Positions 1 to 64,000 of a stretch of 64,000 bases of DNA are shown piece by piece. Source of the DNA: Pseudoxanthomonas kaohsiungensis (GTDB lineage Bacteria; Pseudomonadota; Gammaproteobacteria; Xanthomonadales; Xanthomonadaceae); NCBI RefSeq assembly GCF_010211765.1, contig NZ_PDWO01000005.1:62001-126000 (forward strand), read 5' to 3'. How positions within the stretch are numbered: the stretch's first letter is position 1; the number at the start of each line of letters is the position of its first letter. The notes below the pieces were generated by a model, which was not told the origin of the DNA, searched no databases, and was given only the letters and a program-made list of their open reading frames with translations. A program made the position numbers and the translations under genes.

Positions 1-489
1 GAAGGCGCGAGCCAGGGCCACGCGCTGCTGCTCGCCGCCGGAGAGCTGGCGCGGGTAATGCCGGCGCCGCTTGTCCAGGCCGACCGACTCGAGCACCTCG
101 CGCACCCGCGCCACGTCCTCGCGGCCGGCCAGCTCGAGCGGCAGCGCCACGTTCTCCTCGGCGGTCAGCGACGGCAGGAGGTGGAAACTCTGGAACACGA
201 ATCCGACTTCGCGCGCGCGCAACGCCGCGCGCGCCTCCTCGTCCAGGGCGTCCAGCCGCTGCCCGGCGAGGGTGATGCTGCCGCGGCTCGGCAGGTCCAG
301 CCCGGCGAGCAGCCCGAGCAGGGTGGTCTTGCCCGAGCCGGAGGCGCCTACGATGGCGACCGTGCCGCCTTCATCGACGGTCAAGTCCACGCCATCGAGT
401 ATCCGCACTTCTCCTTCCGGTCCGGCTACCGACTTGCCGACGTCGTGCACGGCGATCGCGGTGGCTATGCTGGGAGCGGTAGTGGACAG
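1..489 (-). CDS. ybbA: ABC transporter ATP-binding protein, YbbA/LolD type (partial)
   Basis: Nucleotide-binding subunit of a LolD/YbbA-type inner-membrane ABC exporter; only the N-terminal ~160 residues are inside the window. Visible motifs are Walker A GASGSGKTTLL, the Q-loop segment GFVFQSFHLLPS and the signature LSGGEQQRVALARAF right at the window edge; Walker B lies outside. It is head to head with tesA, the arrangement known from E. coli ybbA/tesA, where a permease (ybbP) follows ybbA. The start is unresolved: no ATG, GTG or TTG lies upstream of the first beta strand. A CTG at 489 or an ATC at 498 (GGAG six bases upstream) are candidates; the only standard start, GTG at 450, would cut into the domain. 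Confidence 0.85.
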   Translation of the reverse strand, partial: MSTTAPSIATAIAVHDVGKSVAGPEGEVRILDGVDLTVDEGGTVAIVGASGSGKTTLLGLLAGLDLPSRGSITLAGQRLDALDEEARAALRAREVGFVFQSFHLLPSLTAEENVALPLELAGREDVARVREVLESVGLDKRRRHYPRQLSGGEQQRVALARAF

Positions 490-511
490 GGTATCGATGG
501 GAGTCTCCAGG

Positions 512-1180
512 ATGCGGATGATCGAAGGTTGGCGGGGCAGGGTCGCGGGGCGGCCGCGCCGGCTGGCGTGCTGGCTGCTGCTGGCAGCATCGCTGCTGGC
601 GCCGGTGCTGGCCTGTGCCAGAGGTCCGGCCACCGGTCCGGTGCTGGTGGTGGGCGACAGCCTGAGCGCCGAGCACAACATACCGGCGGGCTCGGGCTGG
701 GTCAGCCTGCTCGGCCACCGGCTGGCCGCGCGCGATGACCGGCCGCGCGAGGTGGTCAATGCCAGCATAAGCGGCGAAACCACCGCCGGTGCGCTGGTGC
801 GACTGCCGGCGCTCCTGGCCAGGCACCGGCCTTCGGTGCTGGTGATCGAGCTGGGTGGCAACGACGCCCTTCGCGGGCTGGCACCGGCGCAGGTGCGAGG
901 CAACCTGGAGAAGATGGTCGTGCTGGCCGGGGACGCCGGCGCCAAGGTGCTGCTGCTCGGCATCGATGTTCCGCCCAACTACGGTCCGGCCTACCGCCAG
1001 CGCCTGCGCCAGGTCTATGCGGACCTGGCCCGGCAGCATGGCGTCGCACTGGTGCCGTTCTTCCTCGAGGGCGTGGCCCTGCAGCCCGGCCTCATGCAAT
1101 CCGACGGCCTGCATCCCACCGCCGCGGCCCAGCCGCGCCTGCTCGAGAACGCCTGGCCGTTGCTGGAACCGCTCCTGTAA
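512..1180 (+). CDS. tesA: Arylesterase / lysophospholipase L1-like acyl-CoA thioesterase I
   Basis: SGNH/GDSL hydrolase of the TesA family, a periplasmic esterase and thioesterase with lysophospholipase activity. After a basic start and hydrophobic stretch (about residues 16-34, ending LLAPVLACA) comes block I with the nucleophile in VVGDSLSAEHNI; block III is GGNDALRG and block V with the catalytic Asp and His is SDGLHP near the C-terminus. Length (222 residues) is close to E. coli TesA once the signal peptide is counted. I chose ATG 512 because GGGAG (499-503) sits eight bases upstream; ATG 497 and 518 are in frame too. Divergent from ybbA, so the two genes share a very short or overlapping 5' region. 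Confidence 0.93.
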   Translation: MRMIEGWRGRVAGRPRRLACWLLLAASLLAPVLACARGPATGPVLVVGDSLSAEHNIPAGSGWVSLLGHRLAARDDRPREVVNASISGETTAGALVRLPALLARHRPSVLVIELGGNDALRGLAPAQVRGNLEKMVVLAGDAGAKVLLLGIDVPPNYGPAYRQRLRQVYADLARQHGVALVPFFLEGVALQPGLMQSDGLHPTAAAQPRLLENAWPLLEPLL

Positions 1181-1320
1181 CGCGCGGTATCGCGTTTCCC
1201 AAATGCGCGCTGAACCGACGCTCTGCCCGGTCCTTTCCCGCGGCGCCGGGACAGGTGTCTTCACATGCCATCTACCCGGTCTTGGGCAAGGTTCACAAAG
1301 CTGAAAACACGGAGTGCGAC

Positions 1321-2040
1321 ATGCGTCAGGGCAAAGAGACCGCCGGGCTGGTGCTGGTCGTCGAGGACAACCGAAACATCTCCGAGATGATCGGCGAGTA
1401 CCTCGAAAGCCGGGGTTTCGAAGTCGACTACGCCGCCGATGGCCTGGACGGCTATCGCCTCGCCGCCGAGAACAGCTACGACGCGGTGGTGCTGGACCTG
1501 ATGCTGCCGCGGCTGGACGGCATCGAGGTCTGTCGCCGGTTGCGCAGCGACGCACGCAAGTCCACCCCCGTGCTCATGCTGACCGCGCGCGACACCCTGG
1601 ACGACAAGCTCACCGGCCTGAGCCATGGCGCCGACGACTACCTGACCAAGCCATTCGCCATCCAGGAGCTGGAAGCGCGCCTGCGAGCGCTGATCCGCCG
1701 CGAGCGCCGCCAGGTCGGTTCCGAGGTGCTGACCGTCGCCGACCTCGTGCTGGACCCGGTGAGCATGCGCGTGACGCGCGGCGACCTGGAACTGCAGCTG
1801 TCGCCGATCGGCCTGAAGCTGCTGACCATCCTGATGCGCGAATCGCCGCGCGTGGTGAGCCGCCAGGAGATCGAGCGCGAGATCTGGGGCAACAGCCTGC
1901 CCGACTCGGACACGTTGCGCAGCCACCTCTACAACCTGCGCAAGGTGATCGACAAGCCGTTCGACCGGCCGCTGCTGCATACCGTGCAGAGCGCGGGCTA
2001 CCGGGTGGCCGACATCGCCCAGCCGGTGGCGGCGAACTGA
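1321..2040 (+). CDS. OmpR/PhoB-family response regulator
   Basis: Two-component transcription regulator of 239 residues. The N-terminal receiver has the acidic pair in VVEDN, the phosphorylation site Asp59 (VVLDLMLPRLDG), Thr in LTARD and Lys110 in LTKPF. The C-terminal half is a winged-helix DNA-binding domain (LSPIGLKLLTILM, SDTLRSHLYNLRKVID, VQSAGYRV). ATG 1321 is chosen over an upstream in-frame start because an ACGGAG-like site precedes it and it begins just before the receiver. It is followed by a sensor kinase and an export system on the same strand, so it most likely controls that exporter; this is inference from order only. Confidence 0.93.
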   Translation: MRQGKETAGLVLVVEDNRNISEMIGEYLESRGFEVDYAADGLDGYRLAAENSYDAVVLDLMLPRLDGIEVCRRLRSDARKSTPVLMLTARDTLDDKLTGLSHGADDYLTKPFAIQELEARLRALIRRERRQVGSEVLTVADLVLDPVSMRVTRGDLELQLSPIGLKLLTILMRESPRVVSRQEIEREIWGNSLPDSDTLRSHLYNLRKVIDKPFDRPLLHTVQSAGYRVADIAQPVAAN

Positions 2041-2162
2041 TCCAGCCGAAGCGGCCGGTGCCACCGCCGGGGACTGGCGCCATGCACAGGTCGGGCCGGA
2101 CAATCACGCCGGCTCGATCCGCCTTTGCCTAGACTCGGCAGCCACCTCCCAGCCCACCCCGA

Positions 2163-3458
2163 ATGCCGCACGGTCTGCCAAGGAAGATCCGGATCGCCTT
2201 CATCGTGCAGATGGTCATGGCGAGCCTGGCGATCCTGGTCGCTTTCTACGTCGTCGCGACCCTGTTCAAGTACGGCTTCATCCAGGCCACCCTTCAGGAC
2301 GAAGCCCGCCACTTCTGGCAGCTCTACGAGGCGTCGCCGGCGCAACCCCCGCCCAACAACTTCTCCCTGCGCGGCTACCTGGTCGAGGCGGGGTACTCGA
2401 ACCTGTCGCTGCCGGCCCACCTGCGCCCGCTGGCGCCGGGCTTCCACGACCTGGCGGCCGACGGCCAGCTGGTATGGGTCGACCAGCAGCAGGCCGGGAC
2501 GTTGTATCTGGTCTACCTGCGCGACCAGGCCACCCGGGTTGCGCTGTGGTTCGCGGTGCTGCCGGCGATGCTGGCGCTGTTCGCGATCTACGGCGCCACC
2601 TGGCTGACCTACAAGGCGTCCAAGCGCATGGTGTCGCCGGTGGCCTGGCTGGCGCGCCTGGTGTCGCGCTGGGATCCGCGCCACCCCGACATCGCCGCGC
2701 TGGCGCCCGAACGCCTGCCTGCCGACATGGAGGGCGAGGCGCGGCAGCTGGCGCGCGCATTGCACTCCCTGGGCGGGCGGGTGGAGGCGCAGCTGGAGCG
2801 CGAGCGCAATTTCACCCGCGATGCCAGCCATGAGCTGCGCACGCCGCTGACCGTGATCCGGGTGGCCAGCGACATGGCCCTCGAGGATCCGGCGCTGTCG
2901 CCTCGGGTGGTGCGCAGCCTGCAACGCATCCAGCGCTCGGGCCGCGACATGGAGGCGGTGATCGATGCCTTCCTGATCCTGGCGCGCGACTCGGACATCG
3001 AGCCGCAGAGCGAATGGTTCGACGTCTGCGAGGTCGTGCAGGAAGAGGCCGACAGCGCGCGCATGCTCCTCGGCGACAAGCCGGTCCAGCTCGAGGTGCA
3101 CTGCAATGCGCGCCCGCAGCTGTACGCACCGCCGCGCGTGCTCCACGTGGTCATCGGCAACCTGCTGCGGAACGCCTGCAGCTACACCGACCGCGGCACC
3201 GTGTCCATCACCATCGGTCCCGACAGCGTCGAGGTGAGCGATACCGGCATCGGCATGGCGCCGGAGGCGCTGGCGCGGGCGTTCGAGCCGTTCTACCGGG
3301 CCGCCCCGGAACGCCCGATGGGGACCGGCCTGGGACTGTCGATCGTCCTGCGCCTGTGCGAACGCTTCGGATGGCAGATCTCGCTGGATAGCGCGCTGGA
3401 TACCGGAACGGTCGCGACGGTCCGCTTTCCGCAGCCGCCGCCGACAGGCAGCCCGTAG
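2163..3458 (+). CDS. Sensor histidine kinase
   Basis: Inner-membrane sensor kinase of 431 residues, likely partner of the preceding regulator. Membrane segments lie at about residues 11-34 and 125-150, bracketing a periplasmic domain of roughly 90 residues with no family I recognise. A short linker leads to the HisKA domain with phospho-acceptor His223 (DASHELRTPLTVIR), then an ATPase domain with N box (IGNLLRNACSYT), G1 box (VSDTGIGM) and G2 box (GTGLGLSIVLRLCERFG). The HAMP-like linker is degenerate. The gap to the regulator gene is 122 bases, so it may have its own promoter. The next gene starts about 60 bases downstream. Confidence 0.92.
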   Translation: MPHGLPRKIRIAFIVQMVMASLAILVAFYVVATLFKYGFIQATLQDEARHFWQLYEASPAQPPPNNFSLRGYLVEAGYSNLSLPAHLRPLAPGFHDLAADGQLVWVDQQQAGTLYLVYLRDQATRVALWFAVLPAMLALFAIYGATWLTYKASKRMVSPVAWLARLVSRWDPRHPDIAALAPERLPADMEGEARQLARALHSLGGRVEAQLERERNFTRDASHELRTPLTVIRVASDMALEDPALSPRVVRSLQRIQRSGRDMEAVIDAFLILARDSDIEPQSEWFDVCEVVQEEADSARMLLGDKPVQLEVHCNARPQLYAPPRVLHVVIGNLLRNACSYTDRGTVSITIGPDSVEVSDTGIGMAPEALARAFEPFYRAAPERPMGTGLGLSIVLRLCERFGWQISLDSALDTGTVATVRFPQPPPTGSP

Positions 3459-3519
3459 CCGGTCAACCCGGCGCCAGGCCGCGCGTTAGAGTGTGCATCC
3501 CCCTTTGCAAGATGCGCGC

Positions 3520-5052
3520 ATGAGCCAACCGTCCCGTCCGCAGGCCCGCCGATCGCGGCCCGTGCTGTTCCGCGTCGTCGCCGGTATTGCCGTCCTGGTG
3601 CTGCTGGGCGTGGGGATAGGATTCTGGAGGCAGCAGCGGAGCGCCGGCGACGAGGGCGCGTTCCGCACCGCGATGGTGGAGCGCGGCAACATCCGGGTGG
3701 CGATCTCCTCGACCGGCACCCTCAGCGCCACCTCCACGGTCACCGTCGGCAGCCAGATCTCCGGCCAGGTGACCGAGATCCTGGTCGACTTCAACGACCG
3801 GGTGACCCAGGGCCAGGTGCTGGCGCGGATCGACCCGAAGACCTACGAGGCCCAGATCGCGCAGGGCAATGCGCAGATCGCCAGCGCGCGGGCCACGCTG
3901 GAGCAGGCCCAGGCCACCCAGCGAAACGCCGCGCTCGACTACCAGCGCAAGGCCGAGCTGGTGCAGCGGCAGCTGGTCGCGCGCAGCGACGTCGACCTCG
4001 CCCGCACCGCGCTCGACCAGGCCAATGCCCAGGTCGCCGCCGCCCGCGCGCAGATCCAGCAACAGACCGCCTCGACCCAGACCACCCGGGTCAACCTCGA
4101 GCGCACCGTGATCCGTTCGCCGGTCGACGGCGTGGTCCTGACCCGCAGCATCGAGCCGGGCCAGACCGTGGCCGCCAGCCTGCAGGCGCCGGAGCTGTTC
4201 ACCATCGCCGAAGACCTGTCGCAGATGAAGATCGAACTGGCCGTGGACGAGGCCGACATCGGCCAGGTCAAGCCGGGGCAGGGCGTGTCCTTCACGGTCG
4301 ATGCCTTCCCGGACCGCCAGTTCCGCGGCCAGGTGCAGCAGGTGCGCCTGGCCGCGACCACCACCAACAACGTGGTCACCTACCCGGTCGTGGTCGCCGT
4401 GGACAACAGCGACGGCACCCTGCTGCCGGGGCTGACCGTCAACGCCGAGATCGAGGTCAGCCGCCGCGACGACGTGCTCAAGGTCGCCAACGCCGCGCTG
4501 CGCTTCAAGCCGGCCAGCCAGCCGGCCGGCGCCGCGCCCGCCGGGCTGCGCGGCGGCACGGGGATGATCGACGACCTGGCGACGTTCGTGGCGACGCTGG
4601 AACTCACGCCGGCACAGCAGGCCGCGTTCGATGCCGATGCCGCCGCCGCGCGTGCGCGCCAGGAAGAAATGCGCAAGGCGATGGAAACGGCGGCGCAGAA
4701 CGCACAGCGCGCCGGTGGCAGTGCCGGCGGGATGCCGCCGGGCATGGTCATACAGCGGGCAGGCCAGGGCGGCGGCGCCAGCGGGCAGATGCGCCAGCGC
4801 ATGCTCGAACGCTTCCAGCAGAACTTCGCCGGCTTCCTCGCCAGCCTGGACGATGCGCAACGCCAGGCCGTGCAGCGCCAGCTGGCGGGCCTGGCCGGCG
4901 CACGCCGGGTGACGGTCTACCGCCTGGAGAACGGCCAGCCCGTCCCGGTGCAGGTGCGGGTCGGCGCCAGCGACGGAACCAGCACCGAAATCGCTGGCGC
5001 GGTGAAGGCCGGCGACCTGCTGGTCACCGGCGAGAGGGCGAGCGTGCAATGA
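3520..5052 (+). CDS. MacA-like periplasmic adaptor (HlyD family) with a long helical insertion
   Basis: Membrane-fusion subunit of a MacAB-type tripartite exporter. One N-terminal membrane anchor (about residues 17-38) is followed by the lipoyl half-motif (GSQISGQVTEILVDFNDRV), a long coiled-coil hairpin (residues ~110-200, Gln/Ala-rich), the second lipoyl half (VIRSPVDGVVLTRSI) and the barrel. At 510 residues it is far longer than E. coli MacA (371). The excess is an Ala/Gln/Met-rich, mostly helical block at about residues 331-461, placed before the final strands (VTVYRLENGQPVPVQV). ATG 3493 is also possible; 3520 directly precedes the basic pre-anchor segment. It overlaps the ATPase gene by ATGA. 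Confidence 0.88.
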   Translation: MSQPSRPQARRSRPVLFRVVAGIAVLVLLGVGIGFWRQQRSAGDEGAFRTAMVERGNIRVAISSTGTLSATSTVTVGSQISGQVTEILVDFNDRVTQGQVLARIDPKTYEAQIAQGNAQIASARATLEQAQATQRNAALDYQRKAELVQRQLVARSDVDLARTALDQANAQVAAARAQIQQQTASTQTTRVNLERTVIRSPVDGVVLTRSIEPGQTVAASLQAPELFTIAEDLSQMKIELAVDEADIGQVKPGQGVSFTVDAFPDRQFRGQVQQVRLAATTTNNVVTYPVVVAVDNSDGTLLPGLTVNAEIEVSRRDDVLKVANAALRFKPASQPAGAAPAGLRGGTGMIDDLATFVATLELTPAQQAAFDADAAAARARQEEMRKAMETAAQNAQRAGGSAGGMPPGMVIQRAGQGGGASGQMRQRMLERFQQNFAGFLASLDDAQRQAVQRQLAGLAGARRVTVYRLENGQPVPVQVRVGASDGTSTEIAGAVKAGDLLVTGERASVQ

Positions 5053-5777
5053 CCATGGCCTCGGTGTCGGACGGGAATGCGGTCCCGGTGATCCGCACCC
5101 GCGGGTTGGGCAAGGTCTATTCCCCGGGGAGCGAGGCCGAGGTGGTCGCGCTGCGCGATGTCGACCTGACGGTGATGCCGGGCGAGTTCATCGCGATCAT
5201 GGGGCCGTCGGGATCGGGCAAGTCGACCCTGATGAACCTGGTCGGTTGCCTGGATACCCCCAGCACCGGCCAGTACCTGTGCAACGGAGTGGACGTGGCC
5301 ACGCTCGACGCCGAGGCGCTGGCGGCGCTGCGGCGGGAGACCATCGGCTTCGTGTTCCAGGGCTTCCACCTGCTGCCACGGATGAGCGCGCTGGACAACG
5401 TGGCCATGCCGCTGGGCTATGCGCGGGTGCCGCCGCACGAGCGCCGCGACCGGGCACGCGCCGCGCTGGAAGCCGTGGGCCTGGGCGCGCGCGTGGACCA
5501 CCGCCCCAACGAACTGTCGGGCGGCCAGCAACAGCGCGTGGCCATTGCCCGGGCGCTGATCAACCACCCGCCGGTGCTGCTGGCCGACGAGCCCACCGGC
5601 GCGCTCGACAGCCGCACCGGCGAGGAGATCCTGGCGCTGTTCAAGCGCCTGCGCGACGAGGGCCATACCGTGGTCCTGATCACCCACGACGCGCACGTGG
5701 CCGCGCACGCCGACCGCATCTGCGTGATGCGCGACGGCGAACTGCACGAAGCCTCGCATGCGGAGTTGCTGGCATGA
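5049..5777 (+). CDS. MacB/LolD-type ABC transporter ATP-binding protein
   Basis: ATPase subunit (242 residues) of the exporter encoded with its two neighbours. Walker A GPSGSGKST is at residues 52-60, the Q-loop in GFVFQGFHLLPRM, the signature LSGGQQQRVAIARAL near 155, Walker B LLADEPTGALD near 176 and the H-loop in LITHD. In E. coli MacB the ATPase and permease are one polypeptide; here they are separate genes, as in many split MacB/LolCDE-like systems. The start codon overlaps the adaptor stop and the stop overlaps the permease start (ATGA each time), which points to translational coupling and fixed subunit ratios. Confidence 0.94.
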   Translation: MTMASVSDGNAVPVIRTRGLGKVYSPGSEAEVVALRDVDLTVMPGEFIAIMGPSGSGKSTLMNLVGCLDTPSTGQYLCNGVDVATLDAEALAALRRETIGFVFQGFHLLPRMSALDNVAMPLGYARVPPHERRDRARAALEAVGLGARVDHRPNELSGGQQQRVAIARALINHPPVLLADEPTGALDSRTGEEILALFKRLRDEGHTVVLITHDAHVAAHADRICVMRDGELHEASHAELLA

Positions 5778-7006
5778 GTTTCCTCGACATCCTGCGCACG
5801 GCGGTGTTCGCGTTGCGCGGCAACTGGATGCGCAGCGCGCTGACCTCGCTGGGCGTGATCATCGGCATCGCGGCGGTGATCGTGATGGTCTCGGTAGGGC
5901 AGGGCACCCAGGCGGAGATCGACCGGCAGCTGGCCGGGCTGGGCGCGCAGAAGCTGGACATCGGGCCGCAGGGGCAGCGCGCCATGGGCGGCGTGCGGAT
6001 GAGCGCGAGCAGCTTCTTCACCCTCACCGAGGGCGACGTCGAGGCCATCCGCGAAGAGATCCCGGAAGTGCAGTACGTGTCCGGCTCGCTGCGCGGCAGC
6101 AGCCAGGTGGTGTACGCCGAGACCAACTGGTCGACCAGCTGGCAGGGCATCCAGCCGGATTTCCTGCAGATCAACGGCTGGCAGGTCGCCAACGGCGCCG
6201 CGTTCGAGCCGCAGCAGTACGCCGGCGACAAGGTGGTGATCCTGGGCGAGACCGTGCGCCGGGAGCTGTTCGGCAGCGGCACCGGCGTGGGCGAAACCGT
6301 GCGCATCGGCCGCACCAACTTCACCGTGGCCGGTACGCTGGCGCCCAAGGGCATGAGCGGCTTCGGCCGCGACCAGGACGACGTGGTGATGGTGCCGCTG
6401 GATACCGCGCGGCGGCGCCTGCTCGGCGCGATGGGACTGCCGCCTGGGGCGGTGATGGACATCTCGCTGGCGGTGGCCGAAGCCGGCGACCTGGCCTACG
6501 TGCAGGGCGAGGTGGAGTCGCTGCTGCGCCAGCGGCACCGGATCGAGCCCGGCGACCCCGACGACTTCCAGGTGCGCAACGTGTCCCAGCTGGTGGCCAC
6601 CCGCACCCAGACCACCCGGCAGATGTCCTGGCTGCTCGGCGCGGTGGCGACGATCTCGCTGATCGTCGGCGGCATCGGCATCATGAACATCATGCTGGTC
6701 TCGGTCACGGAGCGGATCCGCGAGATCGGCCTGCGCCTGGCGGTCGGTGCCGGCCCGTCGGACGTGCGACGGCAGTTCCTGGCCGAGGCGATGCTGCTGT
6801 CGCTGGGCGGCGGCGTGCTGGGCATCGCCTTCGGCGTGGCCGGCGCCTTGCTGGTCGGCCAGTACAACAGCGAGCTGCCGATCGAACTCAACAGCAAGGT
6901 CATCACCCTGGCGGCCGCGTTCTCGGTGGCCACCGGCCTGTTCTTCGGCTACTACCCGGCGCGAAAGGCCTCCCAGCTCGACCCGATCGAGGCGCTGCGG
7001 CAGTAG
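5774..7006 (+). CDS. MacB-type ABC transporter permease
   Basis: Permease subunit of 410 residues with the MacB layout: one N-terminal membrane helix (about residues 20-45, SLGVIIGIAAVIVMVSVG), a large periplasmic domain of ~230 residues, and three C-terminal helices (starting ATISLIVGGIGIMNIMLVSV). The stalk sequence SVTERIREIGLRLAVGA and the ending YYPARKASQLDPIEALR are typical of FtsX/MacB permeases. Together with the adaptor and ATPase it would form a tripartite pump that drives periplasmic substrates out mechanically. No TolC-like channel is encoded nearby, so one would have to be supplied from elsewhere. The substrate cannot be read from the sequence. Confidence 0.92.
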   Translation: MSFLDILRTAVFALRGNWMRSALTSLGVIIGIAAVIVMVSVGQGTQAEIDRQLAGLGAQKLDIGPQGQRAMGGVRMSASSFFTLTEGDVEAIREEIPEVQYVSGSLRGSSQVVYAETNWSTSWQGIQPDFLQINGWQVANGAAFEPQQYAGDKVVILGETVRRELFGSGTGVGETVRIGRTNFTVAGTLAPKGMSGFGRDQDDVVMVPLDTARRRLLGAMGLPPGAVMDISLAVAEAGDLAYVQGEVESLLRQRHRIEPGDPDDFQVRNVSQLVATRTQTTRQMSWLLGAVATISLIVGGIGIMNIMLVSVTERIREIGLRLAVGAGPSDVRRQFLAEAMLLSLGGGVLGIAFGVAGALLVGQYNSELPIELNSKVITLAAAFSVATGLFFGYYPARKASQLDPIEALRQ

Positions 7007-7064
7007 CGGATCTTCCTGCGGCTCGCCCTGAAGGTTAGGTGATGGGCGAGAAGGCGCGGGGCGG

Positions 7065-7189
7065 ATGGTCGGCGCGGCGAGCACGGTGCAGGTGCGCGAG
7101 CCGATCCACACCCGCTACCTGGGGCGGTGGGCACCTACGCGCGGCATTTGGTACCACTGCAAACCATGCTGGGCTGCAGCACAAGCTGA
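7065..7189 (+). pseudogene. 3' remnant of a TPR/sulfotransferase gene (frameshifted)
   Basis: A short coding relic directly behind the permease gene. One frame reads AASTVQVREPIHTRYLGRW up to base 7130, and the next frame continues TYARHLVPLQTMLGCSTS to a TGA at 7187-7189. Joined, these match the conserved C-terminal pattern of TPR-containing sulfotransferases of this bacterial family (TxSxxQVRxPI...GRWxxYxxxLxPL). The frame change lies at about 7128-7133. No start, P-loop or TPR region is present upstream, so only the last ~45 codons remain. The match is from memory of the family motif, not from an alignment. Confidence 0.65.
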
Positions 7190-7404
7190 ATAGGCACTAG
7201 TCGAATGCCGCTAGCTTTTTGAAATGAAAAGGAAAACCGCTAGGTGCCAAATAGTTTCAAGCGGGCCTATAACACGCGCTTGCGACAAAATTAAGGAATT
7301 GATAACGTCCGGAACAGCTGGACCGGGCTCCCTCCCCATCCGGCAACCCACTCCTTGGTGTCGGCACAGGCACCGAGATCCTCTTTAAAGCTGGAGAGAG
7401 AAAG
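7190..7404 (+). promoter_or_regulatory. AT-richer leader/promoter region of the TonB-dependent receptor gene
   Basis: This stretch holds no gene. It is clearly less GC-rich than its surroundings (7200-7310), as expected for a promoter. TTGCGA at 7280-7285 with ATAACG at 7302-7307 is a weak -35/-10 candidate at 16-base spacing; I would not insist on it. The receptor's ribosome binding site GGAGAG lies at 7393-7398. No riboswitch or strong hairpin was noticed. Confidence 0.35.
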
Positions 7405-9930
7405 ATGAAGTTGAACCGAAATCTGCTGAGCGACGCGGTGCGCTTCGGCCTGGTGGCCGGTCTTGCCACCGCCGTCGTTGCCCCGGCCGCTTTCGCCCAG
7501 GAAGCCGAGGAAGGCGAGGCGACCACCCTGGATCGCATCGAAGTCACCGGCTCGCGCCTGAAGCGCGCCGACATCGAAGGCGCCGTGCCAGTCATCGTGA
7601 TCGACCGCGCCTCGATCGACGCCACCGGCGACGTGTCGGTCGCCGACGTGCTGCGTGACAGCACCTTCGCCTCCTTCGGCAACTTCCGTCCGCAGTCCGG
7701 CAGCTCGGCCCAGTCGCTGGCCACCGTCGACCTGCGCGGCCTGGGCTCGGGTCGTACCCTGGTGCTGATCGACGGCCGCCGCGCCCCGACCAACCCGATG
7801 TCGGCTTCCTCGGGCGCCGACCTCAACGCCATCCCGCTGGCCGCGGTCGAGCGCATCGAGATCCTGTCCGACGGCGCGTCGGCCGTGTACGGTTCCGACG
7901 CGATCGGCGGCGTGGTCAACGTCATCCTGCGCAAGGACTTCAACGGCGCCGAGCTGCGCTACGGCTTCGGCTCCACCGCCGTTACCGGTGGCGACCTGGA
8001 AGACGCCTCCGCCGTCTTCGGCACCTCCAGCGACCGTGGCCGCCTGATCGGTGGCGCGTCGTACTCCAGCCGCGGCATGGTCTTCACCCGCGACCAGATC
8101 GGCGGCGATGAGCTGGGCGTGTCGACCTATGGCAACAACTACCAGAACAACGGCTGGCAGGCAGTTCCTGGCTTCGACTGCAGCACGAATGGTTTCTGGA
8201 TGATCCCGGGCACTAATACGTGCTCGTTCGACTTCAACTCGGTTGCGGCCAACGAAGCCCAGGTCGAGAACACCGCAGTGTTCGTGCGCGGTGATTATCA
8301 GATCAACGACGACTGGACGGTCTACATGACCGCCACCACCACCAAGGTCGAGACCTTTGGTCGTTATGCGCCGGTCCCGGGTCAGGTCAGGGCAGCGGAA
8401 GGCACCGTGCAGGATCTCGTCCACGGTGACGGGCGTGCAACCGTGTATCGCCACCGATTCGCTGCAGCCGGTAACCGCGACAACTACACTGACACCACCA
8501 ACAGTGATTACCTGGTGGGCTTCACCGGCCAGCTGACCGACACCATCTCCGTGGACTTCGGTGCGCGTCGTACCGATTACAAGTACATCGAGAACGGCTA
8601 CGGTTACATCATCCAGAGCTTGGCCGAGGCGCAGATCAATGCCGGCAACTACCTGCTTACCGACCCGTTCGGCGCCTCGCAGGACGTGCTGAACAGCTTC
8701 ACCGCCACCATCGGCCGCAACTCGTTCTACAAGAGCGCCGAGTACTTCGGCAGCGTCAACTTCGACCTGTTCGAAATGGGCGGCGGCATCTCCAACGCGG
8801 TGGTCGGCGCCGAATACCGCGAAGACCGCTTCCAGGACCTGTACGACTCGCTGTCGCAGGCGGGCGTTGTGCTGGGCTCGTCGGGTGGCGCCTCGGCCGG
8901 TAGCCGCGACGTGACCTCGGCCTACTTCGAGTGGCTGCTGCCGTTCACCAGCGCGTTCGACATCACCCTCGCCGGCCGCTACGACAAGTACAGCGACTAC
9001 GGCAACGACTTCTCGCCGAAGATCGCCGCCCGCTGGCAGCCGCTCGACAACCTGACCTTCCGCGCGTCGTGGGGCCAGGGCTTCCGTGCCCCCGGTCTGG
9101 ACATCCTGACCCAGGCACCGTCGTTCTCGGCCGAGCCGGTCAACGATCCGCGTACCTGCGCCGCGGTCAACCAGCCGGCGACCTGCCAGCTGCAGGTCGA
9201 CACCTACTTCATCGCCAACCCGTCGCTGGCTTCGGAGCAGTCCGACCAGTACAGCATCGGCGTGGTGTATGACCCGGTCGACTGGCTGGACCTGAGCCTG
9301 GACTACTACAACATCACGGTTGAGGACACGATCTCGCAGATCGGCGCCCAGGACATCATCAACTCGGATAACGACCCGGGTACCTACGGTCCGATCCCGG
9401 CCGGCATGGAGATCATCCGCGATCCAGCCAACGGCAACTCGATCGTCGAGATTACCGCTGGCTACGCCAACGCGGGTGACCTGAAGACCGACGGCCTGGA
9501 CTTCCGCGCTAATACCGACTTCGACTTCGGTACCGCCGGCCGCCTGCAGAACCGCCTGACCGTCTCGTGGATCAACAAGTATGATGTGACGACCCCGCAG
9601 AACATCGTCATCGAATACGCCGGCCTGCCGGGTTATCCGGAGCTGCGCGCCAACCTGGCCAACGACTGGGCCTACGGCGACTGGAACTTCACCTGGAACG
9701 TGAATTACATCGAAGGCCAGTCCGACTCCGACTCGAACGTCGGCGGCTATGCCACCAACGATGTCCAGGTGGCCTGGTCGGCGCCGTGGAACGGCAAGAT
9801 CGCGGTGGGTGCCACCAACGTCGGCGACCGTTACCCGGAGCTGGTGCCGTTCGACGGCCGTCCGTGGAACTTCTACCTGTACGACGCCTACGGCCGCACT
9901 GTGTACCTGCGTTACACCCAGACGTTCTGA
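7405..9930 (+). CDS. TonB-dependent outer-membrane receptor
   Basis: Outer-membrane receptor of 841 residues that would import a large ligand using TonB energy. A signal peptide (residues 1-31, cleavage after PAAFA) is followed by a TonB-box-like segment (TLDRIEVTGSRL), the plug domain (VPVIVIDRASIDATGDVSVA, TVDLRGLGSGRTLVLIDGRR, IEILSDGASAVYGSDAIGG) and a beta-barrel ending in YLRYTQTF with a terminal Phe. Loops hold Cys pairs (DCSTNG...NTC; near 'DPRTCAAVNQPATCQ'). Receptors of this type in Xanthomonadaceae often lie next to TPR-sulfotransferase genes; remnants of such genes flank this one. The ligand is unknown. Codon use is somewhat less GC3-biased than in its neighbours. Confidence 0.95.
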   Translation: MKLNRNLLSDAVRFGLVAGLATAVVAPAAFAQEAEEGEATTLDRIEVTGSRLKRADIEGAVPVIVIDRASIDATGDVSVADVLRDSTFASFGNFRPQSGSSAQSLATVDLRGLGSGRTLVLIDGRRAPTNPMSASSGADLNAIPLAAVERIEILSDGASAVYGSDAIGGVVNVILRKDFNGAELRYGFGSTAVTGGDLEDASAVFGTSSDRGRLIGGASYSSRGMVFTRDQIGGDELGVSTYGNNYQNNGWQAVPGFDCSTNGFWMIPGTNTCSFDFNSVAANEAQVENTAVFVRGDYQINDDWTVYMTATTTKVETFGRYAPVPGQVRAAEGTVQDLVHGDGRATVYRHRFAAAGNRDNYTDTTNSDYLVGFTGQLTDTISVDFGARRTDYKYIENGYGYIIQSLAEAQINAGNYLLTDPFGASQDVLNSFTATIGRNSFYKSAEYFGSVNFDLFEMGGGISNAVVGAEYREDRFQDLYDSLSQAGVVLGSSGGASAGSRDVTSAYFEWLLPFTSAFDITLAGRYDKYSDYGNDFSPKIAARWQPLDNLTFRASWGQGFRAPGLDILTQAPSFSAEPVNDPRTCAAVNQPATCQLQVDTYFIANPSLASEQSDQYSIGVVYDPVDWLDLSLDYYNITVEDTISQIGAQDIINSDNDPGTYGPIPAGMEIIRDPANGNSIVEITAGYANAGDLKTDGLDFRANTDFDFGTAGRLQNRLTVSWINKYDVTTPQNIVIEYAGLPGYPELRANLANDWAYGDWNFTWNVNYIEGQSDSDSNVGGYATNDVQVAWSAPWNGKIAVGATNVGDRYPELVPFDGRPWNFYLYDAYGRTVYLRYTQTF

Positions 9931-9952
9931 TCCAAGCTTGACGTAGTACCTG

Positions 9953-9983
9953 GAAGGCCCCGGAAACGGGGCCTTCTTTTTTT
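9953..9983 (+). terminator. Rho-independent terminator of the receptor gene
   Basis: A perfect ten-base stem GAAGGCCCCG / CGGGGCCTTC with a GAAA tetraloop, followed directly by seven T. It is the strongest intrinsic terminator in the window. Confidence 0.95.
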
Positions 9984-10065
9984 CCGGGCTGGCTAGCGAC
10001 GGAGCGCGACTTGGCAGCGCCGCCCCCGGTTGCCATGCTGTCCGGCGGATTTCCTGGAGACGGTG

Positions 10066-11058
10066 ATGGGCCCGGGCGAAGACAACGAACGGCGCGAGGC
10101 GTGGTCCTCCTACTGGTCCAGCGGACGGCTGCATTCGTGCGCCTCTGGCGACCAGGACAACTACGGGGGAGCGATCGCGCAGTTCTGGCGCACGTTCCTC
10201 GAACGGCTTCCGCCGCCGGCCAGGCTGCTGGACCTGGCCACCGGCAATGGGCCGCTGCCGCGGCTGGTGTGGGAGTTGCACAAGGACGCCGCCGACATCG
10301 ATGCGGTGGATCTGGCCGATGTCGCGCCTGCATGGCATTCGCCTTCGCTGCACCGGGGCGTGCGCTTCCACCGGTCGGTGCGCCTGGAAGCGCTGCCGTT
10401 CGCCGATGCTTCCTTCGATGGTGCGATGAGCCAGTTCGGCTTCGAATATGCCCGGCGCGCGCCCGCGCTGGCCGAGTGCCTGCGGGTGCTGCGCCCGCGC
10501 GCGCCGATCGCCCTGGTCATGCACCATGCCGGTTCGGTGCTGGTGGCCGTGGGCCGCGAGGAGCTCGAGCACCATGGGTGGCTGGCGGGCGATGACGGTC
10601 TTGTCGAGGCGGCACGCGGGGTGATCCCCTGGCTGGCGCAGGCAAGGGCCGGTATTCCCGCCGGCGAGGCCGAGCGCGCCGCGCGCGCGCGCGCGCGTTA
10701 CAACGCGGCCATGCAGGCCCTCGCCGAGCGGGCGCAGCAGTCGACTGCGCCGGATCTCCTCCTGGAGGCGCGCCAGGCGGTGCACGGGTTGGTCGCCCGC
10801 GTGCCCGCCGCAGGCGCCGAGGCGACGTTGCAGTCGCTGGATGCCTACGCGGGCGAGCTAGCGCGTGCGCGCCTGCGCACCGCGGAGATGGTGTCCCACG
10901 CGCTGGATGCAGCGCAGCTCGAGGATCTGAGAGAACGCCTTCTTTCCGCCCGGCCCGGCCAGGCGGTGGACTGCAGTGAGCTGCGTCAGGCCGAGGGCGT
11001 GGTGGCCTGGTCGCTCGTTTGCGCTCCCTCGGACGCCGATGAGGGCGTCATCGCGTAG
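10066..11058 (+). CDS. Class I SAM-dependent methyltransferase domain protein
   Basis: A 330-residue cytoplasmic protein with a Rossmann methyltransferase fold in its first half: motif I reads LLDLATGNGPLPRL, followed by VDLADVAP and the post-motif segment LPFADASFDGAMSQFGFEYA, with LAECLRVLRPRAPIALVMHH as the motif III region. The C-terminal ~150 residues are Ala/Arg/Glu-rich and helical and fit no family I know. The substrate is unknown. ATG 10066 is preceded by CTGGAGAC; an upstream in-frame ATG at 10030 has no such site. An alternating GC run (10681-10697) encodes an Ala-Arg repeat inside the gene. The gene is flanked on its 3' side by a decayed gene on the other strand. Confidence 0.82.
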   Translation: MGPGEDNERREAWSSYWSSGRLHSCASGDQDNYGGAIAQFWRTFLERLPPPARLLDLATGNGPLPRLVWELHKDAADIDAVDLADVAPAWHSPSLHRGVRFHRSVRLEALPFADASFDGAMSQFGFEYARRAPALAECLRVLRPRAPIALVMHHAGSVLVAVGREELEHHGWLAGDDGLVEAARGVIPWLAQARAGIPAGEAERAARARARYNAAMQALAERAQQSTAPDLLLEARQAVHGLVARVPAAGAEATLQSLDAYAGELARARLRTAEMVSHALDAAQLEDLRERLLSARPGQAVDCSELRQAEGVVAWSLVCAPSDADEGVIA

Positions 11059-11066
11059 GCGTCGGC

Positions 11067-11275
11067 CACGAGTACCCCGAGCAGTGGGCCGAGCTCGGGT
11101 CCGTGGTTGCGCCAGCGCCCGATCGAGCGCCTGTACCCCGCTGCTTGACCTGCCATCGGGTCGGCGTCTCGCCACGATCCGTGCGGTGGAACTCCAGTTA
11201 GCCTAGATCCCATGGCAGGCCGGCGAACGCGATCAGTCGTTGCACCTGCTGGCACGGGCGCGGGGCGAGCCGCCC
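11067..11275 (-). pseudogene. Remnant of a TPR/sulfotransferase gene, C-terminal part
   Basis: Reading leftwards from 11275, one frame gives VQRLIAFAGLPWDLG, then an in-frame TAA (11198-11200), then LEFHRTDRGETPTRWQVKQ to 11141; the adjacent frame continues YRRSIGRWRNHGPELGPL to about 11067. This is the C-terminal pattern of bacterial TPR-sulfotransferases (GLPWxxxCLxFH..R.V.T.S..QVRQPxYxxSxGRWRxYxxxLxPL) in the right order, broken by one stop and one single-base shift (five bases where six are expected, 11136-11140). A further in-frame TAG is at 11276-11278. The intact gene would have read toward the methyltransferase gene. Confidence 0.78.
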
Positions 11276-11561
11276 CTAGGGGCTCAGGATCGGAAGCAAC
11301 AACGAAACCTGCGGGTGCGGCATCAGGTGCGTCTGCTGGCGTACGTAGTGGTGATGCTCCTCAGGCTGATCGCCACAGCCTCCCTTGCGGCGACAAGCTC
11401 CCTTGCAGCGACAAGCCGCGCATCGGCATCGGTCCGAACGCGGCGGATCTCGAGCTGGTCAAGGCCAAAGCGGAGGAGACGACCGTGAAGCGGGCAGGCA
11501 TTGGAGCTGTATGCGACCCTATCTCACGTCGGGCCATGCGCGGACGCGCCGGTGAGTTGGA
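11276..11561. other. Non-coding or fully decayed stretch
   Basis: I find no credible gene here on either strand. It may be the more decayed upstream part of the sulfotransferase relic (a minus-strand frame reads HYVRQQTHLMPH, weakly like the region before the PAPS 3' motif), but that is not secure. It contains one tandem repeat listed separately. Confidence 0.5.
11381..11416. repeat. 18-bp tandem duplication
   Basis: TCCCTTGCGGCGACAAGC is followed at once by a second copy that differs at a single base (G to A at copy position 9). Two copies only; it looks like a small duplication in non-coding DNA. Confidence 0.8.
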
Positions 11562-12449
11562 TCAGAGGCCCTGTTCGTAGCGGACGTAGGGCACGGTGCC
11601 CTCGTCCGAGTCGCCATTGGTCGGCGAGAAGGGGTTCTTGCCGCGGGTGACGACATTTTCCGCACCGACCGTGAGCTGGCCGCTCCACGGCGTGCGCCAG
11701 GTCAGGCCCAGGCCCAGGCCTTCCCACTTGCCGGGCTGGCCCGGCACATCCACCACGCGGCCGATGACGCTGGCGCCGAAGGCGCCGTAGCCGCCGCCTA
11801 CGCTCAGGCTCTTGCTGTTCCACTGGTCGACCAGGCCCGGGCCGGCGTCGGCCAGGGGGACCAGCCTGGCACGGGCATAGGTGCCGGCGATGGAGACATA
11901 CGCCTCGGCGCCGATGCTCTTCTGGCCGAACACCTGCAGGTCGTTCTGTTCGACGCTGCCGGCGTGGGCCAGCGATGCGGCTCCACCTTCGGTATTGAGC
12001 CACGCAGGCAGCGTGGCGCCCTGGGTGTTGCCGGCAGTCAGGCCGAAACGGTTGCCCTGCCGGCTGATCGCCGTGGTCGCCGTCAGGCGGCGAGCGGGGC
12101 TGCTGGCCGGATTGTCCGCCCCGAGGCTGGCGAGCAGGCAGTGGCTGGCAAGGCTGTTGATGTCAGCGCCGCCGGAGCCGCTGCACAGCAGCCCCAGCGA
12201 GTCGCCTGCGCCCAGGCCGAATGCGGCATCCAGCGAGTTGTTGCCGAAGCGCCAGCGGGCTCCCGGGCCGGCCTGGCCGGTGGGCTCCAGCAACAGGACG
12301 GCCTCGACCTTGCCGCTGCCCTTGTTCCAGACGGGGAGGACGGTCTGCCTGTCGCTACCAGGTGCCGGCTTGCTCTGCGCGTAGGCTCCCGGCGCCGCGC
12401 AGAGCGCGGTCAGCAGGACAGCCAGCAGGGGCAGGCGGCGCAGTTTCAT
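11562..12449 (-). CDS. Secreted hypothetical protein, probable outer-membrane beta-strand protein
   Basis: A 295-residue protein with a clear signal peptide (MKLRRLPLLAVLLTALCAAPGAYA, cleavage before QSKP). I do not recognise the family. The mature part is rich in Gly and alternating hydrophobic residues (RWRFGNNSLDAAFGLGAG, SVGGGYGAFGASVIGRVV, GLGLGLTWRTPWSGQLTVGA) and ends in YVRYEQGL, which fits a small beta-barrel or barrel-like surface protein. Two Cys (LLCSG, HCLLA) could form a disulfide. It stands alone, transcribed toward the decayed sulfotransferase; a ~130-base gap separates its start from the hslO stop. Confidence 0.7.
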   Translation of the reverse strand: MKLRRLPLLAVLLTALCAAPGAYAQSKPAPGSDRQTVLPVWNKGSGKVEAVLLLEPTGQAGPGARWRFGNNSLDAAFGLGAGDSLGLLCSGSGGADINSLASHCLLASLGADNPASSPARRLTATTAISRQGNRFGLTAGNTQGATLPAWLNTEGGAASLAHAGSVEQNDLQVFGQKSIGAEAYVSIAGTYARARLVPLADAGPGLVDQWNSKSLSVGGGYGAFGASVIGRVVDVPGQPGKWEGLGLGLTWRTPWSGQLTVGAENVVTRGKNPFSPTNGDSDEGTVPYVRYEQGL

Positions 12450-12580
12450 GGTCTGCTCTCAGACACCTCGACGGCACGGCAGTTCCCGTGCGGCAGGGAA
12501 TCGCATCGTATGGGATTTACGATTGGTTAACAAGTCGTGGCCCTCCCCGGGAACGCCTGACCCGTTGCCTGCGTAACCGA

Positions 12581-13477
12581 TTACTGCAACCGGTCCGGCG
12601 CCGGCACATTGGCCGGCGGCAGCCCGAACAATACGCCGATTTCCGCCAAAGGGAAGTGATAGAAACGGCCGCAAAACCCGCACTGGATCTCAACTTCGCC
12701 ATCTCGTGCCGCGGCGAGGGCCTCCTCCTCGCCTAGCGACTGGAGCATGGCCGCGACCCGCTCGCGCGAGCAGGAGCACTGGAACGCCAGCCCCTTCTGC
12801 AACATCACTTCCGGCGCCTCCTCGTGGAACAGCCGGTGCAGCAGCGCCGGGCCCGGGGTGGCGGCCAGCTCCTCCGGCGACAGGGTGTCGAACAGCGCCC
12901 CCGCCCGGGCCCAGCCGTCGTCGTCGCCCTCGTCGCCGGGCAGCTTCTGCAGCATCAGCCCGCAGGCGTGAGCGCCGTCGGCGACCAGCAGCAGGCGGCT
13001 GGGCAGCTGTTCGGACTGGCGGAAGTAGTCTTCCAGGACTTCGTCCAGCGCCCCCGACGCCAGCTCCACCAGGCTCTGGTAGCGCAGCGGCTCGCGCGGA
13101 TCCAGGCCGGGATTCTCGATGGTGATCGCCAGCACCGGGTTCACCAGCCGCTGCAGGTCGGCCGGGGCGTCCGAGCCGTCCTCGAGCTGGGCGATGCCGC
13201 GCACGGTGCCTGCCGCCGTGCACTCCGCGAACAGCAGCTTGAGCTGCGTATCGGCGCGCAACTGCAGCGACAGTCGGCCTTCCACCTTGACGTGCGCGGT
13301 CAGCATGGCCGCCGCCGCGCAGGCTTCGCCGAGCAGGCGCGTGGCGGCCGGCGGATAGCTGGCGTGCGAGAGCAGCTCCTGCCAGCTGCCATGCAGGCGC
13401 ACATGGACGCCGCGGACGCCGGCGTGCGGCAGCAGGAAGCGGGTCAGCAGGTCGTGGTCGGAATCAGGCAGGTTCAC
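12581..13477 (-). CDS. hslO: Hsp33 redox-regulated chaperone
   Basis: Cytoplasmic holdase activated by oxidation, 298 residues, normal family length. The N-terminal domain contains VRLHGSWQELL and the EACAAAAMLTAHVKVEGRLSLQ region; the C-terminal zinc switch has the two pairs CSC (FQCSCSRERV) and CGFC (IQCGFCGRFYHF), i.e. the four zinc-binding cysteines. Start codon is GTG, inside a GTGA overlap with the stop of the upstream hydroxylase gene, so the two are translationally coupled. That coupling suggests a shared role under oxidative or protein-damage stress, by inference. Confidence 0.96.
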   Translation of the reverse strand: MNLPDSDHDLLTRFLLPHAGVRGVHVRLHGSWQELLSHASYPPAATRLLGEACAAAAMLTAHVKVEGRLSLQLRADTQLKLLFAECTAAGTVRGIAQLEDGSDAPADLQRLVNPVLAITIENPGLDPREPLRYQSLVELASGALDEVLEDYFRQSEQLPSRLLLVADGAHACGLMLQKLPGDEGDDDGWARAGALFDTLSPEELAATPGPALLHRLFHEEAPEVMLQKGLAFQCSCSRERVAAMLQSLGEEEALAAARDGEVEIQCGFCGRFYHFPLAEIGVLFGLPPANVPAPDRLQ

Positions 13478-14766
13478 AGTTCACCCAGGTCGGCATTGGC
13501 GCCATAGAACGACATCAGGCTCCCGGTCATCGCGACCACCAGTTCGCGTTCGAGCGCGGTCAGCATGGGGTGCCAGACGTCGAAGATCAGGACCACGCGC
13601 AGCCTGTCGCTGGAGTTCCAGGCTTCGTGGCGGATGGTGTCGTCGAACAGGACCAGCCGGCCCGGCTCCCAGACATGGGTTTCCTCGCCCACCCGCAGGG
13701 CGCAGTCGGGCGGGATGATCAGCGGCAGGTGGACGGTCAGCCGGGCGTTGGTGGCGCCATTGTGCGGCGGGATGTGTACGCCCGGCTTGAGCGCGGAGAA
13801 GAAGATCACCGGGGCGCGGCCGGGCACCTTCATCTGCGGGGCGCGGCCGATGGCAGCCTCGGTCAGCGGGCAGCGGTCGGCCTGCGCGTCGATGCGCCGG
13901 CCGTGCTTCCAGAGGAAGTAGGCGCCCCAGTCGACGTTGCGGTCCAGGGGGGCGAACTGGCCCTTGGGCTGGCCCTCGGGTGTCTGCACGTAGGGCTCGA
14001 AGCCGGCATCCTGGTCGAGCAGCGCATGCAGTTCGCCGAGGATGTCGGGGAAGGCAGCCTCCACCTCGGGCACCCAGTCGAAGTCCTCGCGATGGAAAAA
14101 GGGGATGGCCGGCAGGCGCGGGATCGGCAGGGTCAACGGCTTGGCGGTAACGAAGCTGCGCCGACCGGCGAGGATGTCCAGGCTGTGGCGCATGCGCTCC
14201 ACCTCGCGGCGGTCGTGCCCCTGCAGCATCGGGCCGATGCCGTCCTCCAGGTGGCTGGCCAGTTCCTCCTGGTTGCGGCGTACCGCGGCCTGGGCATGCA
14301 GCACCGTCTGTTCCATGTGCTGCTGCCGCCTGACCGCTTCGGGCATGTAGTTGAGCGCGCTTCCCCAGTGCAGTCCCGCCGAGCGCAGCTGGCCCGTTTC
14401 CTCCAGCAGCCGCGCCTTCTGCACGTGCGGCACCCAGGCGGTCGGGTCGATCTGGATCGCGACGTCGATCGAAGCCAGCGCCCGCTCCCGGTCGCCGCGG
14501 ATCGCGTGCAGGCGCGACAGGCTGGCGTGGGTGGTGGCGGTACGGGGCGAAACCGCCACGGCCCGCTCCAGATAGGACTCGGCCAGGTCCAGGTCGCCGT
14601 GCGCCAGGGTCAGGGCCCCCAGCTGGTTGAGCGCGGTGGCATGCGCCGGGTCGATGGCTAGGATCCGCTCCCAAAGGCCATGGGCTTCCTGCGGCCGCCC
14701 GGCGCGGGTCAGCGATTCTGCCTCGGCGACGAGGTTGGCCAGCGGTAAGGGCGGACGACTGTTCAT
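13474..14766 (-). CDS. TPR protein with aspartyl/asparaginyl beta-hydroxylase domain
   Basis: A 430-residue protein. The first ~130 residues are tetratricopeptide repeats ([11 protein letters not shown]-like units such as [20 protein letters not shown] and [19 protein letters not shown]). The C-terminal ~200 residues form an AspH-type 2-oxoglutarate/iron domain: conserved segments [20 protein letters not shown] and [14 protein letters not shown] give the two candidate iron His residues and [11 protein letters not shown] the cosubstrate-binding Arg. It would hydroxylate Asp/Asn or a related side chain in an unknown protein partner. ATG 14766 is taken as start. Its stop overlaps the GTG of hslO. 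It is divergent from mtgA with almost no spacer. Confidence 0.88.
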
Positions 14767-14771
14767 GGCGT

Positions 14772-15554
14772 GTGCCGGGCGGGTGGGCTGGCGCATTATC
14801 ATTCCCGCCGAGGTCGACAGACAGGGGGCGGGCCATCGAAAACGCGACCGGCAAGCGCAGGCGGAGCCCGTGGCGATGGCTGCTCTGGGTCCCCCTGCTG
14901 TTCGTGGCCCTGTCGGCGCTGCAGGTGGCCGTGCTGCGCTTCGTCGATCCGCCGACTTCGGCCTTCATGCTGGCCCGGCAGGGCGAAGCCTGGCGCCAGG
15001 GGGACTGGGGCTTCCGGGTCGCCTACGACTGGCGCGACCTGGAGGACATTTCCCGTTACCTGCCGATGGCGGTGATCGCGGCCGAGGACCAGAACTTCGC
15101 CAGCCATTCCGGCTTCGACCTCAAGGCGATCGAGAAGGCGCTCGACCACAACGCGCGCGGCAAGCGTGTGCGCGGGGGCAGCACGATCAGCCAGCAGGTG
15201 GCCAAGAACCTGTTCCTCTGGCAGGGACGCAGCTGGCTGCGCAAGGGGCTGGAGGCCTGGTACACGCTGCTGATCGAACTGATGTGGCCCAAGCACCGGA
15301 TCCTGGCGGTCTACGTCAACGTGGCCGAGTTCGGCGACGGCATCTACGGCGCGCAGGCCGCCGCCCGCAGCTATTGGCGCAAGGACGCGGCCAGGCTTTC
15401 CGCGGCCGAGAGCGCGCGGCTGGCGGCCGTGCTGCCCTCGCCACGGCGCTACAGCGCGAGCCGCCCCGGGCCCTACGTGCAGCGGCGTGCCGGCTGGATC
15501 CAGCGGCAGATGCGCCAGCTGGGCGGAAGCGAATACCTGGAGCAGCTGGACTAG
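14772..15554 (+). CDS. mtgA: Monofunctional biosynthetic peptidoglycan transglycosylase
   Basis: GT51 glycosyltransferase that polymerises lipid II without a transpeptidase domain. One membrane helix ([20 protein letters not shown]) precedes the catalytic domain with the motifs [15 protein letters not shown] (catalytic Glu), [37 protein letters not shown] and [15 protein letters not shown]. Length is normal. The start is uncertain: GTG 14772 is the only standard start and gives 21 extra residues; the natural-looking N-terminus would be at the ATC codon 14835, six bases after an AGGGGGCGGG stretch, giving a short basic segment ([10 protein letters not shown]) before the membrane helix. Confidence 0.92.
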
Positions 15555-15601
15555 CGGTGGCGGCTTGGCCGCCGGTCACGCGCGTCCCGTACCATCGGCG
15601 C

Positions 15602-16633
15602 ATGGACAACCCGCGACACGATCGTCTCACCGTGGTGGTGGCCGCCTGCAACGAGGCCGAGGCGCTGCCGCTGCTGCATCCGCGGATCCGCGCCGCGCTG
15701 GCCGGGATCGCCGGCCTGCAGGCCGGCGTGCTGTACGTGGACGATGGCAGCCGCGACGACACCTGGCGCGTCCTGCAGGACCTGGCCGCCAGCGACCCGC
15801 AGGTCGCACTGCTGCGGCTGTCCCGCAACTTCGGCAAGGAGGCGGCGCTGACCGCCGGGCTGGACCGGGTCGGGCAGGGGGCGGCGATGATCCTCGATGC
15901 CGATGGCCAGGATCCGCCCGAGCTGATCCCCGAGTTCGTCGCGCGCTGGCGCGAGGGCTGGGACGACGTCTATGGCACCCGGATCGAACGCGAAGGCGAC
16001 GGCTGGGTCCGGCGCGGCGCGGCCGCGGTGTTCTATCGCCTGATCGGCCGCCTTTCGCCCACGCCGGTGCCGGCCGACACCGGCGACTACCGGCTGCTTT
16101 CGCCGCGCGCGCTGGCGGCCTTGCGCCAGCTGCGCGAGCGGCACCGCTTCATGAAGGGCCTGTTCGGCTGGATCGGCTTCCGTCGCGTCGCCCTGCCGTA
16201 CCGGCGCTCGCCACGGCTGGCGGGCCGCAGCAAGTTCGGTCTCTGGCGGCTGTGGAACTTCGCCCTCGAGGGCATCACCAGCTTCTCCACCGCACCGTTG
16301 CGCGTGGCCACCTACATCGGCCTGCTCAGCGCGCTGGCGGCGTTCGTCGGCGGCGTGGCGATCATGGCCAAGACCCTGGTCTGGGGCGACCGGGTCGCGG
16401 GCTGGCCGACCATGATGGTGGTCATCCTGTTCCTGGGCGGCGTGCAGCTGATCGCGCTGGGCCTGATCGGCGAGTACCTGGGCCGCCTCTACGACGAGGC
16501 CAAGCAGCGACCGCTCTACCTGGTGGATGCGTGGCATCCGGCGGCGGCAGGAGTATCCTTCGCGCAGGAGCAACCCGCTGACGGAGGCGCCCATGCGCAC
16601 GGTACGTCAACTGCTGGCCGACAAGCCGGCTGA
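15602..16633 (+). CDS. Family 2 glycosyltransferase, polyprenyl-phosphate sugar transferase type
   Basis: Membrane glycosyltransferase (343 residues) of the DPM1/ArnC/GtrB group, which transfers a sugar from a nucleotide donor to undecaprenyl phosphate. The GT-A domain has VVVAACNEAEALP, YVDDGSRDDT, LSRNFGKEAALTAGLD, the metal-binding DADGQDPPELIP and DTGDYRLLS; the acceptor region is RHRFMKGLFGWIGF and GRSKFGLWRLWNFALEGI. Two C-terminal membrane helices follow (about residues 235-260 and 275-297). The last ~14 codons overlap the start of the CBS gene in another frame. No other cell-envelope sugar genes are adjacent. Confidence 0.92.
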   Translation: MDNPRHDRLTVVVAACNEAEALPLLHPRIRAALAGIAGLQAGVLYVDDGSRDDTWRVLQDLAASDPQVALLRLSRNFGKEAALTAGLDRVGQGAAMILDADGQDPPELIPEFVARWREGWDDVYGTRIEREGDGWVRRGAAAVFYRLIGRLSPTPVPADTGDYRLLSPRALAALRQLRERHRFMKGLFGWIGFRRVALPYRRSPRLAGRSKFGLWRLWNFALEGITSFSTAPLRVATYIGLLSALAAFVGGVAIMAKTLVWGDRVAGWPTMMVVILFLGGVQLIALGLIGEYLGRLYDEAKQRPLYLVDAWHPAAAGVSFAQEQPADGGAHAHGTSTAGRQAG

Positions 16634-17021
16634 AGTCTTCGCGGTGGCGCCGGAGGCGCCCGTGGTCGAGGCGATCCGGCTGATGGCCGACAAGTCGATC
16701 GGCGCGGTGCTGGTCCTGCGCGGGGAGACGCTCGCCGGGATCCTGTCCGAGCGCGACTACGCGAGGAAGGTCGTCCTGCAGGGGCGCTCGTCGGCCGACA
16801 CGCCGGCCAGCGCGATCATGACCGCGCAGGTGGTCACGGTCGGCCCGGACACGCCGGTGACCGCCTGCATGCAGCTGATGACCGAGCGGCGCATCCGCCA
16901 CCTGCCGGTGGTCGAAGGCGGGCAGGTGGTCGGCGTGATCTCCATCGGCGACCTGGTCAAGGCGGTGATCGCCGACCAGCAGCTGGAGCTGGAACAGCTG
17001 CAGCGCTACATCGCCGGTTGA
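16593..17021 (+). CDS. CBS-domain pair protein
   Basis: A 142-residue cytoplasmic protein made of two CBS motifs: residues ~8-65 (PVVEAIRLMADKSIGAVLVL, GILSERDYARKVVLQG) and ~75-130 (PASAIMTAQVVTVGPDTPVTACMQLMTERRIRHLPVV, VVGVISIGDLVKAVI). Such stand-alone pairs bind adenine nucleotides and act as energy sensors, often by IMP-dehydrogenase-like folding without the enzyme core. ATG 16593 follows GGAGG by five bases. Its first 41 bases lie inside the preceding glycosyltransferase gene in another frame. Confidence 0.92.
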   Translation: MRTVRQLLADKPAEVFAVAPEAPVVEAIRLMADKSIGAVLVLRGETLAGILSERDYARKVVLQGRSSADTPASAIMTAQVVTVGPDTPVTACMQLMTERRIRHLPVVEGGQVVGVISIGDLVKAVIADQQLELEQLQRYIAG

Positions 17022-17108
17022 CGCGAGGCGGGCTCTCGCCGGCGGCGTGGCAGCCCGCGGATCGCCGGGCCACGCATCCTGGCGGAGCGCGCAACCGACC
17101 CCTCGGGC

Positions 17109-19094
17109 TCAGCGCGCGTACTGGCCGCCGCAGTCGCTGTCTTCGCCCGGGCCGGTCTCGAACGTGGCCAGCAGCGCCGCCGGTGGAGTGATGCTGCCCA
17201 GCGCCAGTGCGATCGCGCCGCGCACGCCCAGCGCCGCCAGGTCGGGACGGAACGAGGGGTCCTTGAACGTGCCGCCGACCCGCAGCGGCGAGCGCAGCGA
17301 GAGGATGCTGCGGTCCTTGGGTCGGGGCCGCAGCAGCAGGTCCAGGCTTTCGTCGCCCAGGTCCACCGTGCCCTCGCCGACGATGATCGTGTCGGTGCTG
17401 TCGAACGCGAGGGCGCGCGAGGTCATCACGCCGTCCTGTACGCCGAAGTCGGCGAACGCGCAGCGGATCGGCACCTGGCGGTCGTCGGTGAGCAGGAACT
17501 TGAGCGATTCGGCGATGTCCAGTCCGGCCAGCTCCATGATCAGGTTGCTGATCCGGCCGCGGCCCATGCCCAGGGCGACCTCGCCGTCGGCGCTGCCGAG
17601 GATGGCGGCCACCGAGTTGCCACGCCCGTGCAGCTGAATGTCGCCGCCGATGCGGCCGATCGCGCCCTGCGCGAGCTCGGATTGCGCGAACAGCCGGGGC
17701 AGCTCGACCCCGCGCACGCTGATCTGCGCGCGCGTATCGATCGGCTCGCTGCGCGCGTCCATGCGGATGGTGGACCGCACGTCGCCGCCGGCGACGCCGA
17801 AGTTCAGCGGTTCCAGCCGCAGCAGGCCCGCGTCCAGCCGCAGGTGGGCGTCCATGTCGTCGATCATCGGCAGCTTGGGCGCATGGATCTTCTGCGCGCG
17901 CCAGCGCACGTCGGCATCCATCGCGTTGAGCTTGGCCAGGTCGTAGGGCGTGTCGGGGAGCAGGCGCGGGCTGGCGGCGCGCTGCGCGGCCTGCTTCTTC
18001 TGCTGCGCGTTGGCGGTTTCCTCGCCGCCGGTCGACGGCGGGGCGCCGAGGAAGCCGGCGAGGTCGTCGAAATCCAGGCGCCGCGAAAGCAGCTGCGCGG
18101 TGAACATGGGCCGCTTGCCCGACACGTCCACCTGCACGTCGCCGGCCAGGTCGCTGTCGCCGACCGTGCCCTTGAATCCCTCGTAACGCCAGACGTCGCC
18201 ATTGCGGCGCAGGCGGCCATCGAGGCGGTACGGCGGCGAGGGCGGCAGCGCCAGCCCGAGCAGCGGGTAGAGGTCTTCCAGGTCCTGGCCCTGCAGGCGC
18301 ATCTGCACGTCGAACGTCTGGAAGCGGAACGGGTTGGTCAGGGTGCCGCTGGCGCTGGCGCGGGTGGCGCCTGCGCTGGCGTCCAGGTCGATCCGGTAGG
18401 GCGTGTCGGTGTCGGCCAGGGCCAGCGGCGAGGCGGCCTGGCCTTCCAGCCGGAACGCGGCGCCGCGCCAGTGGCCCTTGCCTGCCACCGCGACCGGCGC
18501 CGACGCATCCGCACGCGCACCAGCGCCAGGCGCCACGCTCGCCAGGACGATGTCGATGTCGGTCTTCTCGGCCGCGTCGGTGAAACGCAGCCGGCCCTGG
18601 TCGATCCACAGTCGTTCCAGGCGCCAGCGCGGCGTCGCCTCGTTGTCGTCGCGTGCACCGAACTCCCAGTTTCCTCCGCTGCCATCAGGCGCGGTCTCGA
18701 GCCACAGGTCGGGGCGGGTGGCGCGCACTTCCTTCATCCGCAGGCGCAGCGCCAGCAGCGGCAGCGGCGCGATGTCGATTTCCACCCGGTCGGCGCTGCC
18801 CATGCGCGCCTGCTTCGACCACGAGGCGTTGGAAAGGCGCACCCCGTCGGCGGAAACGGTGATGGTGCGGCCCAGGTCGACGTCCAGGTCGCCATCGATG
18901 CGGAACTCGCGCCCGGTGGCGCTGCTGACGGCACGCTCGAGCGGTCCCTTGAACCAGTTCCAGTCGAAGAACACCAGCAGGAGCAGCAATGCCATGCCCA
19001 GCGCGCCGAGCACGAAGCGCGTCGTGCGCGAGGGTCGCCAGTGGCGCAGGCGCTGCGTGCGTGGCGGCTTGGACGAGGGCTCCGGCGCATTCAT
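17109..19094 (-). CDS. AsmA family protein
   Basis: A 661-residue protein of the AsmA/TamB-like group, anchored in the inner membrane by one N-terminal helix (VLGALGMALLLLLVFF, about residues 27-43) with the rest in the periplasm. Conserved N-terminal features are GREFRIDGDLDVDLGRTITVSADGV-type segments; the C-terminal AsmA domain carries GRGNSVAAILGSADGEVALGMG, ADFGVQDGVMTSRALAFDST and LRSPLRVGGTFKDPSFRPDLAALG. Members are implicated in lipid transport to the outer membrane and envelope integrity. The start at 19094 is the first Met preceding the Pro/Arg-rich cytoplasmic leader. Three Cys lie only at the extreme C-terminus. Confidence 0.9.
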   Translation of the reverse strand: MNAPEPSSKPPRTQRLRHWRPSRTTRFVLGALGMALLLLLVFFDWNWFKGPLERAVSSATGREFRIDGDLDVDLGRTITVSADGVRLSNASWSKQARMGSADRVEIDIAPLPLLALRLRMKEVRATRPDLWLETAPDGSGGNWEFGARDDNEATPRWRLERLWIDQGRLRFTDAAEKTDIDIVLASVAPGAGARADASAPVAVAGKGHWRGAAFRLEGQAASPLALADTDTPYRIDLDASAGATRASASGTLTNPFRFQTFDVQMRLQGQDLEDLYPLLGLALPPSPPYRLDGRLRRNGDVWRYEGFKGTVGDSDLAGDVQVDVSGKRPMFTAQLLSRRLDFDDLAGFLGAPPSTGGEETANAQQKKQAAQRAASPRLLPDTPYDLAKLNAMDADVRWRAQKIHAPKLPMIDDMDAHLRLDAGLLRLEPLNFGVAGGDVRSTIRMDARSEPIDTRAQISVRGVELPRLFAQSELAQGAIGRIGGDIQLHGRGNSVAAILGSADGEVALGMGRGRISNLIMELAGLDIAESLKFLLTDDRQVPIRCAFADFGVQDGVMTSRALAFDSTDTIIVGEGTVDLGDESLDLLLRPRPKDRSILSLRSPLRVGGTFKDPSFRPDLAALGVRGAIALALGSITPPAALLATFETGPGEDSDCGGQYAR

Positions 19095-19181
19095 GCGACC
19101 AGTATCGGCAGGACCGGCGTGCACGTCGCGCGAACGTGCGGTGCCGGCGGTTCAGCCGCCCTTGGACCACGCGTCGACGGG

Positions 19182-19856
19182 TCAGCCGAACCCGTGCTGC
19201 AGCCGCGGGGTGAGCACCTGCGCACTGACCGCGACGAAGTGGCAGACGCTGCCGGCGATCACGAACAGGTGCCAGATCGCGTGCGAATAGCGGATCGATT
19301 CGCGGTGGTAGAAGTAGGTGCCCAGCGTGTAGAAGACGCCGCCGGCCAGCAGCCAGCCCAGCGTCCAGGCGTCGATCGCCTCGATCATCGGCTTCATCGC
19401 CACCACCACCAGCCAGCCCATGGCGATGTAGATGGCGGTGGACAGGCGCGGGAAACGGCCGGTGTAGAACAGCTTGAACACCACTCCGGCCAGCGCCAGC
19501 GTCCAGATCGCCGCGAACAGCCCCCAGCCCCAGGGGCCGCGCAGGCCGATCAGCGTGAAAGGCGTGTAGGTGCCGGCGATCAGCAGGTAGATCGCGCAGT
19601 GGTCGAAGACCTTCAGCCGTCCCTTGACGACCGGATGCTGGATCGCGTGATAGAGCGTGGAGGCGGTGTAGAGCAGCAGCAGGGCGACGCCGAAGACGAT
19701 CGCGCCGGCCAGCTGCCAGCCGTCGCCGTAAATGGCCGCCAGCGTGATCAGCACCGCGCCGCCGGCCAGCGCGGCGGCGGCGCCCAGGCCATGGGTCAGG
19801 GCGTTGGCGATCTCGTGGCGCACATGGTGCGCGGCGGGGGAGGGGGCGGCCGGCAT
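19182..19856 (-). CDS. Hemolysin III / PAQR-like integral membrane protein
   Basis: Seven-helix membrane protein (224 residues) of the Hly-III/YqfA family, which shares the PAQR/adiponectin-receptor core and its metal-binding residues. Diagnostic segments are HEIANALTHGLGA at the N-terminus, STLYHAIQH, DHCAIYLLIAGTYTPF, GTYFYHRES and SHAIWHLFVIAGSVCHFVAV with the conserved His residues. Despite the family name it is not evidence for hemolysis; a role in membrane fluidity or lipid hydrolysis is discussed for relatives. It lies downstream of prfC on the same strand with about 107 bases between them containing two hairpins. Confidence 0.93.
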   Translation of the reverse strand: MPAAPSPAAHHVRHEIANALTHGLGAAAALAGGAVLITLAAIYGDGWQLAGAIVFGVALLLLYTASTLYHAIQHPVVKGRLKVFDHCAIYLLIAGTYTPFTLIGLRGPWGWGLFAAIWTLALAGVVFKLFYTGRFPRLSTAIYIAMGWLVVVAMKPMIEAIDAWTLGWLLAGGVFYTLGTYFYHRESIRYSHAIWHLFVIAGSVCHFVAVSAQVLTPRLQHGFG

Positions 19857-19870
19857 GCGCCGAAACTTAC

Positions 19871-19891
19871 TGCATGCCCGGCGGGCATGCA
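19871..19891. repeat. Perfect 9-bp inverted repeat between prfC and the Hly-III gene
   Basis: TGCATGCCC and GGGCATGCA separated by GGC, just upstream of the Hly-III start on the minus strand. It could be a small operator or hairpin. Confidence 0.5.
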
Positions 19892-19936
19892 TCTGTACGC
19901 ACCGCCACGATCTGGAATGGAACGCCGGCAACGGAA

Positions 19937-19955
19937 GCGGCCGCCGGGCGGCCGC
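19937..19955 (-). terminator. Hairpin behind prfC
   Basis: GCGGCCGC occurs twice with CGG between, so the two copies pair as an eight-base stem; on the minus strand it is followed by a weak T-containing tail (TTCCGTT). It could slow or end prfC transcription. Confidence 0.4.
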
Positions 19956-19963
19956 GCCGGAGT

Positions 19964-21568
19964 TCAGTCGACCGCCACGCTGTGCGCGTGCTCGCGGGTG
20001 GCGTTGAAGGTCACGCCCGGCGCGCGCTCCTGCGCCAGTTGCAGGTTGACCCGGGTGGGCGCCAGGTAGACCAGTTCGCCGGCGGCGTCGATCGCCAGGT
20101 TCATCGCGTTCTTCTCGCGGAACTCCTCCAGCTTCTTCGCGTCGTTGCACTGGATCCAGCGCGCCGTGGCCACGCCGACCGGCTCGAACGTGGCGTCCAC
20201 GCCGTATTCGTCCTTGAGCCGGTAGGCGACCACGTCGAACTGCAGCACGCCGACCGCGCCGAGGATCAGGTCGTTGCTCATCAGCGGGCGGAAGAACTGG
20301 GTCGCGCCTTCCTCCGAGAGCTGGGCCAGGCCCTTCTGCAGCTGCTTGAGCTTGAGCGGGTCGCGCAGGCGTGCACGGCGGAACAGTTCCGGGGCGAAGT
20401 TCGGGATGCCGGTGAACGACAGCGATTCGCCTTCGGTGAAGGTGTCGCCGATGGAGATCGTGCCGTGGTTGTGGATGCCGATCACGTCGCCCGGGAACGC
20501 CTCGGCCGCGATCTCGCGGTCGGACGCCATGAACGTCAGCGCATTGGCCAGCTTCACTTCCTTGCCGCTGCGCACGTGGAAGGCCTTCATGCCGGCGGCG
20601 AACCGTCCGGAGCACACGCGCATGAACGCCACCCGGTCGCGGTGCTGCGGGTCCATGTTGGCCTGGATCTTGAACACGAATCCGGTGAGCTTGTTTTCCT
20701 GCGGGGCGACCTTGCGGCCGGTGGTCGCGCGGGCCTGCGGCGGCGGCGCGTGCTCGACGAAGAAGTCCAGCAGCGGTTGCACGCCGAAGTTGTTCACGCC
20801 CGAGCCGAAGAACACCGGGGTCTGCTCGCCGCGCAGGTAGGCGTCCTTGTCGAACGGATGGCTGGCGCCTTGCACCAGCTCCAGCTCCTCGCGCAGCTGG
20901 GCCAGCATCTGCGCGCCGATCTTATCCTCCAGTCCGGGCGCGTCCAGCGACGGGAAGATCGTGGAGTCCTGGCGGGTGAAGTTGCGTCCCGGCTCGTACA
21001 GGTGGACCTCGCCGCTGACCAGGTGGACCACGCCCTTCAGGCGCTGGCCCATGCCGATCGGCCAGGTCACCGGTGCGCACTGGATGCCCAGCACGGTCTC
21101 GACCTCGTCCAGCAGGTCGATCGGGTCCTTGCCCTCGCGGTCGAGCTTGTTGATGAAGGTCATGATCGGCGTGTCGCGCAGGCGGCACACCTCCATCAGC
21201 TTGATCGTGCGCTCCTCCACGCCCTTGGCCACGTCGATGACCATCAGCGCCGAGTCGACCGCGGTGAGCACGCGGTAGGTGTCCTCGCCGAAATCGGCAT
21301 GGCCGGGGGTGTCGAGCAGGTTGACGATCCGGCCCTCGTACGGGAACTGCATCACCGAGCTGGTCACCGAGATGCCGCGCTCCTTCTCCAGCGCCATCCA
21401 GTCCGAGGTCGCGTGGCGGGCCGCCTTGCGGCCCTTGACCGAGCCGGCCATCTGGATCGCGCCGCCGAACAGCAGCAGCTTTTCGGTCAGCGTGGTCTTG
21501 CCGGCATCGGGGTGCGAGATGATCGCGAAGGTGCGCCGGCGCGCGGCTTCGTTTGGGACTTCGGACAT
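19964..21568 (-). CDS. prfC: Peptide chain release factor 3
   Basis: GTPase that recycles RF1/RF2 from the ribosome after peptide release; 534 residues, normal length. G-domain motifs are complete: G1 [15 protein letters not shown], switch [13 protein letters not shown]3 [15 protein letters not shown]4 [11 protein letters not shown]. The RF3-specific C-terminal part is present ([40 protein letters not shown]). Single gene, upstream gap of 85 bases to the M23 peptidase gene stop. Confidence 0.98.
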
Positions 21569-21653
21569 GGGGGCGTGCGCCAGGCGGCGCGGGTGGGATG
21601 CGGAAACGCGGGATTATACCGGCCCGGCAGGCCCGATCCGGCCCCGACCCGGC

Positions 21654-22589
21654 TCAACGTGGCGGGGCCGGGTCCTCGCGGGCGAACTTCAGCTCGCCCA
21701 GCGCACCGAACATCCGGAAGGGAATCGCTTCCAGGCGCATCCCGCCGTTGGCCTGGACCGCGAAATGCAGGTGCGGCGCGGTGCTGTAGCCGGTATTGCC
21801 CGAGAGCGCGATGCGCTGGCCCTGCCGGACCTGCTGTCCGACCCGCACCTCCACCCCTTCCGGCTTGAGGTGCGCGTACAGGGCCATGCTGCCGTCCTCG
21901 TGGAGGATGCGTATGAAGTTGGCGCGGCCCCCGTAATGCTCCCGGTCCAGCCCGGCGCGCTGGAAGTCGGACTCGACCTGCATCACCGTGCCGCCCCGGG
22001 CCGCCAGCACGGGCGTGCCTTCCGGCAGGGCGAAGTCGATCGCGTAGAAGTTCTGCGCGTCGCTGTGGCTGAAGCGTCCACCGAAGCCCTGGTCCACCCG
22101 CACCCGGCCGTAGTCGAACGGCACGCGGTATTCGAAGTCCAGCGGGCGCGCCCGCGGATCGCCGGGCAGCTGCAGCATGTTCGCTTCGAACGCGTTGGGC
22201 AGGCGCGGATCGACCGGGTAGATCCGCGCGACCACCACGCTCCCGCCCGCCGGGACCACCTGGCTTGCCGGCAGCGCCGGCACCGGCCTGACGTTGTCGG
22301 CCCGGGCCAGGTCCAGCTGCACCTGCACCGGGCCCGGCGCGCTGTTGAAGGCGGTGATCTCGTAGTGGCTGCCGCGATCGCGCACGTGCAGCACCACCGG
22401 GTCGCCGGGCGGGCGGCGGAAGGTCCCGCTGCGCGCGTCGGCGGCCGGATCGGCCGGCGGCCGGTCGCCGTAGATGGTCGTGCCCTGGCCGTCCTTCCAT
22501 CGCCAGAACCGCGCCGCTTCGGCCGGTGGCGGCAGCGCCAGCGCGACGAGGGCCAGCCAGGCGATCGAGCCGGCGCGACCGCGGTTCAT
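21654..22589 (-). CDS. M23-family metallopeptidase with N-terminal DUF4124-like domain
   Basis: Secreted LytM-type protein of 311 residues. A signal peptide (WLALVALALPPPAEA) is followed by a DUF4124-like segment (RFWRWKDGQGTTIYGDRPP) and, at residues ~175-290, the M23 domain: RFSHSDAQNFYAIDFALPEGTPV holds the first zinc His and Asp, YAHL the next His and APHLHFAV the HxH pair, so the active site looks complete. It belongs to the subclass with YAIDFA after the first ligand. Expected role is cleavage of peptidoglycan cross-links or activation of amidases. ATGA overlap with the preceding phytase-like gene indicates co-translation. Confidence 0.88.
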   Translation of the reverse strand: MNRGRAGSIAWLALVALALPPPAEAARFWRWKDGQGTTIYGDRPPADPAADARSGTFRRPPGDPVVLHVRDRGSHYEITAFNSAPGPVQVQLDLARADNVRPVPALPASQVVPAGGSVVVARIYPVDPRLPNAFEANMLQLPGDPRARPLDFEYRVPFDYGRVRVDQGFGGRFSHSDAQNFYAIDFALPEGTPVLAARGGTVMQVESDFQRAGLDREHYGGRANFIRILHEDGSMALYAHLKPEGVEVRVGQQVRQGQRIALSGNTGYSTAPHLHFAVQANGGMRLEAIPFRMFGALGELKFAREDPAPPR

Positions 22590-23662
22590 CGGCGGCAGGC
22601 GCGGGACAGCCGCAGCCGGCGGGCGACGTCGCCCAGGTCGAACGCCGATACCGCGTGGTCGTCGTGCAGTGCATAGAGCACGCCGTGCGGGAAGCGCGCC
22701 GACGCGTCCGCGCGCAGCGCGACGCCGTCGGTCAGCGTGGTCCGGGTACCGGTGAAGCTGCCGGCGGGAGCCAGGCTGATGCGGTCGAACAGGCGGAAGC
22801 GGGTCGGCGACAGCTGGTCCACCGCGATCCAGTAGCCCGAGCGGTCGCCGCATGGCCAGAGCACCACGCCTTCGGCGTCGTCCTCGAACGGGGGCAGGTT
22901 GCGGCCGAGGAAACGGCCGTCCATCGAGTATTCGCGAAGCGTGGAGCCGACCCGGTTGTCCTCCTCGGCGATGAGCAGACGTCCATGCGCCGGATCGCCC
23001 GCGATCGACTCGACCATGCGCAGCGCCCCCGCCTCGCCGGTGTCGCCGAATGCGCCCAGGTACTGCGCCTGCAGGCGGCCACCGCTGTCCACCGAGACCC
23101 GGTAGCGCCTGACCCGCTCGGCCAGCCGCTCGCGTGGCGGCAGTTGCGCGGTAGCGAAATCGGCCATGAAACTGTCGGTCACGTAGGCGGTCATCCCGTC
23201 CGCGGACGAAGCATCCACCCAGATGCCATAGGGCAATTCCAGCTCGTCGCGCCCGAAATGGCCCAAGGCGCGGAAGTCGGGGAGGTGCAGCACCTGGACG
23301 CGGTGGCGGTCGCGCTCGACCACGAACAGCAGGTCGCCGGATACGGCCACGCCATTGGGCCGGCGGAACTGGCCGGGGCCGTCGCCCGGTCCGCCGGACG
23401 CGCCGATGCGCACGCCGCTGTCGGCGTCGAACAGCACCAGGCGCTGGCCTTCCTTGGCGCTGGCGATCAGCCAGGGACGCCCGGCGGCGGGCTGCCACGC
23501 GGCAAGCGAGTCCAGCTCTTCGCCCTCCACGGGCGCGGAGGTCCAGGCTTCGCGGACGACCGCGGATGGGGGGGCTGCGCCCGGGCTGGCAGCGAGGCAG
23601 GGGGCCGAGCAGGTCGCAACCGCGATTGCGACGGCCCGGAGGAAACGGGGGAGGGAGAGCAT
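22586..23662 (-). CDS. Secreted beta-propeller protein, phytase-like
   Basis: A 358-residue exported protein (signal peptide to about residue 25, ending SAPCLAAS). The mature sequence shows propeller blades: QFRRPNGVAVSGDLLFVVERDRHRVQV, ELPYGIWVD, ESIAGDPAHGRLLIAEEDN, EDDAEGVVLW and ARFPHGVLYALHD. The order and wording of the last three resemble Bacillus-type beta-propeller phytase (calcium-dependent hydrolysis of phytate), where LYIAEED and FGLFVAQD occur, but I cannot confirm the active site without alignment; an NHL-like propeller is the alternative. ATG 23662 is chosen over TTG 23668. It is divergent from the met operon. Confidence 0.72.
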   Translation of the reverse strand: MLSLPRFLRAVAIAVATCSAPCLAASPGAAPPSAVVREAWTSAPVEGEELDSLAAWQPAAGRPWLIASAKEGQRLVLFDADSGVRIGASGGPGDGPGQFRRPNGVAVSGDLLFVVERDRHRVQVLHLPDFRALGHFGRDELELPYGIWVDASSADGMTAYVTDSFMADFATAQLPPRERLAERVRRYRVSVDSGGRLQAQYLGAFGDTGEAGALRMVESIAGDPAHGRLLIAEEDNRVGSTLREYSMDGRFLGRNLPPFEDDAEGVVLWPCGDRSGYWIAVDQLSPTRFRLFDRISLAPAGSFTGTRTTLTDGVALRADASARFPHGVLYALHDDHAVSAFDLGDVARRLRLSRACRR

Positions 23663-23732
23663 AGGCAACGATTATCGGCAGACCGGGCGGGAAGGTGAAG
23701 GCGTGAGCCATCGCTCTATCCGGATGAAACGA

Positions 23733-23761
23733 TTGACACCCGTCGGGGCCGGTGGCACTCT
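23733..23761 (+). promoter_or_regulatory. Promoter of the met operon
   Basis: A perfect -35 box TTGACA (23733-23738) is followed after 17 bases by CACTCT (23756-23761), a poor but usable -10. Transcription would start near 23768, exactly where the 5' strand of riboswitch helix P1 begins, which supports this assignment. Confidence 0.6.
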
Positions 23762-23766
23762 GGCCC

Positions 23767-23880
23767 CGCCATCGAGACCGGCGGAGGGACAGGCCCTTTG
23801 ATGCCGGGGCAGCCAGCAGACGCGCAAGCGCCTGCGTGGTGCCAAATCCTGCGGGGACCTTCGCGTCTGCCGGAAGATGG
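23767..23880 (+). promoter_or_regulatory. SAM-I (S-box) riboswitch aptamer
   Basis: The leader of metX matches the SAM-I consensus throughout: GGCGGAGGGACAGGCCC (P2 side), the kink-turn region TTTGATGCCGGGGCAGCC, the core GGTGCCAAATCC (23838-23849), a P4 hairpin around ACCTTCGCG, and the closing GGAAGATGG. Helix P1 pairs CCATC (23769-23773) with GATGG (23876-23880). S-adenosylmethionine binding stabilises P1 and switches off methionine biosynthesis genes in this class. Its position before metX-metB-hom is what the class predicts. Confidence 0.94.
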
Positions 23881-23925
23881 TTCGACCCGTGCGCCATGCA
23901 CGGCGAACGCGGGCTCCGCAAAGAG

Positions 23926-23957
23926 CTCGATGGCGAGTTCCTCCCGGACATCGCCAT
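23926..23957 (+). promoter_or_regulatory. Predicted translational expression platform of the SAM riboswitch
   Basis: CTCGATGGCG (23926-23935) is perfectly complementary over ten bases to CGCCATCGAG (23767-23776), the 5' strand of P1. Its inner part ATGGCGA (23930-23936) is also perfectly complementary to TCGCCAT (23951-23957), which contains the first two bases of the metX ATG. The two pairings exclude each other. With SAM bound, P1 holds its own strand and the second hairpin can cover the start codon; without SAM the first pairing frees it. No T-tract terminator is present. Inferred from complementarity only. Confidence 0.7.
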
Positions 23958-24987
23958 GAGCCTCGTGAACGCCCCACTGCAGCCCGATACACCGACCGCA
24001 CCGGTCGCCGCCGGTGGCGACTCCCCGCCGTCCGCCGTGCGCGGCGAGATCGCGGTGGCATTGCCGATGCGCCACGCCGGCGTGCGCCAGGCGGTCCTGC
24101 GTTACGAAATCCACGGCCCCGCCTCGGCGCCGGCGGTCTTCGTCGCCGGCGGCATTTCCGCGCACCGTCACGTCTCGGCCAGCGACAGCTTCGCCGAACC
24201 GGGCTGGGCCAATGCGCTGGTCGCCCCCGGGCGCACGCTGGACCCGGCCAGCCATCGGGTCGTCGCCTTCGACTACGTGGGTGCCGATGGCCGGCTGGAT
24301 GCGCCGATCGACACCACCGACCAGGCCGACGCCATCGCCGTGCTGCTCGATGCACTGGAAATCGGGCAACTGCAGGCCTTCGTCGGCTATTCCTATGGCG
24401 CCATGGTCGGCCTGCAGTTCGCCGCGCGCCATCCGCAGCGGCTGCAGAGGCTGGTCGCGGTCAGCGGCGCGCACCGGCCGCATCCCTACGCCTCGGCCTG
24501 GCGCGCGCTGCAGCGCCGTGCGGTCGCCCTGGGCCAGCTGCAGTGCGCCGACGCGCAGGGCCTGGCGCTGGCGCGCCAGTTCGCGATGCTGAGCTACCGC
24601 ACGCCGGAGGAATTCGGCGAACGCTTCGACAGCGCGCCTGAAATCGTCAACGGCCGCGTGCGCTGCGCCGCCGAGGACTACCTCGACGCCGCCGGTGCGC
24701 AGTACGTGGCGCGCACGCCGGTCACCGCCTACCTGCGCCTGTCCGAATCGATCGACCTGCACCGCCTCGATCCCGCCAGCGTATCCGTGCCGGTCAGCGT
24801 GGTGGCGGTGGAAGGCGACCGCCTGGTGCCTCTCGCCGACTCGGTGAACCTGGTCGAGGGCCTGGCCGGGCGCGGCCAACTGCGCGTGCTGCGCTCGCCG
24901 TACGGGCACGACGCCTTCCTGAAAGAAACCGACCGCATCGACCTCATTCTCGCCGCCGTCCTGCGCGGCACCGGAGCCGCCACGTGA
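23956..24987 (+). CDS. metX: Homoserine O-acyltransferase (MetX family; probably succinyltransferase)
   Basis: First step of methionine synthesis from homoserine. Alpha/beta-hydrolase fold, 343 residues: the oxyanion-side segment FVAGGISAHRHV, nucleophile elbow VGYSYGAMVGLQFAA with the catalytic Ser, acid VVAVEGDRLVPLADSVNL, and His in SPYGHDAFLKE. The family name suggests acetyl-CoA, but MetX proteins of Xanthomonadaceae are known to have switched to succinyl-CoA; the choice cannot be settled by eye. ATG 23956 is preferred over the in-frame ATG 23896 because the switch hairpin masks it and the conserved part starts well after it. Its stop overlaps the GTG of metB. Confidence 0.9.
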   Translation: MSLVNAPLQPDTPTAPVAAGGDSPPSAVRGEIAVALPMRHAGVRQAVLRYEIHGPASAPAVFVAGGISAHRHVSASDSFAEPGWANALVAPGRTLDPASHRVVAFDYVGADGRLDAPIDTTDQADAIAVLLDALEIGQLQAFVGYSYGAMVGLQFAARHPQRLQRLVAVSGAHRPHPYASAWRALQRRAVALGQLQCADAQGLALARQFAMLSYRTPEEFGERFDSAPEIVNGRVRCAAEDYLDAAGAQYVARTPVTAYLRLSESIDLHRLDPASVSVPVSVVAVEGDRLVPLADSVNLVEGLAGRGQLRVLRSPYGHDAFLKETDRIDLILAAVLRGTGAAT

Positions 24988-26243
24988 GCCAGAACATCCC
25001 CGCCGCCGATATCAACGCCGGTTGCAGCCCGGCCACCGCCGCGGTGCGCGCAGGCATCGACCGCGACGCCGCCTACGGGGCCGTAACGCCGCCGATCGTG
25101 CTGTCGAGCAATTTCAGCTTCGATGGCTTCGGCAACAAGCGCCAGTACGACTACACCCGTAGCGGCAACCCGACCCGCGACCTGCTGGGCGAGGCCCTCG
25201 CGGAACTGGAGGGCGGCGCGGGCGGCGTGGTCACCGCCACGGGGATGGGCGCGATCACCCTGGTGCTGCATGCGCTGCTGCAGCCGGGGGATCGCCTGGT
25301 GGTGCCGCACGACGCCTACGGCGGCAGCTGGCGCCTGTTCAACGCGCTGGCCGCCAAGGGCCACTTCGAGCTGATCACCGCCGACCTCACCGATCCGCGT
25401 TCGCTGGCCGACGCGCTGGGCCAGTCGCCGAAGCTGGTGCTGGTGGAGACGCCGTCCAACCCGCTTCTGCGCATCACCGACCTGCGCCTGGTGATCGACG
25501 CCGCGCACCGCGCCGGTGCGCTGGCCGTGGTCGACAACACGTTCCTGTCGCCGGCGCTGCAGAAGCCGCTGGCGTTCGGCGCCGACCTGGTCCTGCACTC
25601 GACCACCAAGTACGTCAACGGCCACAGCGACGTGGTCGGCGGCGCCGTGGTCGCGCGCGATCCCGAACTGCACCAGCAGCTGGTGTGGTGGGCCAATGCA
25701 CTGGGCCTGACCGGCTCGCCGTTCGACAGCTTCCTGACCCTGCGCGGGCTGCGCACGCTGGACGCGCGCATGCGCGTGCACCAGGAGAACGCGGCGGCGA
25801 TCGCCGCGCTGCTCGATGGGCATGCGGCGGTCGGGAAGGTGTACTTCCCGGGCCTGGAGTCGCATCCGGGCCATGCGGTCGCCGCGCGCCAGCAGGCCGG
25901 CTTCGGTGCGATGCTCAGCTTCGAACTGGCCGCCGGGCCGGATGGCGACACCGAGCGCGCGGTACGCGCCTTCGTCGATTCGCTGCGCTGGTTCACCCTG
26001 GCCGAGTCGCTCGGCGGCGTGGAAAGCCTGGTCGCGCATCCGGCCACGATGACCCATGCGGCCATGAGCGCGGAGGCGCGCGCCAAGGCCGGCATTTCCG
26101 ACGGCCTGCTGCGCCTGTCGATCGGCATCGAGGCCTGCGCCGACCTGGTGGCCGACGTTTCCACCGCATTGCGCGCGGCGCAGCTGGCCGCGGCCGCCGC
26201 CCCCGCGCAGGCCGTGCCGGTGAACGAACGGGTGCACGCGTGA
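24984..26243 (+). CDS. metB: Cystathionine gamma-synthase / O-acylhomoserine sulfhydrylase family PLP enzyme
   Basis: PLP-dependent enzyme of 419 residues that exchanges the acyl group of O-acylhomoserine for cysteine (trans-sulfuration) or sulfide. Motifs: YTRSGNPTRDLLGEALAELE (phosphate/PLP binding), GMGAITLVLHALLQPGD, YGGSWRLF, ETPSNPLLRITD, VVDNTFLSP, and the Schiff-base Lys in LHSTTKYVNGHSDVVGG; C-terminal SLGGVESLVAHPATMTH and LLRLSIGIE are typical. Start is GTG in a GTGA overlap with metX; its stop overlaps the GTG of hom in the same way. Distinguishing gamma-synthase from sulfhydrylase needs residue-level comparison. Confidence 0.92.
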   Translation: MSQNIPAADINAGCSPATAAVRAGIDRDAAYGAVTPPIVLSSNFSFDGFGNKRQYDYTRSGNPTRDLLGEALAELEGGAGGVVTATGMGAITLVLHALLQPGDRLVVPHDAYGGSWRLFNALAAKGHFELITADLTDPRSLADALGQSPKLVLVETPSNPLLRITDLRLVIDAAHRAGALAVVDNTFLSPALQKPLAFGADLVLHSTTKYVNGHSDVVGGAVVARDPELHQQLVWWANALGLTGSPFDSFLTLRGLRTLDARMRVHQENAAAIAALLDGHAAVGKVYFPGLESHPGHAVAARQQAGFGAMLSFELAAGPDGDTERAVRAFVDSLRWFTLAESLGGVESLVAHPATMTHAAMSAEARAKAGISDGLLRLSIGIEACADLVADVSTALRAAQLAAAAAPAQAVPVNERVHA

Positions 26244-27337
26244 GTGCCGTGGCCGGGCTCGCGCCGCGCGCGGCGCGAAGTGCGCACGGACGCGCCGCGC
26301 CGCGCCGGCGGCTGGCTCTGCTCGGCACCGGCACGGTGGGTACGGCGTTCGTCGAGCGCTACCAGCAGTTGCAGGCGCGCGGACTGGAGCTGCCGCAGGT
26401 CGCGTGGCTGGCCAACTCGCGCAGCGTGCAGGCCTGCAGCGACGGCCTGCTCCCGGCGCTGGACCGCGCCAGGGCCGCGCCGCGCCGCGAAGTCGTGCTG
26501 CAGGGCTGGGCCGAAGCGGAGGCGCTGCACGCCGGCGACATCCTCGTTGACGCGACCGCCAGCGAGCGGGTCGCCGACTGGCATCCGGAATGGCTGGCGC
26601 GCGGCGTCAGCGTGGTGACCGCGAACAAGCTCGGCCACGGCTCGCTGCTGGCCCGTTCGCAGGCGATCGTCGACGCGCAATGCGAGACCGGCGCGCGCTA
26701 CGGCGACAGCGCCACGGTAGGCGCCGGGCTGCCGTTGCTCGGCAGCCTGCGCGCGCTGGTGGCCGGCGGCGACCGGATCCATGCCGTGGAGGGCGTCCTG
26801 TCCGGTTCGCTGGCCTGGCTGTTCGACCGCCACGACGGCTCGCTGCCGTTTTCGCAGCTGGTGCGCGAAGCGGCGGCGGCCGGTTACACCGAGCCGGATC
26901 CACGCATCGACCTGTCGGGCGAGGACGTGCGCCGCAAGCTGCTCATCCTGGCGCGGGCCGCAGGCCTGGCGCTGGAAGCCTCGCAGGTGCAGGTGCAGTC
27001 GCTGCTGCCGGACGCGCTGGCGCGGGCCCCCGCCGCCGAGGTGGAGGCGCTGCTGGGGCTGCTCGACGGACCGCTGGAGGAGCGCCTGCGTTCCGCGCGG
27101 GAGGCCGGCGGGAGCTTGCGCTATGTCGGGCGCTTCGACGCCGGCGGTGCGTCGGTCGGGCTGCGCGTGCTGCCTGCCGGCCATCCGCTGGGCGCCGGCG
27201 GCGGCACCGACAATCGCGTCGCGGTGACGAGCGACCGCTATCCGCGGCAGCCGCTGGTGATCCAGGGCCCCGGGGCAGGCGCCGCGGTGACCGCGGCCGC
27301 GCTCCTGGACGACGTGCTGCGGATCGGCGCGGCCTAG
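26240..27337 (+). CDS. hom: Homoserine dehydrogenase
   Basis: NAD(P)-dependent reduction of aspartate semialdehyde to homoserine, the branch point to Met and Thr. 365 residues, without an aspartokinase or ACT domain. Rossmann motif LALLGTGTVGTAFVERY, ILVDATASERVADWH, VSVVTANKLGHG, catalytic region YGDSATVGAGLPLL, GVLSGSLAWLFDRH, AGYTEPDPRIDLSGEDVRRKLLILAR (conserved Glu, Asp, Lys). GTG start in a GTGA overlap with metB. Lying in the SAM-controlled operon, it would feed homoserine to MetX. Its stop is two bases from the stop of the convergent cyclase gene. Confidence 0.95.
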   Translation: MSAVAGLAPRAARSAHGRAAPRRRLALLGTGTVGTAFVERYQQLQARGLELPQVAWLANSRSVQACSDGLLPALDRARAAPRREVVLQGWAEAEALHAGDILVDATASERVADWHPEWLARGVSVVTANKLGHGSLLARSQAIVDAQCETGARYGDSATVGAGLPLLGSLRALVAGGDRIHAVEGVLSGSLAWLFDRHDGSLPFSQLVREAAAAGYTEPDPRIDLSGEDVRRKLLILARAAGLALEASQVQVQSLLPDALARAPAAEVEALLGLLDGPLEERLRSAREAGGSLRYVGRFDAGGASVGLRVLPAGHPLGAGGGTDNRVAVTSDRYPRQPLVIQGPGAGAAVTAAALLDDVLRIGAA

Positions 27338-27338
27338 C

Positions 27339-30300
27339 TCAGGCGTCATCCGTTGCTGCCGGGTCCGGCCCGAACAGCTCGAGCAGCCCGGAATCCACCA
27401 GCCACGACGGATCGCCCTCGAATGCGGTCACGCCCGCCGGTGGCTGGGCGCCCGGGCTCGGGCGGAACGCGGCCCAGGTGTCGCGCCCGGCCGATTTGGC
27501 GCGATAGAGCGCGCGGTCGGCCAGGGTGACCATCTGTTCCCAGTCCAGCAGGCGCGGCGCATCGGGGAACAGCGGGTACTCGATCAGCCCGACCGACGCG
27601 GTCAGGCGGCGCCGGGTGAGGTCGTCGAGTTCGAAGGCATGCGCATTGATCTCGGCGCACAGCCGCGCGCCGATCTGCGGCACGCTTCCGCGCGGCAGCG
27701 GGCGGAACACCAGCAGGAACTCCTCGCCACCCCAGCGCGCCACGTAGTCGCCCTTGCGCACCAGGCCGGTGAGCAGCGCGCCCATCTGTTCCAGGACCCG
27801 GTCGCCGGCCGCGTGGCCGTGGGTGTCGTTGACCGCCTTGAAGTGGTCGACGTCGAGCAGGGCGAACACCACCACTTCGTCGCCGGCGCGGTAGGACTCG
27901 TCGCGCTCGTAGAACGACAGGTCGGCGGGGATCTGCCGGGACAGGTAGCGCCGGTTGTGCAGGCCGGTCAGCGGGTCGGTGAAGCTCAAGGCTTCCAGTC
28001 GTGCGTTGGCGGCCTGCAGGTCGCGGGTGCGTTCCTGCACCAGCTGTTCCAGCGCGGCGCGCTGGCGCGCGTAGCGTCGCTGCAGGCCGACGTAGAGCAG
28101 GTAGACCAGGCCGGTGACCAGCAGCGGCATCAGCAGGCGGAACGCCAGCGTCTCGTGCCAGCGCGCCTGGATCGCCAGCGGCAGCCGGGCGGCGCTGGCC
28201 ATCGGGTCGGCCTGGGCGAAGTCGGCCACCTCGAAGCTGTAGTCGCCCGGCGGCAGGTTGGTGTACGTGGCGCTGCGCAGGTGCGGGGCGTCCAGTTCGC
28301 GCCAGCCCGCGTCGTAGCCGGCCAGCCGGTAGCGCAGGTGCACCGGGTGCATCGGCTGGAACGTCGGCACGGTGAACTCGAACCTCAGGTCGCGCGCGCC
28401 CACGGGCAGGTCGGGCAGGGGCTCGGTGCCGGGGTGCAGCCACTGGCCCTGCACCTGCAGGCGTTCGATCCGCACGTTGCGTGCCACGCCGCGCATCTGG
28501 GCCTTCGCCGTGTCCAGCAGCAGCGCACCCTCGCGGGTCGGCAGCCAGAGGGTGTCGTCGACCATCAAGCCACGACTGTTGCCGGCGCCGTTGCAGCATT
28601 TGTCGGGCTGGCCGCCGGCGCGGTCGGCGCCGGAGTTGATCACGATTTCCGCCGCGACCTTGTGCTGGCCGGTGCCCGCCCCGGCCAGGTCCGCCAGCGG
28701 CAGCCGGTAGACACCGCGCATGCCGGCGACCCACAGGTAGCCGTGGCGGACGGCGAAGTGGAACGGGATGTTGGCCGGCACGCCCTGCTCGCGTCCCAGG
28801 CGGACCCAGCGCCGGCCGTCGAACAGGCGCAGTTCCTCGCCCTCGGTACTGCCGAGGATCCAGCGGCCGTCCTCCAGTTCGTGGAAGGCGGTGACCATGG
28901 TCGCGTCACCGAGGCCGCTGTCGCGGCCCAACGGCAGGACGCGGCCCTCGCGCCATTCGTACAGGCCGCGGTAGGTGCCGACCAGCAGCCTTCCGTCGCG
29001 GGTTTCGTGGACCAGGCGGATGCGGCGGTCGGCCAGCCCTTGCGCTTCGGCATAGTGCTCCACGCGGCCATCGGGCAGCAGCACGAACAGGCCGTGGGTG
29101 GTGGCGAACCAGCGCCGGCCGGCCTGGTCGCGGACGATCCCGTTGACCTGCGCACCCCGCAGCGGCGCCAGCGCCGGCGGCACCTCGATGCGCGAACCGC
29201 GCAGCACCGCGACGCCGCTGCGCGTGCCGATCCAGGTCCGGTCGTCCTCGACCAGCAGGCTGTAGGCCTCCGGGTGCGGCAGCCGCGCGCCGGGGGCGCG
29301 CACCTGGAAGTGGTCCTGCGCGTAGACGTCGACGCCATCGCTGCCGCCCACCCAGATCTCGCCGCGTGGACCGGCCGCGATCGACCACAGCAGCGGATTG
29401 CGCAGGCCGTGGGCGCGGCCCAGGCGGGTGGTCCAGCCGTCCCACAAGCGGGTGACGCCGTCGGTGAGGCTGCCCAGCCACAGGTTGCCGTCGCGGTCCT
29501 CGTACAGTGAACGGACCGCCCGGCTGCCGGCGGCGTCCTGGATCCGCTCCACCCGCCGGCCGTCGCGGAAGCGCTGCAGGTCCTGGGCGGTGGCCACCCA
29601 CAGGTTGCCGTCGCGGTCGCCGAGGATCGCCTCGACCGGCTGGTCGTGAATCCGCTGCCAGGCCTCCCGGTGGCGCCGGTACAGGCCCTGCGCCGTGCCG
29701 GCCCACAGGTCGCCGCCAGCGTCCATCGCCAGCTGCGAAACCTGGGCCAGAGCGGCCCCGCCCGGCAGGGGCAATGCCTCCACGCCGTCGATGCCGATCC
29801 GGAACACCCGCCCGGTACTGCCCACCCAGAGGCCGCCGGCGTCGGCCAGCAGGCTCAGCGCGGGGCCGTCGAGTGGATGGTGCAGGGCCAGTCGCGCCCC
29901 GTCGGTGGCATAGATGCCGTCCGGCCCGGCGACGCGCAGGCCCTCGGCGGTGACGGCCAGCGCCCGCACCGGGAAGCTGCCCTGCGCCTGGTCCGGGCCG
30001 GCCACCACGGGGATGGAGACAAAGCGGCCTTCCTTGTGCAGTACCAGGCCCTGCGAGGTGCCGATCCAGAGCCGGCCGGCGTCATCGCCCTGCAGCGCGA
30101 GCGCGTGGCTGCCCAGTTCGGGGGCGTCGCGCTGGTCGAAGCCGGTGAAGCGGCTGCCGTCGTAGCGGGCCAGGCCGCCCTGCGAGCCCAGCCACAGGTA
30201 ACCGTCGCGGTCCTGGGTGATCGACAGGACGCTGACCTGCGGCAGGCCGTGTTCGATGCCCCAGGTGTCGCCGACATAGTCGGAGAACCGCTTGTCCGGC

Positions 30301-30347
30301 TGCAGCGCCAGGGAGTGGCCGGCCAGGCCGAGCAGGCAGGCGGCCAC
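27339..30347 (-). CDS. Two-component-regulator-propeller diguanylate cyclase
   Basis: Membrane-bound signalling protein of about 1002 residues. An exported N-terminal part of ~600 residues consists of propeller repeats (QDRDGYLWLGSQGGLARYDG, EDRDGNLWLGSLTDGVTRLWDG and about a dozen relatives), followed by a Y_Y_Y domain (HLRYRLAGYDAGWRELDAP ... TNLPPGDYSFEV), one membrane helix (LLMPLLVTGLVYLLYVGL), a coiled coil and a GGDEF domain with intact RWGGEEFLLVF (~residue 871) and the LTGLHNRRYL start. It would make cyclic di-GMP in response to an extracytoplasmic ligand. GTG 30347 is the only standard start and gives a signal peptide without basic residues; the frame is open to about 30467. Confidence 0.9.
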   Translation of the reverse strand: MAACLLGLAGHSLALQPDKRFSDYVGDTWGIEHGLPQVSVLSITQDRDGYLWLGSQGGLARYDGSRFTGFDQRDAPELGSHALALQGDDAGRLWIGTSQGLVLHKEGRFVSIPVVAGPDQAQGSFPVRALAVTAEGLRVAGPDGIYATDGARLALHHPLDGPALSLLADAGGLWVGSTGRVFRIGIDGVEALPLPGGAALAQVSQLAMDAGGDLWAGTAQGLYRRHREAWQRIHDQPVEAILGDRDGNLWVATAQDLQRFRDGRRVERIQDAAGSRAVRSLYEDRDGNLWLGSLTDGVTRLWDGWTTRLGRAHGLRNPLLWSIAAGPRGEIWVGGSDGVDVYAQDHFQVRAPGARLPHPEAYSLLVEDDRTWIGTRSGVAVLRGSRIEVPPALAPLRGAQVNGIVRDQAGRRWFATTHGLFVLLPDGRVEHYAEAQGLADRRIRLVHETRDGRLLVGTYRGLYEWREGRVLPLGRDSGLGDATMVTAFHELEDGRWILGSTEGEELRLFDGRRWVRLGREQGVPANIPFHFAVRHGYLWVAGMRGVYRLPLADLAGAGTGQHKVAAEIVINSGADRAGGQPDKCCNGAGNSRGLMVDDTLWLPTREGALLLDTAKAQMRGVARNVRIERLQVQGQWLHPGTEPLPDLPVGARDLRFEFTVPTFQPMHPVHLRYRLAGYDAGWRELDAPHLRSATYTNLPPGDYSFEVADFAQADPMASAARLPLAIQARWHETLAFRLLMPLLVTGLVYLLYVGLQRRYARQRAALEQLVQERTRDLQAANARLEALSFTDPLTGLHNRRYLSRQIPADLSFYERDESYRAGDEVVVFALLDVDHFKAVNDTHGHAAGDRVLEQMGALLTGLVRKGDYVARWGGEEFLLVFRPLPRGSVPQIGARLCAEINAHAFELDDLTRRRLTASVGLIEYPLFPDAPRLLDWEQMVTLADRALYRAKSAGRDTWAAFRPSPGAQPPAGVTAFEGDPSWLVDSGLLELFGPDPAATDDA

Positions 30348-30533
30348 GCAGGCGCGGGCCCATCGTGTCGCCGTCCGGCCGATGGGCTGCGCTGGCCGCT
30401 GCGATGGACGCGGCCGGCTGAGGCTGGCGGTTAGGCCGTCGATCGAGATCCCCCCGGTTCCCGTGCGTACGTTTTAAGGCTTTTTCTGGAACTTCTCCAG
30501 CGGCACGCCCCCGGGGAACTTGAGCCGGACGGC

Positions 30534-31916
<1,383 letters not shown>

Positions 31917-32041
31917 GGGGTGGGAGGGTGCGTGCGCGATGGAATGGCCAGCATTGTATTGGTTGCACCCGAAACGGGCGTGACGCAGTGCGGGGGGCGC
32001 CCGGCTGGGCTACCTTGGCGCCCCACGCCCGGAGTCCGTCC

Positions 32042-32269
32042 ATGCCGCATTACGTCCTCTACCAGCGCGACGACTGCCACCTGTGCGACCAGGCGCTGGC
32101 GGTGCTGGCCGAGGCGCGCCTGCCGGAACCCGAAAGCGTGTTCATCGACGGCGATGCGGCGCTGGAGGCGCGCTACGGCGTGCGCGTGCCGGTGCTGCGC
32201 GACATGGCCCGCGACGCGGAACTGGACTGGCCGTTCGACCTGCAGGCGCTGGACCGGTGGCGCGCATGA
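32042..32269 (+). CDS. Small glutaredoxin/thioredoxin-like protein (DUF836 type)
   Basis: A 75-residue protein with thioredoxin-like fold signature: YVLYQRDDCHLCDQALAVL carries a CxxC pair at residues ~12-15, and VRVPVLRD gives the cis-Pro segment. Proteins of this size and pattern are annotated as glutaredoxin family; whether it uses glutathione is unknown. Stop overlaps the next gene's ATG (ATGA), so the two are probably co-translated. Confidence 0.85.
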   Translation: MPHYVLYQRDDCHLCDQALAVLAEARLPEPESVFIDGDAALEARYGVRVPVLRDMARDAELDWPFDLQALDRWRA

Positions 32270-32700
32270 GCCAGGCCGGCCTGTCGTGGCTGATGGCGCT
32301 GGGCACCGTGCTGGCACCGGCATCCGGCGACGTCGACCTGGCCAAGTCGGCCGGGCCGGGCAGCGACGCGCACTGGGCGGGCCGGCGCGTCGCCGACGTG
32401 CTGCCGGCGGCCGAGATCGAGCGGGTCGTGCTGCTCAAGGCGCTGACCAGCACGACCGCGGCCCACGACCTCGCCGGCATCCGTCGCATCCTTCGCCAGG
32501 CGGCCGAGCACACGTTCCTGGACCAGGCGCCCCGGCAAGGCCTGCTGCGGCTCGGACGCGAGGACAGCATCTGGGAAGCGGTGCTGGTGGTGCGCGACGG
32601 TGCCGTGTTCGGCTTCGTCGCCGATGGCGAGCACGCCTGCCTGCGCGCGGCTGACGGACAGGGCGGCTGCTTCACCCTGCCGCGTGCCGCGCAGGAGTGA
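32266..32700 (+). CDS. Hypothetical protein coupled to the glutaredoxin-like gene
   Basis: A 144-residue protein I cannot place. The first ~20 residues (LSWLMALGTVLAPASG) look like a weak signal peptide. The middle has the pattern AAEIERVVLLKALTSTTAAHDLAGIRRIL and a predicted beta part (EAVLVVRDGAVFGFVADGEHACLRA) ending with a second Cys. The two Cys (EHACL, GGCF) could be a redox target of the preceding CxxC protein; this is speculation from coupling. It ends before a hairpin-containing convergent intergenic region. Confidence 0.65.
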   Translation: MSQAGLSWLMALGTVLAPASGDVDLAKSAGPGSDAHWAGRRVADVLPAAEIERVVLLKALTSTTAAHDLAGIRRILRQAAEHTFLDQAPRQGLLRLGREDSIWEAVLVVRDGAVFGFVADGEHACLRAADGQGGCFTLPRAAQE

Positions 32701-32704
32701 GGCG

Positions 32705-32734
32705 CGGTACCGGCCGACGGGCCTGCCGGTACCG
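32705..32734. terminator. Hairpin between convergent genes
   Basis: Perfect ten-base stem CGGTACCGGC / GCCGGTACCG with a ten-base loop, placed directly after the + strand stop. There is no T-tract, so a Rho-independent role is uncertain. Confidence 0.45.
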
Positions 32735-32760
32735 GTTGCCGATCCGGCGAAGACGCTTTG

Positions 32761-32786
32761 GTAGAGCGGGGCTCGCCCCGCTGCTC
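32761..32786 (+). repeat. GTAG-type REP hairpin
   Basis: GTAG is followed by AGCGGGG, loop CTCG, and CCCCGCT. A stem-loop headed by the tetranucleotide GTAG is the hallmark of the REP elements described in Stenotrophomonas maltophilia (SMAG) and relatives, mobilised by RAYT transposases. I found a single copy in the window, in the convergent gap between the hypothetical gene and yceI. Confidence 0.6.
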
Positions 32787-32860
32787 CCGCCCTTGCGCGT
32801 GTCCCTCGCCAAGGTAGCCGGGCAAATCCCGCGCCACCGCTCCGGACGCGCGCGCCGTGC

Positions 32861-33427
32861 TCAGATCGGCTTCAGCGCCACCCGCGTGCTGATGTTCACT
32901 TCGTCGGGAATGGCGGAGGTATCCGCCCAGTCGCCGCCGCCCACGCCGAAATCCAGGCGCTTGACCACGGCCTTGCCTTCGAGCACCGGCTGCGTGCCCC
33001 CGGTCCAGGCGAAAGTCAGGGTCACCGGCTTGCGCACGCCGCGCAGTTCCAGCGTGCCGTCGGCGACGTAGCGGCCGTCGGCCAGCTTGCGGAAGCCGGT
33101 GGCGCTGTAGCGCGCCTGGGCGAACTTGGCCACGTCGAAGAAGTCGGCGGTCTTGAGCGTGGAATCGCGATCGGCATTGCCGGTGGCGGCGCTGGCCAGG
33201 CCGATGGTCACGTCCAGCTTGCCCGCTTCCGGCCTGGCCGGATCGAAACTCAGCTTCGTGGCGAATTCGGAGAAGCGGCCGGTGAACACCTCGCCGTCGT
33301 AGCGGCTGGCGAAGGCCAGGGTGGAGCCGGGCGCCTGCACGTACTCGGCCGCGTTGGCGGGGGCGCTGGCCAGCATGGCGGCCAGCGACGCGGCCACCGC
33401 GGCAGGCGTGGTCAGCTTGATCGTCAT
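32861..33427 (-). CDS. YceI family periplasmic protein
   Basis: Lipocalin-like periplasmic protein of 188 residues that in relatives binds isoprenoid quinones or polyprenyl lipids. Signal peptide to about residue 27 (ending APANAAEY). Family landmarks: GSTLAFASRYDGEVFTGRFSEFATKLSFDP, DSTLKTADFFDVAKFAQARYSATGF, ADGTLELRGVRKPVTLTFAW and RLDFGVGGGDW. Its ATG overlaps the stop of the cytochrome b561 gene (ATGA), so it is the last gene of a YceI-b561-YceI operon. Confidence 0.93.
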   Translation of the reverse strand: MTIKLTTPAAVAASLAAMLASAPANAAEYVQAPGSTLAFASRYDGEVFTGRFSEFATKLSFDPARPEAGKLDVTIGLASAATGNADRDSTLKTADFFDVAKFAQARYSATGFRKLADGRYVADGTLELRGVRKPVTLTFAWTGGTQPVLEGKAVVKRLDFGVGGGDWADTSAIPDEVNISTRVALKPI

Positions 33428-34035
33428 CGTGGATCCTCGGGGGGAAGGTCGGGGGAAGGGGCGGCGGTCGGGACTACGGAGCCGGCGAGCCACCGCCGCG
33501 GCAGCATCCTCGCGAGCGTCGCGTCGCGCCGCACGAAGTGGTGGTACAGGGCCGCGCCTGCATGGCCGATGACCAGTGCGATCAATACCCAGAACAGCAG
33601 TTCGTGGGTTTCGTGCATCGCGTCGGCGAGCGCTTCGTGGGACGGCGACAGCTTGGGTACCTCGGCCAGCCCGAACCAGCGGAACGGACGCAGGCCGCTG
33701 GCCGAATCGTAGAGCCAGCCCGACAGCGGCATGGCCAGGATCAGCACGTAGATCGCGCCGTGGGTGAGCGATGCCAGCCTGGCCTGCCAGCGCGGCGTGC
33801 CTTCCACCGGCGGCGGCGCGCCGGCGTAGAGGCGCCAGGCGATGCGCACGAGCACCAGCGCCAGTACCGTCAGCCCCAGCGACTTGTGCAGGGTGTAGAC
33901 CCAGAACCATTTCGGCGAACGCGGCAGTTCGCCCATCACCAGCCCCACCGCGCCGATCGACAGGATCAGCACGGCGATGGTCCAGTGCAGCAGCTGGCTG
34001 GTGGCGCCCCAGTGGTCGGTGTTCTTCAGGCTCAT
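33424..34035 (-). CDS. Cytochrome b561 family membrane protein
   Basis: Four-helix di-heme b cytochrome of 203 residues. Helices carry the heme-ligand His residues in SQLLHWTIAVLILSIGAVGLVMG, YTLHKSLGLTVLALVLVRIAW, HGAIYVLILAMPLSGWL and HETHELLFWVLIALVIGHAGAALYHHF. Relatives pass electrons between quinones and acceptors such as superoxide (CybB type). Embedded between two YceI genes, it may work with these quinone-binding proteins; pairing of b561 with YceI is common in proteobacteria. ATG 34035 follows the end of the upstream YceI gene by ten bases. Confidence 0.93.
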   Translation of the reverse strand: MSLKNTDHWGATSQLLHWTIAVLILSIGAVGLVMGELPRSPKWFWVYTLHKSLGLTVLALVLVRIAWRLYAGAPPPVEGTPRWQARLASLTHGAIYVLILAMPLSGWLYDSASGLRPFRWFGLAEVPKLSPSHEALADAMHETHELLFWVLIALVIGHAGAALYHHFVRRDATLARMLPRRWLAGSVVPTAAPSPDLPPEDPR

Positions 34036-34045
34036 GCGCTCGTGC

Positions 34046-34840
34046 TCATGGCGGCGTGGGTTCGTCGCGTTGCGGCTCCGGGACGGGCGCAGGTCCGGTC
34101 GCGGGCGGTTCCGTCCCGTCCGCCGGGTTGGCGTCGGGCGGGAGCGCAGGCTCGACCTCCATCGCCGCAGGCGGCTCGGGGTCGGCCTCGTCGGCATCCG
34201 CGGCACCGCGCGCCCGGGTGGCTTCCACTTCGATCCGCAATTCGACCGCATCGCCGATGACCGACGGCCAGGCGTCGATGCCGAACTCGCGCCGGCTCAG
34301 CGTCGTGGTCGCCGAGAATCCGGCGGTACGGCGGAACGGCGGCAGCGGGTGGCGCTTGAGCGCATTGAACGCCACCGCCAGCGCCGCCTCGCGGGTGACG
34401 CCGCGGATGCTCAAGTGGCCGTGGACGATGAAGCGGTCCGGTCCCAGCGGCTCGACGCGCGTCGAAACGAAGCGCGCCTCGGGCCAGCGCTGCGCATCGA
34501 GCAGGTTGCGCGCCAGGGTGGCGCGGTTCCAGTCGGCGTCGCCCAGGTCGAGGCGTTGCAGCGGCACGGTGACGTCCAGTCGCGCCGTGCTCCAGTCCCC
34601 GTCGTCGAACTCGAGCGTGCCGGTGCTGCCGGACACGGTGCCCAGCGCCTGCGAGAAGCCGGCATGGGAAACCGCGAACTGGACCCGGGTGTGCACCGGA
34701 TCCAGTTCGTAGCGCGCGCTGGCCGCCCATGCGCCGGCGGATGCCAGGGGCCCGGCCAGCAGCGCCAGCAGCATCGCCCACCGCAGGGCGGGGCGGCCGG
34801 GGCGCACGGGAACGGGGAACGGAAGGCGCCGGTGCGTCAT
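34046..34840 (-). CDS. YceI family protein with a Pro/Glu-rich C-terminal tail
   Basis: Second YceI protein of the operon, 264 residues. An Arg-rich start is followed by a signal peptide ([20 protein letters not shown]). The lipocalin-like domain runs to about residue 205: [90 protein letters not shown]. The last ~55 residues are low complexity (Asp/Glu/Pro/Ala, ending [10 protein letters not shown]), absent from usual YceI proteins and probably disordered. It is the first gene of the operon and is divergent from the hybrid kinase gene. Confidence 0.9.
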
Positions 34841-34931
34841 GCGGCGCATTCTAGGCCCCAGGCGGTCGCGGCGCGGCTTGCGCCTGCAACGATGCGTTGC
34901 GACGATTCGTTCCGGGGAGCGTGGAGACCGG

Positions 34932-37900
34932 ATGCCGATGCTGCGCATGTGGGTGCTGTGCGTGCTGCTGGCGGTCGCGTCTGCCGCCGGCGCCGCCGTG
35001 CCCGAGATTCCGCGCTTCCGGGTCCTCGGGCCGGCCGACGGCCTGCCCGCGACCACCGTGCCGGCCCTGGCCCGCGACCAGGACGGCTTCCTCTGGGCCG
35101 CGACCTGGGATGGCCTGGCGCGCTACGACGGGGCCGGCTTCCGGGTCTGGCGCCACGACCCGGACGATCCGGCCTCGCTGCCGGGCAACGTCGTACAGGT
35201 GCTGTACGTCGATTCGCGCAACCGCATCTGGGTGGCCAGCGAGGGCGGCGGACTCAGCGTGATGGATGCCGACCGCACCGGCTTTCGGCATTTCCGCAAG
35301 GCGCAGCACCCGGACATGGAGAGCGACGAGGTCTTCGCCGTGGCCGGCCGCGGCGACGAGATCTGGTTCGGCACCTACGGCGGCGGGCTCTACCGGATCG
35401 ATGCGCAGGACCAGGTCAGGCGGTTGCGTTCGTCCGACCCGGAGGTCAACGCGGTGGTGGACCGCGCGATCATGGCGCTGGCCTTCGACGACCGCGAAGG
35501 CGTCCTGGTCGGCACCCTGCAGGGGCTGGTGCGCTGCGCGGACAAGCAGGTGCGGCGCCTGGCGCTGCCCGGCGAGCAGCCATTCCCGGCCGTGGTCTCG
35601 TTGACGCGCGAGGGCGATTCGACCTGGATCGGTACGCCGCGCGGCCTGTTCCGCCTGGCCGACGACGGCCGCTGGACCACCCCGGACTGGGCCACGGCGT
35701 TCACCGGCGCGCGCACGGTCACCGCGATGAGCGACGACGGCGAAGGCGGCTACTGGATCGCCACCCGCGACGGGGCCTGGCGCGTGCGCGCCGGCGCATC
35801 GCCGGTGGCGGTCACGCACGACTCGCAGGCGCTGGGCATCAACAGCCAGGTGCAGGCCCTGTTGCGCCAGGACGACGGGGCGCTGTGGGTGGCGCTGCCG
35901 TCGCGCGGCCTGGGGTACCTGCGCTCGGACTGGCGGCGCACCGCGGTGCTGGACAAGAACCATGGCCTGGATGGCGGGTTGTATCGCGGGCTGGCGGCGG
36001 CCGGCAGCGGCGGGGTCTGGCTGGCCGGCTCGGCCGGCAGCATCAAGCGCCTCGATACCGCCAGCGGCCAGGTCCTGCAGCAGCTTCCGATCGAGTTCGC
36101 CGGCCGGCCCCGGTCGATGCGCGAAGACGCGCGGGGCCGCCTGTGGATCGCGCTCAGCAGCGGCCTGCTGCGGGTGGATCCGGCCGACGGAAGCGCGCGG
36201 CTCTGGAAGAACACCGCCGCCGAACCCGATGCGACGCCGGAAGGCGCCTCGGTGGACTGGGTGCTGCCGGCGCCGGACGGGAGCCTCTGGCTGGCCGCGC
36301 CGGGCGGGGGGCTGCAGCGGCGCGACGGGCTCACCGGACGGGTCCTCGATTCGCTGCCCGTGGGCACCCCGGGCCTGGCGACCGCCGACCTGACCGCGGT
36401 CCAGCTCGGACCGGACGGCCTGCCCTGGATTTCGGCCGATGTCGGCCTGCGACGCTGGGATCCGGTAGAGCGCGCGTTCGTCGCGCTGCCGGGGATGGAT
36501 CCGCAACCGGTGCTCGCGTTCGCGTTCGACGGCCCCGGACGGCTGTGGCTGCAGCGCCTCAACGGCCTGGAGTCATGGGAGCTCGACGCTGGGACATGGA
36601 CGCGGCAGCTGCACCTGGGCATCGGCCAGGGCATTCCGGCGACCGAGGCGACCGGCCTGGTGGTCGATCGGCAGCGGCGGGCCTGGCTGGCGACGCGGCG
36701 CGGCCTGTTCCGGGTCGATCCCGATCGCGGCGATGGCACCCCGTCCGTGCGCCGGTTCGGCGTGCGCGAAGGCCTGCCGAGCCAGGAGTTCACCGAGCGT
36801 GCGTTGGCGCTCGACAACGCCGGCGTGCTGGTCGCCAGCACCGACGACGGCTCGCTGCTGCTGCTGGACACCGCGCAGTCCGATCCGCCGCATCCTTCGC
36901 CGGCCCTGGTGGTCGACGCGGTGCGGGTGCGTCGCGGCGACGCGCTGGTCGAACTTCCGGTGGACGGCGGCTTCGAGCTGGGTCCGAACGACCATGACCT
37001 GCAGGTGGTGGTCCGCCTGCCCGCGTTCGACGATCCGGAGTCCAACCGCTACCGGTTCCGGCTGGTCGGATTCGACCAGGACTGGGTCGGCGTGCTGGGG
37101 CGGGGCGAGCGCGTGTTCTCGCAGCTGCCGCCGGGCGACCACCGCCTGGAGTTGCAGGCCGCGGCGGGGGCCGAAGGCGAGTGGTCGCAGGTGCGCACCC
37201 TGGCCTTCCGGGTGCCGCCGCCCTGGTGGCGCAGCCCTTGGGGCGTGGCCGCGCTGGTCCTGGCCATCGCCGCGCTGCTGTTGTGGCTGGCCTGGCTGTA
37301 CCGCAACCGCCTGCGCCGCCGCAGCCTGTGGCAGCTGGACGTGCACAAGCGCGAGCTGGCCGAGCAGGCCTCGCTGGCCAAGAGCCGCTTCCTGGCCACG
37401 CTAGGCCACGAGGTGCGCACGCCGATGACCGGAGTGCTCGGCATGAGCGAGCTGCTGCTGGCCACGCTGCTGGATCCGCGCCAGCGCAGCTACATCGAAT
37501 CGATCCGCCGCGCCGGCGAGCACCTGATGCGGCTGGTGAACGACGCCCTCGACCTGGCCCGGATCGAGGCCGGCAAGCTCGAACTGGAGGCGCACGACTT
37601 CGACCTGCGCGCCCTGGTCGCCGAGGTCGCCGCGCTGATGGCGCCGGTGGCCGAGCAGCGGGGGCTGGCGTTCCATGTCGGGATCGCCGAAGGCGCACCG
37701 GCCGGCCTGCGTGGCGATCCGGTGCGGGTGCGCCAGATCCTGCTGAACCTGCTCGGCAACGCGGTCAAGTTCACCGACCGCGGCGAGGTCGCGTTGGAGG
37801 TGCGGCCGGGGCTGGAGGGTGGCGTCGGCTTCGTGGTCCGCGACACCGGCCCCGGGCTCAACGACGAGCAGAAGCAACGCCTGTTCCGCCGCTTCGAGCA

Positions 37901-38477
37901 GGCCGACGGTGCCCGGACCACCGCCCGCTACGGCGGCAGCGGCCTGGGCCTGGCGATCTGCCAGGAACTGGCGGTGGCGATGGGCGGACACATCGGCGTC
38001 CAGAGCACGCCTGGCGAGGGCGCGGCCTTCAGCGTGGAACTGCCGCTGGCGGTGGTGCAGCCGGTCGCGCCGGCGGCGACCCGGCCGGCCAGCGCCACCA
38101 CCCGCCGGCTGGACCTGCTGCTGGTCGAGGACGACCCGACCGTGGCCGAGGTCATCGCCAGCCTGCTGCGCGCGCAAGGCCACCGGGTGGCGCACGCACC
38201 GCACGGGCTGGCCGCGCTGGCCGACGTGGCCGTTGCGCGTTTCGACCTGGCGCTGCTCGACCTGGACCTGCCGGGCATGGACGGCCTGGCGCTGGCGCGC
38301 CAGCTGCGCCTGCAGGGCTTCGCGCCGCCGCTGATCGCGGTGACCGCGCGCGCCGACGCCGAGGCCGAGCAGCAGGCGCGGGCGGCGGGTTTCGACGGCT
38401 TCCTGCGCAAGCCGGTGACCGGGGACATGCTCGCCGCGGCGATCGAGGCGGTATTGCCGGAGCCGGTGGAGGCCTAG
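34932..38477 (+). CDS. Hybrid two-component-regulator-propeller histidine kinase
   Basis: A 1181-residue membrane sensor. After a signal peptide ([14 protein letters not shown]) a periplasmic part of ~690 residues carries propeller repeats ([56 protein letters not shown]), then a Y_Y_Y domain ([14 protein letters not shown]). One membrane helix (~770-793) leads to a HisKA domain ([15 protein letters not shown], His ~826), an ATPase domain ([32 protein letters not shown]) and a receiver ([10 protein letters not shown], Asp ~1108 in [11 protein letters not shown], Lys in FLRKPV). No Hpt or DNA-binding domain is attached, so phosphotransfer must go to another protein. GGAG five bases before ATG 34932 decides the start. 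Confidence 0.93.
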
Positions 38478-39421
38478 TGCGCGGCAGCCGGGCCATTGCC
38501 GGGGTGGCCTGCCTGGCATGGGCGTCCGTAGCGGCGGCGGCGCAGGAGGCGCATGGTCCCAGGGCTGCGCCCGACGAGTTCCTGGGTGGCGTGGTGGCCG
38601 AAAGCCGCATCCTGTATCCGCTCCAGGTCGGCAGCTGGATGGCCGAATCCGAACATCGTTATCCGGACCAGCGCCTGGGGGTGTCGGTCCGCTACGTCGA
38701 CAACCTCAAGCAGCGCTGGATCGACCTCTACTTCTATCCGGCCGGACCGCAGGTCGCGCAGATGCTGGCGGCGGTGTCGGCCAGTGAGCGCGTGAGCATC
38801 GGCCTGGCGGCGCGCGCGGAGGCGCGGACGGCCGAGTTCGGTGACCTCGCGCCGCTGACCCTGGGCGGCCCGGGCGCGGATGCGGCCGGCGTGCCGGCCT
38901 GGGAGATGGGGTTGCGCTATCGGGGCGAAGGCCTGGCGTCGGCGATGCTGCTGTTCGCGCGCCAGATGTACCTGGTCAAGGCGCGGGCCAGTGCGGCCGA
39001 GCCGCCGGCCACGGTCGGGTCGCTGCAGGGCGAACTGCGGGCATTCATGGAATCGGTGGCCGACCGGGTGCGCATCGCCAGCACCGGGACATGCTGGTTG
39101 CCGGCACGCATCGAGCTGGTACCGCGCCTGCCCGATCCGCAGCAGGCCCTGGCCAGCTATCGCGACGGCGACGAGGTGGCGGCCGTGGTGCTCGGCGATC
39201 GCGCGCTGGTCGCCACGGGGCAGGCCGACCGGGCCACCGAGATCGCGGCGCAACTGGCCGGCTCGCTGTATCCCGGGTGCGTGGCGCCAGAGCTGATCGA
39301 GCCGGAGGTGCCGCCGGCGCTGCGCGAGATCCGGATCGAGTACCGGCGCCCGCAACGGGCGCCGGACCTGCGGGCGCCGCCCGCCGCCAGCCCGCACGCA
39401 CCGTCGCGCGCCACCGGCTGA
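38477..39421 (+). CDS. Secreted hypothetical protein after the hybrid kinase
   Basis: A 314-residue exported protein of no family I recognise. The GTG start shares its G with the TAG stop of the kinase gene, so the two are coupled. Signal peptide: RAIAGVACLAWASVAAAA. The mature part has DEFLGGVVAESRILYPL, LGVSVRYVDNLKQRWIDLYFYPAG and ALASYRDGDEVAAVVLGDRALVATG, suggesting mixed alpha/beta folding, and two Cys (GTCWLP, PGCVAP) that may be disulfide-bonded. The C-terminus is Pro/Ala/Arg-rich. Because of the coupling it could modify the signal sensed by the kinase, but there is no direct evidence. Its stop is four bases from the hemE stop. Confidence 0.72.
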   Translation: MRGSRAIAGVACLAWASVAAAAQEAHGPRAAPDEFLGGVVAESRILYPLQVGSWMAESEHRYPDQRLGVSVRYVDNLKQRWIDLYFYPAGPQVAQMLAAVSASERVSIGLAARAEARTAEFGDLAPLTLGGPGADAAGVPAWEMGLRYRGEGLASAMLLFARQMYLVKARASAAEPPATVGSLQGELRAFMESVADRVRIASTGTCWLPARIELVPRLPDPQQALASYRDGDEVAAVVLGDRALVATGQADRATEIAAQLAGSLYPGCVAPELIEPEVPPALREIRIEYRRPQRAPDLRAPPAASPHAPSRATG

Positions 39422-39425
39422 GCCG

Positions 39426-40499
39426 TCAGCGCGCGCTGTGCGCGTGCACCGCCTGCACCAGCGCGGCGACGTGCTCGGGGTCCATGTCCGGCGACATCCC
39501 GTGGCCGAGGTTGAACACGTGGCCCTCGCGCGAGCCGCCGTTGCCGGCCGCGTAGTCGTCGAGCACGCGCGCGGCCTCGGCGGCGATCTTCTCCGGGCCG
39601 GCGTACAGCGTGGCCGGGTCCAGGTTGCCCTGCAGCGCCACGCGGCCGCCGGTGCGGCGCGCGGCCTCGCCCAGCCCGACCAGCCAGTCCACGCCGACCG
39701 CGTCGGTGCCCGAGGCGGCCAGCTCTTCCAGGTACGGTGCGTTGCCCTTGCCGAACAGGATCAGTGGTGCGCGCGCGTCGCCCTCGCCGCGGTCCAGCTC
39801 GCGCGCGATCCGCTGCAGGTAGGGCAGCGAGAACTCGCGGTACAGCGACGGCGACAGCACCCCGCCCCAGGTGTCGAATACCTGCAGCGCCTGCGCGCCG
39901 GCGGCGCGCTGCGCCGACAGGTAGGCGATCACCGCGTCGGTGACCACGCCGAGCATCCGGTGCAGCAGCTCGGGGCGGTCGAAGGCCATGGCCTTGATCT
40001 TCGAGTAGTTGTCGCTGCCGCCGCCTTCGACCATGTAGCAGGCCAGCGTCCACGGGCTGCCGGAGAAGCCGATCAGCGGCACGCTGCCGCCGAGCTCGCG
40101 GCGGATCACGCGGATGGCGTCCATCACGTAGCGCAGTCCGGTTTCCATGTCCGGTACCGCCAGCCGGGCCACGTCCTCCTCGCTGCGCACCGGGCGTTCG
40201 AACTTCGGGCCTTCGCCCTCGACGAAGTACAGGCCCAGGCCCATCGCGTCGGGCACGGTGAGGATGTCGGAAAACAGGATCGCCGCGTCCAGCGGGAAGC
40301 GGCGCAGCGGCTGCAGGGTGACCTCGCAGGCCAGCTCCGGGTTCTTGGCCATCGCCAGGAAACTGCCGGCGGCGGCGCGGGTGGCCCGGTACTCGGGCAG
40401 GTAGCGGCCGGCCTGGCGCATCAGCCAGACGGGGGTGCGGTCCACGGGCTGCCGGCGCAGGGCGCGCAGCAGGCGGTCGTTGGCGAGGGTTTCGGACAC
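39426..40499 (-). CDS. hemE: Uroporphyrinogen decarboxylase
   Basis: Heme biosynthesis, removes four carboxyl groups from uroporphyrinogen III. 357 residues, normal length. Hallmarks: [25 protein letters not shown] with the substrate-binding Arg pair, [16 protein letters not shown] with the key Asp, [41 protein letters not shown] and [17 protein letters not shown]. The start is GTG. About 37 bases separate its start from the upstream WGR gene's stop on the same strand, so they may be co-transcribed. Confidence 0.98.
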
Positions 40500-40536
40500 G
40501 GTAAACCTTGCAGCGGGAGAGGAGAGGTGGGTGCGC

Positions 40537-40797
40537 TCAGGACGCCTTCGGCGGCTCGGCGCCGCTGACGAACATCGTCCGGTAGCCGCGCTTGAGCTGG
40601 CTGTCTCGCGCCTTCTCGAACGCGGCGGTGGCTTCGGCCTGGAGCAGGTACTGCTCGCGCCGCAGCTGGGAGCGGCCGCCGATCTGGCCGCTCTCGCGCA
40701 ACAGTTCCCAGCCGCCGAACAGGTCCGGCTGCAGGGTCAGCTGCAGGTAGCGGGGGGCCTCCCCGGGGGCGGGGGGCTGCTGCAGGAGGATGCGCAT
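40537..40797 (-). CDS. WGR-domain mini-protein
   Basis: An 86-residue protein consisting almost only of a WGR domain: [31 protein letters not shown] is followed by [16 protein letters not shown]. In this copy the family's central W-G-R reads GGW...GRSQ. WGR domains occur in PARPs and in bacterial proteins (MolR-like) and are thought to bind nucleic acid. It lies between aroB and hemE on the same strand. Start: first Met, with AGGAGG absent on this strand; the N-terminus begins immediately before the first strand. Confidence 0.8.
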
Positions 40798-40879
40798 GGG
40801 GCGCCATTGTAGCCGGGGGTGGTGCGACCCGGCGGCGCGCTTCCCCGATGCCGGTTGCGCGGAGCGCGCGACCCCGGCG

Positions 40880-41983
40880 CTACCCGGCCAGGACTTCGAG
40901 CACCCGCGCCTCGTCCACGTCCGGGACGACTTCCGCCTTGCCGATTCCCCGCCACAGGACCAGCCGCAGCCGGCCCGCCAGGTTCTTCTTGTCCAGCCGC
41001 ATCCGGCCCAGCAATTCCGCCGGCGCCAGCCCGGGCGGCACGTCCACCGGCAACCCGTACGCGCGTAAAAGCGAACGCAGCCTTTCCGTGTCCGACTCCG
41101 GTGCCATCCCCAGCATCGCCGACAGTCGTGCTGCCAGGACCATCCCCACCGCGACCGCCTCGCCGTGGTTGAGGGCGTCGCGGTCGGCGCCGGCGTAGCC
41201 TTGTTCGGCTTCGATCGCGTGGCCGAAGGTATGGCCCAGGTTGAGCAGGGCGCGTTCGCCGCGTTCCAGCGGGTCGCGCTCGACGATCGCCGCCTTGTGC
41301 CCGCAGCTGCGGGCGATCGCCTCGGCCAGGGCGCGGTCGTCGCCGGCCAGCAGCGGCGCACGCTCGCGCTCGAGCCATTCGAAGAACAGCGGGTCGCCGA
41401 GTGCGCCGTACTTGACCACCTCGGCCAGTCCTGCGCGCAGTTCGCGCGGCGGCAGCGTGCGCAGCGCGCCGGTGTCGGCGATCACCGCGCGCGGCGGATG
41501 GAAGGCGCCGACCAGGTTCTTGCCCTGCGGAATGTCCACGGCGGTCTTGCCGCCGACCGAGGAGTCGACCATCGACAGGAGCGTGGTCGGCAATTGCACG
41601 CAGTCGATCCCGCGCATCCAGCAGGCCGCGGCGAAGCCTGCCAGGTCGCCGACCACGCCGCCGCCCAGCGCGTACACGGTCGCGTCGCGGCTGGCGCCGA
41701 GCGCGGCCAGGGCATCGATCACCTGGCCGAAGCTGGCCAGGGTCTTGTGCGCTTCCCCGGCCGGCATGACGTGGGTGGCCACCGACAGCGCCGGCCGCGC
41801 CTGCCGCAGCGCGCCGGCGACCGCCGCCGCGTACAGCGGCGCGACGTTGCTGTCGCTGACCAGCAGCACGTGGCGGCCGCGCGCATGCGCGGCCAGGCGC
41901 TCGCCGTCGTGCAGCAGGTCGGGGCCGATCTCGATCCGGTACGGCGACGCGCCGCCCACGGCGACCGTGCGGGCCGCGCTCAT
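40880..41983 (-). CDS. aroB: 3-dehydroquinate synthase
   Basis: Second step of the shikimate pathway; NAD- and metal-dependent. 367 residues. Motifs: [51 protein letters not shown], and metal ligands in AEVVKYGAL (Glu), [13 protein letters not shown] (His) and [12 protein letters not shown] (His). Its ATG overlaps the aroK stop (ATGA), the usual aroK-aroB pairing in gammaproteobacteria. Confidence 0.98.
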
Positions 41984-42522
41984 GCCGCCACTCCATCGCT
42001 GTTCCAGCGACTGGCCAGCTGCAGGCACAGGCGGGTGGCGGCATCGGCCGCAGTCAGGCCGTCGGTGTCCATCACCAGGTCGGCCACTTCGCGGTACAGC
42101 GGCTCGCGCTGCAGCGCCAGCTCGCGCAGCACCTGCTCGCGGTCGGCGCGCTGCAGCAGCGGGCGGGTGCGGTCGCGCTGCAGCCGCTTGAGCTGCGATT
42201 CGATCCCGGCCGACAGGTACACGACGAAGCCGCGCTCGCGGATGCGCTGGCGGTTCTGCGCGTCCAGCACCGCGCCGCCGCCGGTGGCCACCAGCTGGCC
42301 CTCGCCGGCGAGCAGCTCGGCCAGCGCGCAACGCTCGCGTTCGCGGAAGCCGGCCTCGCCCACGTGCTCGAAGATCGAGGCGATCGTCGCCCCCGTGCGC
42401 TGCTCGATGTGGTGGTCGGCATCGACGAACTGCAGGCCGAAGCGCTCGGCCAGGCGGCGGCCGATCGAGGTTTTTCCGGCGCCCATCGGTCCGACGAGCA
42501 CGAGGTTGGGGGCGGGATTCAT
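41980..42522 (-). CDS. aroK: Shikimate kinase
   Basis: Phosphorylates shikimate at O3; 180 residues. Walker [17 protein letters not shown], shikimate-binding Asp in [13 protein letters not shown] in [13 protein letters not shown], the GGG motif [10 protein letters not shown], and the lid RDRTRPLLQ. Start ATG 42522 is 12 residues before Walker A, as in relatives. Leads the aroK-aroB pair. Confidence 0.97.
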
Positions 42523-42672
42523 GGCTGGCGATGCTAGCACCGGGCCCGCGCCCGGACGACCGTCACCGCTGCAACGGTGCGGCGGGGTCACGCCGCCGTG
42601 CCGCGGTGTTAACGCGCGCCTGCACAGACTTCGACTCCCGGCGCGCCGCGCCTGCCAGCGGGAGACCGACCC

Positions 42673-42876
42673 ATGTCGATAGCCAAAGTCATCGAGATCA
42701 GCTCGTCCTCCAAGACCAGCATCGAGGATGCGGTGAGGAACGGCCTGAAGAAGGTGGCCGAGACCGTCCAGGGCATCCAGGGCGCCTGGATCAACGAAAC
42801 CAAGGTGGAGACCGACGGCGAGGGCAACGTGGTCGAATGGCGGGTCAACCTGCGGGTGACCTTCATCGTCCAGTAG
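42673..42876 (+). CDS. Dodecin (flavin-binding)
   Basis: A 67-residue protein of the dodecin family: VIEISSSSKTSIEDAVRNGL, KKVAETVQGIQGAWINETKV and VVEWRVNLRVTFIV. These assemble to dodecamers that bind flavin (FMN/FAD/riboflavin) dimers, acting as a flavin buffer. The Trp in QGAWINE is the flavin-stacking residue position. GGGAG upstream of the ATG is a good ribosome binding site. Convergent with the next gene, nine bases between stops. Confidence 0.97.
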   Translation: MSIAKVIEISSSSKTSIEDAVRNGLKKVAETVQGIQGAWINETKVETDGEGNVVEWRVNLRVTFIVQ

Positions 42877-42885
42877 CGGTTCCCC

Positions 42886-43182
42886 TCAGTCCGGATCGCC
42901 GGAGACCTGCTGCAGTTCCAGGGCGATCATCAGGTGCAACTCGTCGAGGGTGAGCTCGGCCCGGCCGCTGCTGCGGCGCAGGTGGATGTCCAGCAGGGTG
43001 GCGACGAGGTCGCTCATCACGTCCGGGTCGCGGCGCCAGGCCATGATCACCGCGGCGTGGGTGAGGCGGTGCCAGTAGTCGATCCGGGTCGCCGGTGGCG
43101 CTTCGTTTGACGCATCCGCGTCGGGCGACGCATGCCAGTGGCGGGGCATTGCCTGCATCGTGTCCATGCCGCGATGCTGCAT
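42886..43182 (-). CDS. Hypothetical protein downstream of the RcsB-like regulator
   Basis: A 98-residue (or 93 from the Met at 43167) protein with no family I know. The N-terminal third is His/Pro/Asp-rich; the rest is helical and Leu-rich (YWHRLTHAAVIMAWRRDPDVM, LVATLLDIHLRRSS, LTLDELHLMIALELQQVS). Codon third positions are GC-rich as in its neighbours, which supports it being real. It follows the response regulator by 81 bases on the same strand and may belong to that unit. Confidence 0.55.
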   Translation of the reverse strand: MQHRGMDTMQAMPRHWHASPDADASNEAPPATRIDYWHRLTHAAVIMAWRRDPDVMSDLVATLLDIHLRRSSGRAELTLDELHLMIALELQQVSGDPD

Positions 43183-43263
43183 CGCGATGACGCCTGCGCA
43201 CCATCGGAATCGTCTGAAAGTCGCAGGATTGAGATGCAGGCCGCGCCTGCACCGGGATCGGCG

Positions 43264-43917
43264 TCAGAACGCCAGACCGTTCTCGCGCGCATAGGCGTAG
43301 ACGTCCAGGTCGCTGTGCAGGCCGAGCTTGGCCATCGCATCCTGCTTCTGCCGGCTGACCGTCTTCACGCTTCGGTTCAGGCGGCGGGCGATCGCGGAAA
43401 CGGTCAGGCCCGAGGCGAACAGCCGCAGCACTTCGGTTTCGCGCGGCGAGAGCGTGGTCTGCGCCGCGGGGATGCCGGTCCCGGCATCCAGCAACTGCCG
43501 TATCGAGACGCCGAGGTAGCGCCGCCGCCGTTCGACCGCGCGGATCGCGAGCGGCAGCTCGTTGAGCGCGTCGGACTTGTTGAGCAGCCCGAGGACGCCG
43601 GTGTCGAGGATCGCGCGCAGCACGCCGCCGTTGCCTGCCATGGTCAGCACCACCACCGGCAGCATCGGCCAGCGCAGGCGCAGGCGCACCAGCATGCTCA
43701 GGCCATCGGCGGCGTCGCCGCCGGGCATGCTGAAGTCGGTGAGGACCAGGTCCGCGGCGACCCCGGCGATGGCCGCGAACAACTCGTCGGCAGTGGCTGC
43801 CTCGGCGACCACCCGCGCCCCGCCATTGCGCTCGAGGATGGCGCGGACGCCGCTGCGCACGACCGGGTGGTCGTCTGCAAGGACGATGCGGATCCCCCCG
43901 TGCGCATCCGGCATCAT
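43264..43917 (-). CDS. RcsB/NarL-family response regulator
   Basis: A 217-residue regulator. Receiver: IVLADDHPVVRSGVRAIL, phospho-Asp in LVLTDFSMPGGDAADG (about residue 58, Met-Pro-Gly with a short insertion as in RcsB), Thr in VVLTMA, Lys in LNKSD. The DNA-binding LuxR domain reads LSPRETEVLRLFASGLTVSAIARRLNRSVKTVSRQK. The DFSMPGG and S-V-K-T-V-S-R-Q-K wording is that of RcsB-like regulators, which receive phosphate from an Hpt domain. The gene upstream, overlapping by ATGA, encodes just such a receiver-Hpt protein. Confidence 0.93.
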   Translation of the reverse strand: MMPDAHGGIRIVLADDHPVVRSGVRAILERNGGARVVAEAATADELFAAIAGVAADLVLTDFSMPGGDAADGLSMLVRLRLRWPMLPVVVLTMAGNGGVLRAILDTGVLGLLNKSDALNELPLAIRAVERRRRYLGVSIRQLLDAGTGIPAAQTTLSPRETEVLRLFASGLTVSAIARRLNRSVKTVSRQKQDAMAKLGLHSDLDVYAYARENGLAF

Positions 43918-44708
43918 CCGCTCCCGGCGGTTCCGTCCGCTGCCGGTGCCTGCATGGCCAGTTGCGCGTGCAGCTCCCGCAGGGCGCCCAGGCGCAGGCT
44001 GATGAGGTCCCGCCTGAGCACGTGGTCCGCGGACGCGACAGGATCGACGTCGGTCGCGGAGTGCAACTGCAGCAGGCACAGGCCGCCTTCGATGCGGTGG
44101 AGCAGGCGTCGCTGCAAGGGCAGGTCGCCGGCAGCCAGCGCCTGGTCCAGTGCGGCGAGGTCGTCGCCGCTGGCGTCCAGCAGCTGGCCGACGGCCTGGC
44201 GCGCATGCGCGGTTCCGCCGAACAGCGAGGTCAGTTGCCGCAAGAGGTCGCCGGCTGGCGCGGGCACGGGGGGCGGCGCGGCGCCCAGGTGGCGCTCGAG
44301 CGCGTGCTGCAGCTGGTGCAGCCGCAGCGGCTTGGGCAGGGCGTCGTCCATGCCGGCTTCGCGCCAGTGCACCAGGGCCTGCTCCGAACTGCTGCCCGAC
44401 CAGGCGAGGATCGGCAGGCGCGCGGTTCCGGGCGACTCGCCGGCGCGGATCCGGCGCGCCAGCGCGGGGCCATCGAGCCGCGGCATGTGGCAGTCGCTGA
44501 TCAGCAGGTCGTAGCGGTCGCGCTCCAGCGCGGCCAGCGCGTGCAGCCCGTCCTCCACCAGGGTCGCCCCGCAGCCGAGGTGGCGGAGCTGCAGCGCGAT
44601 CACGGCCCGGCTGAAGGGATGGTCGTCGGCGACCAGCACGCGCCAGCGCACGGGCACCGCCGCACGCCGGTCCTGGCCGGCGGCGCTTGGGGTCGGGTCT
44701 TGGTTCAT
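43914..44708 (-). CDS. Receiver-Hpt phosphorelay protein
   Basis: A 264-residue cytoplasmic protein. Residues ~24-140 are a receiver domain (VLVADDHPFSRAVIALQL, phospho-Asp in LLISDCHMPRLDG, Lys in ALPKPLRLHQ). Residues ~155-260 are a helical histidine phosphotransfer domain with the candidate His in RRLLHRIEGGLCLLQ. It contains no kinase core, membrane segment or signal peptide, so it looks like the C-terminal part of an EvgS/BvgS-type hybrid kinase standing alone. With the next gene it forms a relay that needs a kinase from elsewhere. ATGA coupling with the regulator gene. Confidence 0.87.
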   Translation of the reverse strand: MNQDPTPSAAGQDRRAAVPVRWRVLVADDHPFSRAVIALQLRHLGCGATLVEDGLHALAALERDRYDLLISDCHMPRLDGPALARRIRAGESPGTARLPILAWSGSSSEQALVHWREAGMDDALPKPLRLHQLQHALERHLGAAPPPVPAPAGDLLRQLTSLFGGTAHARQAVGQLLDASGDDLAALDQALAAGDLPLQRRLLHRIEGGLCLLQLHSATDVDPVASADHVLRRDLISLRLGALRELHAQLAMQAPAADGTAGSG

Positions 44709-45276
44709 CCTGCCTGCTCCAGGGCGGGACGGCGGTTCCATCGCCGTGCCCGCAGATTGCACGCAAGGTTCGGGCCAACCTGCCGCGGGCCGATGGCAGG
44801 CGGCAGGCTGGCCCTCGTTGACGTCCGGACTGGCGGGTCCGGACGGGCCGCTGACGCCCTGTTCCGGGGGAGGGACAGGGCGGGCCCGTGCGGCCACGGG
44901 AAGCCGGGGCCAAGCGGCGTTCGCGCACGCGCAGGCTGTCCACCGCCCGGCACCTGCATCCTTTCCTGCCGCTCGGAATCCCCCATACGCCGTGCAAGGT
45001 GGCAGGGCGCTCCCGGCATGCCTATCAGACGCGTCTGAAAACCGGCTGGCTGGAACTGCCGCCGTCGGGGAGATCCGCGGTGCCCGCAGGTCGCCGGCAT
45101 CGTCGACGGATGGCCGGGCCGAGGCAGCGGCTACCGGCACATGGCGTCATGGCCCGCTCCGCCGCCCGTCGGCGCCGGTGGCCGCCGGGCTGGCGGTAAG
45201 ACGTTGGTCCGGAGAGCGGTGGCCAGACCATCGCCGTTTCTTCGCGGCCGTCGCCGCGCGAGCGAGGGAGGGGCAT
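44709..45276. other. Long divergent intergenic region
   Basis: About 570 bases between the divergent receiver-Hpt gene and a secreted-protein gene. No frame on either strand looks coding. It includes a perfect 14-bp palindrome (listed separately) and is a plausible double promoter region; no riboswitch or tRNA is seen. Not AT-rich. Confidence 0.6.
45025..45038. promoter_or_regulatory. 14-bp perfect palindrome, candidate operator
   Basis: TCAGACGCGTCTGA, followed by AAAACC. The right half with its A-run, CGTCTGAAA, recurs at 43211-43219 upstream of the small hypothetical gene. The binding protein is unknown. Confidence 0.35.
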
Positions 45277-45732
45277 ATGCGCAGGTGGACCCGGGCAGTG
45301 CTGTTGTCGGGCGCGGCATCGCTGGCCATGGCCGGCCAGGCCGCGGCGGTGACGCTGGAGGACATGAGGCATTTCGAATCGCTGTACGGCCGCTACGGCC
45401 CCAATGGCGACTGTTCGCGTTATCCGCAGGTGCTGATCGATGCGGGGGGCTTCGGCCTGGACCACGGCAACGGCAAGATCGAGCGGGCCAACCGGCCCGA
45501 GTATTCGGCCAGTTTCTTCGGGCCGGAGTACGAAGGCATCGCCGGTGCCTTCTGGCCCTACTGGAACGACGCCGGCGGCAATCCGTTCGTCGTGTTCACC
45601 AATTACGACGAGAAGCCCGGGGCACTGGTCGTCGAGCCGCACGATTTCGGCTGGAAGGGCGGCCCGCCGATGCCCGCGCGCTACCAGCCCTGGTTGCAGG
45701 GATCGCCCTACGCGCGCTGCGCCCGGTCGTGA
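45277..45732 (+). CDS. Small secreted hypothetical protein
   Basis: A 151-residue exported protein; signal peptide RAVLLSGAASLAMAGQAAA. I do not recognise it. The mature part is aromatic-rich with HFESLYGRYGPNGDCSRYPQVLID, EYSASFFGPEYEGIAGAFWPYWND and YQPWLQGSPYARCARS; the two Cys could form a disulfide. The strong GAGGGAGGGG before the ATG supports the start. It is divergent from the receiver-Hpt/RcsB-like pair and may be a target of it, by position only. Confidence 0.75.
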   Translation: MRRWTRAVLLSGAASLAMAGQAAAVTLEDMRHFESLYGRYGPNGDCSRYPQVLIDAGGFGLDHGNGKIERANRPEYSASFFGPEYEGIAGAFWPYWNDAGGNPFVVFTNYDEKPGALVVEPHDFGWKGGPPMPARYQPWLQGSPYARCARS

Positions 45733-45744
45733 CCGGGCCGGCAC

Positions 45745-46554
45745 TCAGCCGACCACGCGCCGCGCGCGATCCAGCCTGATGCAGTGGTCGGCGAGCGCGG
45801 GCAGCGTCCGCAGCGCCTGGCGGCTGATCCGTTCGTAGTGCTGGAGGAAGCGCGCCAGGCGCGCCTCGTCCATGCCGGTGCGGCCGGGTTCGGCCGCCTG
45901 CAGCGCCTGCTCCTGCTGCCGGCGCCACGCGTGGACGACCTCGAAGCCCGGTGCCTGCAGGCACCAGAGCACGTCGATGCGCGACCACAAGGGTGGATAG
46001 TCGCGTGCCAGCGCGGCGTTGCACCAGCGTCGCCAGCGGCCGTCGGCGTCCTCGTCGCGCTCGAGCGCGTTGAGCGGCTCCCCCAGGGCGTCCGCATGCT
46101 CGGGCGGCACGGCCAGGCACCAGCCTTCGAACACCAGCAGGTCCAGCGCGCGCGCCGGGCGCGGCCAGGCGTGTGCGGGTGCGAGGTCGTCGCCCAGCTT
46201 GTCGAAGCGCGGCAGCGCCGGGGTCGCGCCCGCGCGCAACGCGTCGATGGTGGCCAAGGCCAGGCCGACGTCGTGCGTGCCGGGTGGTCCGCGGGTGGCC
46301 AGCAACGTATGCACCTGTGCCGCCAGCGCCCGCCGTTGCGCGGCGGGGAGGTAGAAGTCGTCCAGCGACACGCACGCCGCCGACAGGCCCGCTGCCTGCG
46401 CGCCCGCCACCACCTGCGCGGCCAGCGTGCTCTTGCCGCTGCCCTGAACGCCGCTGATTCCCAGCACGCGCATGCGGCCGTCCCTGCCTGCGCCGCTGGC
46501 GGCAAGCGCCTGGCGCACCAGCGGGTCGGGAAAGCCGTGCGCGGCCGTGGGCAT
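45745..46554 (-). CDS. P-loop kinase, D-glycerate 3-kinase like
   Basis: A 269-residue kinase of the phosphoribulokinase/uridine-kinase fold: Walker A in [27 protein letters not shown] (catalytic Asp region), [30 protein letters not shown] and [10 protein letters not shown]. This wording is that of the YggC/Tda10 type family that includes plant-type D-glycerate 3-kinase, so phosphorylation of glycerate in the C2/glycolate route is the best guess; other small-molecule kinases of the family remain possible. It is divergent from pdxH and ends 12 bases from the convergent secreted-protein gene. Confidence 0.85.
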
Positions 46555-46595
46555 CGGTCCACAATACGTGTCCCCATCGCGACTGTGGAGCCCGC

Positions 46596-47198
46596 ATGAC
46601 CGACCCGCTGCACGCCGAAGCGCTCGATACCTTCGGCCGGCTGCTCGAGGAGGCCGGCGCCACCGGCATGGCCGATCCGAACGCGATGGCCGTGGCCACC
46701 GCGGGCAGCGATGGCCGTCCCTCCGCACGCACGGTGCTGCTGAAGTCGTTCGATGCGCGCGGCTTCGCCTTCTACACCCACCTGGACAGCCCCAAGGGGC
46801 GCGACCTGCGCGCCAATCCGCACGCGGCGCTGCTGTTCCTGTGGCGGCAACTGCGCGAGGCCGGTGTCCAGGTGCGGATCGAAGGCGACGTCGTCCAGGT
46901 CGATGCCGCCGAGGCCGATGCGTACTTCGCCAGCCGCCCGCGGATGAGCCAGCTCGGCGCCTGGGCGTCGACGCAGTCCGCCACCCTGGCCTCGCGCGAG
47001 GCATTCGATGCGCGCCTGGCCGAAGTGGAGGCGCGGTTCGAGGGGAGCGAGGTGCCGCGGCCGCCGGGCTGGGGCGGCTTCCGCGTGGTGCCGGTGTCCT
47101 TCGAGTTCTGGTACGGCGCCGGTTTCCGGCTGCACGAGCGCTGGTGCTACGAGCGCGGCGGCGAGGGCCGGTGGACCAAGCGGATGCTGTATCCGTGA
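46596..47198 (+). CDS. pdxH: Pyridoxamine 5'-phosphate oxidase
   Basis: FMN enzyme making pyridoxal phosphate; 200 residues. Motifs: [94 protein letters not shown] and the end RWTKRMLYP. The segment [11 protein letters not shown] replaces the RQVRVEG of E. coli PdxH, a variant seen in the xanthomonad branch. The stop overlaps the GTG start of the acetyltransferase gene (GTGA). Confidence 0.96.
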
Positions 47199-47659
47199 CG
47201 ACGCCCGCCGCGGTGCCGGTGCAGGTGCGGCCGGCGCAGGCGCCGGACCTCGCGGCCTGGGCCGCCATGCGCCACGCGCTGTGGCCCGACGCCGATGTCC
47301 GCGCACTGGCGGACGAGGCGCGCGCTATGCTCGAAGGCGGCCGCGAAGCGGCCTTCATCGCCGTGCGCGACGGCGTCCCGGTGGGAATGGCCGAGGCCAG
47401 CCTGCGCCGCGAATACGTCAATGGCACCGGCTCCTCGCCGGTCGGGTTCCTCGAGGGCTGGTACGTGGTGCCGGAGTGGCGCGCTCGCGGCGTCGGCCGT
47501 GCCCTGGTCGCCGCGGTCGAAGGCTGGGCGCGGGCCCAGGGCTGCACCGAACTCGCCTCCGATGCGGCGCTGGATAATTCCGCCAGCCTGGCCGCGCATG
47601 CCGGCTGCGGCTTCGAGGAGACCGAACGGGTGGTCTACTTCCGCAAGGCACTGGCGTGA
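47195..47659 (+). CDS. GNAT acetyltransferase of the aminoglycoside 6'-N-acetyltransferase AAC(6')-I type
   Basis: A 154-residue acetyl-CoA-dependent transferase. Its pattern follows AAC(6')-I enzymes closely: [24 protein letters not shown] at the start, [40 protein letters not shown] (acetyl-CoA binding R-x-x-G-V-G), [13 protein letters not shown] and [13 protein letters not shown] at the end. Family knowledge suggests 6'-amino acetylation of aminoglycosides; chromosomal, intrinsic forms are known in Stenotrophomonas and other bacteria, and the natural substrate may be something else. GTG start coupled to pdxH, stop overlapping the next gene. Confidence 0.88.
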
Positions 47660-48456
47660 TGGGTCCGCGCCGCATCGTCTGCCTGACCGAGGAGCCGACC
47701 GAGACGCTGTATGCGCTCGGCGAGCAGGACCGCATCGTCGGCATCAGCGGTTTCACCGTGCGTCCGCCGCAGGCGCGGCGCGAGAAACCGAAGGTCAGCG
47801 CGTTCACCAGCGCGAAGATCGAAGCGATCATGGCCCTGCGCCCGGACCTGGCGATCGGCTTCTCCGACATCCAGGCCGACATCGCCGCCGAACTCGTGCG
47901 CCGCGGCGTCGAGGTATGGATCGCCAACCACCGCAGCGTGGACGGCATCCTCGACTACGTGCGCCGGCTGGGCGCGCTGGTCGGCGCCGGCGACCGCGCC
48001 GATGCCTATGCCGGTTCGCTGCGACGCGGGCTGGATGCGATCGAGGCGCGCGCGGCCGCGTTGCCGGTGCGGCCGAAGGTGTACTTCGAGGAATGGGACG
48101 AGCCGATCATCACCGGCATCCAGTGGGTGGCCGAGCTGGTGCGGATCGCCGGCGGCGACGACGTGTTCCCGGAGCTGTCGGCGCAGCCGCTGGCGCGGGC
48201 GCGGATCCTGGCCGATGGCGCCCCGGTGGTGGCGCGCATGCCCGACATCATCCTCGGCTCGTGGTGCGGCAAGAAGTTCCGTCCCGGGCAGGTGGCCGCG
48301 CGCCAGGGCTGGGACGCGATCCCGGCGGTGCGCGAGGGCGAGCTGCACGAGATCAAGTCGCCGCTGATCCTGCAGCCGGGGCCGGCCGCGCTCACCGACG
48401 GCGTGGCGGCGATCGCGGCGGTCGTGCAGCGCTGGGCGGCGCGCCGCGCGCAGTGA
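47659..48456 (+). CDS. Cobalamin-binding (BtuF-like) protein without signal peptide
   Basis: A 265-residue protein of the type III substrate-binding fold: RIVCLTEEPTETLYALGEQDRIVGISGF, KVSAFTSAKIEAIMALRPDLAIGF, IQADIAAELVRRGVEVWIAN and ITGIQWVAELVRIAGGDDVFPEL are BtuF/HutB-like. Such proteins normally sit in the periplasm and feed vitamin B12 or heme importers, but the sequence starts directly with the first beta strand and no signal peptide is encoded in frame upstream. No ABC transporter is nearby. ATG 47659 (TGATG overlap) is taken; GTG 47656 is also possible. Confidence 0.82.
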   Translation: MGPRRIVCLTEEPTETLYALGEQDRIVGISGFTVRPPQARREKPKVSAFTSAKIEAIMALRPDLAIGFSDIQADIAAELVRRGVEVWIANHRSVDGILDYVRRLGALVGAGDRADAYAGSLRRGLDAIEARAAALPVRPKVYFEEWDEPIITGIQWVAELVRIAGGDDVFPELSAQPLARARILADGAPVVARMPDIILGSWCGKKFRPGQVAARQGWDAIPAVREGELHEIKSPLILQPGPAALTDGVAAIAAVVQRWAARRAQ

Positions 48457-48617
48457 GGTGCGGCGTCGACCCACTGCGCATACCCGCGGCCCGGCGCGAC
48501 GGCCCTGGCAGGGAAGTGGGACGGCCGTCGCGGACCCGCATCGGCATGGCGTGATGCCGGCGCCACGCGCGAGGCGCCCATGCTAGCTTCGCGGCCCAGT
48601 CCACCCCGGAATAGACC

Positions 48618-49004
48618 GTGAAACAAGGCTGCCTGTGGTTGCTGCTGTTCGCCGCCTGGTCCGCCAGCGCGCAACCAGTCTACAAGTGCACCAACGCCGA
48701 GGGTGGCAACAGCTACCAGTCCACGCCCTGCGCCGAAGGCGAGGCGTCCACCACGCGTGCGCACGTCGCCCCCGCGTCGGGTTACATGCCCACCACCACG
48801 GCGCCGTTGTCCGCGCACGCGCAGTCGGCTCCGCTCGTTCCCGGCGAGCGTCGTGCGCAGGCCAGGCATGGGAGCGGTGCCGCCAACGCCACCTGCGACG
48901 GGGCCCGCGCGCAGCGCACCGCCACGCTGGGCGCCGCCGGTGCGTCGCCGCCGGCGGAACTGCGGACCCGGCTCGACCAGGCCGTCCAGGACGCCTGCGG
49001 CTAG
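48618..49004 (+). CDS. Secreted DUF4124-domain protein
   Basis: A 128-residue exported protein with GTG start. Signal peptide CLWLLLFAAWSASAQ is followed by the DUF4124 pattern PVYKCTNAEGGNSYQSTPCAEGEAST with two Cys, a low-complexity Ala/Pro/Thr/Ser linker, and a C-terminal part with two more Cys (ATCDGARAQR, QDACG). DUF4124 proteins are widespread envelope proteins without known function. The gap to the preceding gene is 161 bases and holds no other gene. Confidence 0.82.
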   Translation: MKQGCLWLLLFAAWSASAQPVYKCTNAEGGNSYQSTPCAEGEASTTRAHVAPASGYMPTTTAPLSAHAQSAPLVPGERRAQARHGSGAANATCDGARAQRTATLGAAGASPPAELRTRLDQAVQDACG

Positions 49005-49017
49005 TCGGGGCGCGACG

Positions 49018-49608
49018 TCAGCCGCGCTCCAGCGCCGAGGGCGCCTGGGCCAGCGCGGGGCCCAGCCAGCAATGCGATCCGACCGGGGTGAACCCCTGCG
49101 CCTGCAAGCGGCGCCGGTACCAGCGGGCCGTGCGCGGCTGGAAGCCCTCGGTGTCGCCCTCGAATTCGTCCTCGGCGGTGAAGGCCTCGAGGAACGCGAC
49201 GCCGCCGCACAGTTCCGCCAGCCCTTGCAGGCCCTGGTTCAACTCACGGGTGGGCAGGTAGTGCAGCACGTCGGCGCAGACCAGCAGGTCGGCCGGGGCG
49301 CACGGGCGCAGCCAGGCGAAATCGCCGAAGCGCGCCAGGTGCAGGTTGCGCCGGGCGCCATGGCGGACGATCGCGTACTCGCTGCTGTCGAATCCCAGGT
49401 AGCGCACCTTCGGCCGCAGCTTGAGCAGCGGCGCGCGCCAGGCCCCCTCGCCGCAGCCGATGTCCAGCACGCTGCGGATCGGCCGCTCCAGGTAGTGCTC
49501 GGCCACCGACACGGCCAGGGCGACCTTGCGTGCCAGGCGCTGCGGCTCCTGCACGCCTTCGCGCCGGTACCAGTGGTCGAAATAGCGGCGGTCGTAGGTC
49601 TTGGCCAT
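49018..49608 (-). CDS. Class I SAM-dependent methyltransferase
   Basis: A 196-residue methyltransferase. Motif I is SVLDIGCGEGAWRAPLL, then YLGFDSSEYAI for motif II and DLLVCADVLHYLP for the post-motif II region; FDHWYRREGVQ at the start resembles small NodS/Tam-like enzymes. Substrate unknown. ATG 49608 precedes the KTYDRRYFDHWY segment; longer in-frame starts add an Arg/Pro-rich extension with no support. Convergent with the preceding gene (13 bases) and divergent from the HemJ-like gene. Confidence 0.88.
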   Translation of the reverse strand: MAKTYDRRYFDHWYRREGVQEPQRLARKVALAVSVAEHYLERPIRSVLDIGCGEGAWRAPLLKLRPKVRYLGFDSSEYAIVRHGARRNLHLARFGDFAWLRPCAPADLLVCADVLHYLPTRELNQGLQGLAELCGGVAFLEAFTAEDEFEGDTEGFQPRTARWYRRRLQAQGFTPVGSHCWLGPALAQAPSALERG

Positions 49609-49696
49609 GCGGGCTCGCGGAGGCGGGTGGGGGGCGGTTCGACAGCACGCGGGCCATCGCCGAGAATCCGCACATCCTAGCCGCAGGCCGCCGCGC

Positions 49697-50152
49697 ATGT
49701 ATTCGACGTATCTCTGGGTGAAGTCCTTCCACCTGCTGTTCGTGATGGCCTGGATGGCCAGCGTGTTCTACCTGCCGCGGATCCTGGTCAACCTCGCCGA
49801 AGCGCCGGAACAGCCCGACGTGCGCGCGCGCCTGGTGTCGATGGGCCGGCGGCTGTATCGGTTCGGCCACAACATTTTCGGCATCGCCGTGCTGCTGGGC
49901 CTGGTGCTGTGGCTGGGCCACCGCGCGGTCGACGGCTTCCCGACGATGGTCGGATCGCCCGCCGGCTGGCTGCACGCCAAGCTGCTGCTGGTCGCGTTGA
50001 TGCTGGCGCAGTTCATCGTCTGCGGACGCTGGCTCAAGGGCGTCGAACAGGGACGCGCGCTGCCGTCCCCGCGCACGCTGCGGCTGGTCAACGAACTGCC
50101 GGTGCTGGCGTTGCTGCTGGTGATCTGGCTGGTGCTGGCCAAGCCGTTCTGA
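49697..50152 (+). CDS. hemJ: HemJ/CopD-family membrane protein, probable protoporphyrinogen IX oxidase
   Basis: Four-helix membrane protein of 151 residues. The N-terminus STYLWVKSFHLLFVMAWMASVFYLPRILVNL has the conserved His and YLPR motif of HemJ; RRLYRFGHNIFG and GWLHAKLLLVALML supply further conserved His/Lys residues. HemJ oxidises protoporphyrinogen IX in bacteria lacking HemG/HemY, consistent with hemE elsewhere in the window, but no heme gene is adjacent. A general CopD-family assignment is the fallback. Start at ATG 49697, where the first helix begins. Confidence 0.85.
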   Translation: MYSTYLWVKSFHLLFVMAWMASVFYLPRILVNLAEAPEQPDVRARLVSMGRRLYRFGHNIFGIAVLLGLVLWLGHRAVDGFPTMVGSPAGWLHAKLLLVALMLAQFIVCGRWLKGVEQGRALPSPRTLRLVNELPVLALLLVIWLVLAKPF

Positions 50153-50189
50153 CATCGCGGGCCCGGATGCACGGGCGCGACTTGGTGCT

Positions 50190-51890
50190 TCAACGCTCCT
50201 GCATGAAATCGCGCGGCTGCGGCAGGTCCACCGGTACGCCGCTGGCGTCGCAGGTGCCGGCCTGGCACAGGCGATCGCGCAATCGCGGGGTCGCCTGGAC
50301 GATGAAGTGGTACAGCACGTTCTGCTCGACGGTGCCCCGGATCGCATCGCTGCCGGGGCCGCGCGCCCAGACGCCCACGTCCTCGCCGCCATGCGACTCG
50401 GATTTCAGCGGCACCAGGGCTTCCTGCAGGTAGTCCGGGTCGGTGGTGTCGACCTTCGACAGGTCCGGCCGGCCCTCGACCGGGGCGAACGTGCTCGGCG
50501 AGTGCAGGAAGCGCTTCGGGCCGGCCGGCTGGCGGTTGCTTTCGCCGGTATTGCCCGGGCCGTTGGCGTAGGTGAGCGTGGTGAAGGTCAGGCCGGTGGC
50601 ATCGCGCGCGTAGCCGCCGGCCAGGTCGTCCTCGCCGCCGCGGCCGCGGACCTTGCCCAGGATCGGGTTGCCACGCTCCGGGTAGCCGACGAAGTTCAGC
50701 GTGTGCGAGTGGTCGGCGGTGACCAGGATCAGGGTGTCCCCGGCGGAGGTCATTTCCGCGGCGGTGCGCACCGCGTCCGACAGGGCGATGGTCTCGTCCA
50801 GCGCGCGGAACGCGTTGCCGTAATGGTTGGCGTGGTCGATGCGCGCGCCTTCGACCATCAGCACGTAACCGTCCGGGTCGCGCGACAGGCGCTCGATCGC
50901 GATGGCGGTGAGCTCGGCCAGCGAGGGCTCCGCATCGCGGTCGCGGTCGTGGTCGAACTGCATGTGGTCCGGCTCGAACAGGCCCAGCAGCGCCGGCGCC
51001 TCGCCGGCGGCCTGCAGCTGCGCGCGGTTCCAGACGTACGCGCCCTGCGGGTGGGCGCGCTGCCATTCGGCGACCAGGTCGCGCCCGTCCAGGCGCTGGC
51101 CGACCTTGTCGTCGTACTCCGGGTCGCGCTGGACGACCGGCATGAACTCGCCACGGCCGCCGCCGAGCAGGACCTGCGGGCCGCGGCCATAGGGCGTGGC
51201 CACCATCTGCCGGGCGATGTCGGTGCAGCCCTGGGCGACCGCCTCGGGCGGCAGGTCGGTGTCGTTCTCCCAGTCGCGGTTGGGCGAATGCGCCCAGGTC
51301 GCCGCCGGGGTGGCGTGGGTCAGCCGGGCGGTGCTGACGATGCCGGTCGCCATGCCGGCGCTGTCGGCCAGCTGCAGCCAGGTCAGCCGGTGCTTGCCGA
51401 GGCTGCCGGCGCAGTCGTCGCGATCGCCGGCGGAAACGCCGATGGCGCCCATGTGGGTCTTCACGCCGGTGGTCACCGCGGTCATGGTGCCGGCCGAGTC
51501 GGGCGTCTGCGAATCGGTGTTGTAGGTCTTGCTCAGGGCGGTGTGCGGAAAGACCTCCCAGCCGAGCAGGTTCTCCTCGCCCGGCTGTCCTTTGCGCTGG
51601 CCCTCCAGGATGCGCGCCGCCGCCACCGTGGTCAGGCTCATGCCGTCACCCAGGAACACGATGACGTTCTTCGCCCGGCCGGCCATGGCGCCGTTGCCTG
51701 CCGCGCGCGCCGCGCCGCTGCGGTACCACCACTGCGCGGACTCCCCGCCCGGACGGTCCACCGGCGGGACTTCGACGGTGACGGCCGTCGAACGGAGCGT
51801 GGTGCTTGCGGGAGAAGTCGAGCATCCGCTGGCCAGGGCGAGGGCGGTGCACACGACGGTGACGGGAAGGCGTACGGCGGGCAGGGGCAT
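50190..51890 (-). CDS. phoA: Alkaline phosphatase, probable lipoprotein
   Basis: Phosphomonoesterase of 566 residues. The N-terminus has a lipobox (ALALASGCSTS), so the protein is predicted to be lipid-anchored. Active site: metal Asp in VIVFLGDGMSL, nucleophile Ser in TPDSAGTMTA, VEGARIDHANHYGN (Asp/His metal ligands), LVTADHSHTLNF and ESHGGEDVGVWARGP with the last His. These are the E. coli PhoA-family residues in order. Additional Cys pairs (DDCAG/GCTD; LCQAGTC) fit periplasmic folding. Divergent from the symporter gene, with an inverted repeat in the shared upstream region that might bind a regulator. Confidence 0.95.
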   Translation of the reverse strand: MPLPAVRLPVTVVCTALALASGCSTSPASTTLRSTAVTVEVPPVDRPGGESAQWWYRSGAARAAGNGAMAGRAKNVIVFLGDGMSLTTVAAARILEGQRKGQPGEENLLGWEVFPHTALSKTYNTDSQTPDSAGTMTAVTTGVKTHMGAIGVSAGDRDDCAGSLGKHRLTWLQLADSAGMATGIVSTARLTHATPAATWAHSPNRDWENDTDLPPEAVAQGCTDIARQMVATPYGRGPQVLLGGGRGEFMPVVQRDPEYDDKVGQRLDGRDLVAEWQRAHPQGAYVWNRAQLQAAGEAPALLGLFEPDHMQFDHDRDRDAEPSLAELTAIAIERLSRDPDGYVLMVEGARIDHANHYGNAFRALDETIALSDAVRTAAEMTSAGDTLILVTADHSHTLNFVGYPERGNPILGKVRGRGGEDDLAGGYARDATGLTFTTLTYANGPGNTGESNRQPAGPKRFLHSPSTFAPVEGRPDLSKVDTTDPDYLQEALVPLKSESHGGEDVGVWARGPGSDAIRGTVEQNVLYHFIVQATPRLRDRLCQAGTCDASGVPVDLPQPRDFMQER

Positions 51891-52002
51891 GGCGATGGCG
51901 TGGGGTGGCTCGGAAGGCGCGCGTTGCCGGCATGGCGCGCCGTGAACGGCGCAACCACGCCACGGGCGTCGCGCGGAGGAACGGCATTATGCCCGGCGCA
52001 CG

Positions 52003-52020
52003 GTGTCATGCCGGTGACAC
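52003..52020. promoter_or_regulatory. Inverted repeat between phoA and the symporter gene
   Basis: GTGTCA and TGACAC separated by TGCCGG: a perfect six-base dyad in the 207-base divergent region. The half site resembles half a Pho box (TGTCA), but the arrangement is inverted rather than direct, so PhoB binding is doubtful. A candidate operator only. Confidence 0.35.
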
Positions 52021-52097
52021 GATGGCGTTCCACCGCCGGCGTCGCCAGCGCCGGCCGGCTGGGCTAAGGTGCGCCTTTCCCGGCGCGCGGTGATGGA

Positions 52098-53372
52098 ATG
52101 AAGCTGGTCTCGGCATGGTTGGCGATCCCGTTCTGGCAGCGCGTGGCGGCCGGCTTCGTGCTGGGCGCGCTGGCGGGCTGGTTGATGGGGCCGGCCGCGC
52201 AGACCTGGTTCGGGCCGCTGGGCACCATCTACGTCACCCTGATCCGGATGATCGCTGTGCCGCTGGTGCTGTTCGCGGTCATCAACGCCGTCGCCTCGCT
52301 GCACGGGCAGAAGTCGGTGGCCGCGCTGGGCGGCCGCACCTTCCTGTGGTTCGCCGCGACCGCGGCGCTGGCGGTGTGCGTGGGCCTGGTCGTGGGCCTG
52401 GTGCTCAAGCCCGGGCATGGCCTGAGCGGCCTGCAGATGGCGCCGGACTACACCGTGCGCGAGGTGCCCACGCCGGTGCAGGTGCTGCTGGACGTGGTGC
52501 CCTCCAATCCGTTCAAGGCGCTGGCGGACGGCAAGATCCTGCAGGTGATCTTTTTCGCCGGCCTGGTCGGCTTCGCCCTGGTCAAGCTCGGCGAGCGCAC
52601 CGCGCGCCTGCGCGCGCTGGCCGGCGAGGCCAGCGAGACGATGATCCAGGTCACCCGCTTCGTGCTGGAGACCACGCCCCTGGGCACCTTCGGCCTGATC
52701 GCCGGCCTGGTCGGCAGCTACGGCTTCGAGAAGCTGCTGCCGCTCGGCAACTTCGTCTTCGCCCTGTACCTGGCCTGCGCCCTGCACATCGTGTTCGTCT
52801 ACGGCAGCCTGCTGCTGGCGCACGGGCTCAACCCGCTGAAGTTCTTCCGCGGCGCGGCCTCGGGCATGCAGGTCGCGTTCGTCAGCTCGTCGAGCTTCGC
52901 CTCGATGCCGGTGGCCCTGCGCAGCGTCACCCACAACCTGGGCGTGGACCGCGACTACGCGGCGTTCGCCGTGCCGCTGGGCGCGAGCATCAAGATGGAC
53001 GGCTGCGGGGCGATCTACCCGGCGCTGACCAGCGTGTTCGTGGCCCAGTACTTCGGCCTTGACCTGTCGGTGAACCAGTACTTCGTGATCCTGCTGGCCT
53101 CGGTGCTGGGCAGCTTCGGCACCGCCGGCGTGCCGGGCACGGCGATCGTGATGGTGACCCTGGTGCTCAGCGCGGCCGGCCTGCCGCTGGAAGGCATCGG
53201 CCTGCTGGTGGCGATCGACCGCATCCTGGACATGATGCGGACGATGACCAACGTGACCGGACAGATGCTGGTGCCGGTGCTGGTGGCCAAGGAGACCGGG
53301 CTGCTGGACCGGCAGGTCTACGACCGCGCGTCCAGCAACGTCGGCCTGGAGCACGGGGGCGTCGGCGACTGA
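52098..53372 (+). CDS. Dicarboxylate/amino acid:cation symporter (DAACS family)
   Basis: Inner-membrane secondary transporter of 424 residues of the GltP/DctA family. The helical layout is typical (FWQRVAAGFVLGALAGWLMG first; TLIRMIAVPLVLFAVINAVAS), with the re-entrant serine-rich loop FVSSSSFASMPVAL and the transport core GASIKMDGCGAIYPALTSVFVAQ, GTAGVPGTAIVMVTLVL and IDRILDMMRTMTNVTGQ. Glutamate/aspartate or C4-dicarboxylate with Na+ or H+ is expected; substrate cannot be told apart by eye. Confidence 0.95.
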   Translation: MKLVSAWLAIPFWQRVAAGFVLGALAGWLMGPAAQTWFGPLGTIYVTLIRMIAVPLVLFAVINAVASLHGQKSVAALGGRTFLWFAATAALAVCVGLVVGLVLKPGHGLSGLQMAPDYTVREVPTPVQVLLDVVPSNPFKALADGKILQVIFFAGLVGFALVKLGERTARLRALAGEASETMIQVTRFVLETTPLGTFGLIAGLVGSYGFEKLLPLGNFVFALYLACALHIVFVYGSLLLAHGLNPLKFFRGAASGMQVAFVSSSSFASMPVALRSVTHNLGVDRDYAAFAVPLGASIKMDGCGAIYPALTSVFVAQYFGLDLSVNQYFVILLASVLGSFGTAGVPGTAIVMVTLVLSAAGLPLEGIGLLVAIDRILDMMRTMTNVTGQMLVPVLVAKETGLLDRQVYDRASSNVGLEHGGVGD

Positions 53373-53403
53373 GCCGGCGGCGGGCTTCCGGCCGCCCGCA
53401 GCG

Positions 53404-54749
53404 TCAGTCGGCCGGCGCGGCGGACGCTTTCGCCGCGCCGGCGCTGAAGTCGTCGCGCGGATAGCGCACGCCGCGCTTCACCGTCTCGGTCACGCTGCGC
53501 AGGTGGTCGATATCGGCCAGCGGATCCTGCGCGAGCACCACCAGGTTGGCGAGCTTGCCCGGCTCGACCGTGCCCATGGCCTTCTCCTGGCCCAGCGCGC
53601 GGGCGGCCGTGGCGGTCGCCGCGCGGATCACCTCCATCGGCGGCATCCCGACCGGGCCGGCGAGCAGGTCCAGCTCGTCATACAGCGACGGGAACGGCGC
53701 ATCGTCCGGGTTGTCGCCGTCGGTGCCGCTGGAGATGGCCACGCCCTGTTTGAACGCCTGCGCGGTCAGGCGCAGGGTCAGTCCGGCCGAGCAGCGCGGC
53801 GGCGCGCCTTCCTGTCCCGCGCGTATTCCTCGACGTGGCGCACGTACACCAGGTTGGTCGCGTCGAGGATGATCCCGCGCGCGGCCATCGACGCGAACAG
53901 GTCGGTGATCGGGGCCGGCATCGCCCCGTCGTTGAATGGCGCTTCGTCCACGGGCGTGCGCTCGTGGTAGCTCGCCGGCTTGCGTGCCGAGGCCTGGTAG
54001 GCGAGCGGGCAGCTGTGCGAGATCACGTCCATGCCGGCGGCCACGTCGTCGGCCGGCATCGCGGGAAACACCGCCGCATGCGCCCACACCGGGATGCCCT
54101 GGCGGTGCGCTTCGGCGGTGATCCTGGCCAGCAGCGGCCCGGGCATGTCGGCATACAGCTTGATGCCATCGGCCGAAGTGCCGCGCGCCATCGCCACCGC
54201 CAGGACCAGGTCGGTGCGTTCGTCGATAGCCTGCATCCACGGCGTTTGTCCGGGCGTCCTGCCGCGGGTCACCGCGATCGTGCGCGGATCCTTGAAGAAC
54301 CCAGGCCCGGCCATCAGCGCTGCGTAATGGATGTCCGGCGAGGGAATCTCCCCGACCAGGGCCTGGCGGGAAAGTTCGCCGACCGAACGCACGTCGTCGG
54401 CCATGCTGCGCACGGCGGTCACGCCGGAATACAGCTGGCGTCGCAGCGTCTTCCTGGCCGCGTCCGCATCCGGCGGCGTGGCCAGGTGGACGTGGGTATC
54501 GATCAGGCCGGGGATGACATGCCGCCCCTGCAGGTCAACCACCCGCGCACCGCGCATATCGGCCTGCGCGTCGGGCAGCACCGCCACGATGCGTTCGCCC
54601 TCGACGACGATGCTGGTGCCGGGCCTGGCGGGCGCGCCGGTGCCGTCGATCAGTACCGCGTGGCGATAGATGGTCCGTTCCGGCGTGGCCTCGGTGGCGA
54701 TGGCGGTGGAGGACAGCAGGAGCAGGCAACCCAGGAAGCCACGGCGCAT
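53404..54749 (-). pseudogene. Secreted metal-dependent amidohydrolase, frameshifted
   Basis: One gene split over two frames. The N-terminal frame (signal peptide GFLGCLLLLSSTAIA) runs through IDTHVHLATPP, SADGIKLYADM (the Lys site), VWAHAAV and VISHSCP and ends RKARRRAARPD at a TGA at 53778. The neighbouring frame continues CSAGLTLRLTAQAFKQGVAISSGTDGD (metal Asp), PMEVIRAATATAARALG and GTVEPGKLANLVVLAQDPLADI to 53404. All metal ligands of an imidazolonepropionase/prolidase-like amidohydrolase are present across the break, in a GC-run around 53800-53815. So it is a very recent mutation or a sequencing error; removing two bases there restores one frame of ~447 codons. Confidence 0.85.
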
Positions 54750-54797
54750 TGCAAGATCCATCCGGCGGGGCGTGCAGCATCGCCGGTCACTGGCCGT

Positions 54798-55679
54798 TTA
54801 CGCCAGCCCGCCGGCGCCTTCGCGCCGGCCTGCCCGTACCAGCCATCCGGCGAACAGCGCCGCGGTGAGGAACATCAGCAGGCTGTAGACCGCGGCCGGC
54901 GCCGCGATCGTGGAGCTCTCCAGCACGTTGAGCGCGATGAAGATGGCCAGGGTGCCGTTGTGGATGCCGATCTCCATCGCGATGGCGATCGCCTGCCCGC
55001 GCGGCAGGCGCAGCGCCAGCGGCGCCCGGTAGCCGGCGGCCATGCTGGCGAGGTTGAACAGCAGGCAGGCCGCGCCGACGGCGGCGAAGTAGGTGACCAG
55101 CACCTGCCAGGACTGGACCACGGCCACCGCCACCAGCAGTGCCAGCACCAGTACCGCCAGCACCCGCAGCGGTTTTTCGGCGCGCGCGGCCAGCGCCGGG
55201 AACGATCCGCGCACGGTCATGCCCAGCAGCACCGGCAGCAGGATGATCACCGCGACCTCGACGATCTTGCGCGTGGGCGGCGGCACGTACTGGCCCGCGC
55301 CCAGGAAATGTTCCAGGGCCAGGTTGAGGATCAGCGGCAGGGTGAGCAGGCACAGCACGCTGTTGATCGCGGTCAGGGTGATGTTGAGGGCGACGTCGCC
55401 GCGCGCCAGGTGGCTGTAGATGTTGGCGGTGGCGCCGCCCGGCGAGGCGGCCAGCAACATCAGGCCCACGGCCAGTTCCGGCGGCAGGCGGAACGTCAGC
55501 GCCAGCCCGAACGCCGCCCAGGGGAGCAGAAGGGTCTGCAGCGCCAGCCCGACCAGCACCGCGCGCGGGTAGCGCGCCACCCGGCGGAAGTCCTCGACGG
55601 TCAGGCCGAGCCCAAGGCCGAGCATGATCACGCCCAGGGCCAGGGGCAGCATCAGGTTGGTCAGCAGCGTCGCCTGCAT
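54798..55679 (-). CDS. Bile acid:sodium symporter (BASS) family transporter
   Basis: Membrane protein of 293 residues with about nine hydrophobic helices, beginning LMLPLALGVIMLGLGLGLTVEDF. Hallmarks are LMLLAASPGGATANIYSHLARGDVALNITLTAINSVLCLLTLP (the sodium-site crossover) and AIAMEIGIHNGTLAIFIAL. Members transport bile acids, pantoate, pyruvate or other organic anions with Na+; the substrate here is open. It lies 48 bases upstream of the amidohydrolase gene on the same strand, possibly co-transcribed with it. Confidence 0.93.
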   Translation of the reverse strand: MQATLLTNLMLPLALGVIMLGLGLGLTVEDFRRVARYPRAVLVGLALQTLLLPWAAFGLALTFRLPPELAVGLMLLAASPGGATANIYSHLARGDVALNITLTAINSVLCLLTLPLILNLALEHFLGAGQYVPPPTRKIVEVAVIILLPVLLGMTVRGSFPALAARAEKPLRVLAVLVLALLVAVAVVQSWQVLVTYFAAVGAACLLFNLASMAAGYRAPLALRLPRGQAIAIAMEIGIHNGTLAIFIALNVLESSTIAAPAAVYSLLMFLTAALFAGWLVRAGRREGAGGLA

Positions 55680-55823
55680 CTACGGCTCCCTTCCCCGCGG
55701 GTGGCCGATACCATCACCGATGGCGGCGCCGGCGGTCACGCTGCTGCGCCGCATGGTCCGCGTGCCGCGCTGCGCGTGGCGGCGTACCCTGACGGCGACG
55801 CCCTTTACCCCGTGAGGCCCGCC

Positions 55824-56315
55824 ATGCCGGGACAACAGCGCGACCTGACCCTGCGCTTCCTTGCCGAACCGACCGACGTCAACTACGGCGGCAAGGTCCA
55901 CGGCGGCATCGTGATGAAGTGGATCGACCAGGCCGGCTATGCCGCCGCGGTGGGGTGGAGCGGTCGCTACAGCGTCACCGTGGCCGTCGGCGGCATCCGC
56001 TTCGTCGCGCCGGTGCGGATCAGCGACCTGGTGGCGGTATCGGCCAAGCTGATCCACACCGGCAACAGCAGCATGCATTTCGCCATCGAGGTGCGCGCGC
56101 GCGACCCGATGGGGGGTGACTGGCGGCTGTGCACGCACTGCGTGATCGTGTTCGTGGCGCTCGACGCGGTCGAGGGCCGGCCGGTCGCGGTGCCGCCCTG
56201 GCTGCCGCAGTCCGACGAGGACCGGCGCATGGCCGAGTACGCCCTGAAAGTGATGGACCTGAGCAAGGGCATCGAGCAGACCGCCGCCGCCTACCAGTCG
56301 CCTGCCGGCGACTGA
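55824..56315 (+). CDS. Acyl-CoA thioesterase (hotdog fold, YciA/BACH type)
   Basis: A 163-residue hotdog thioesterase: VNYGGKVHGGIVMKWIDQAGYAAAVGWSG contains the catalytic Asp region, followed by VAVGGIRFVAPVRISDLVAVSAKLIHTGNSSMHF and a C-terminal helix (RRMAEYALKVMDLSKGIEQ). Members hydrolyse acyl-CoA in the cytoplasm. GAGG seven bases before ATG 55824 decides the start; the preceding GTG 55812 is also in frame. Divergent from the BASS gene, convergent with the NlpC/P60 gene and separated from it by a strong hairpin. Confidence 0.92.
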   Translation: MPGQQRDLTLRFLAEPTDVNYGGKVHGGIVMKWIDQAGYAAAVGWSGRYSVTVAVGGIRFVAPVRISDLVAVSAKLIHTGNSSMHFAIEVRARDPMGGDWRLCTHCVIVFVALDAVEGRPVAVPPWLPQSDEDRRMAEYALKVMDLSKGIEQTAAAYQSPAGD

Positions 56316-56345
56316 GGACGCGTCCCGGGGCCCGTGCCGAAAGCA

Positions 56346-56369
56346 CGAGGCCGCCATGCGGCGGCCTCG
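56346..56369 (-). terminator. Hairpin between convergent genes
   Basis: Ten-base stem CGAGGCCGCC / GGCGGCCTCG with the loop ATGC. In minus-strand direction it is followed by TGCTTTCGG, a weak T stretch, so it best serves the NlpC/P60 gene. Confidence 0.55.
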
Positions 56370-56396
56370 AAGAAGGGTCCGGCAATCGCGCCGCGG

Positions 56397-57263
56397 TCAG
56401 ATCTCGACCCGGCGCGCCTGCATGAAGCGGTTGCTCCAGTAGCCGGTTTCCATGCTGTCCACGCGCACATCCTTGCCGCGGCTGGGCGCGTGCAGGAACT
56501 GGCCGTTGCCGACGTAGATGCCGACATGGTTGACCCGGCCGCGCAGGCCGAAGAACACCAGGTCGCCGGGGGTGAGCGCGCTGCGGTCGCGGATCAGCTG
56601 GCCGGACGCGGATGCGGCCATCTCGCGCGACACGCGCGGCAGTTCCACGCCCAGCGCGCTGCGGAACACGTAGCCGACCAGGCCGCTGCAGTCGAAGCCC
56701 TCGGTGGAGGTGCCGCCCCAGCGGTACGGGGTGCCGACCAGCGACATCGCGGCCTTGAGCACCTGCTGCACCCGGCCCTCGGGGGCCTGGCTGCTCTGCG
56801 CAGGGACGCCCTGGGTGAGGTCGTAGGCGGCGAGCAGGCGGCTGACGTCGCCGGCGAACATCGCCGAGCGGTCCAGCAGCGGGAGGCTGTCGTTGCCGGC
56901 CAGGTGCGGCAGCAGCGCGGCGAGGGTCGCATTGGCGGCGGCATCGGCCTTCTGCCGCAGGCCGGAGGCCGCAGCGGCGGGCGCCTTGGCGCCGGCGACG
57001 ACGGGTTGCTTGGCCAGCTGGGATGCCGCCGGCTTGGCCGCCGCGGAAGCGGCGACCGGCGCCGCCAGTTCCAGTTCGACCGGGACGATCACCTCGGCCG
57101 CCGGGGCGATGGCCTCGGGCACGATCGGCGCCGGTTCCGGCGCGGCCAGCGCAGGCAGGGCCGGCGCGGCGAGCAGGAGGGCGAGGAGGGGGCGGAGCAC
57201 CGCCCGGGAACGGGCAGTGGTAGTGGCGGCAGGCTGGCCTGTACGCAGGTCGTCGGTCGTCAC
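56397..57263 (-). CDS. NlpC/P60 (C40) cell-wall peptidase with long Ala-rich linker
   Basis: Secreted peptidase of 288 residues cutting peptidoglycan stem peptides. A signal peptide (PLLALLLAAPALPALAAP) is followed by ~100 residues rich in Ala/Pro/Val, a helical segment, and the catalytic domain at ~165-285: TPYRWGGTSTEGFDCSGLVGYVF with the nucleophilic Cys, RVNHVGIYVGNGQFLHAPSRG with the His and the second polar residue. Start is GTG. A related C40 gene lies 108 bases upstream on the same strand; the AT-rich gap suggests its own promoter. Confidence 0.92.
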   Translation of the reverse strand: MTTDDLRTGQPAATTTARSRAVLRPLLALLLAAPALPALAAPEPAPIVPEAIAPAAEVIVPVELELAAPVAASAAAKPAASQLAKQPVVAGAKAPAAAASGLRQKADAAANATLAALLPHLAGNDSLPLLDRSAMFAGDVSRLLAAYDLTQGVPAQSSQAPEGRVQQVLKAAMSLVGTPYRWGGTSTEGFDCSGLVGYVFRSALGVELPRVSREMAASASGQLIRDRSALTPGDLVFFGLRGRVNHVGIYVGNGQFLHAPSRGKDVRVDSMETGYWSNRFMQARRVEI

Positions 57264-57310
57264 GCGGGCATCACATCTACGGCAGTGGACGGATCATGCC
57301 GCCTTCACTG

Positions 57311-57346
57311 TCCCTTGATGTTCACAAAAAGTTAAATTTATGTAAA
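57311..57346 (-). promoter_or_regulatory. AT-rich probable promoter of the first NlpC/P60 gene
   Basis: A 36-base AT-rich island in otherwise GC-rich DNA. In minus-strand direction it reads TTTACATAAATTTAACTTTT; TTTACA could be a -35 and a TAAATT or TTTAAC a -10, but no pair has ideal spacing. Confidence 0.35.
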
Positions 57347-57370
57347 GGCGCGTGTGCGCCGTGTCCCATT

Positions 57371-57934
57371 TCAGCGCAGAACGCGTTTGGCGCCGCTGTA
57401 GTGGTCGCGCCAGTAAGGGCCGTCCAGGCGGTCCAGGCGCACCGTCCCGCCGGTACTCGGCGCATGGACGAAGCGGCCTTCGCCCACGTAGATGCCCACG
57501 TGGGTGACATTGCCGCTGCTGCCGAAGAACACCAGGTCGCCGCTGGCCAGCCGCTCGGGCGCCAGCCGCGGGCCCTGCACGCCGGCCAGTTCGCGCGAAC
57601 TGCGGGGCAGGCGCAGGGCCAGCATGTCGCTGTAGACGTAGTTGACCAGTCCACTGCAATCGAACCCCGATTCGGGCGTATTGCCGCCGTAGCGGTACGG
57701 CGTGCCCACCAGGCTCAGCGCGCGCAGGGTGACCGCGTTGGCCGAGGCCGGGTCGTCCGGTGCCACCTGCGGCCAGTGGCGCGCCTGCGGGGTCTCGGGG
57801 CGGGTCGCTTCCCGGCCGCAAGCGGCCAGCAGCAGGGCCAGGCCCAGTGCCGCGAGGACGCCTGTCCGGCCCGGCGCTGGCACCGGGGGAAGCGGGACGG
57901 GATAATGCGGACCTTTCCTCACGGCGGCCATCAT
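57371..57934 (-). CDS. NlpC/P60 (C40) peptidase, lipoprotein
   Basis: A 187-residue relative of the preceding peptidase. A lipobox LALLLAACGR predicts lipid anchoring, unlike the neighbour with a signal-peptidase-I site. The C40 domain has SLVGTPYRYGGNTPESGFDCSGLVNYVYSD with the catalytic Cys and VTHVGIYVGEGRFVHAPSTGG with the His residues. The two peptidases share about half of their domain residues by eye, so one is likely a duplicate of the other. It is divergent from slyD across 71 bases. Confidence 0.92.
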   Translation of the reverse strand: MMAAVRKGPHYPVPLPPVPAPGRTGVLAALGLALLLAACGREATRPETPQARHWPQVAPDDPASANAVTLRALSLVGTPYRYGGNTPESGFDCSGLVNYVYSDMLALRLPRSSRELAGVQGPRLAPERLASGDLVFFGSSGNVTHVGIYVGEGRFVHAPSTGGTVRLDRLDGPYWRDHYSGAKRVLR

Positions 57935-58005
57935 GGCCGCACTCCCCTGCGGCCGACAAGCCGTCCAACCGCTGCCGGTCCACGGGCAGCCATACCGAGT
58001 TGCGC

Positions 58006-58485
58006 ATGAAGATCGAAAAAGACCGCGTCGTCCGTTTCCACTACACCGTCTCCGAAGTCGGCCAGGAGCCGCTGGAGAGCTCGGCCGACCGCGAGCCGAT
58101 CGCGATCCTGATCGGCCACGGCAACATCATCCCGGGCCTGGAGGCGGCGATGCAGGACAAGGCCGCCGGCGAGAAGTTCGCCGTCGACGTCCCGGCCGCC
58201 GAGGCGTACGGCGAGCGCCGTGAAGGCATGGGCCAGCGCATCCCCAAGAAGCACTTCGGCAATACCAAGCTGGCGCCGGGCATGCAGGTGGTCCTGCAGA
58301 CCAACTTCGGCCCGCGCGCGGTGACCGTGGAGAAGGTCGGCCACAGCGTGGTCGACGTCGACCTGAACCACCCGATGGCCGGCAAGGACCTGCACTTCGA
58401 CGTGGAGATCGTCGAGGTCCGCGAGGCCAGCGCCGAGGAGATCGAGCACGGCCACGTGCACGGCGACGGCGGCCACCACCACTGA
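58006..58485 (+). CDS. slyD: FKBP-type peptidyl-prolyl isomerase, SlyD-like
   Basis: Cytoplasmic isomerase/chaperone of 159 residues. FKBP core: VVRFHYTVSEVGQEPLESSADREPIAILIGHGNIIPGLEAAM, then the insert-in-flap domain AYGERREGMGQRIPKKHFG and LNHPMAGKDLHFDVEIVEVREA. The C-terminus is His-rich (EHGHVHGDGGHHH), the metal-binding tail of SlyD, but far shorter than in E. coli. It is followed by a strong terminator. Confidence 0.94.
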   Translation: MKIEKDRVVRFHYTVSEVGQEPLESSADREPIAILIGHGNIIPGLEAAMQDKAAGEKFAVDVPAAEAYGERREGMGQRIPKKHFGNTKLAPGMQVVLQTNFGPRAVTVEKVGHSVVDVDLNHPMAGKDLHFDVEIVEVREASAEEIEHGHVHGDGGHHH

Positions 58486-58509
58486 GGCGGTTTCGCCGGC
58501 GTTGACGCG

Positions 58510-58541
58510 ACGGCCCGCTTCGGCGGGCCGTTCGTTCTTTC
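58510..58541 (+). terminator. Rho-independent terminator of slyD
   Basis: Nine-base stem ACGGCCCGC / GCGGGCCGT with a TTCG tetraloop, followed by a T-rich tail (TCGTTCTTTC). Confidence 0.82.
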
Positions 58542-58568
58542 GGGTCCGCCGGCCGGGCGCGCCGGCAG

Positions 58569-59225
58569 TTACGCCGGGACCGGCTCGCCGCTGCGGGCGA
58601 AGGCCTCGCGCACCGGGGCGAAGCTGCGCCGGTGGTGCGGACAGGGTCCATGCGCGGCCAGGGCGGCCAGGTGCGCGGGGGTCGGATAGCCCTTGTGCAC
58701 GTCGAAGCCGTAATGCGGATGTTCCTCGTGCAGCGCGCACATGAGGCGGTCACGCGCGACCTTGGCCAGGATCGAGGCGGCCATGATCGCCGGCTCCAGC
58801 GCGTCGCCGCCGACCACCGCCTCGGCCAGGCATGGCAGCGCCCGCGGCACGGCGTTGCCGTCGATGCGAACCAGTTCGACCTGCGGCCCCAGCGCCAGGA
58901 TGCAGCGACGCATGCCTTCCAGGGTCGCGTGCAGGATGTTGAGCCGGTCGATCTCCTCCACCGGCACCATCTCGACGTGCCAGGCCAGGGCGCGTTCGAC
59001 GATGCGCGGGTAGAGCGCCTCGCGTTGCGCGCGGGTCAGCTTCTTCGAATCGTCCAGCCCGCGCAGCCGGCGCCGCGGATCGAGGATCACCGCCGCCACC
59101 GCCACCGGGCCGGCGAGCGGACCGCGGCCGGCCTCGTCCACCCCGGTCACGCGCAGCCGCCGGCGGTCGATGGCGAACATGTCCATGCCCGGGTCCTGCG
59201 CCGGGCCGGCGCCCGGCCGCTTCAT
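58569..59225 (-). CDS. rnhB: Ribonuclease HII
   Basis: Removes RNA from RNA-DNA hybrids and single ribonucleotides. 218 residues. Active site: [15 protein letters not shown] with the Asp-Glu pair, [16 protein letters not shown] (Asp), and [12 protein letters not shown] with the last Asp. Start ATG 59225 shares four bases (ATGA) with the lpxB stop; a Met 14 residues later is closer to the usual N-terminus. Last gene of the lpxD-fabZ-lpxA-lpxB-rnhB unit. dnaE, the usual next gene, is absent. Confidence 0.96.
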
Positions 59226-60442
59226 GGCGCGGGCCGGCGCCCGCCGGCGAGCGCGGGCAGGCTGGCGACCGCGGCGGCGGCCGAGGCCGACGCACCCTGG
59301 CGCAGCTGCTCGTGCAGGGCCAGGTACTTCGGTTGCAGGGCGGCCACCGCCGCGGGCGACTGGAACCAGGTCAGCACCGCGTCGGCCAGCCGCGCCGGGG
59401 TGCAGTCGTCCTGCATCAGTTCCGGCGCCAGGTCCTCGCCGGCGAGCACGTTCGGCAGCGCGTAGCGGTCGACCTTGAGCAGGCCCAGCGCCCGCACGAT
59501 GCGGTAGGTGAGCGGCGACACGCGGTAGCCGACCACCATCGGCCGCTTGGACAGCATCGCCTCGAGGGTCGCCGTCCCGGAGGCGAGCAGGACCACGTCG
59601 GCGGCCGCCAGCGCGGTGCGGGCCTGGCCGTCGAGCAGGTGCGAATGCATCACCGGCAACGCCGAGCGCGACATCTGCGCCTGCAGCAGCTCGCGGCAGC
59701 GCGCGTTGGCCGCCGGCACCACCACGTGCAACGCACGCATTTCCTCGGCGACCTGCCAGGCGGCCTCGAAGAAGACCTCGCCCAGCCGCTCGATCTCGCC
59801 CAGGCGGCTGCCCGGCAGCACCGCCAGCACCGGCGCCCCGGCGGGCAGGCCCAGGGCCGCGCGGGCCGCTTCGCGGTCGGGATGCAGCGGCATCGCGTCG
59901 GCCATCGGATGGCCGACGAAGCGCGCGTCGACGCCATGCCGGGCGTAGATCGCCGGCTCCATCGGGAACAGGCACAGCACCCGGTCGGCACTGGCGCCGA
60001 TCTTCTCGGCACGCTTCTCGCGCCATGCCCAGACCGAGGGGCTGACGTAGTGGACGGTGGGCACGCCGCGTTGCTTGAACCAGCGCTCCACGCCCAGGTT
60101 GAAGTCAGGCGCATCGATGCCGATCACCACGTCCGGCCGCCAGGCCAGCGCGCGCGCGCGGAACTCCCGGCGCAGCTTCAGCAGGCGCGGCAGGTGGCGC
60201 AGCACCTCGAACAGCCCCATCACCGCCAGTTCGCTGGCGTCGTGCCAGGTCTCCACGCCGGCCGCGCGCATGGCGTCGCCGCCGATGCCGGCGAAACGCG
60301 CGTCGGGGAACCGGCGGCGCAGTTCCTCGACCAGGCCGGCGCCGAGCGCGTCGCCGGACGCTTCGCCGGCGACGAGCACGAAGCGCAGGCCGCCCGCGTC
60401 CGTGCGCTGCGCCGCTTCCCGTCCCCGGATGCGCTCGTTCAT
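59222..60442 (-). CDS. lpxB: Lipid-A-disaccharide synthase
   Basis: Joins UDP-2,3-diacylglucosamine and lipid X; peripheral inner-membrane enzyme of 406 residues. Signature: [75 protein letters not shown], and [31 protein letters not shown]. The N-terminus has about 17 residues before the first strand. Twenty bases separate it from lpxA. Confidence 0.98.
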
Positions 60443-60462
60443 GGCGGCCCGACGCGGTGCGC

Positions 60463-61251
60463 TCAACGCAGCAGCGGCCGTTCGCCGCTGCCGATGAAGT
60501 CCAGCAGCAGGCGCACGTCTTCGCTGTCCAGCGCCTGCTGCGCCAGCTGCTCGCGGGCTTCGGCCAGCGGCAGCCCGGCGACGAACAGCGTGCGGTAGGC
60601 GCGCTTGATGGCCGCGATCCGCTCCGGGCTGAAGCCCCGGCGCTTGAGGCCCTCGCTGTTGATCCCGCGCGGCCGCCCGATCGAGTTGCCGCCGACCATC
60701 GTGAACGGAGTGACGTCGCCGTTGGCCAGCGCGCCCATGCCGAGGAAGGCGTGGGCGCCGATCCGGCAGAACTGGTGGGCGCCGGCGAAGCCGCTGATGA
60801 TCACCCAGTCGCCGACGGTGACGTGGCCGGCCAGGGTGGTGTTGTTGGAGAAGATGCAGTGGTTGCCGACGATGCAGTCGTGGGCCACGTGGGTGTAGGC
60901 CAGCATCCAGTTGTCGTCGCCGATGCGGGTCACGCCGCCGCCGTTGCCGGTGCCGCGGTTGAGGGTGACGAACTCGCGGAAGACGTTGCGGTCGCCGATC
61001 ACCAGCTCGGTGCGCTCGCCGGCGAACTTCTTGTCCTGCGGTTCGCCGCCGATGGCGCAATGGCCGATGAACCGGTTGTCGCGGCCGATCCGGGTCGGGC
61101 CGGCGAAGCTGCAATGCGGGCCGATCTGGCAGCGGTCGCCGATCTCCACGTCCGGGCCGACCAGGGTGAAGGCGCCCACGCTCACGCCCTCGCCCAGGCG
61201 CGCGCCGGGATCGATGACCGCGGTGGGGTGGATCAGGGCATTGGCGTTCAT
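60463..61251 (-). CDS. lpxA: UDP-N-acetylglucosamine O-acyltransferase
   Basis: First step of lipid A synthesis; 262 residues. Left-handed beta-helix hexapeptide repeats are plain ([57 protein letters not shown] with the catalytic His). The C-terminal helical domain reads [28 protein letters not shown]. Twenty-five bases downstream of fabZ. Confidence 0.98.
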
Positions 61252-61276
61252 GGGTTCGAAGTCCGTCGAGCGGGCG

Positions 61277-61735
61277 TCATTCGCGGGTGCCGGCGCACAG
61301 CACCTCGGCGCAGGCGACGACTTCGCCGTCGACCTTGGCCTCGCCGTAGTACACGGCCATGTTGCGGATCACGCGCTTGATCTGCACGTGCAGCTCGAGC
61401 ACGTCGCCGGGCACGACCTGCTTGCTGAAGCGGGCATTGTCGACCTTGACCATGTAGAACAGCTTGGACTGCGCGTCGCGACCGAGCGAGAGCTGGGTCA
61501 GCACGCCGCCGGCCTGGGCCAGCGCCTCGATGATCAGCACGCCGGGCATGATCGGCTGGCCGGGGAAATGGCCCTGGAAGAACGGCTCGTTGACCGTCAC
61601 GTTCTTCACGCCGACGATGCGCTTGGCCTCGATGTCCAGGTCGACGATCCGGTCGACCAGCAGGAAAGGATAGCGGTGCGGGATCAGCGAGCGGATCGTG
61701 TTGACGTCGACGGGAAGCTGCACGGTTTCGTTCAT
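61277..61735 (-). CDS. fabZ: (3R)-hydroxyacyl-ACP dehydratase
   Basis: Fatty acid elongation dehydratase, 152 residues. Hotdog motif: [17 protein letters not shown] contains the catalytic His, and [26 protein letters not shown] the catalytic Glu. Sits within the lpx operon as in most gammaproteobacteria, balancing the use of hydroxyacyl-ACP between phospholipid and lipid A. Its ATG overlaps the lpxD stop (ATGA). Confidence 0.98.
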
Positions 61736-62757
61736 TCGGGACTTTCCTGGGTGGAGGCGTTGACGCGGCGCGCCAGTGCGTCCAGTTGCTTGAACCGGGC
61801 GGCGTTCTTCCGCCAGGTGCGGTTGTCGGTGAGGGGGGTGCCCGAGGAGTACTCGCCGGGCTCGCGGATGGAATGGGTCACCAGCGACATGGCGGTGACC
61901 AGCACCTTGTCGGCCACTTCGAGGTGGCCGAGCACGCCGGCGCCCCCGCCGATCAGGCAGTAGCGTCCGATCTTCGCGCTGCCGGCGGCGGCCGAGCAGC
62001 CGGCCATCGCGGTGTGCGCGCCGATCCGGACGTTGTGGCCGATCTGCACCAGGTTGTCGATGCGCACGTCTTCCTCGAGCACGGTGTCGTCGAGCGCGCC
62101 GCGGTCGATGCAGCTGTTGGCGCCGATCTCGCAGTCGTCGCCGACCACCACGCCGCCCAGCTGCGGCACGTTGACCCAGGCGCCGGCGTCCATCGCCAGG
62201 CCGAAGCCGGCCGCGCCGAGCACCGCGCCGGGCAGGATCCGCACGCGCTTGCCCAGGCGTACCCGCGCCACCAGGGTGACCCGGGCCTGCAGTTCGCAGC
62301 CCGCGTCCAGGCTGCAGTCTTCGCCGATGCTGCAGCCCGGGCCGATCACGCAGCCGGGGCCGATGCTCGTGCGCGCGCCGATGCTGACGAAGGGGCCGAC
62401 GTGGGCGTCCGCCGAGACGGTGGCCGACGGGTCGACGACCGCGCTGGGGTGGATGCCCGGCGCGTGCGCCGGCAGCCGTTCGAACAGGGCCGAGATCCGG
62501 GCGAACGCGACGTAGGGATCCTTGGCCACCAGCGCCGTGCCCGGCGCCGATGGCACGTCGTCGGCGCGCAGGACCACCACGCCGGCGGCGGAGCCGGCCA
62601 GTTGCGGCCGGTAGCGGGGGTTGGCCAGGAATGCCAGCTGCGCCGGCCCGGCATGGGCCAGGGTGGCGACCCCGCTCACGCGCGTGCTGCCGTCGCCATG
62701 CAGCTGCAGGGCGAAGCGCTCGGCCAGTTCGGCGGCGGTGAAGGCGGGCGTGTCCAT
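61732..62757 (-). CDS. lpxD: UDP-3-O-(3-hydroxyacyl)glucosamine N-acyltransferase
   Basis: Third lipid A step, 341 residues. N-terminal uridine-binding domain (AELAERFALQLHGDGSTRVSGVATLA, FLANPRYRPQL), hexapeptide repeats (GIHPSAVVDPSATVSADAHVGPFVSIG), and DNLVQIGHNVRIGAHTAMAGCSAAAGSAKIG with the catalytic His. Start ATG 62757 is preferred over the one three codons upstream. It is preceded, 50 bases away, by smr rather than by bamA/ompH. Confidence 0.97.
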   Translation of the reverse strand: MDTPAFTAAELAERFALQLHGDGSTRVSGVATLAHAGPAQLAFLANPRYRPQLAGSAAGVVVLRADDVPSAPGTALVAKDPYVAFARISALFERLPAHAPGIHPSAVVDPSATVSADAHVGPFVSIGARTSIGPGCVIGPGCSIGEDCSLDAGCELQARVTLVARVRLGKRVRILPGAVLGAAGFGLAMDAGAWVNVPQLGGVVVGDDCEIGANSCIDRGALDDTVLEEDVRIDNLVQIGHNVRIGAHTAMAGCSAAAGSAKIGRYCLIGGGAGVLGHLEVADKVLVTAMSLVTHSIREPGEYSSGTPLTDNRTWRKNAARFKQLDALARRVNASTQESPE

Positions 62758-62807
62758 GGCGCGCATTCTAGCCGGACGTGCAGCGGCTACCGGACCGGGG
62801 CGTAGGG

Positions 62808-63341
62808 TCAGCGGCGCGCCAGCAGGACCAGCAGGGCGCCGGTGCCGCCTTGCGCCGTTGGTGCGGAGTGGAAGGCGAGGACCTCGCCGCGCTGGCGCAG
62901 CAGGCGGTCGACCAGGTTCTTCAGGACCGGCGTGCCGTCGCCGCCGCCGCCCTTGCCATGGATGATGCGCACGCAGCCGAAGCCATGCTCGGCCGATTCG
63001 GCCAGGAACCGGGCCAGCAGGGTCTCGGCCTGCAGCGCGTTGGCGCCGTGCAGGTCGAGCTCGTCCTGCACGGCGAATTCGCCGCGGCGCAGCCGTTGCC
63101 AGGCGCGCGCGGGCACGCGCTCGCGGCGGAACGCGCTGGCGTCGCCGCGTCCCAGCGCGGCGTCGGGATGGTCGGCGATGCGCGTGCGACCCGGCTGGGG
63201 CTCGTCGCCCGGCGGCCGGCGTGCCGGCCGCGGTTTCGGCCTCGGCGGCGGCGCGTCGGCCCCGGTCCGCAGCGGCGCGACCTTGCCGATCGCGGCGCGG
63301 AACAGGCCGGCGTCGTCTTCGCCGTCGTCGTGCTCGTGCAT
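62808..63341 (-). CDS. Smr-domain protein (putative endonuclease)
   Basis: A 177-residue protein of the SmrA/YdaL group. The N-terminal half is Pro/Arg/Asp-rich and probably disordered ([19 protein letters not shown]). The Smr domain runs from ~100: [23 protein letters not shown], then [26 protein letters not shown] and [21 protein letters not shown], with the LDLHG and HGKG motifs used for nicking or RNA cleavage in characterised members. Same strand as lpxD, divergent from surE. Confidence 0.93.
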
Positions 63342-63446
63342 GGCCACAGGGTAGCGCGGCGCGGGGCGGTTCCGCCGTTGCGGCCGCATCGGCGCGCGAA
63401 CCGCCGGGACGCTTCCGGTATCATGCCGGTGTTTTCGAGGAAGCCC

Positions 63447-64000
63447 ATGCGCGTACTGGTAAGCAACGACGATGGCGTGGACGCGCCCGGTATCCATGCA
63501 CTGGCCCAAGGCCTGCGCGAGGCCGGCCACGAGGTCTACGTGGTGGCCCCCGACCGCGACCGTTCCGGCGCGAGCAACTCGCTGACGCTGGACCTGCCGA
63601 TCCGGGTGCGGCGGCTGGACCACTACACCTGCTCGGTCGCCGGCACGCCCACCGACTGCGTGCACCTGGCGCTGACCGGGATGCTCGAGTTCGAGCCGGA
63701 CATCGTGGTGTCGGGCATCAACAACACCGCCAACCTGGGCGACGACGTCATCTATTCGGGCACCGTCTCGGCGGCGATGGAAGGCCGCTTCCTCGGCCTG
63801 CCGGCGGTGGCCGTGTCGCTGGCCACGCGCAACCATGAGGCGAAGCACTATGGCACCGCCGCGCGCGCGGCGGTGGAGATCGTGGCGCGGCTGGCCTCCG
63901 ATCCGCTGCCCGCCGACACCATCCTCAACGTCAACGTGCCCGACCTGGCCTGGGACGAGGTCCGCGGCTTCGAAGTGAGCCGGCTGGGCAACCGCCACCG
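63447..64000 (+). CDS. surE: 5'/3'-nucleotidase SurE (partial)
   Basis: Stationary-phase survival nucleotidase; the first 184 codons are present and the gene leaves the window at the right edge. Catalytic metal site: [16 protein letters not shown] with the Asp-Asp pair, [15 protein letters not shown] with Ser, and [27 protein letters not shown] with Asn. GAGGAAG before the ATG is a good ribosome binding site. The smr-surE divergent pair is usual in this bacterial family. Confidence 0.97.

Follow-up and report, generated by a model that had tools for sequence, protein, structure and literature searches.

Outside the Firmicutes, translation attenuation is the commonest mode of riboswitch control in most groups, and the 3' strand of P1 can include the ribosome-binding site in SAM-I riboswitches (Barrick and Breaker 2007, PMC2258182). 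The closest described system is SAM-I_Xcc of Xanthomonas campestris, located upstream of metA-metB-hom (Tang et al. 2020, PMC7270179). In GUS fusions, repression by SAM was about 98% for the translational versus about 24% for the transcriptional construct. According to the same paper, both the Shine-Dalgarno (SD) box and the AUG are sequestered in the SAM-bound state, the anti-AUG being AUGGC at positions 172-176. The model is backed by in-line probing and mutants, and the RNA binds SAM and discriminates against SAH. Uncharged initiator tRNA binds the anti-SD (C181C182), freeing the SD. The element is called highly conserved in Xanthomonas species (PMC7270179), and a conserved leader was reported in Pseudoxanthomonas suwonensis and S. 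acidaminiphila (Zhang et al. 2018, PMC6230763). No precedent closer than these two papers was found in the open-licence literature on riboswitches in Lysobacter, Xanthomonadales, Pseudoxanthomonas and Stenotrophomonas.

We analysed a stretch of 64,000 nucleotides from Pseudoxanthomonas kaohsiungensis (the window; all coordinates refer to it). The RNA upstream of metX is very probably the Pseudoxanthomonas counterpart of SAM-I_Xcc, controlling translation of metX and so the metX-metB-hom operon. A translational switch hiding the metX AUG had been proposed in an earlier sequence-only reading, and this proposal is supported by the sequence, by relatives and by the published experiments on the X. 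campestris homolog. The implied novelty of start-codon occlusion in a gammaproteobacterium is not sustained, as SAM-I_Xcc was already shown to sequester the SD together with the AUG (PMC7270179). Since SAM-I_Xcc and a Pseudoxanthomonas leader are already in print, the window RNA is a further member of a known group: its mechanism is known from X. campestris and is not a new kind of control. The new points are the breadth of the group, the natural variation in what is masked, the possible mimicry of the start region by P1, and a computed folding order suggesting kinetic control. The data obtained here for the window RNA are the aptamer, the pairings, their conservation and computed folds; we infer that it would behave as SAM-I_Xcc does and that its choice would be kinetic. 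The features of the region are as follows.

23710..23733, no strand assigned: 24-bp imperfect palindrome ATCGCTCTATCCGGATGAAACGAT, which overlaps the -35 element and is a candidate SamR operator, agreeing in length and target genes with the SamR motif as described in PMC4239095
23733..23738, + strand: -35 element TTGACA, read from the sequence and exact in 144 of 159 distinct upstream regions
23756..23761, + strand: weak -10-like hexamer CACTCT, 17 bp from the -35 element, assigned by spacing only
23767, + strand: approximate transcription start, inferred from the 190-nt 5'UTR of X. campestris (PMC6230763) and aligned leaders
23766..23883, + strand: SAM-I (S-box) aptamer, P1-P4 (RF00162, 64.9 bits)
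23767..23776, + strand: 5' strand of the SAM-free switch helix (P1 5' strand and GAG of J1/2), from sequence and fold; an 8-pair core is conserved
23769..23773, + strand: P1 5' strand CCAUC, pairing with GAUGG at 23876-23880 (Rfam alignment, fold)
23790..23793, + strand: L2 CAGG, pseudoknot strand complementary to CCUG at 23848-23851, read from the sequence
23848..23851, + strand: CCUG, partner of the L2 pseudoknot strand, read from the sequence
23876..23880, + strand: P1 3' strand GAUGG (Rfam alignment, fold)
23926..23935, + strand: switch element CUCGAUGGCG, which pairs with the P1 5' strand (ON) or provides the anti-AUG (OFF); sequence, fold, relatives
23930..23936, + strand: anti-AUG AUGGCGA, 5' strand of P7a, from sequence and homology to AUGGC 172-176 of SAM-I_Xcc (PMC7270179)
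23939..23941, + strand: anti-SD UCC (P7b), from the fold; judging from Xanthomonas leaders, the likely counterpart of the tRNA-fMet site C181C182 of SAM-I_Xcc
23946..23948, + strand: Shine-Dalgarno GGA (sequence, fold)
23951..23957, + strand: UCGCCAU, 3' strand of P7a over the A and U of the start codon (sequence, fold)
23956..24987, + strand: metX, homoserine O-succinyltransferase MetX, 343 aa (NF006449, 542.6 bits, cut-off 296)
24984..26243, + strand: metB, cystathionine gamma-synthase / O-succinylhomoserine (thiol)-lyase (NF006450, 786.8 bits, cut-off 730)
26234..27337, + strand: hom, homoserine dehydrogenase, start uncertain (best match NF006959, 292.4 bits, below cut-off)

The aptamer upstream of metX, claimed from the sequence, is borne out by a match to the full RF00162 model (1-108) at 23766-23883, with 64.9 bits against a cut-off of 44.4. 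It is the single match in the whole genome, located in front of metX-metB-hom. The complementarity of CAGG and CCUG we take to be the L2-J3/4 pseudoknot of SAM-I. By analogy with the Xcc homolog, the Pseudoxanthomonas aptamer is expected to bind SAM and to discriminate against SAH. No intrinsic terminator and no terminator-like site was found in a scan of 23500-24200, in agreement with the earlier claim.

The product of hom resembles homoserine dehydrogenase domains, with scores below curated cut-offs. The nearest MetX proteins are those of Pseudoxanthomonas daejeonensis (87%) and P. koreensis (86%) among the best 80 of 567 named relatives, a collection from which records very near the source genome may be left out. 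Automatic gene callers could misplace the metX start (region 23752-24987), because the leader contains two in-frame codons ahead of the likely ATG, a GTG at 23752 and an ATG at 23896. The divergent gene at 22586-23668 (- strand) has a weak NHL-type match below the cut-off; proteins looking similar to its product were seen by eye in 6, perhaps 7, of the 30 loci L002-L031.

Two perfect, mutually exclusive pairings had been described, CGCCATCGAG (23767-23776) with CTCGATGGCG (23926-23935) and ATGGCGA (23930-23936) with TCGCCAT (23951-23957), and both are present exactly at these positions. P1 is short (CCAUC/GAUGG) compared with the ten perfect pairs of the competing helix, and the two exclude each other because both use the same 5' strand. 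A perfect helix of at least 10 bp with this strand was formed by 2 of 2000 dinucleotide shuffles of 23884-23955, and a helix of at least 7 bp covering the AUG by 11 of 2000. The latter helix was said to cover the metX AUG; it pairs the A and the U but does not include the G of the start codon (ATG at 23956-23958). The inner anti-SD/SD stem in the computed fold, UCC 23939-23941 with GGA 23946-23948, has only 3 pairs. The P1 5' strand GCCAUCGAG closely resembles the start region GCCAUGAG, so that one element can hold either of them.

In the proposed mechanism the aptamer would emerge first from the nascent transcript. If it is empty, the element CUCGAUGGCG, once transcribed, would strip the 5' strand from P1 and form the ON helix, with the AUG free. 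If SAM keeps P1 closed, the element would wait for the start region, AUGGCGA would pair with UCGCCAU, and the AUG would be buried; the short UCC/GGA stem would pair the SD in this OFF state.

RF00162 matches were observed in 277 of the 297 genomes sampled from the GTDB family, representing 53 of 54 genera, and sampling of the order gave 78 genomes with a match out of 121, 60 of the 78 lying outside the family. Leaders were collected from 90 family genomes (30 loci and 60 regions, the better-scoring among the matches listed), from 75 of the 80 named loci and from the window; 161 of the 166 have a usable start. Five named loci lacking the core motif were dropped (L120, L121, L124, L153, L161), as were L001, a duplicate of the window, and L019, L032, L035, L094 and L125, where orientation or start is uncertain. 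Start codons were set by hand in eight loci (L011, L025, L068, L072, L074, L087, L114, L162). Some named and unnamed loci look like the same genomes (e.g. L093 and L034), so the counts given below are not independent. The raw list of an automatic element search contains doubtful helices in some leaders (e.g. L003, L025, L058) and was not used for the conservation counts.

The conserved parts are the 8-pair core CCAUCGAG/CUCGAUGG of the switch helix and the AUGGC/GCCAU core; few relatives have the two outer pairs of the 10-bp helix. Conservation in close relatives, suggested in the sequence-only reading as a check, is observed in most leaders examined but not in all: a G[AG]TGG element lies upstream of the start in 131 of 161 and is absent from 30. 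It faces a CC before the start codon in 114 of the 131 element-bearing leaders, with a fifth pair in 109. A start-codon-facing element is thus present in 114 of all 161 leaders, with 22 changes on the MetX tree. Other targets occur as well. In g46, a strand GGACTC or GGAACTC has its complementary partner over the SD in 8 of the 10 leaders; in g5, CGGGTC pairs with GACCCG at the SD end, before a GTG start; in g14 and g49 a strand between the SD and the AUG is paired. AUG masking is a common but not obligatory form.

Some leaders have unusual starts. In L003, L004, L007, L009, L020, L066, L074, L130, L151 and L168, metX apparently starts with GTG and not with ATG. In L094/L032 (Pseudoxanthomonas broegbernensis) and L035 the element is present and a clear SD-ATG is missing from the usual place; here the start may be GTG or may have moved, and the platform may be altered in these species. 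The record L158, titled Bacillus subtilis SK7B5, contains a Stenotrophomonas-like metX leader and gene, probably owing to contamination or mislabelling.

The core C-G, A-U, C-G and C-G pairs are invariant in the 54 distinct strand pairs and therefore silent about covariation; the U-A core pair is found as U-G in 9 of the 54. The J1/2 base just outside P1 forms G-C in 43 strand pairs, A-U in 5, C-G in 1 and G-U in 2, and is an A/C mismatch in 3. These 51 standard pairs out of 54 were reached by none of 10000 shuffles, which ignore relatedness. Six of the nine rows without G are paired; the A-U pairs come from g13, g34, g47 and Stenotrophomonas ginsengisoli (L171), and the C-G pair from g37. The pattern is broken by the A/C mismatches, two in g33 and one in g13, and one of the two G-U cells (g39) may reflect a misplaced register. 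Parsimony gives 9 changes of this pair on the MetX tree. Independent contrasts on the same tree yielded 3 supported events, on average 2.1 concordant, 0.0 discordant and 0.8 unchanged, which is not significant in an underpowered test. One pair of the switch helix appears to change in step in several genera, with exceptions, the independent events being too few for significance. When cognate and foreign 5' strands and platforms were permuted among 71 representatives, the signal was real but modest: 8 of 2000 permutations did equally well. With 18 variants ranked singly, one was best and several were in the middle (32/68, 36/70, 41/63), and this test was replaced by the J1/2 column count.

Folds were computed without SAM and without tertiary contacts. 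With P1 forced, the free-energy minimum of the window leader is -103.5 kcal/mol and both the AUG and the SD are paired; with the switch helix forced it is -99.0 kcal/mol, the full-length OFF fold being lower by 4.5 kcal/mol without SAM. Growing transcripts folded freely form P1 at ends 23883, 23900 and 23925, the switch helix at ends 23936 and 23945, and P1 together with P7a at ends 23958, 23980 and 24010. We considered 136 leaders in which P1 has 5 or more pairs and the switch helix 6 or more, a set of related sequences whose helices were preselected by the automatic search, which biases the result in favour of the switch helix. Before the start region is made, 135 of them prefer this helix; at full length the OFF fold is favoured in 117 and the switch helix in 17, and the order flips in 116. 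As the full-length computed minimum is the OFF fold, a switch at equilibrium alone would, by these energies, sit mostly OFF. The model thus suggests kinetic control rather than a simple equilibrium: the ON helix would prevail up to the transcription of the start codon and then give way to the OFF fold.

The probability that the AUG of the window is unpaired rises from 0.01 with the element free to 0.66 with the element blocked. For the SD the corresponding values are 0.18 (OFF) versus 0.23 (ON). Since the SD is mostly paired in both computed states, SAM would mainly toggle the AUG, and full activity would need a further factor, as in Xcc. Indeed, the SD of SAM-I_Xcc is held without SAM and freed by initiator tRNA (PMC7270179), in agreement with the computed state of the window SD. 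By analogy, binding of uncharged initiator tRNA is predicted for the window anti-SD, whose sequence differs from that of Xcc; the initiator tRNA of the source genome is identical to that of X. phaseoli at 77 of 77 positions. Among relatives, counted with the same automatically found helices and the same bias, accessibility of the AUG increases by more than 0.2 in 79 of 157 leaders, with no such gain in 78, and that of the SD in 23 of 156.

The TTGACA element is conserved. A conserved operator-like palindrome overlapping the -35 element had been missed in the sequence-only reading. TTGACA lies 36-38 nt ahead of CCATC in 124 upstream regions (in the register of the script). A sigma-70 promoter scan did not list the met promoter, and the -10 element is poor. 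Transcription had been proposed to start at the first base of P1. This fits the 190-nt 5'UTR determined by 5'RACE in X. campestris (PMC6230763), but the distance from start site to start codon in the same species is given elsewhere as 200 nt (PMC7270179), and thus the exact base is uncertain.

The palindrome ends on the first T of TTGACA. Its dyad positions match in 9 of 12 cases in the window and in 9.5 of 12 on average in 143 regions, versus 5.3 in letter shuffles. The window palindrome contains ATC-10 nt-GAT (23710-23725), and its outer ATC and GAT are 18 nt apart; relatives with a CCGAAT centre have the palindrome without the 10-nt ATC-GAT form. The SamR motif is described as a 24-bp palindrome, with the consensus ATC-10 nt-GAT common to SahR (PMC4239095), and the met palindrome is a candidate SamR operator. 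A genome search with an operator pattern allowing at most 3 mismatches found the met operon site only. A looser pattern picked up one more, some 10 nt ahead of the probable start codon of metK, which makes two sites in all; genes predicted to be SamR targets are present in each of the two operons (PMC4239095). With neither pattern was an operator found in the genome at metE, metF or metH, which are named in the SamR paper.

One possibility is that the aptamer is real and the AUG hairpin incidental, since the complement of the CCAUC strand of P1 pairs with any GCCAUG start. Pairing with CCAU of P1 already dictates the AUGG half of the element, GCC ahead of ATG may be common in GC-rich genomes, and some genera dispense with the AUG pairing. 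We nevertheless regard this explanation as improbable: the 7-bp AUG helix of the window is rare among shuffles (11 of 2000), GCC precedes the start codon in 113 of the 131 element-bearing leaders, and in Xcc mutations of the anti-AUG and of the anti-SD, made separately, each relieved about half of the repression (PMC7270179). It is somewhat less probable again that the operator-like palindrome in the promoter exerts most of the methionine control and the riboswitch adds a minor layer. The palindrome over the -35 element is conserved, and the predicted SamR regulon of Xanthomonadales includes metB, metX2, hom and metK (PMC4239095); on the other hand, it was the 5'UTR that responded to methionine in Xcc, and not the promoter fusions (PMC6230763).

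The least probable alternative, in our opinion, is a riboswitch acting mainly on the transcript level, with the untranslated OFF transcript terminated by Rho or attacked by RNase. Such a mechanism would be compatible with the absence of an intrinsic terminator in 23500-24200 and with the fall of the Xcc transcriptional fusion by about 24% with SAM, for which the authors leave Rho or RNase effects possible (PMC7270179). However, the translational fusion fell by about 98% (PMC7270179), and a Rho mechanism would not need the start-codon-facing element observed in 114 of 161 leaders. Translational control of metX by a counterpart of SAM-I_Xcc remains the preferred explanation.

A bolder reading, which we offer tentatively and consider rather doubtful, is that the family has a retargetable mimicry device. 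The P1 5' strand GCCAUCGAG would be a copy of the start region GCCAUGAG, and a bivalent element (CUC for the SD, AUGG for the AUG) would pick the copy or the original within a transcription window of about 20 nt; in some lineages the blade would have shifted away from the start codon, onto the SD or its flank, with a switch helix kept. If this is true, the mimicry device, the promoter operator and the sensing of initiator tRNA would be three separate methionine inputs on one operon. The comparison places the characterised Xanthomonas variant of SAM-I in a group found in most sampled genomes of the family, which opens the mechanism to study in other relatives. With one aptamer joined to AUG-masking platforms in some leaders and to SD-pairing ones in others, the natural variants are a ready-made series for analysing what translation switching takes. 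As the fold is predicted to flip during transcription of the start codon, the kinetic question can be tested directly.

The SamR regulon of Xanthomonadales (PMC4239095) may have its counterpart here in the 24-bp palindrome of the met operon and the similar site beside metK, but the met palindrome is a DNA element of the promoter, separate from the RNA switch. T-box riboswitches share with SAM-I_Xcc the sensing of uncharged tRNA, whereas SAM-I_Xcc is described as lacking the specifier loop and the T-box loop, its tRNA site being the anti-SD (PMC7270179); no T-box family was found in the window at the gathering score. Firmicute S-box riboswitches (yitJ, RF00162) have the aptamer in common with the window. 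However, the functionally characterised ones are reported to use a Rho-independent terminator (PMC7270179), whereas the platform in the window is translational, with no terminator found. The closest system is SAM-I_Xcc. P7a has 7 bp in the window versus 5 in the Xanthomonas leaders compared, and the window has UCC as the anti-SD and GGAC as the SD where Xanthomonas has GAUCC and GGAUA. The aptamer class, the order of genes in the operon, the absence of a terminator, the anti-AUG AUGGC facing GCCAU, the inner anti-SD/SD stem and the leader length of about 190 nt are common to both.
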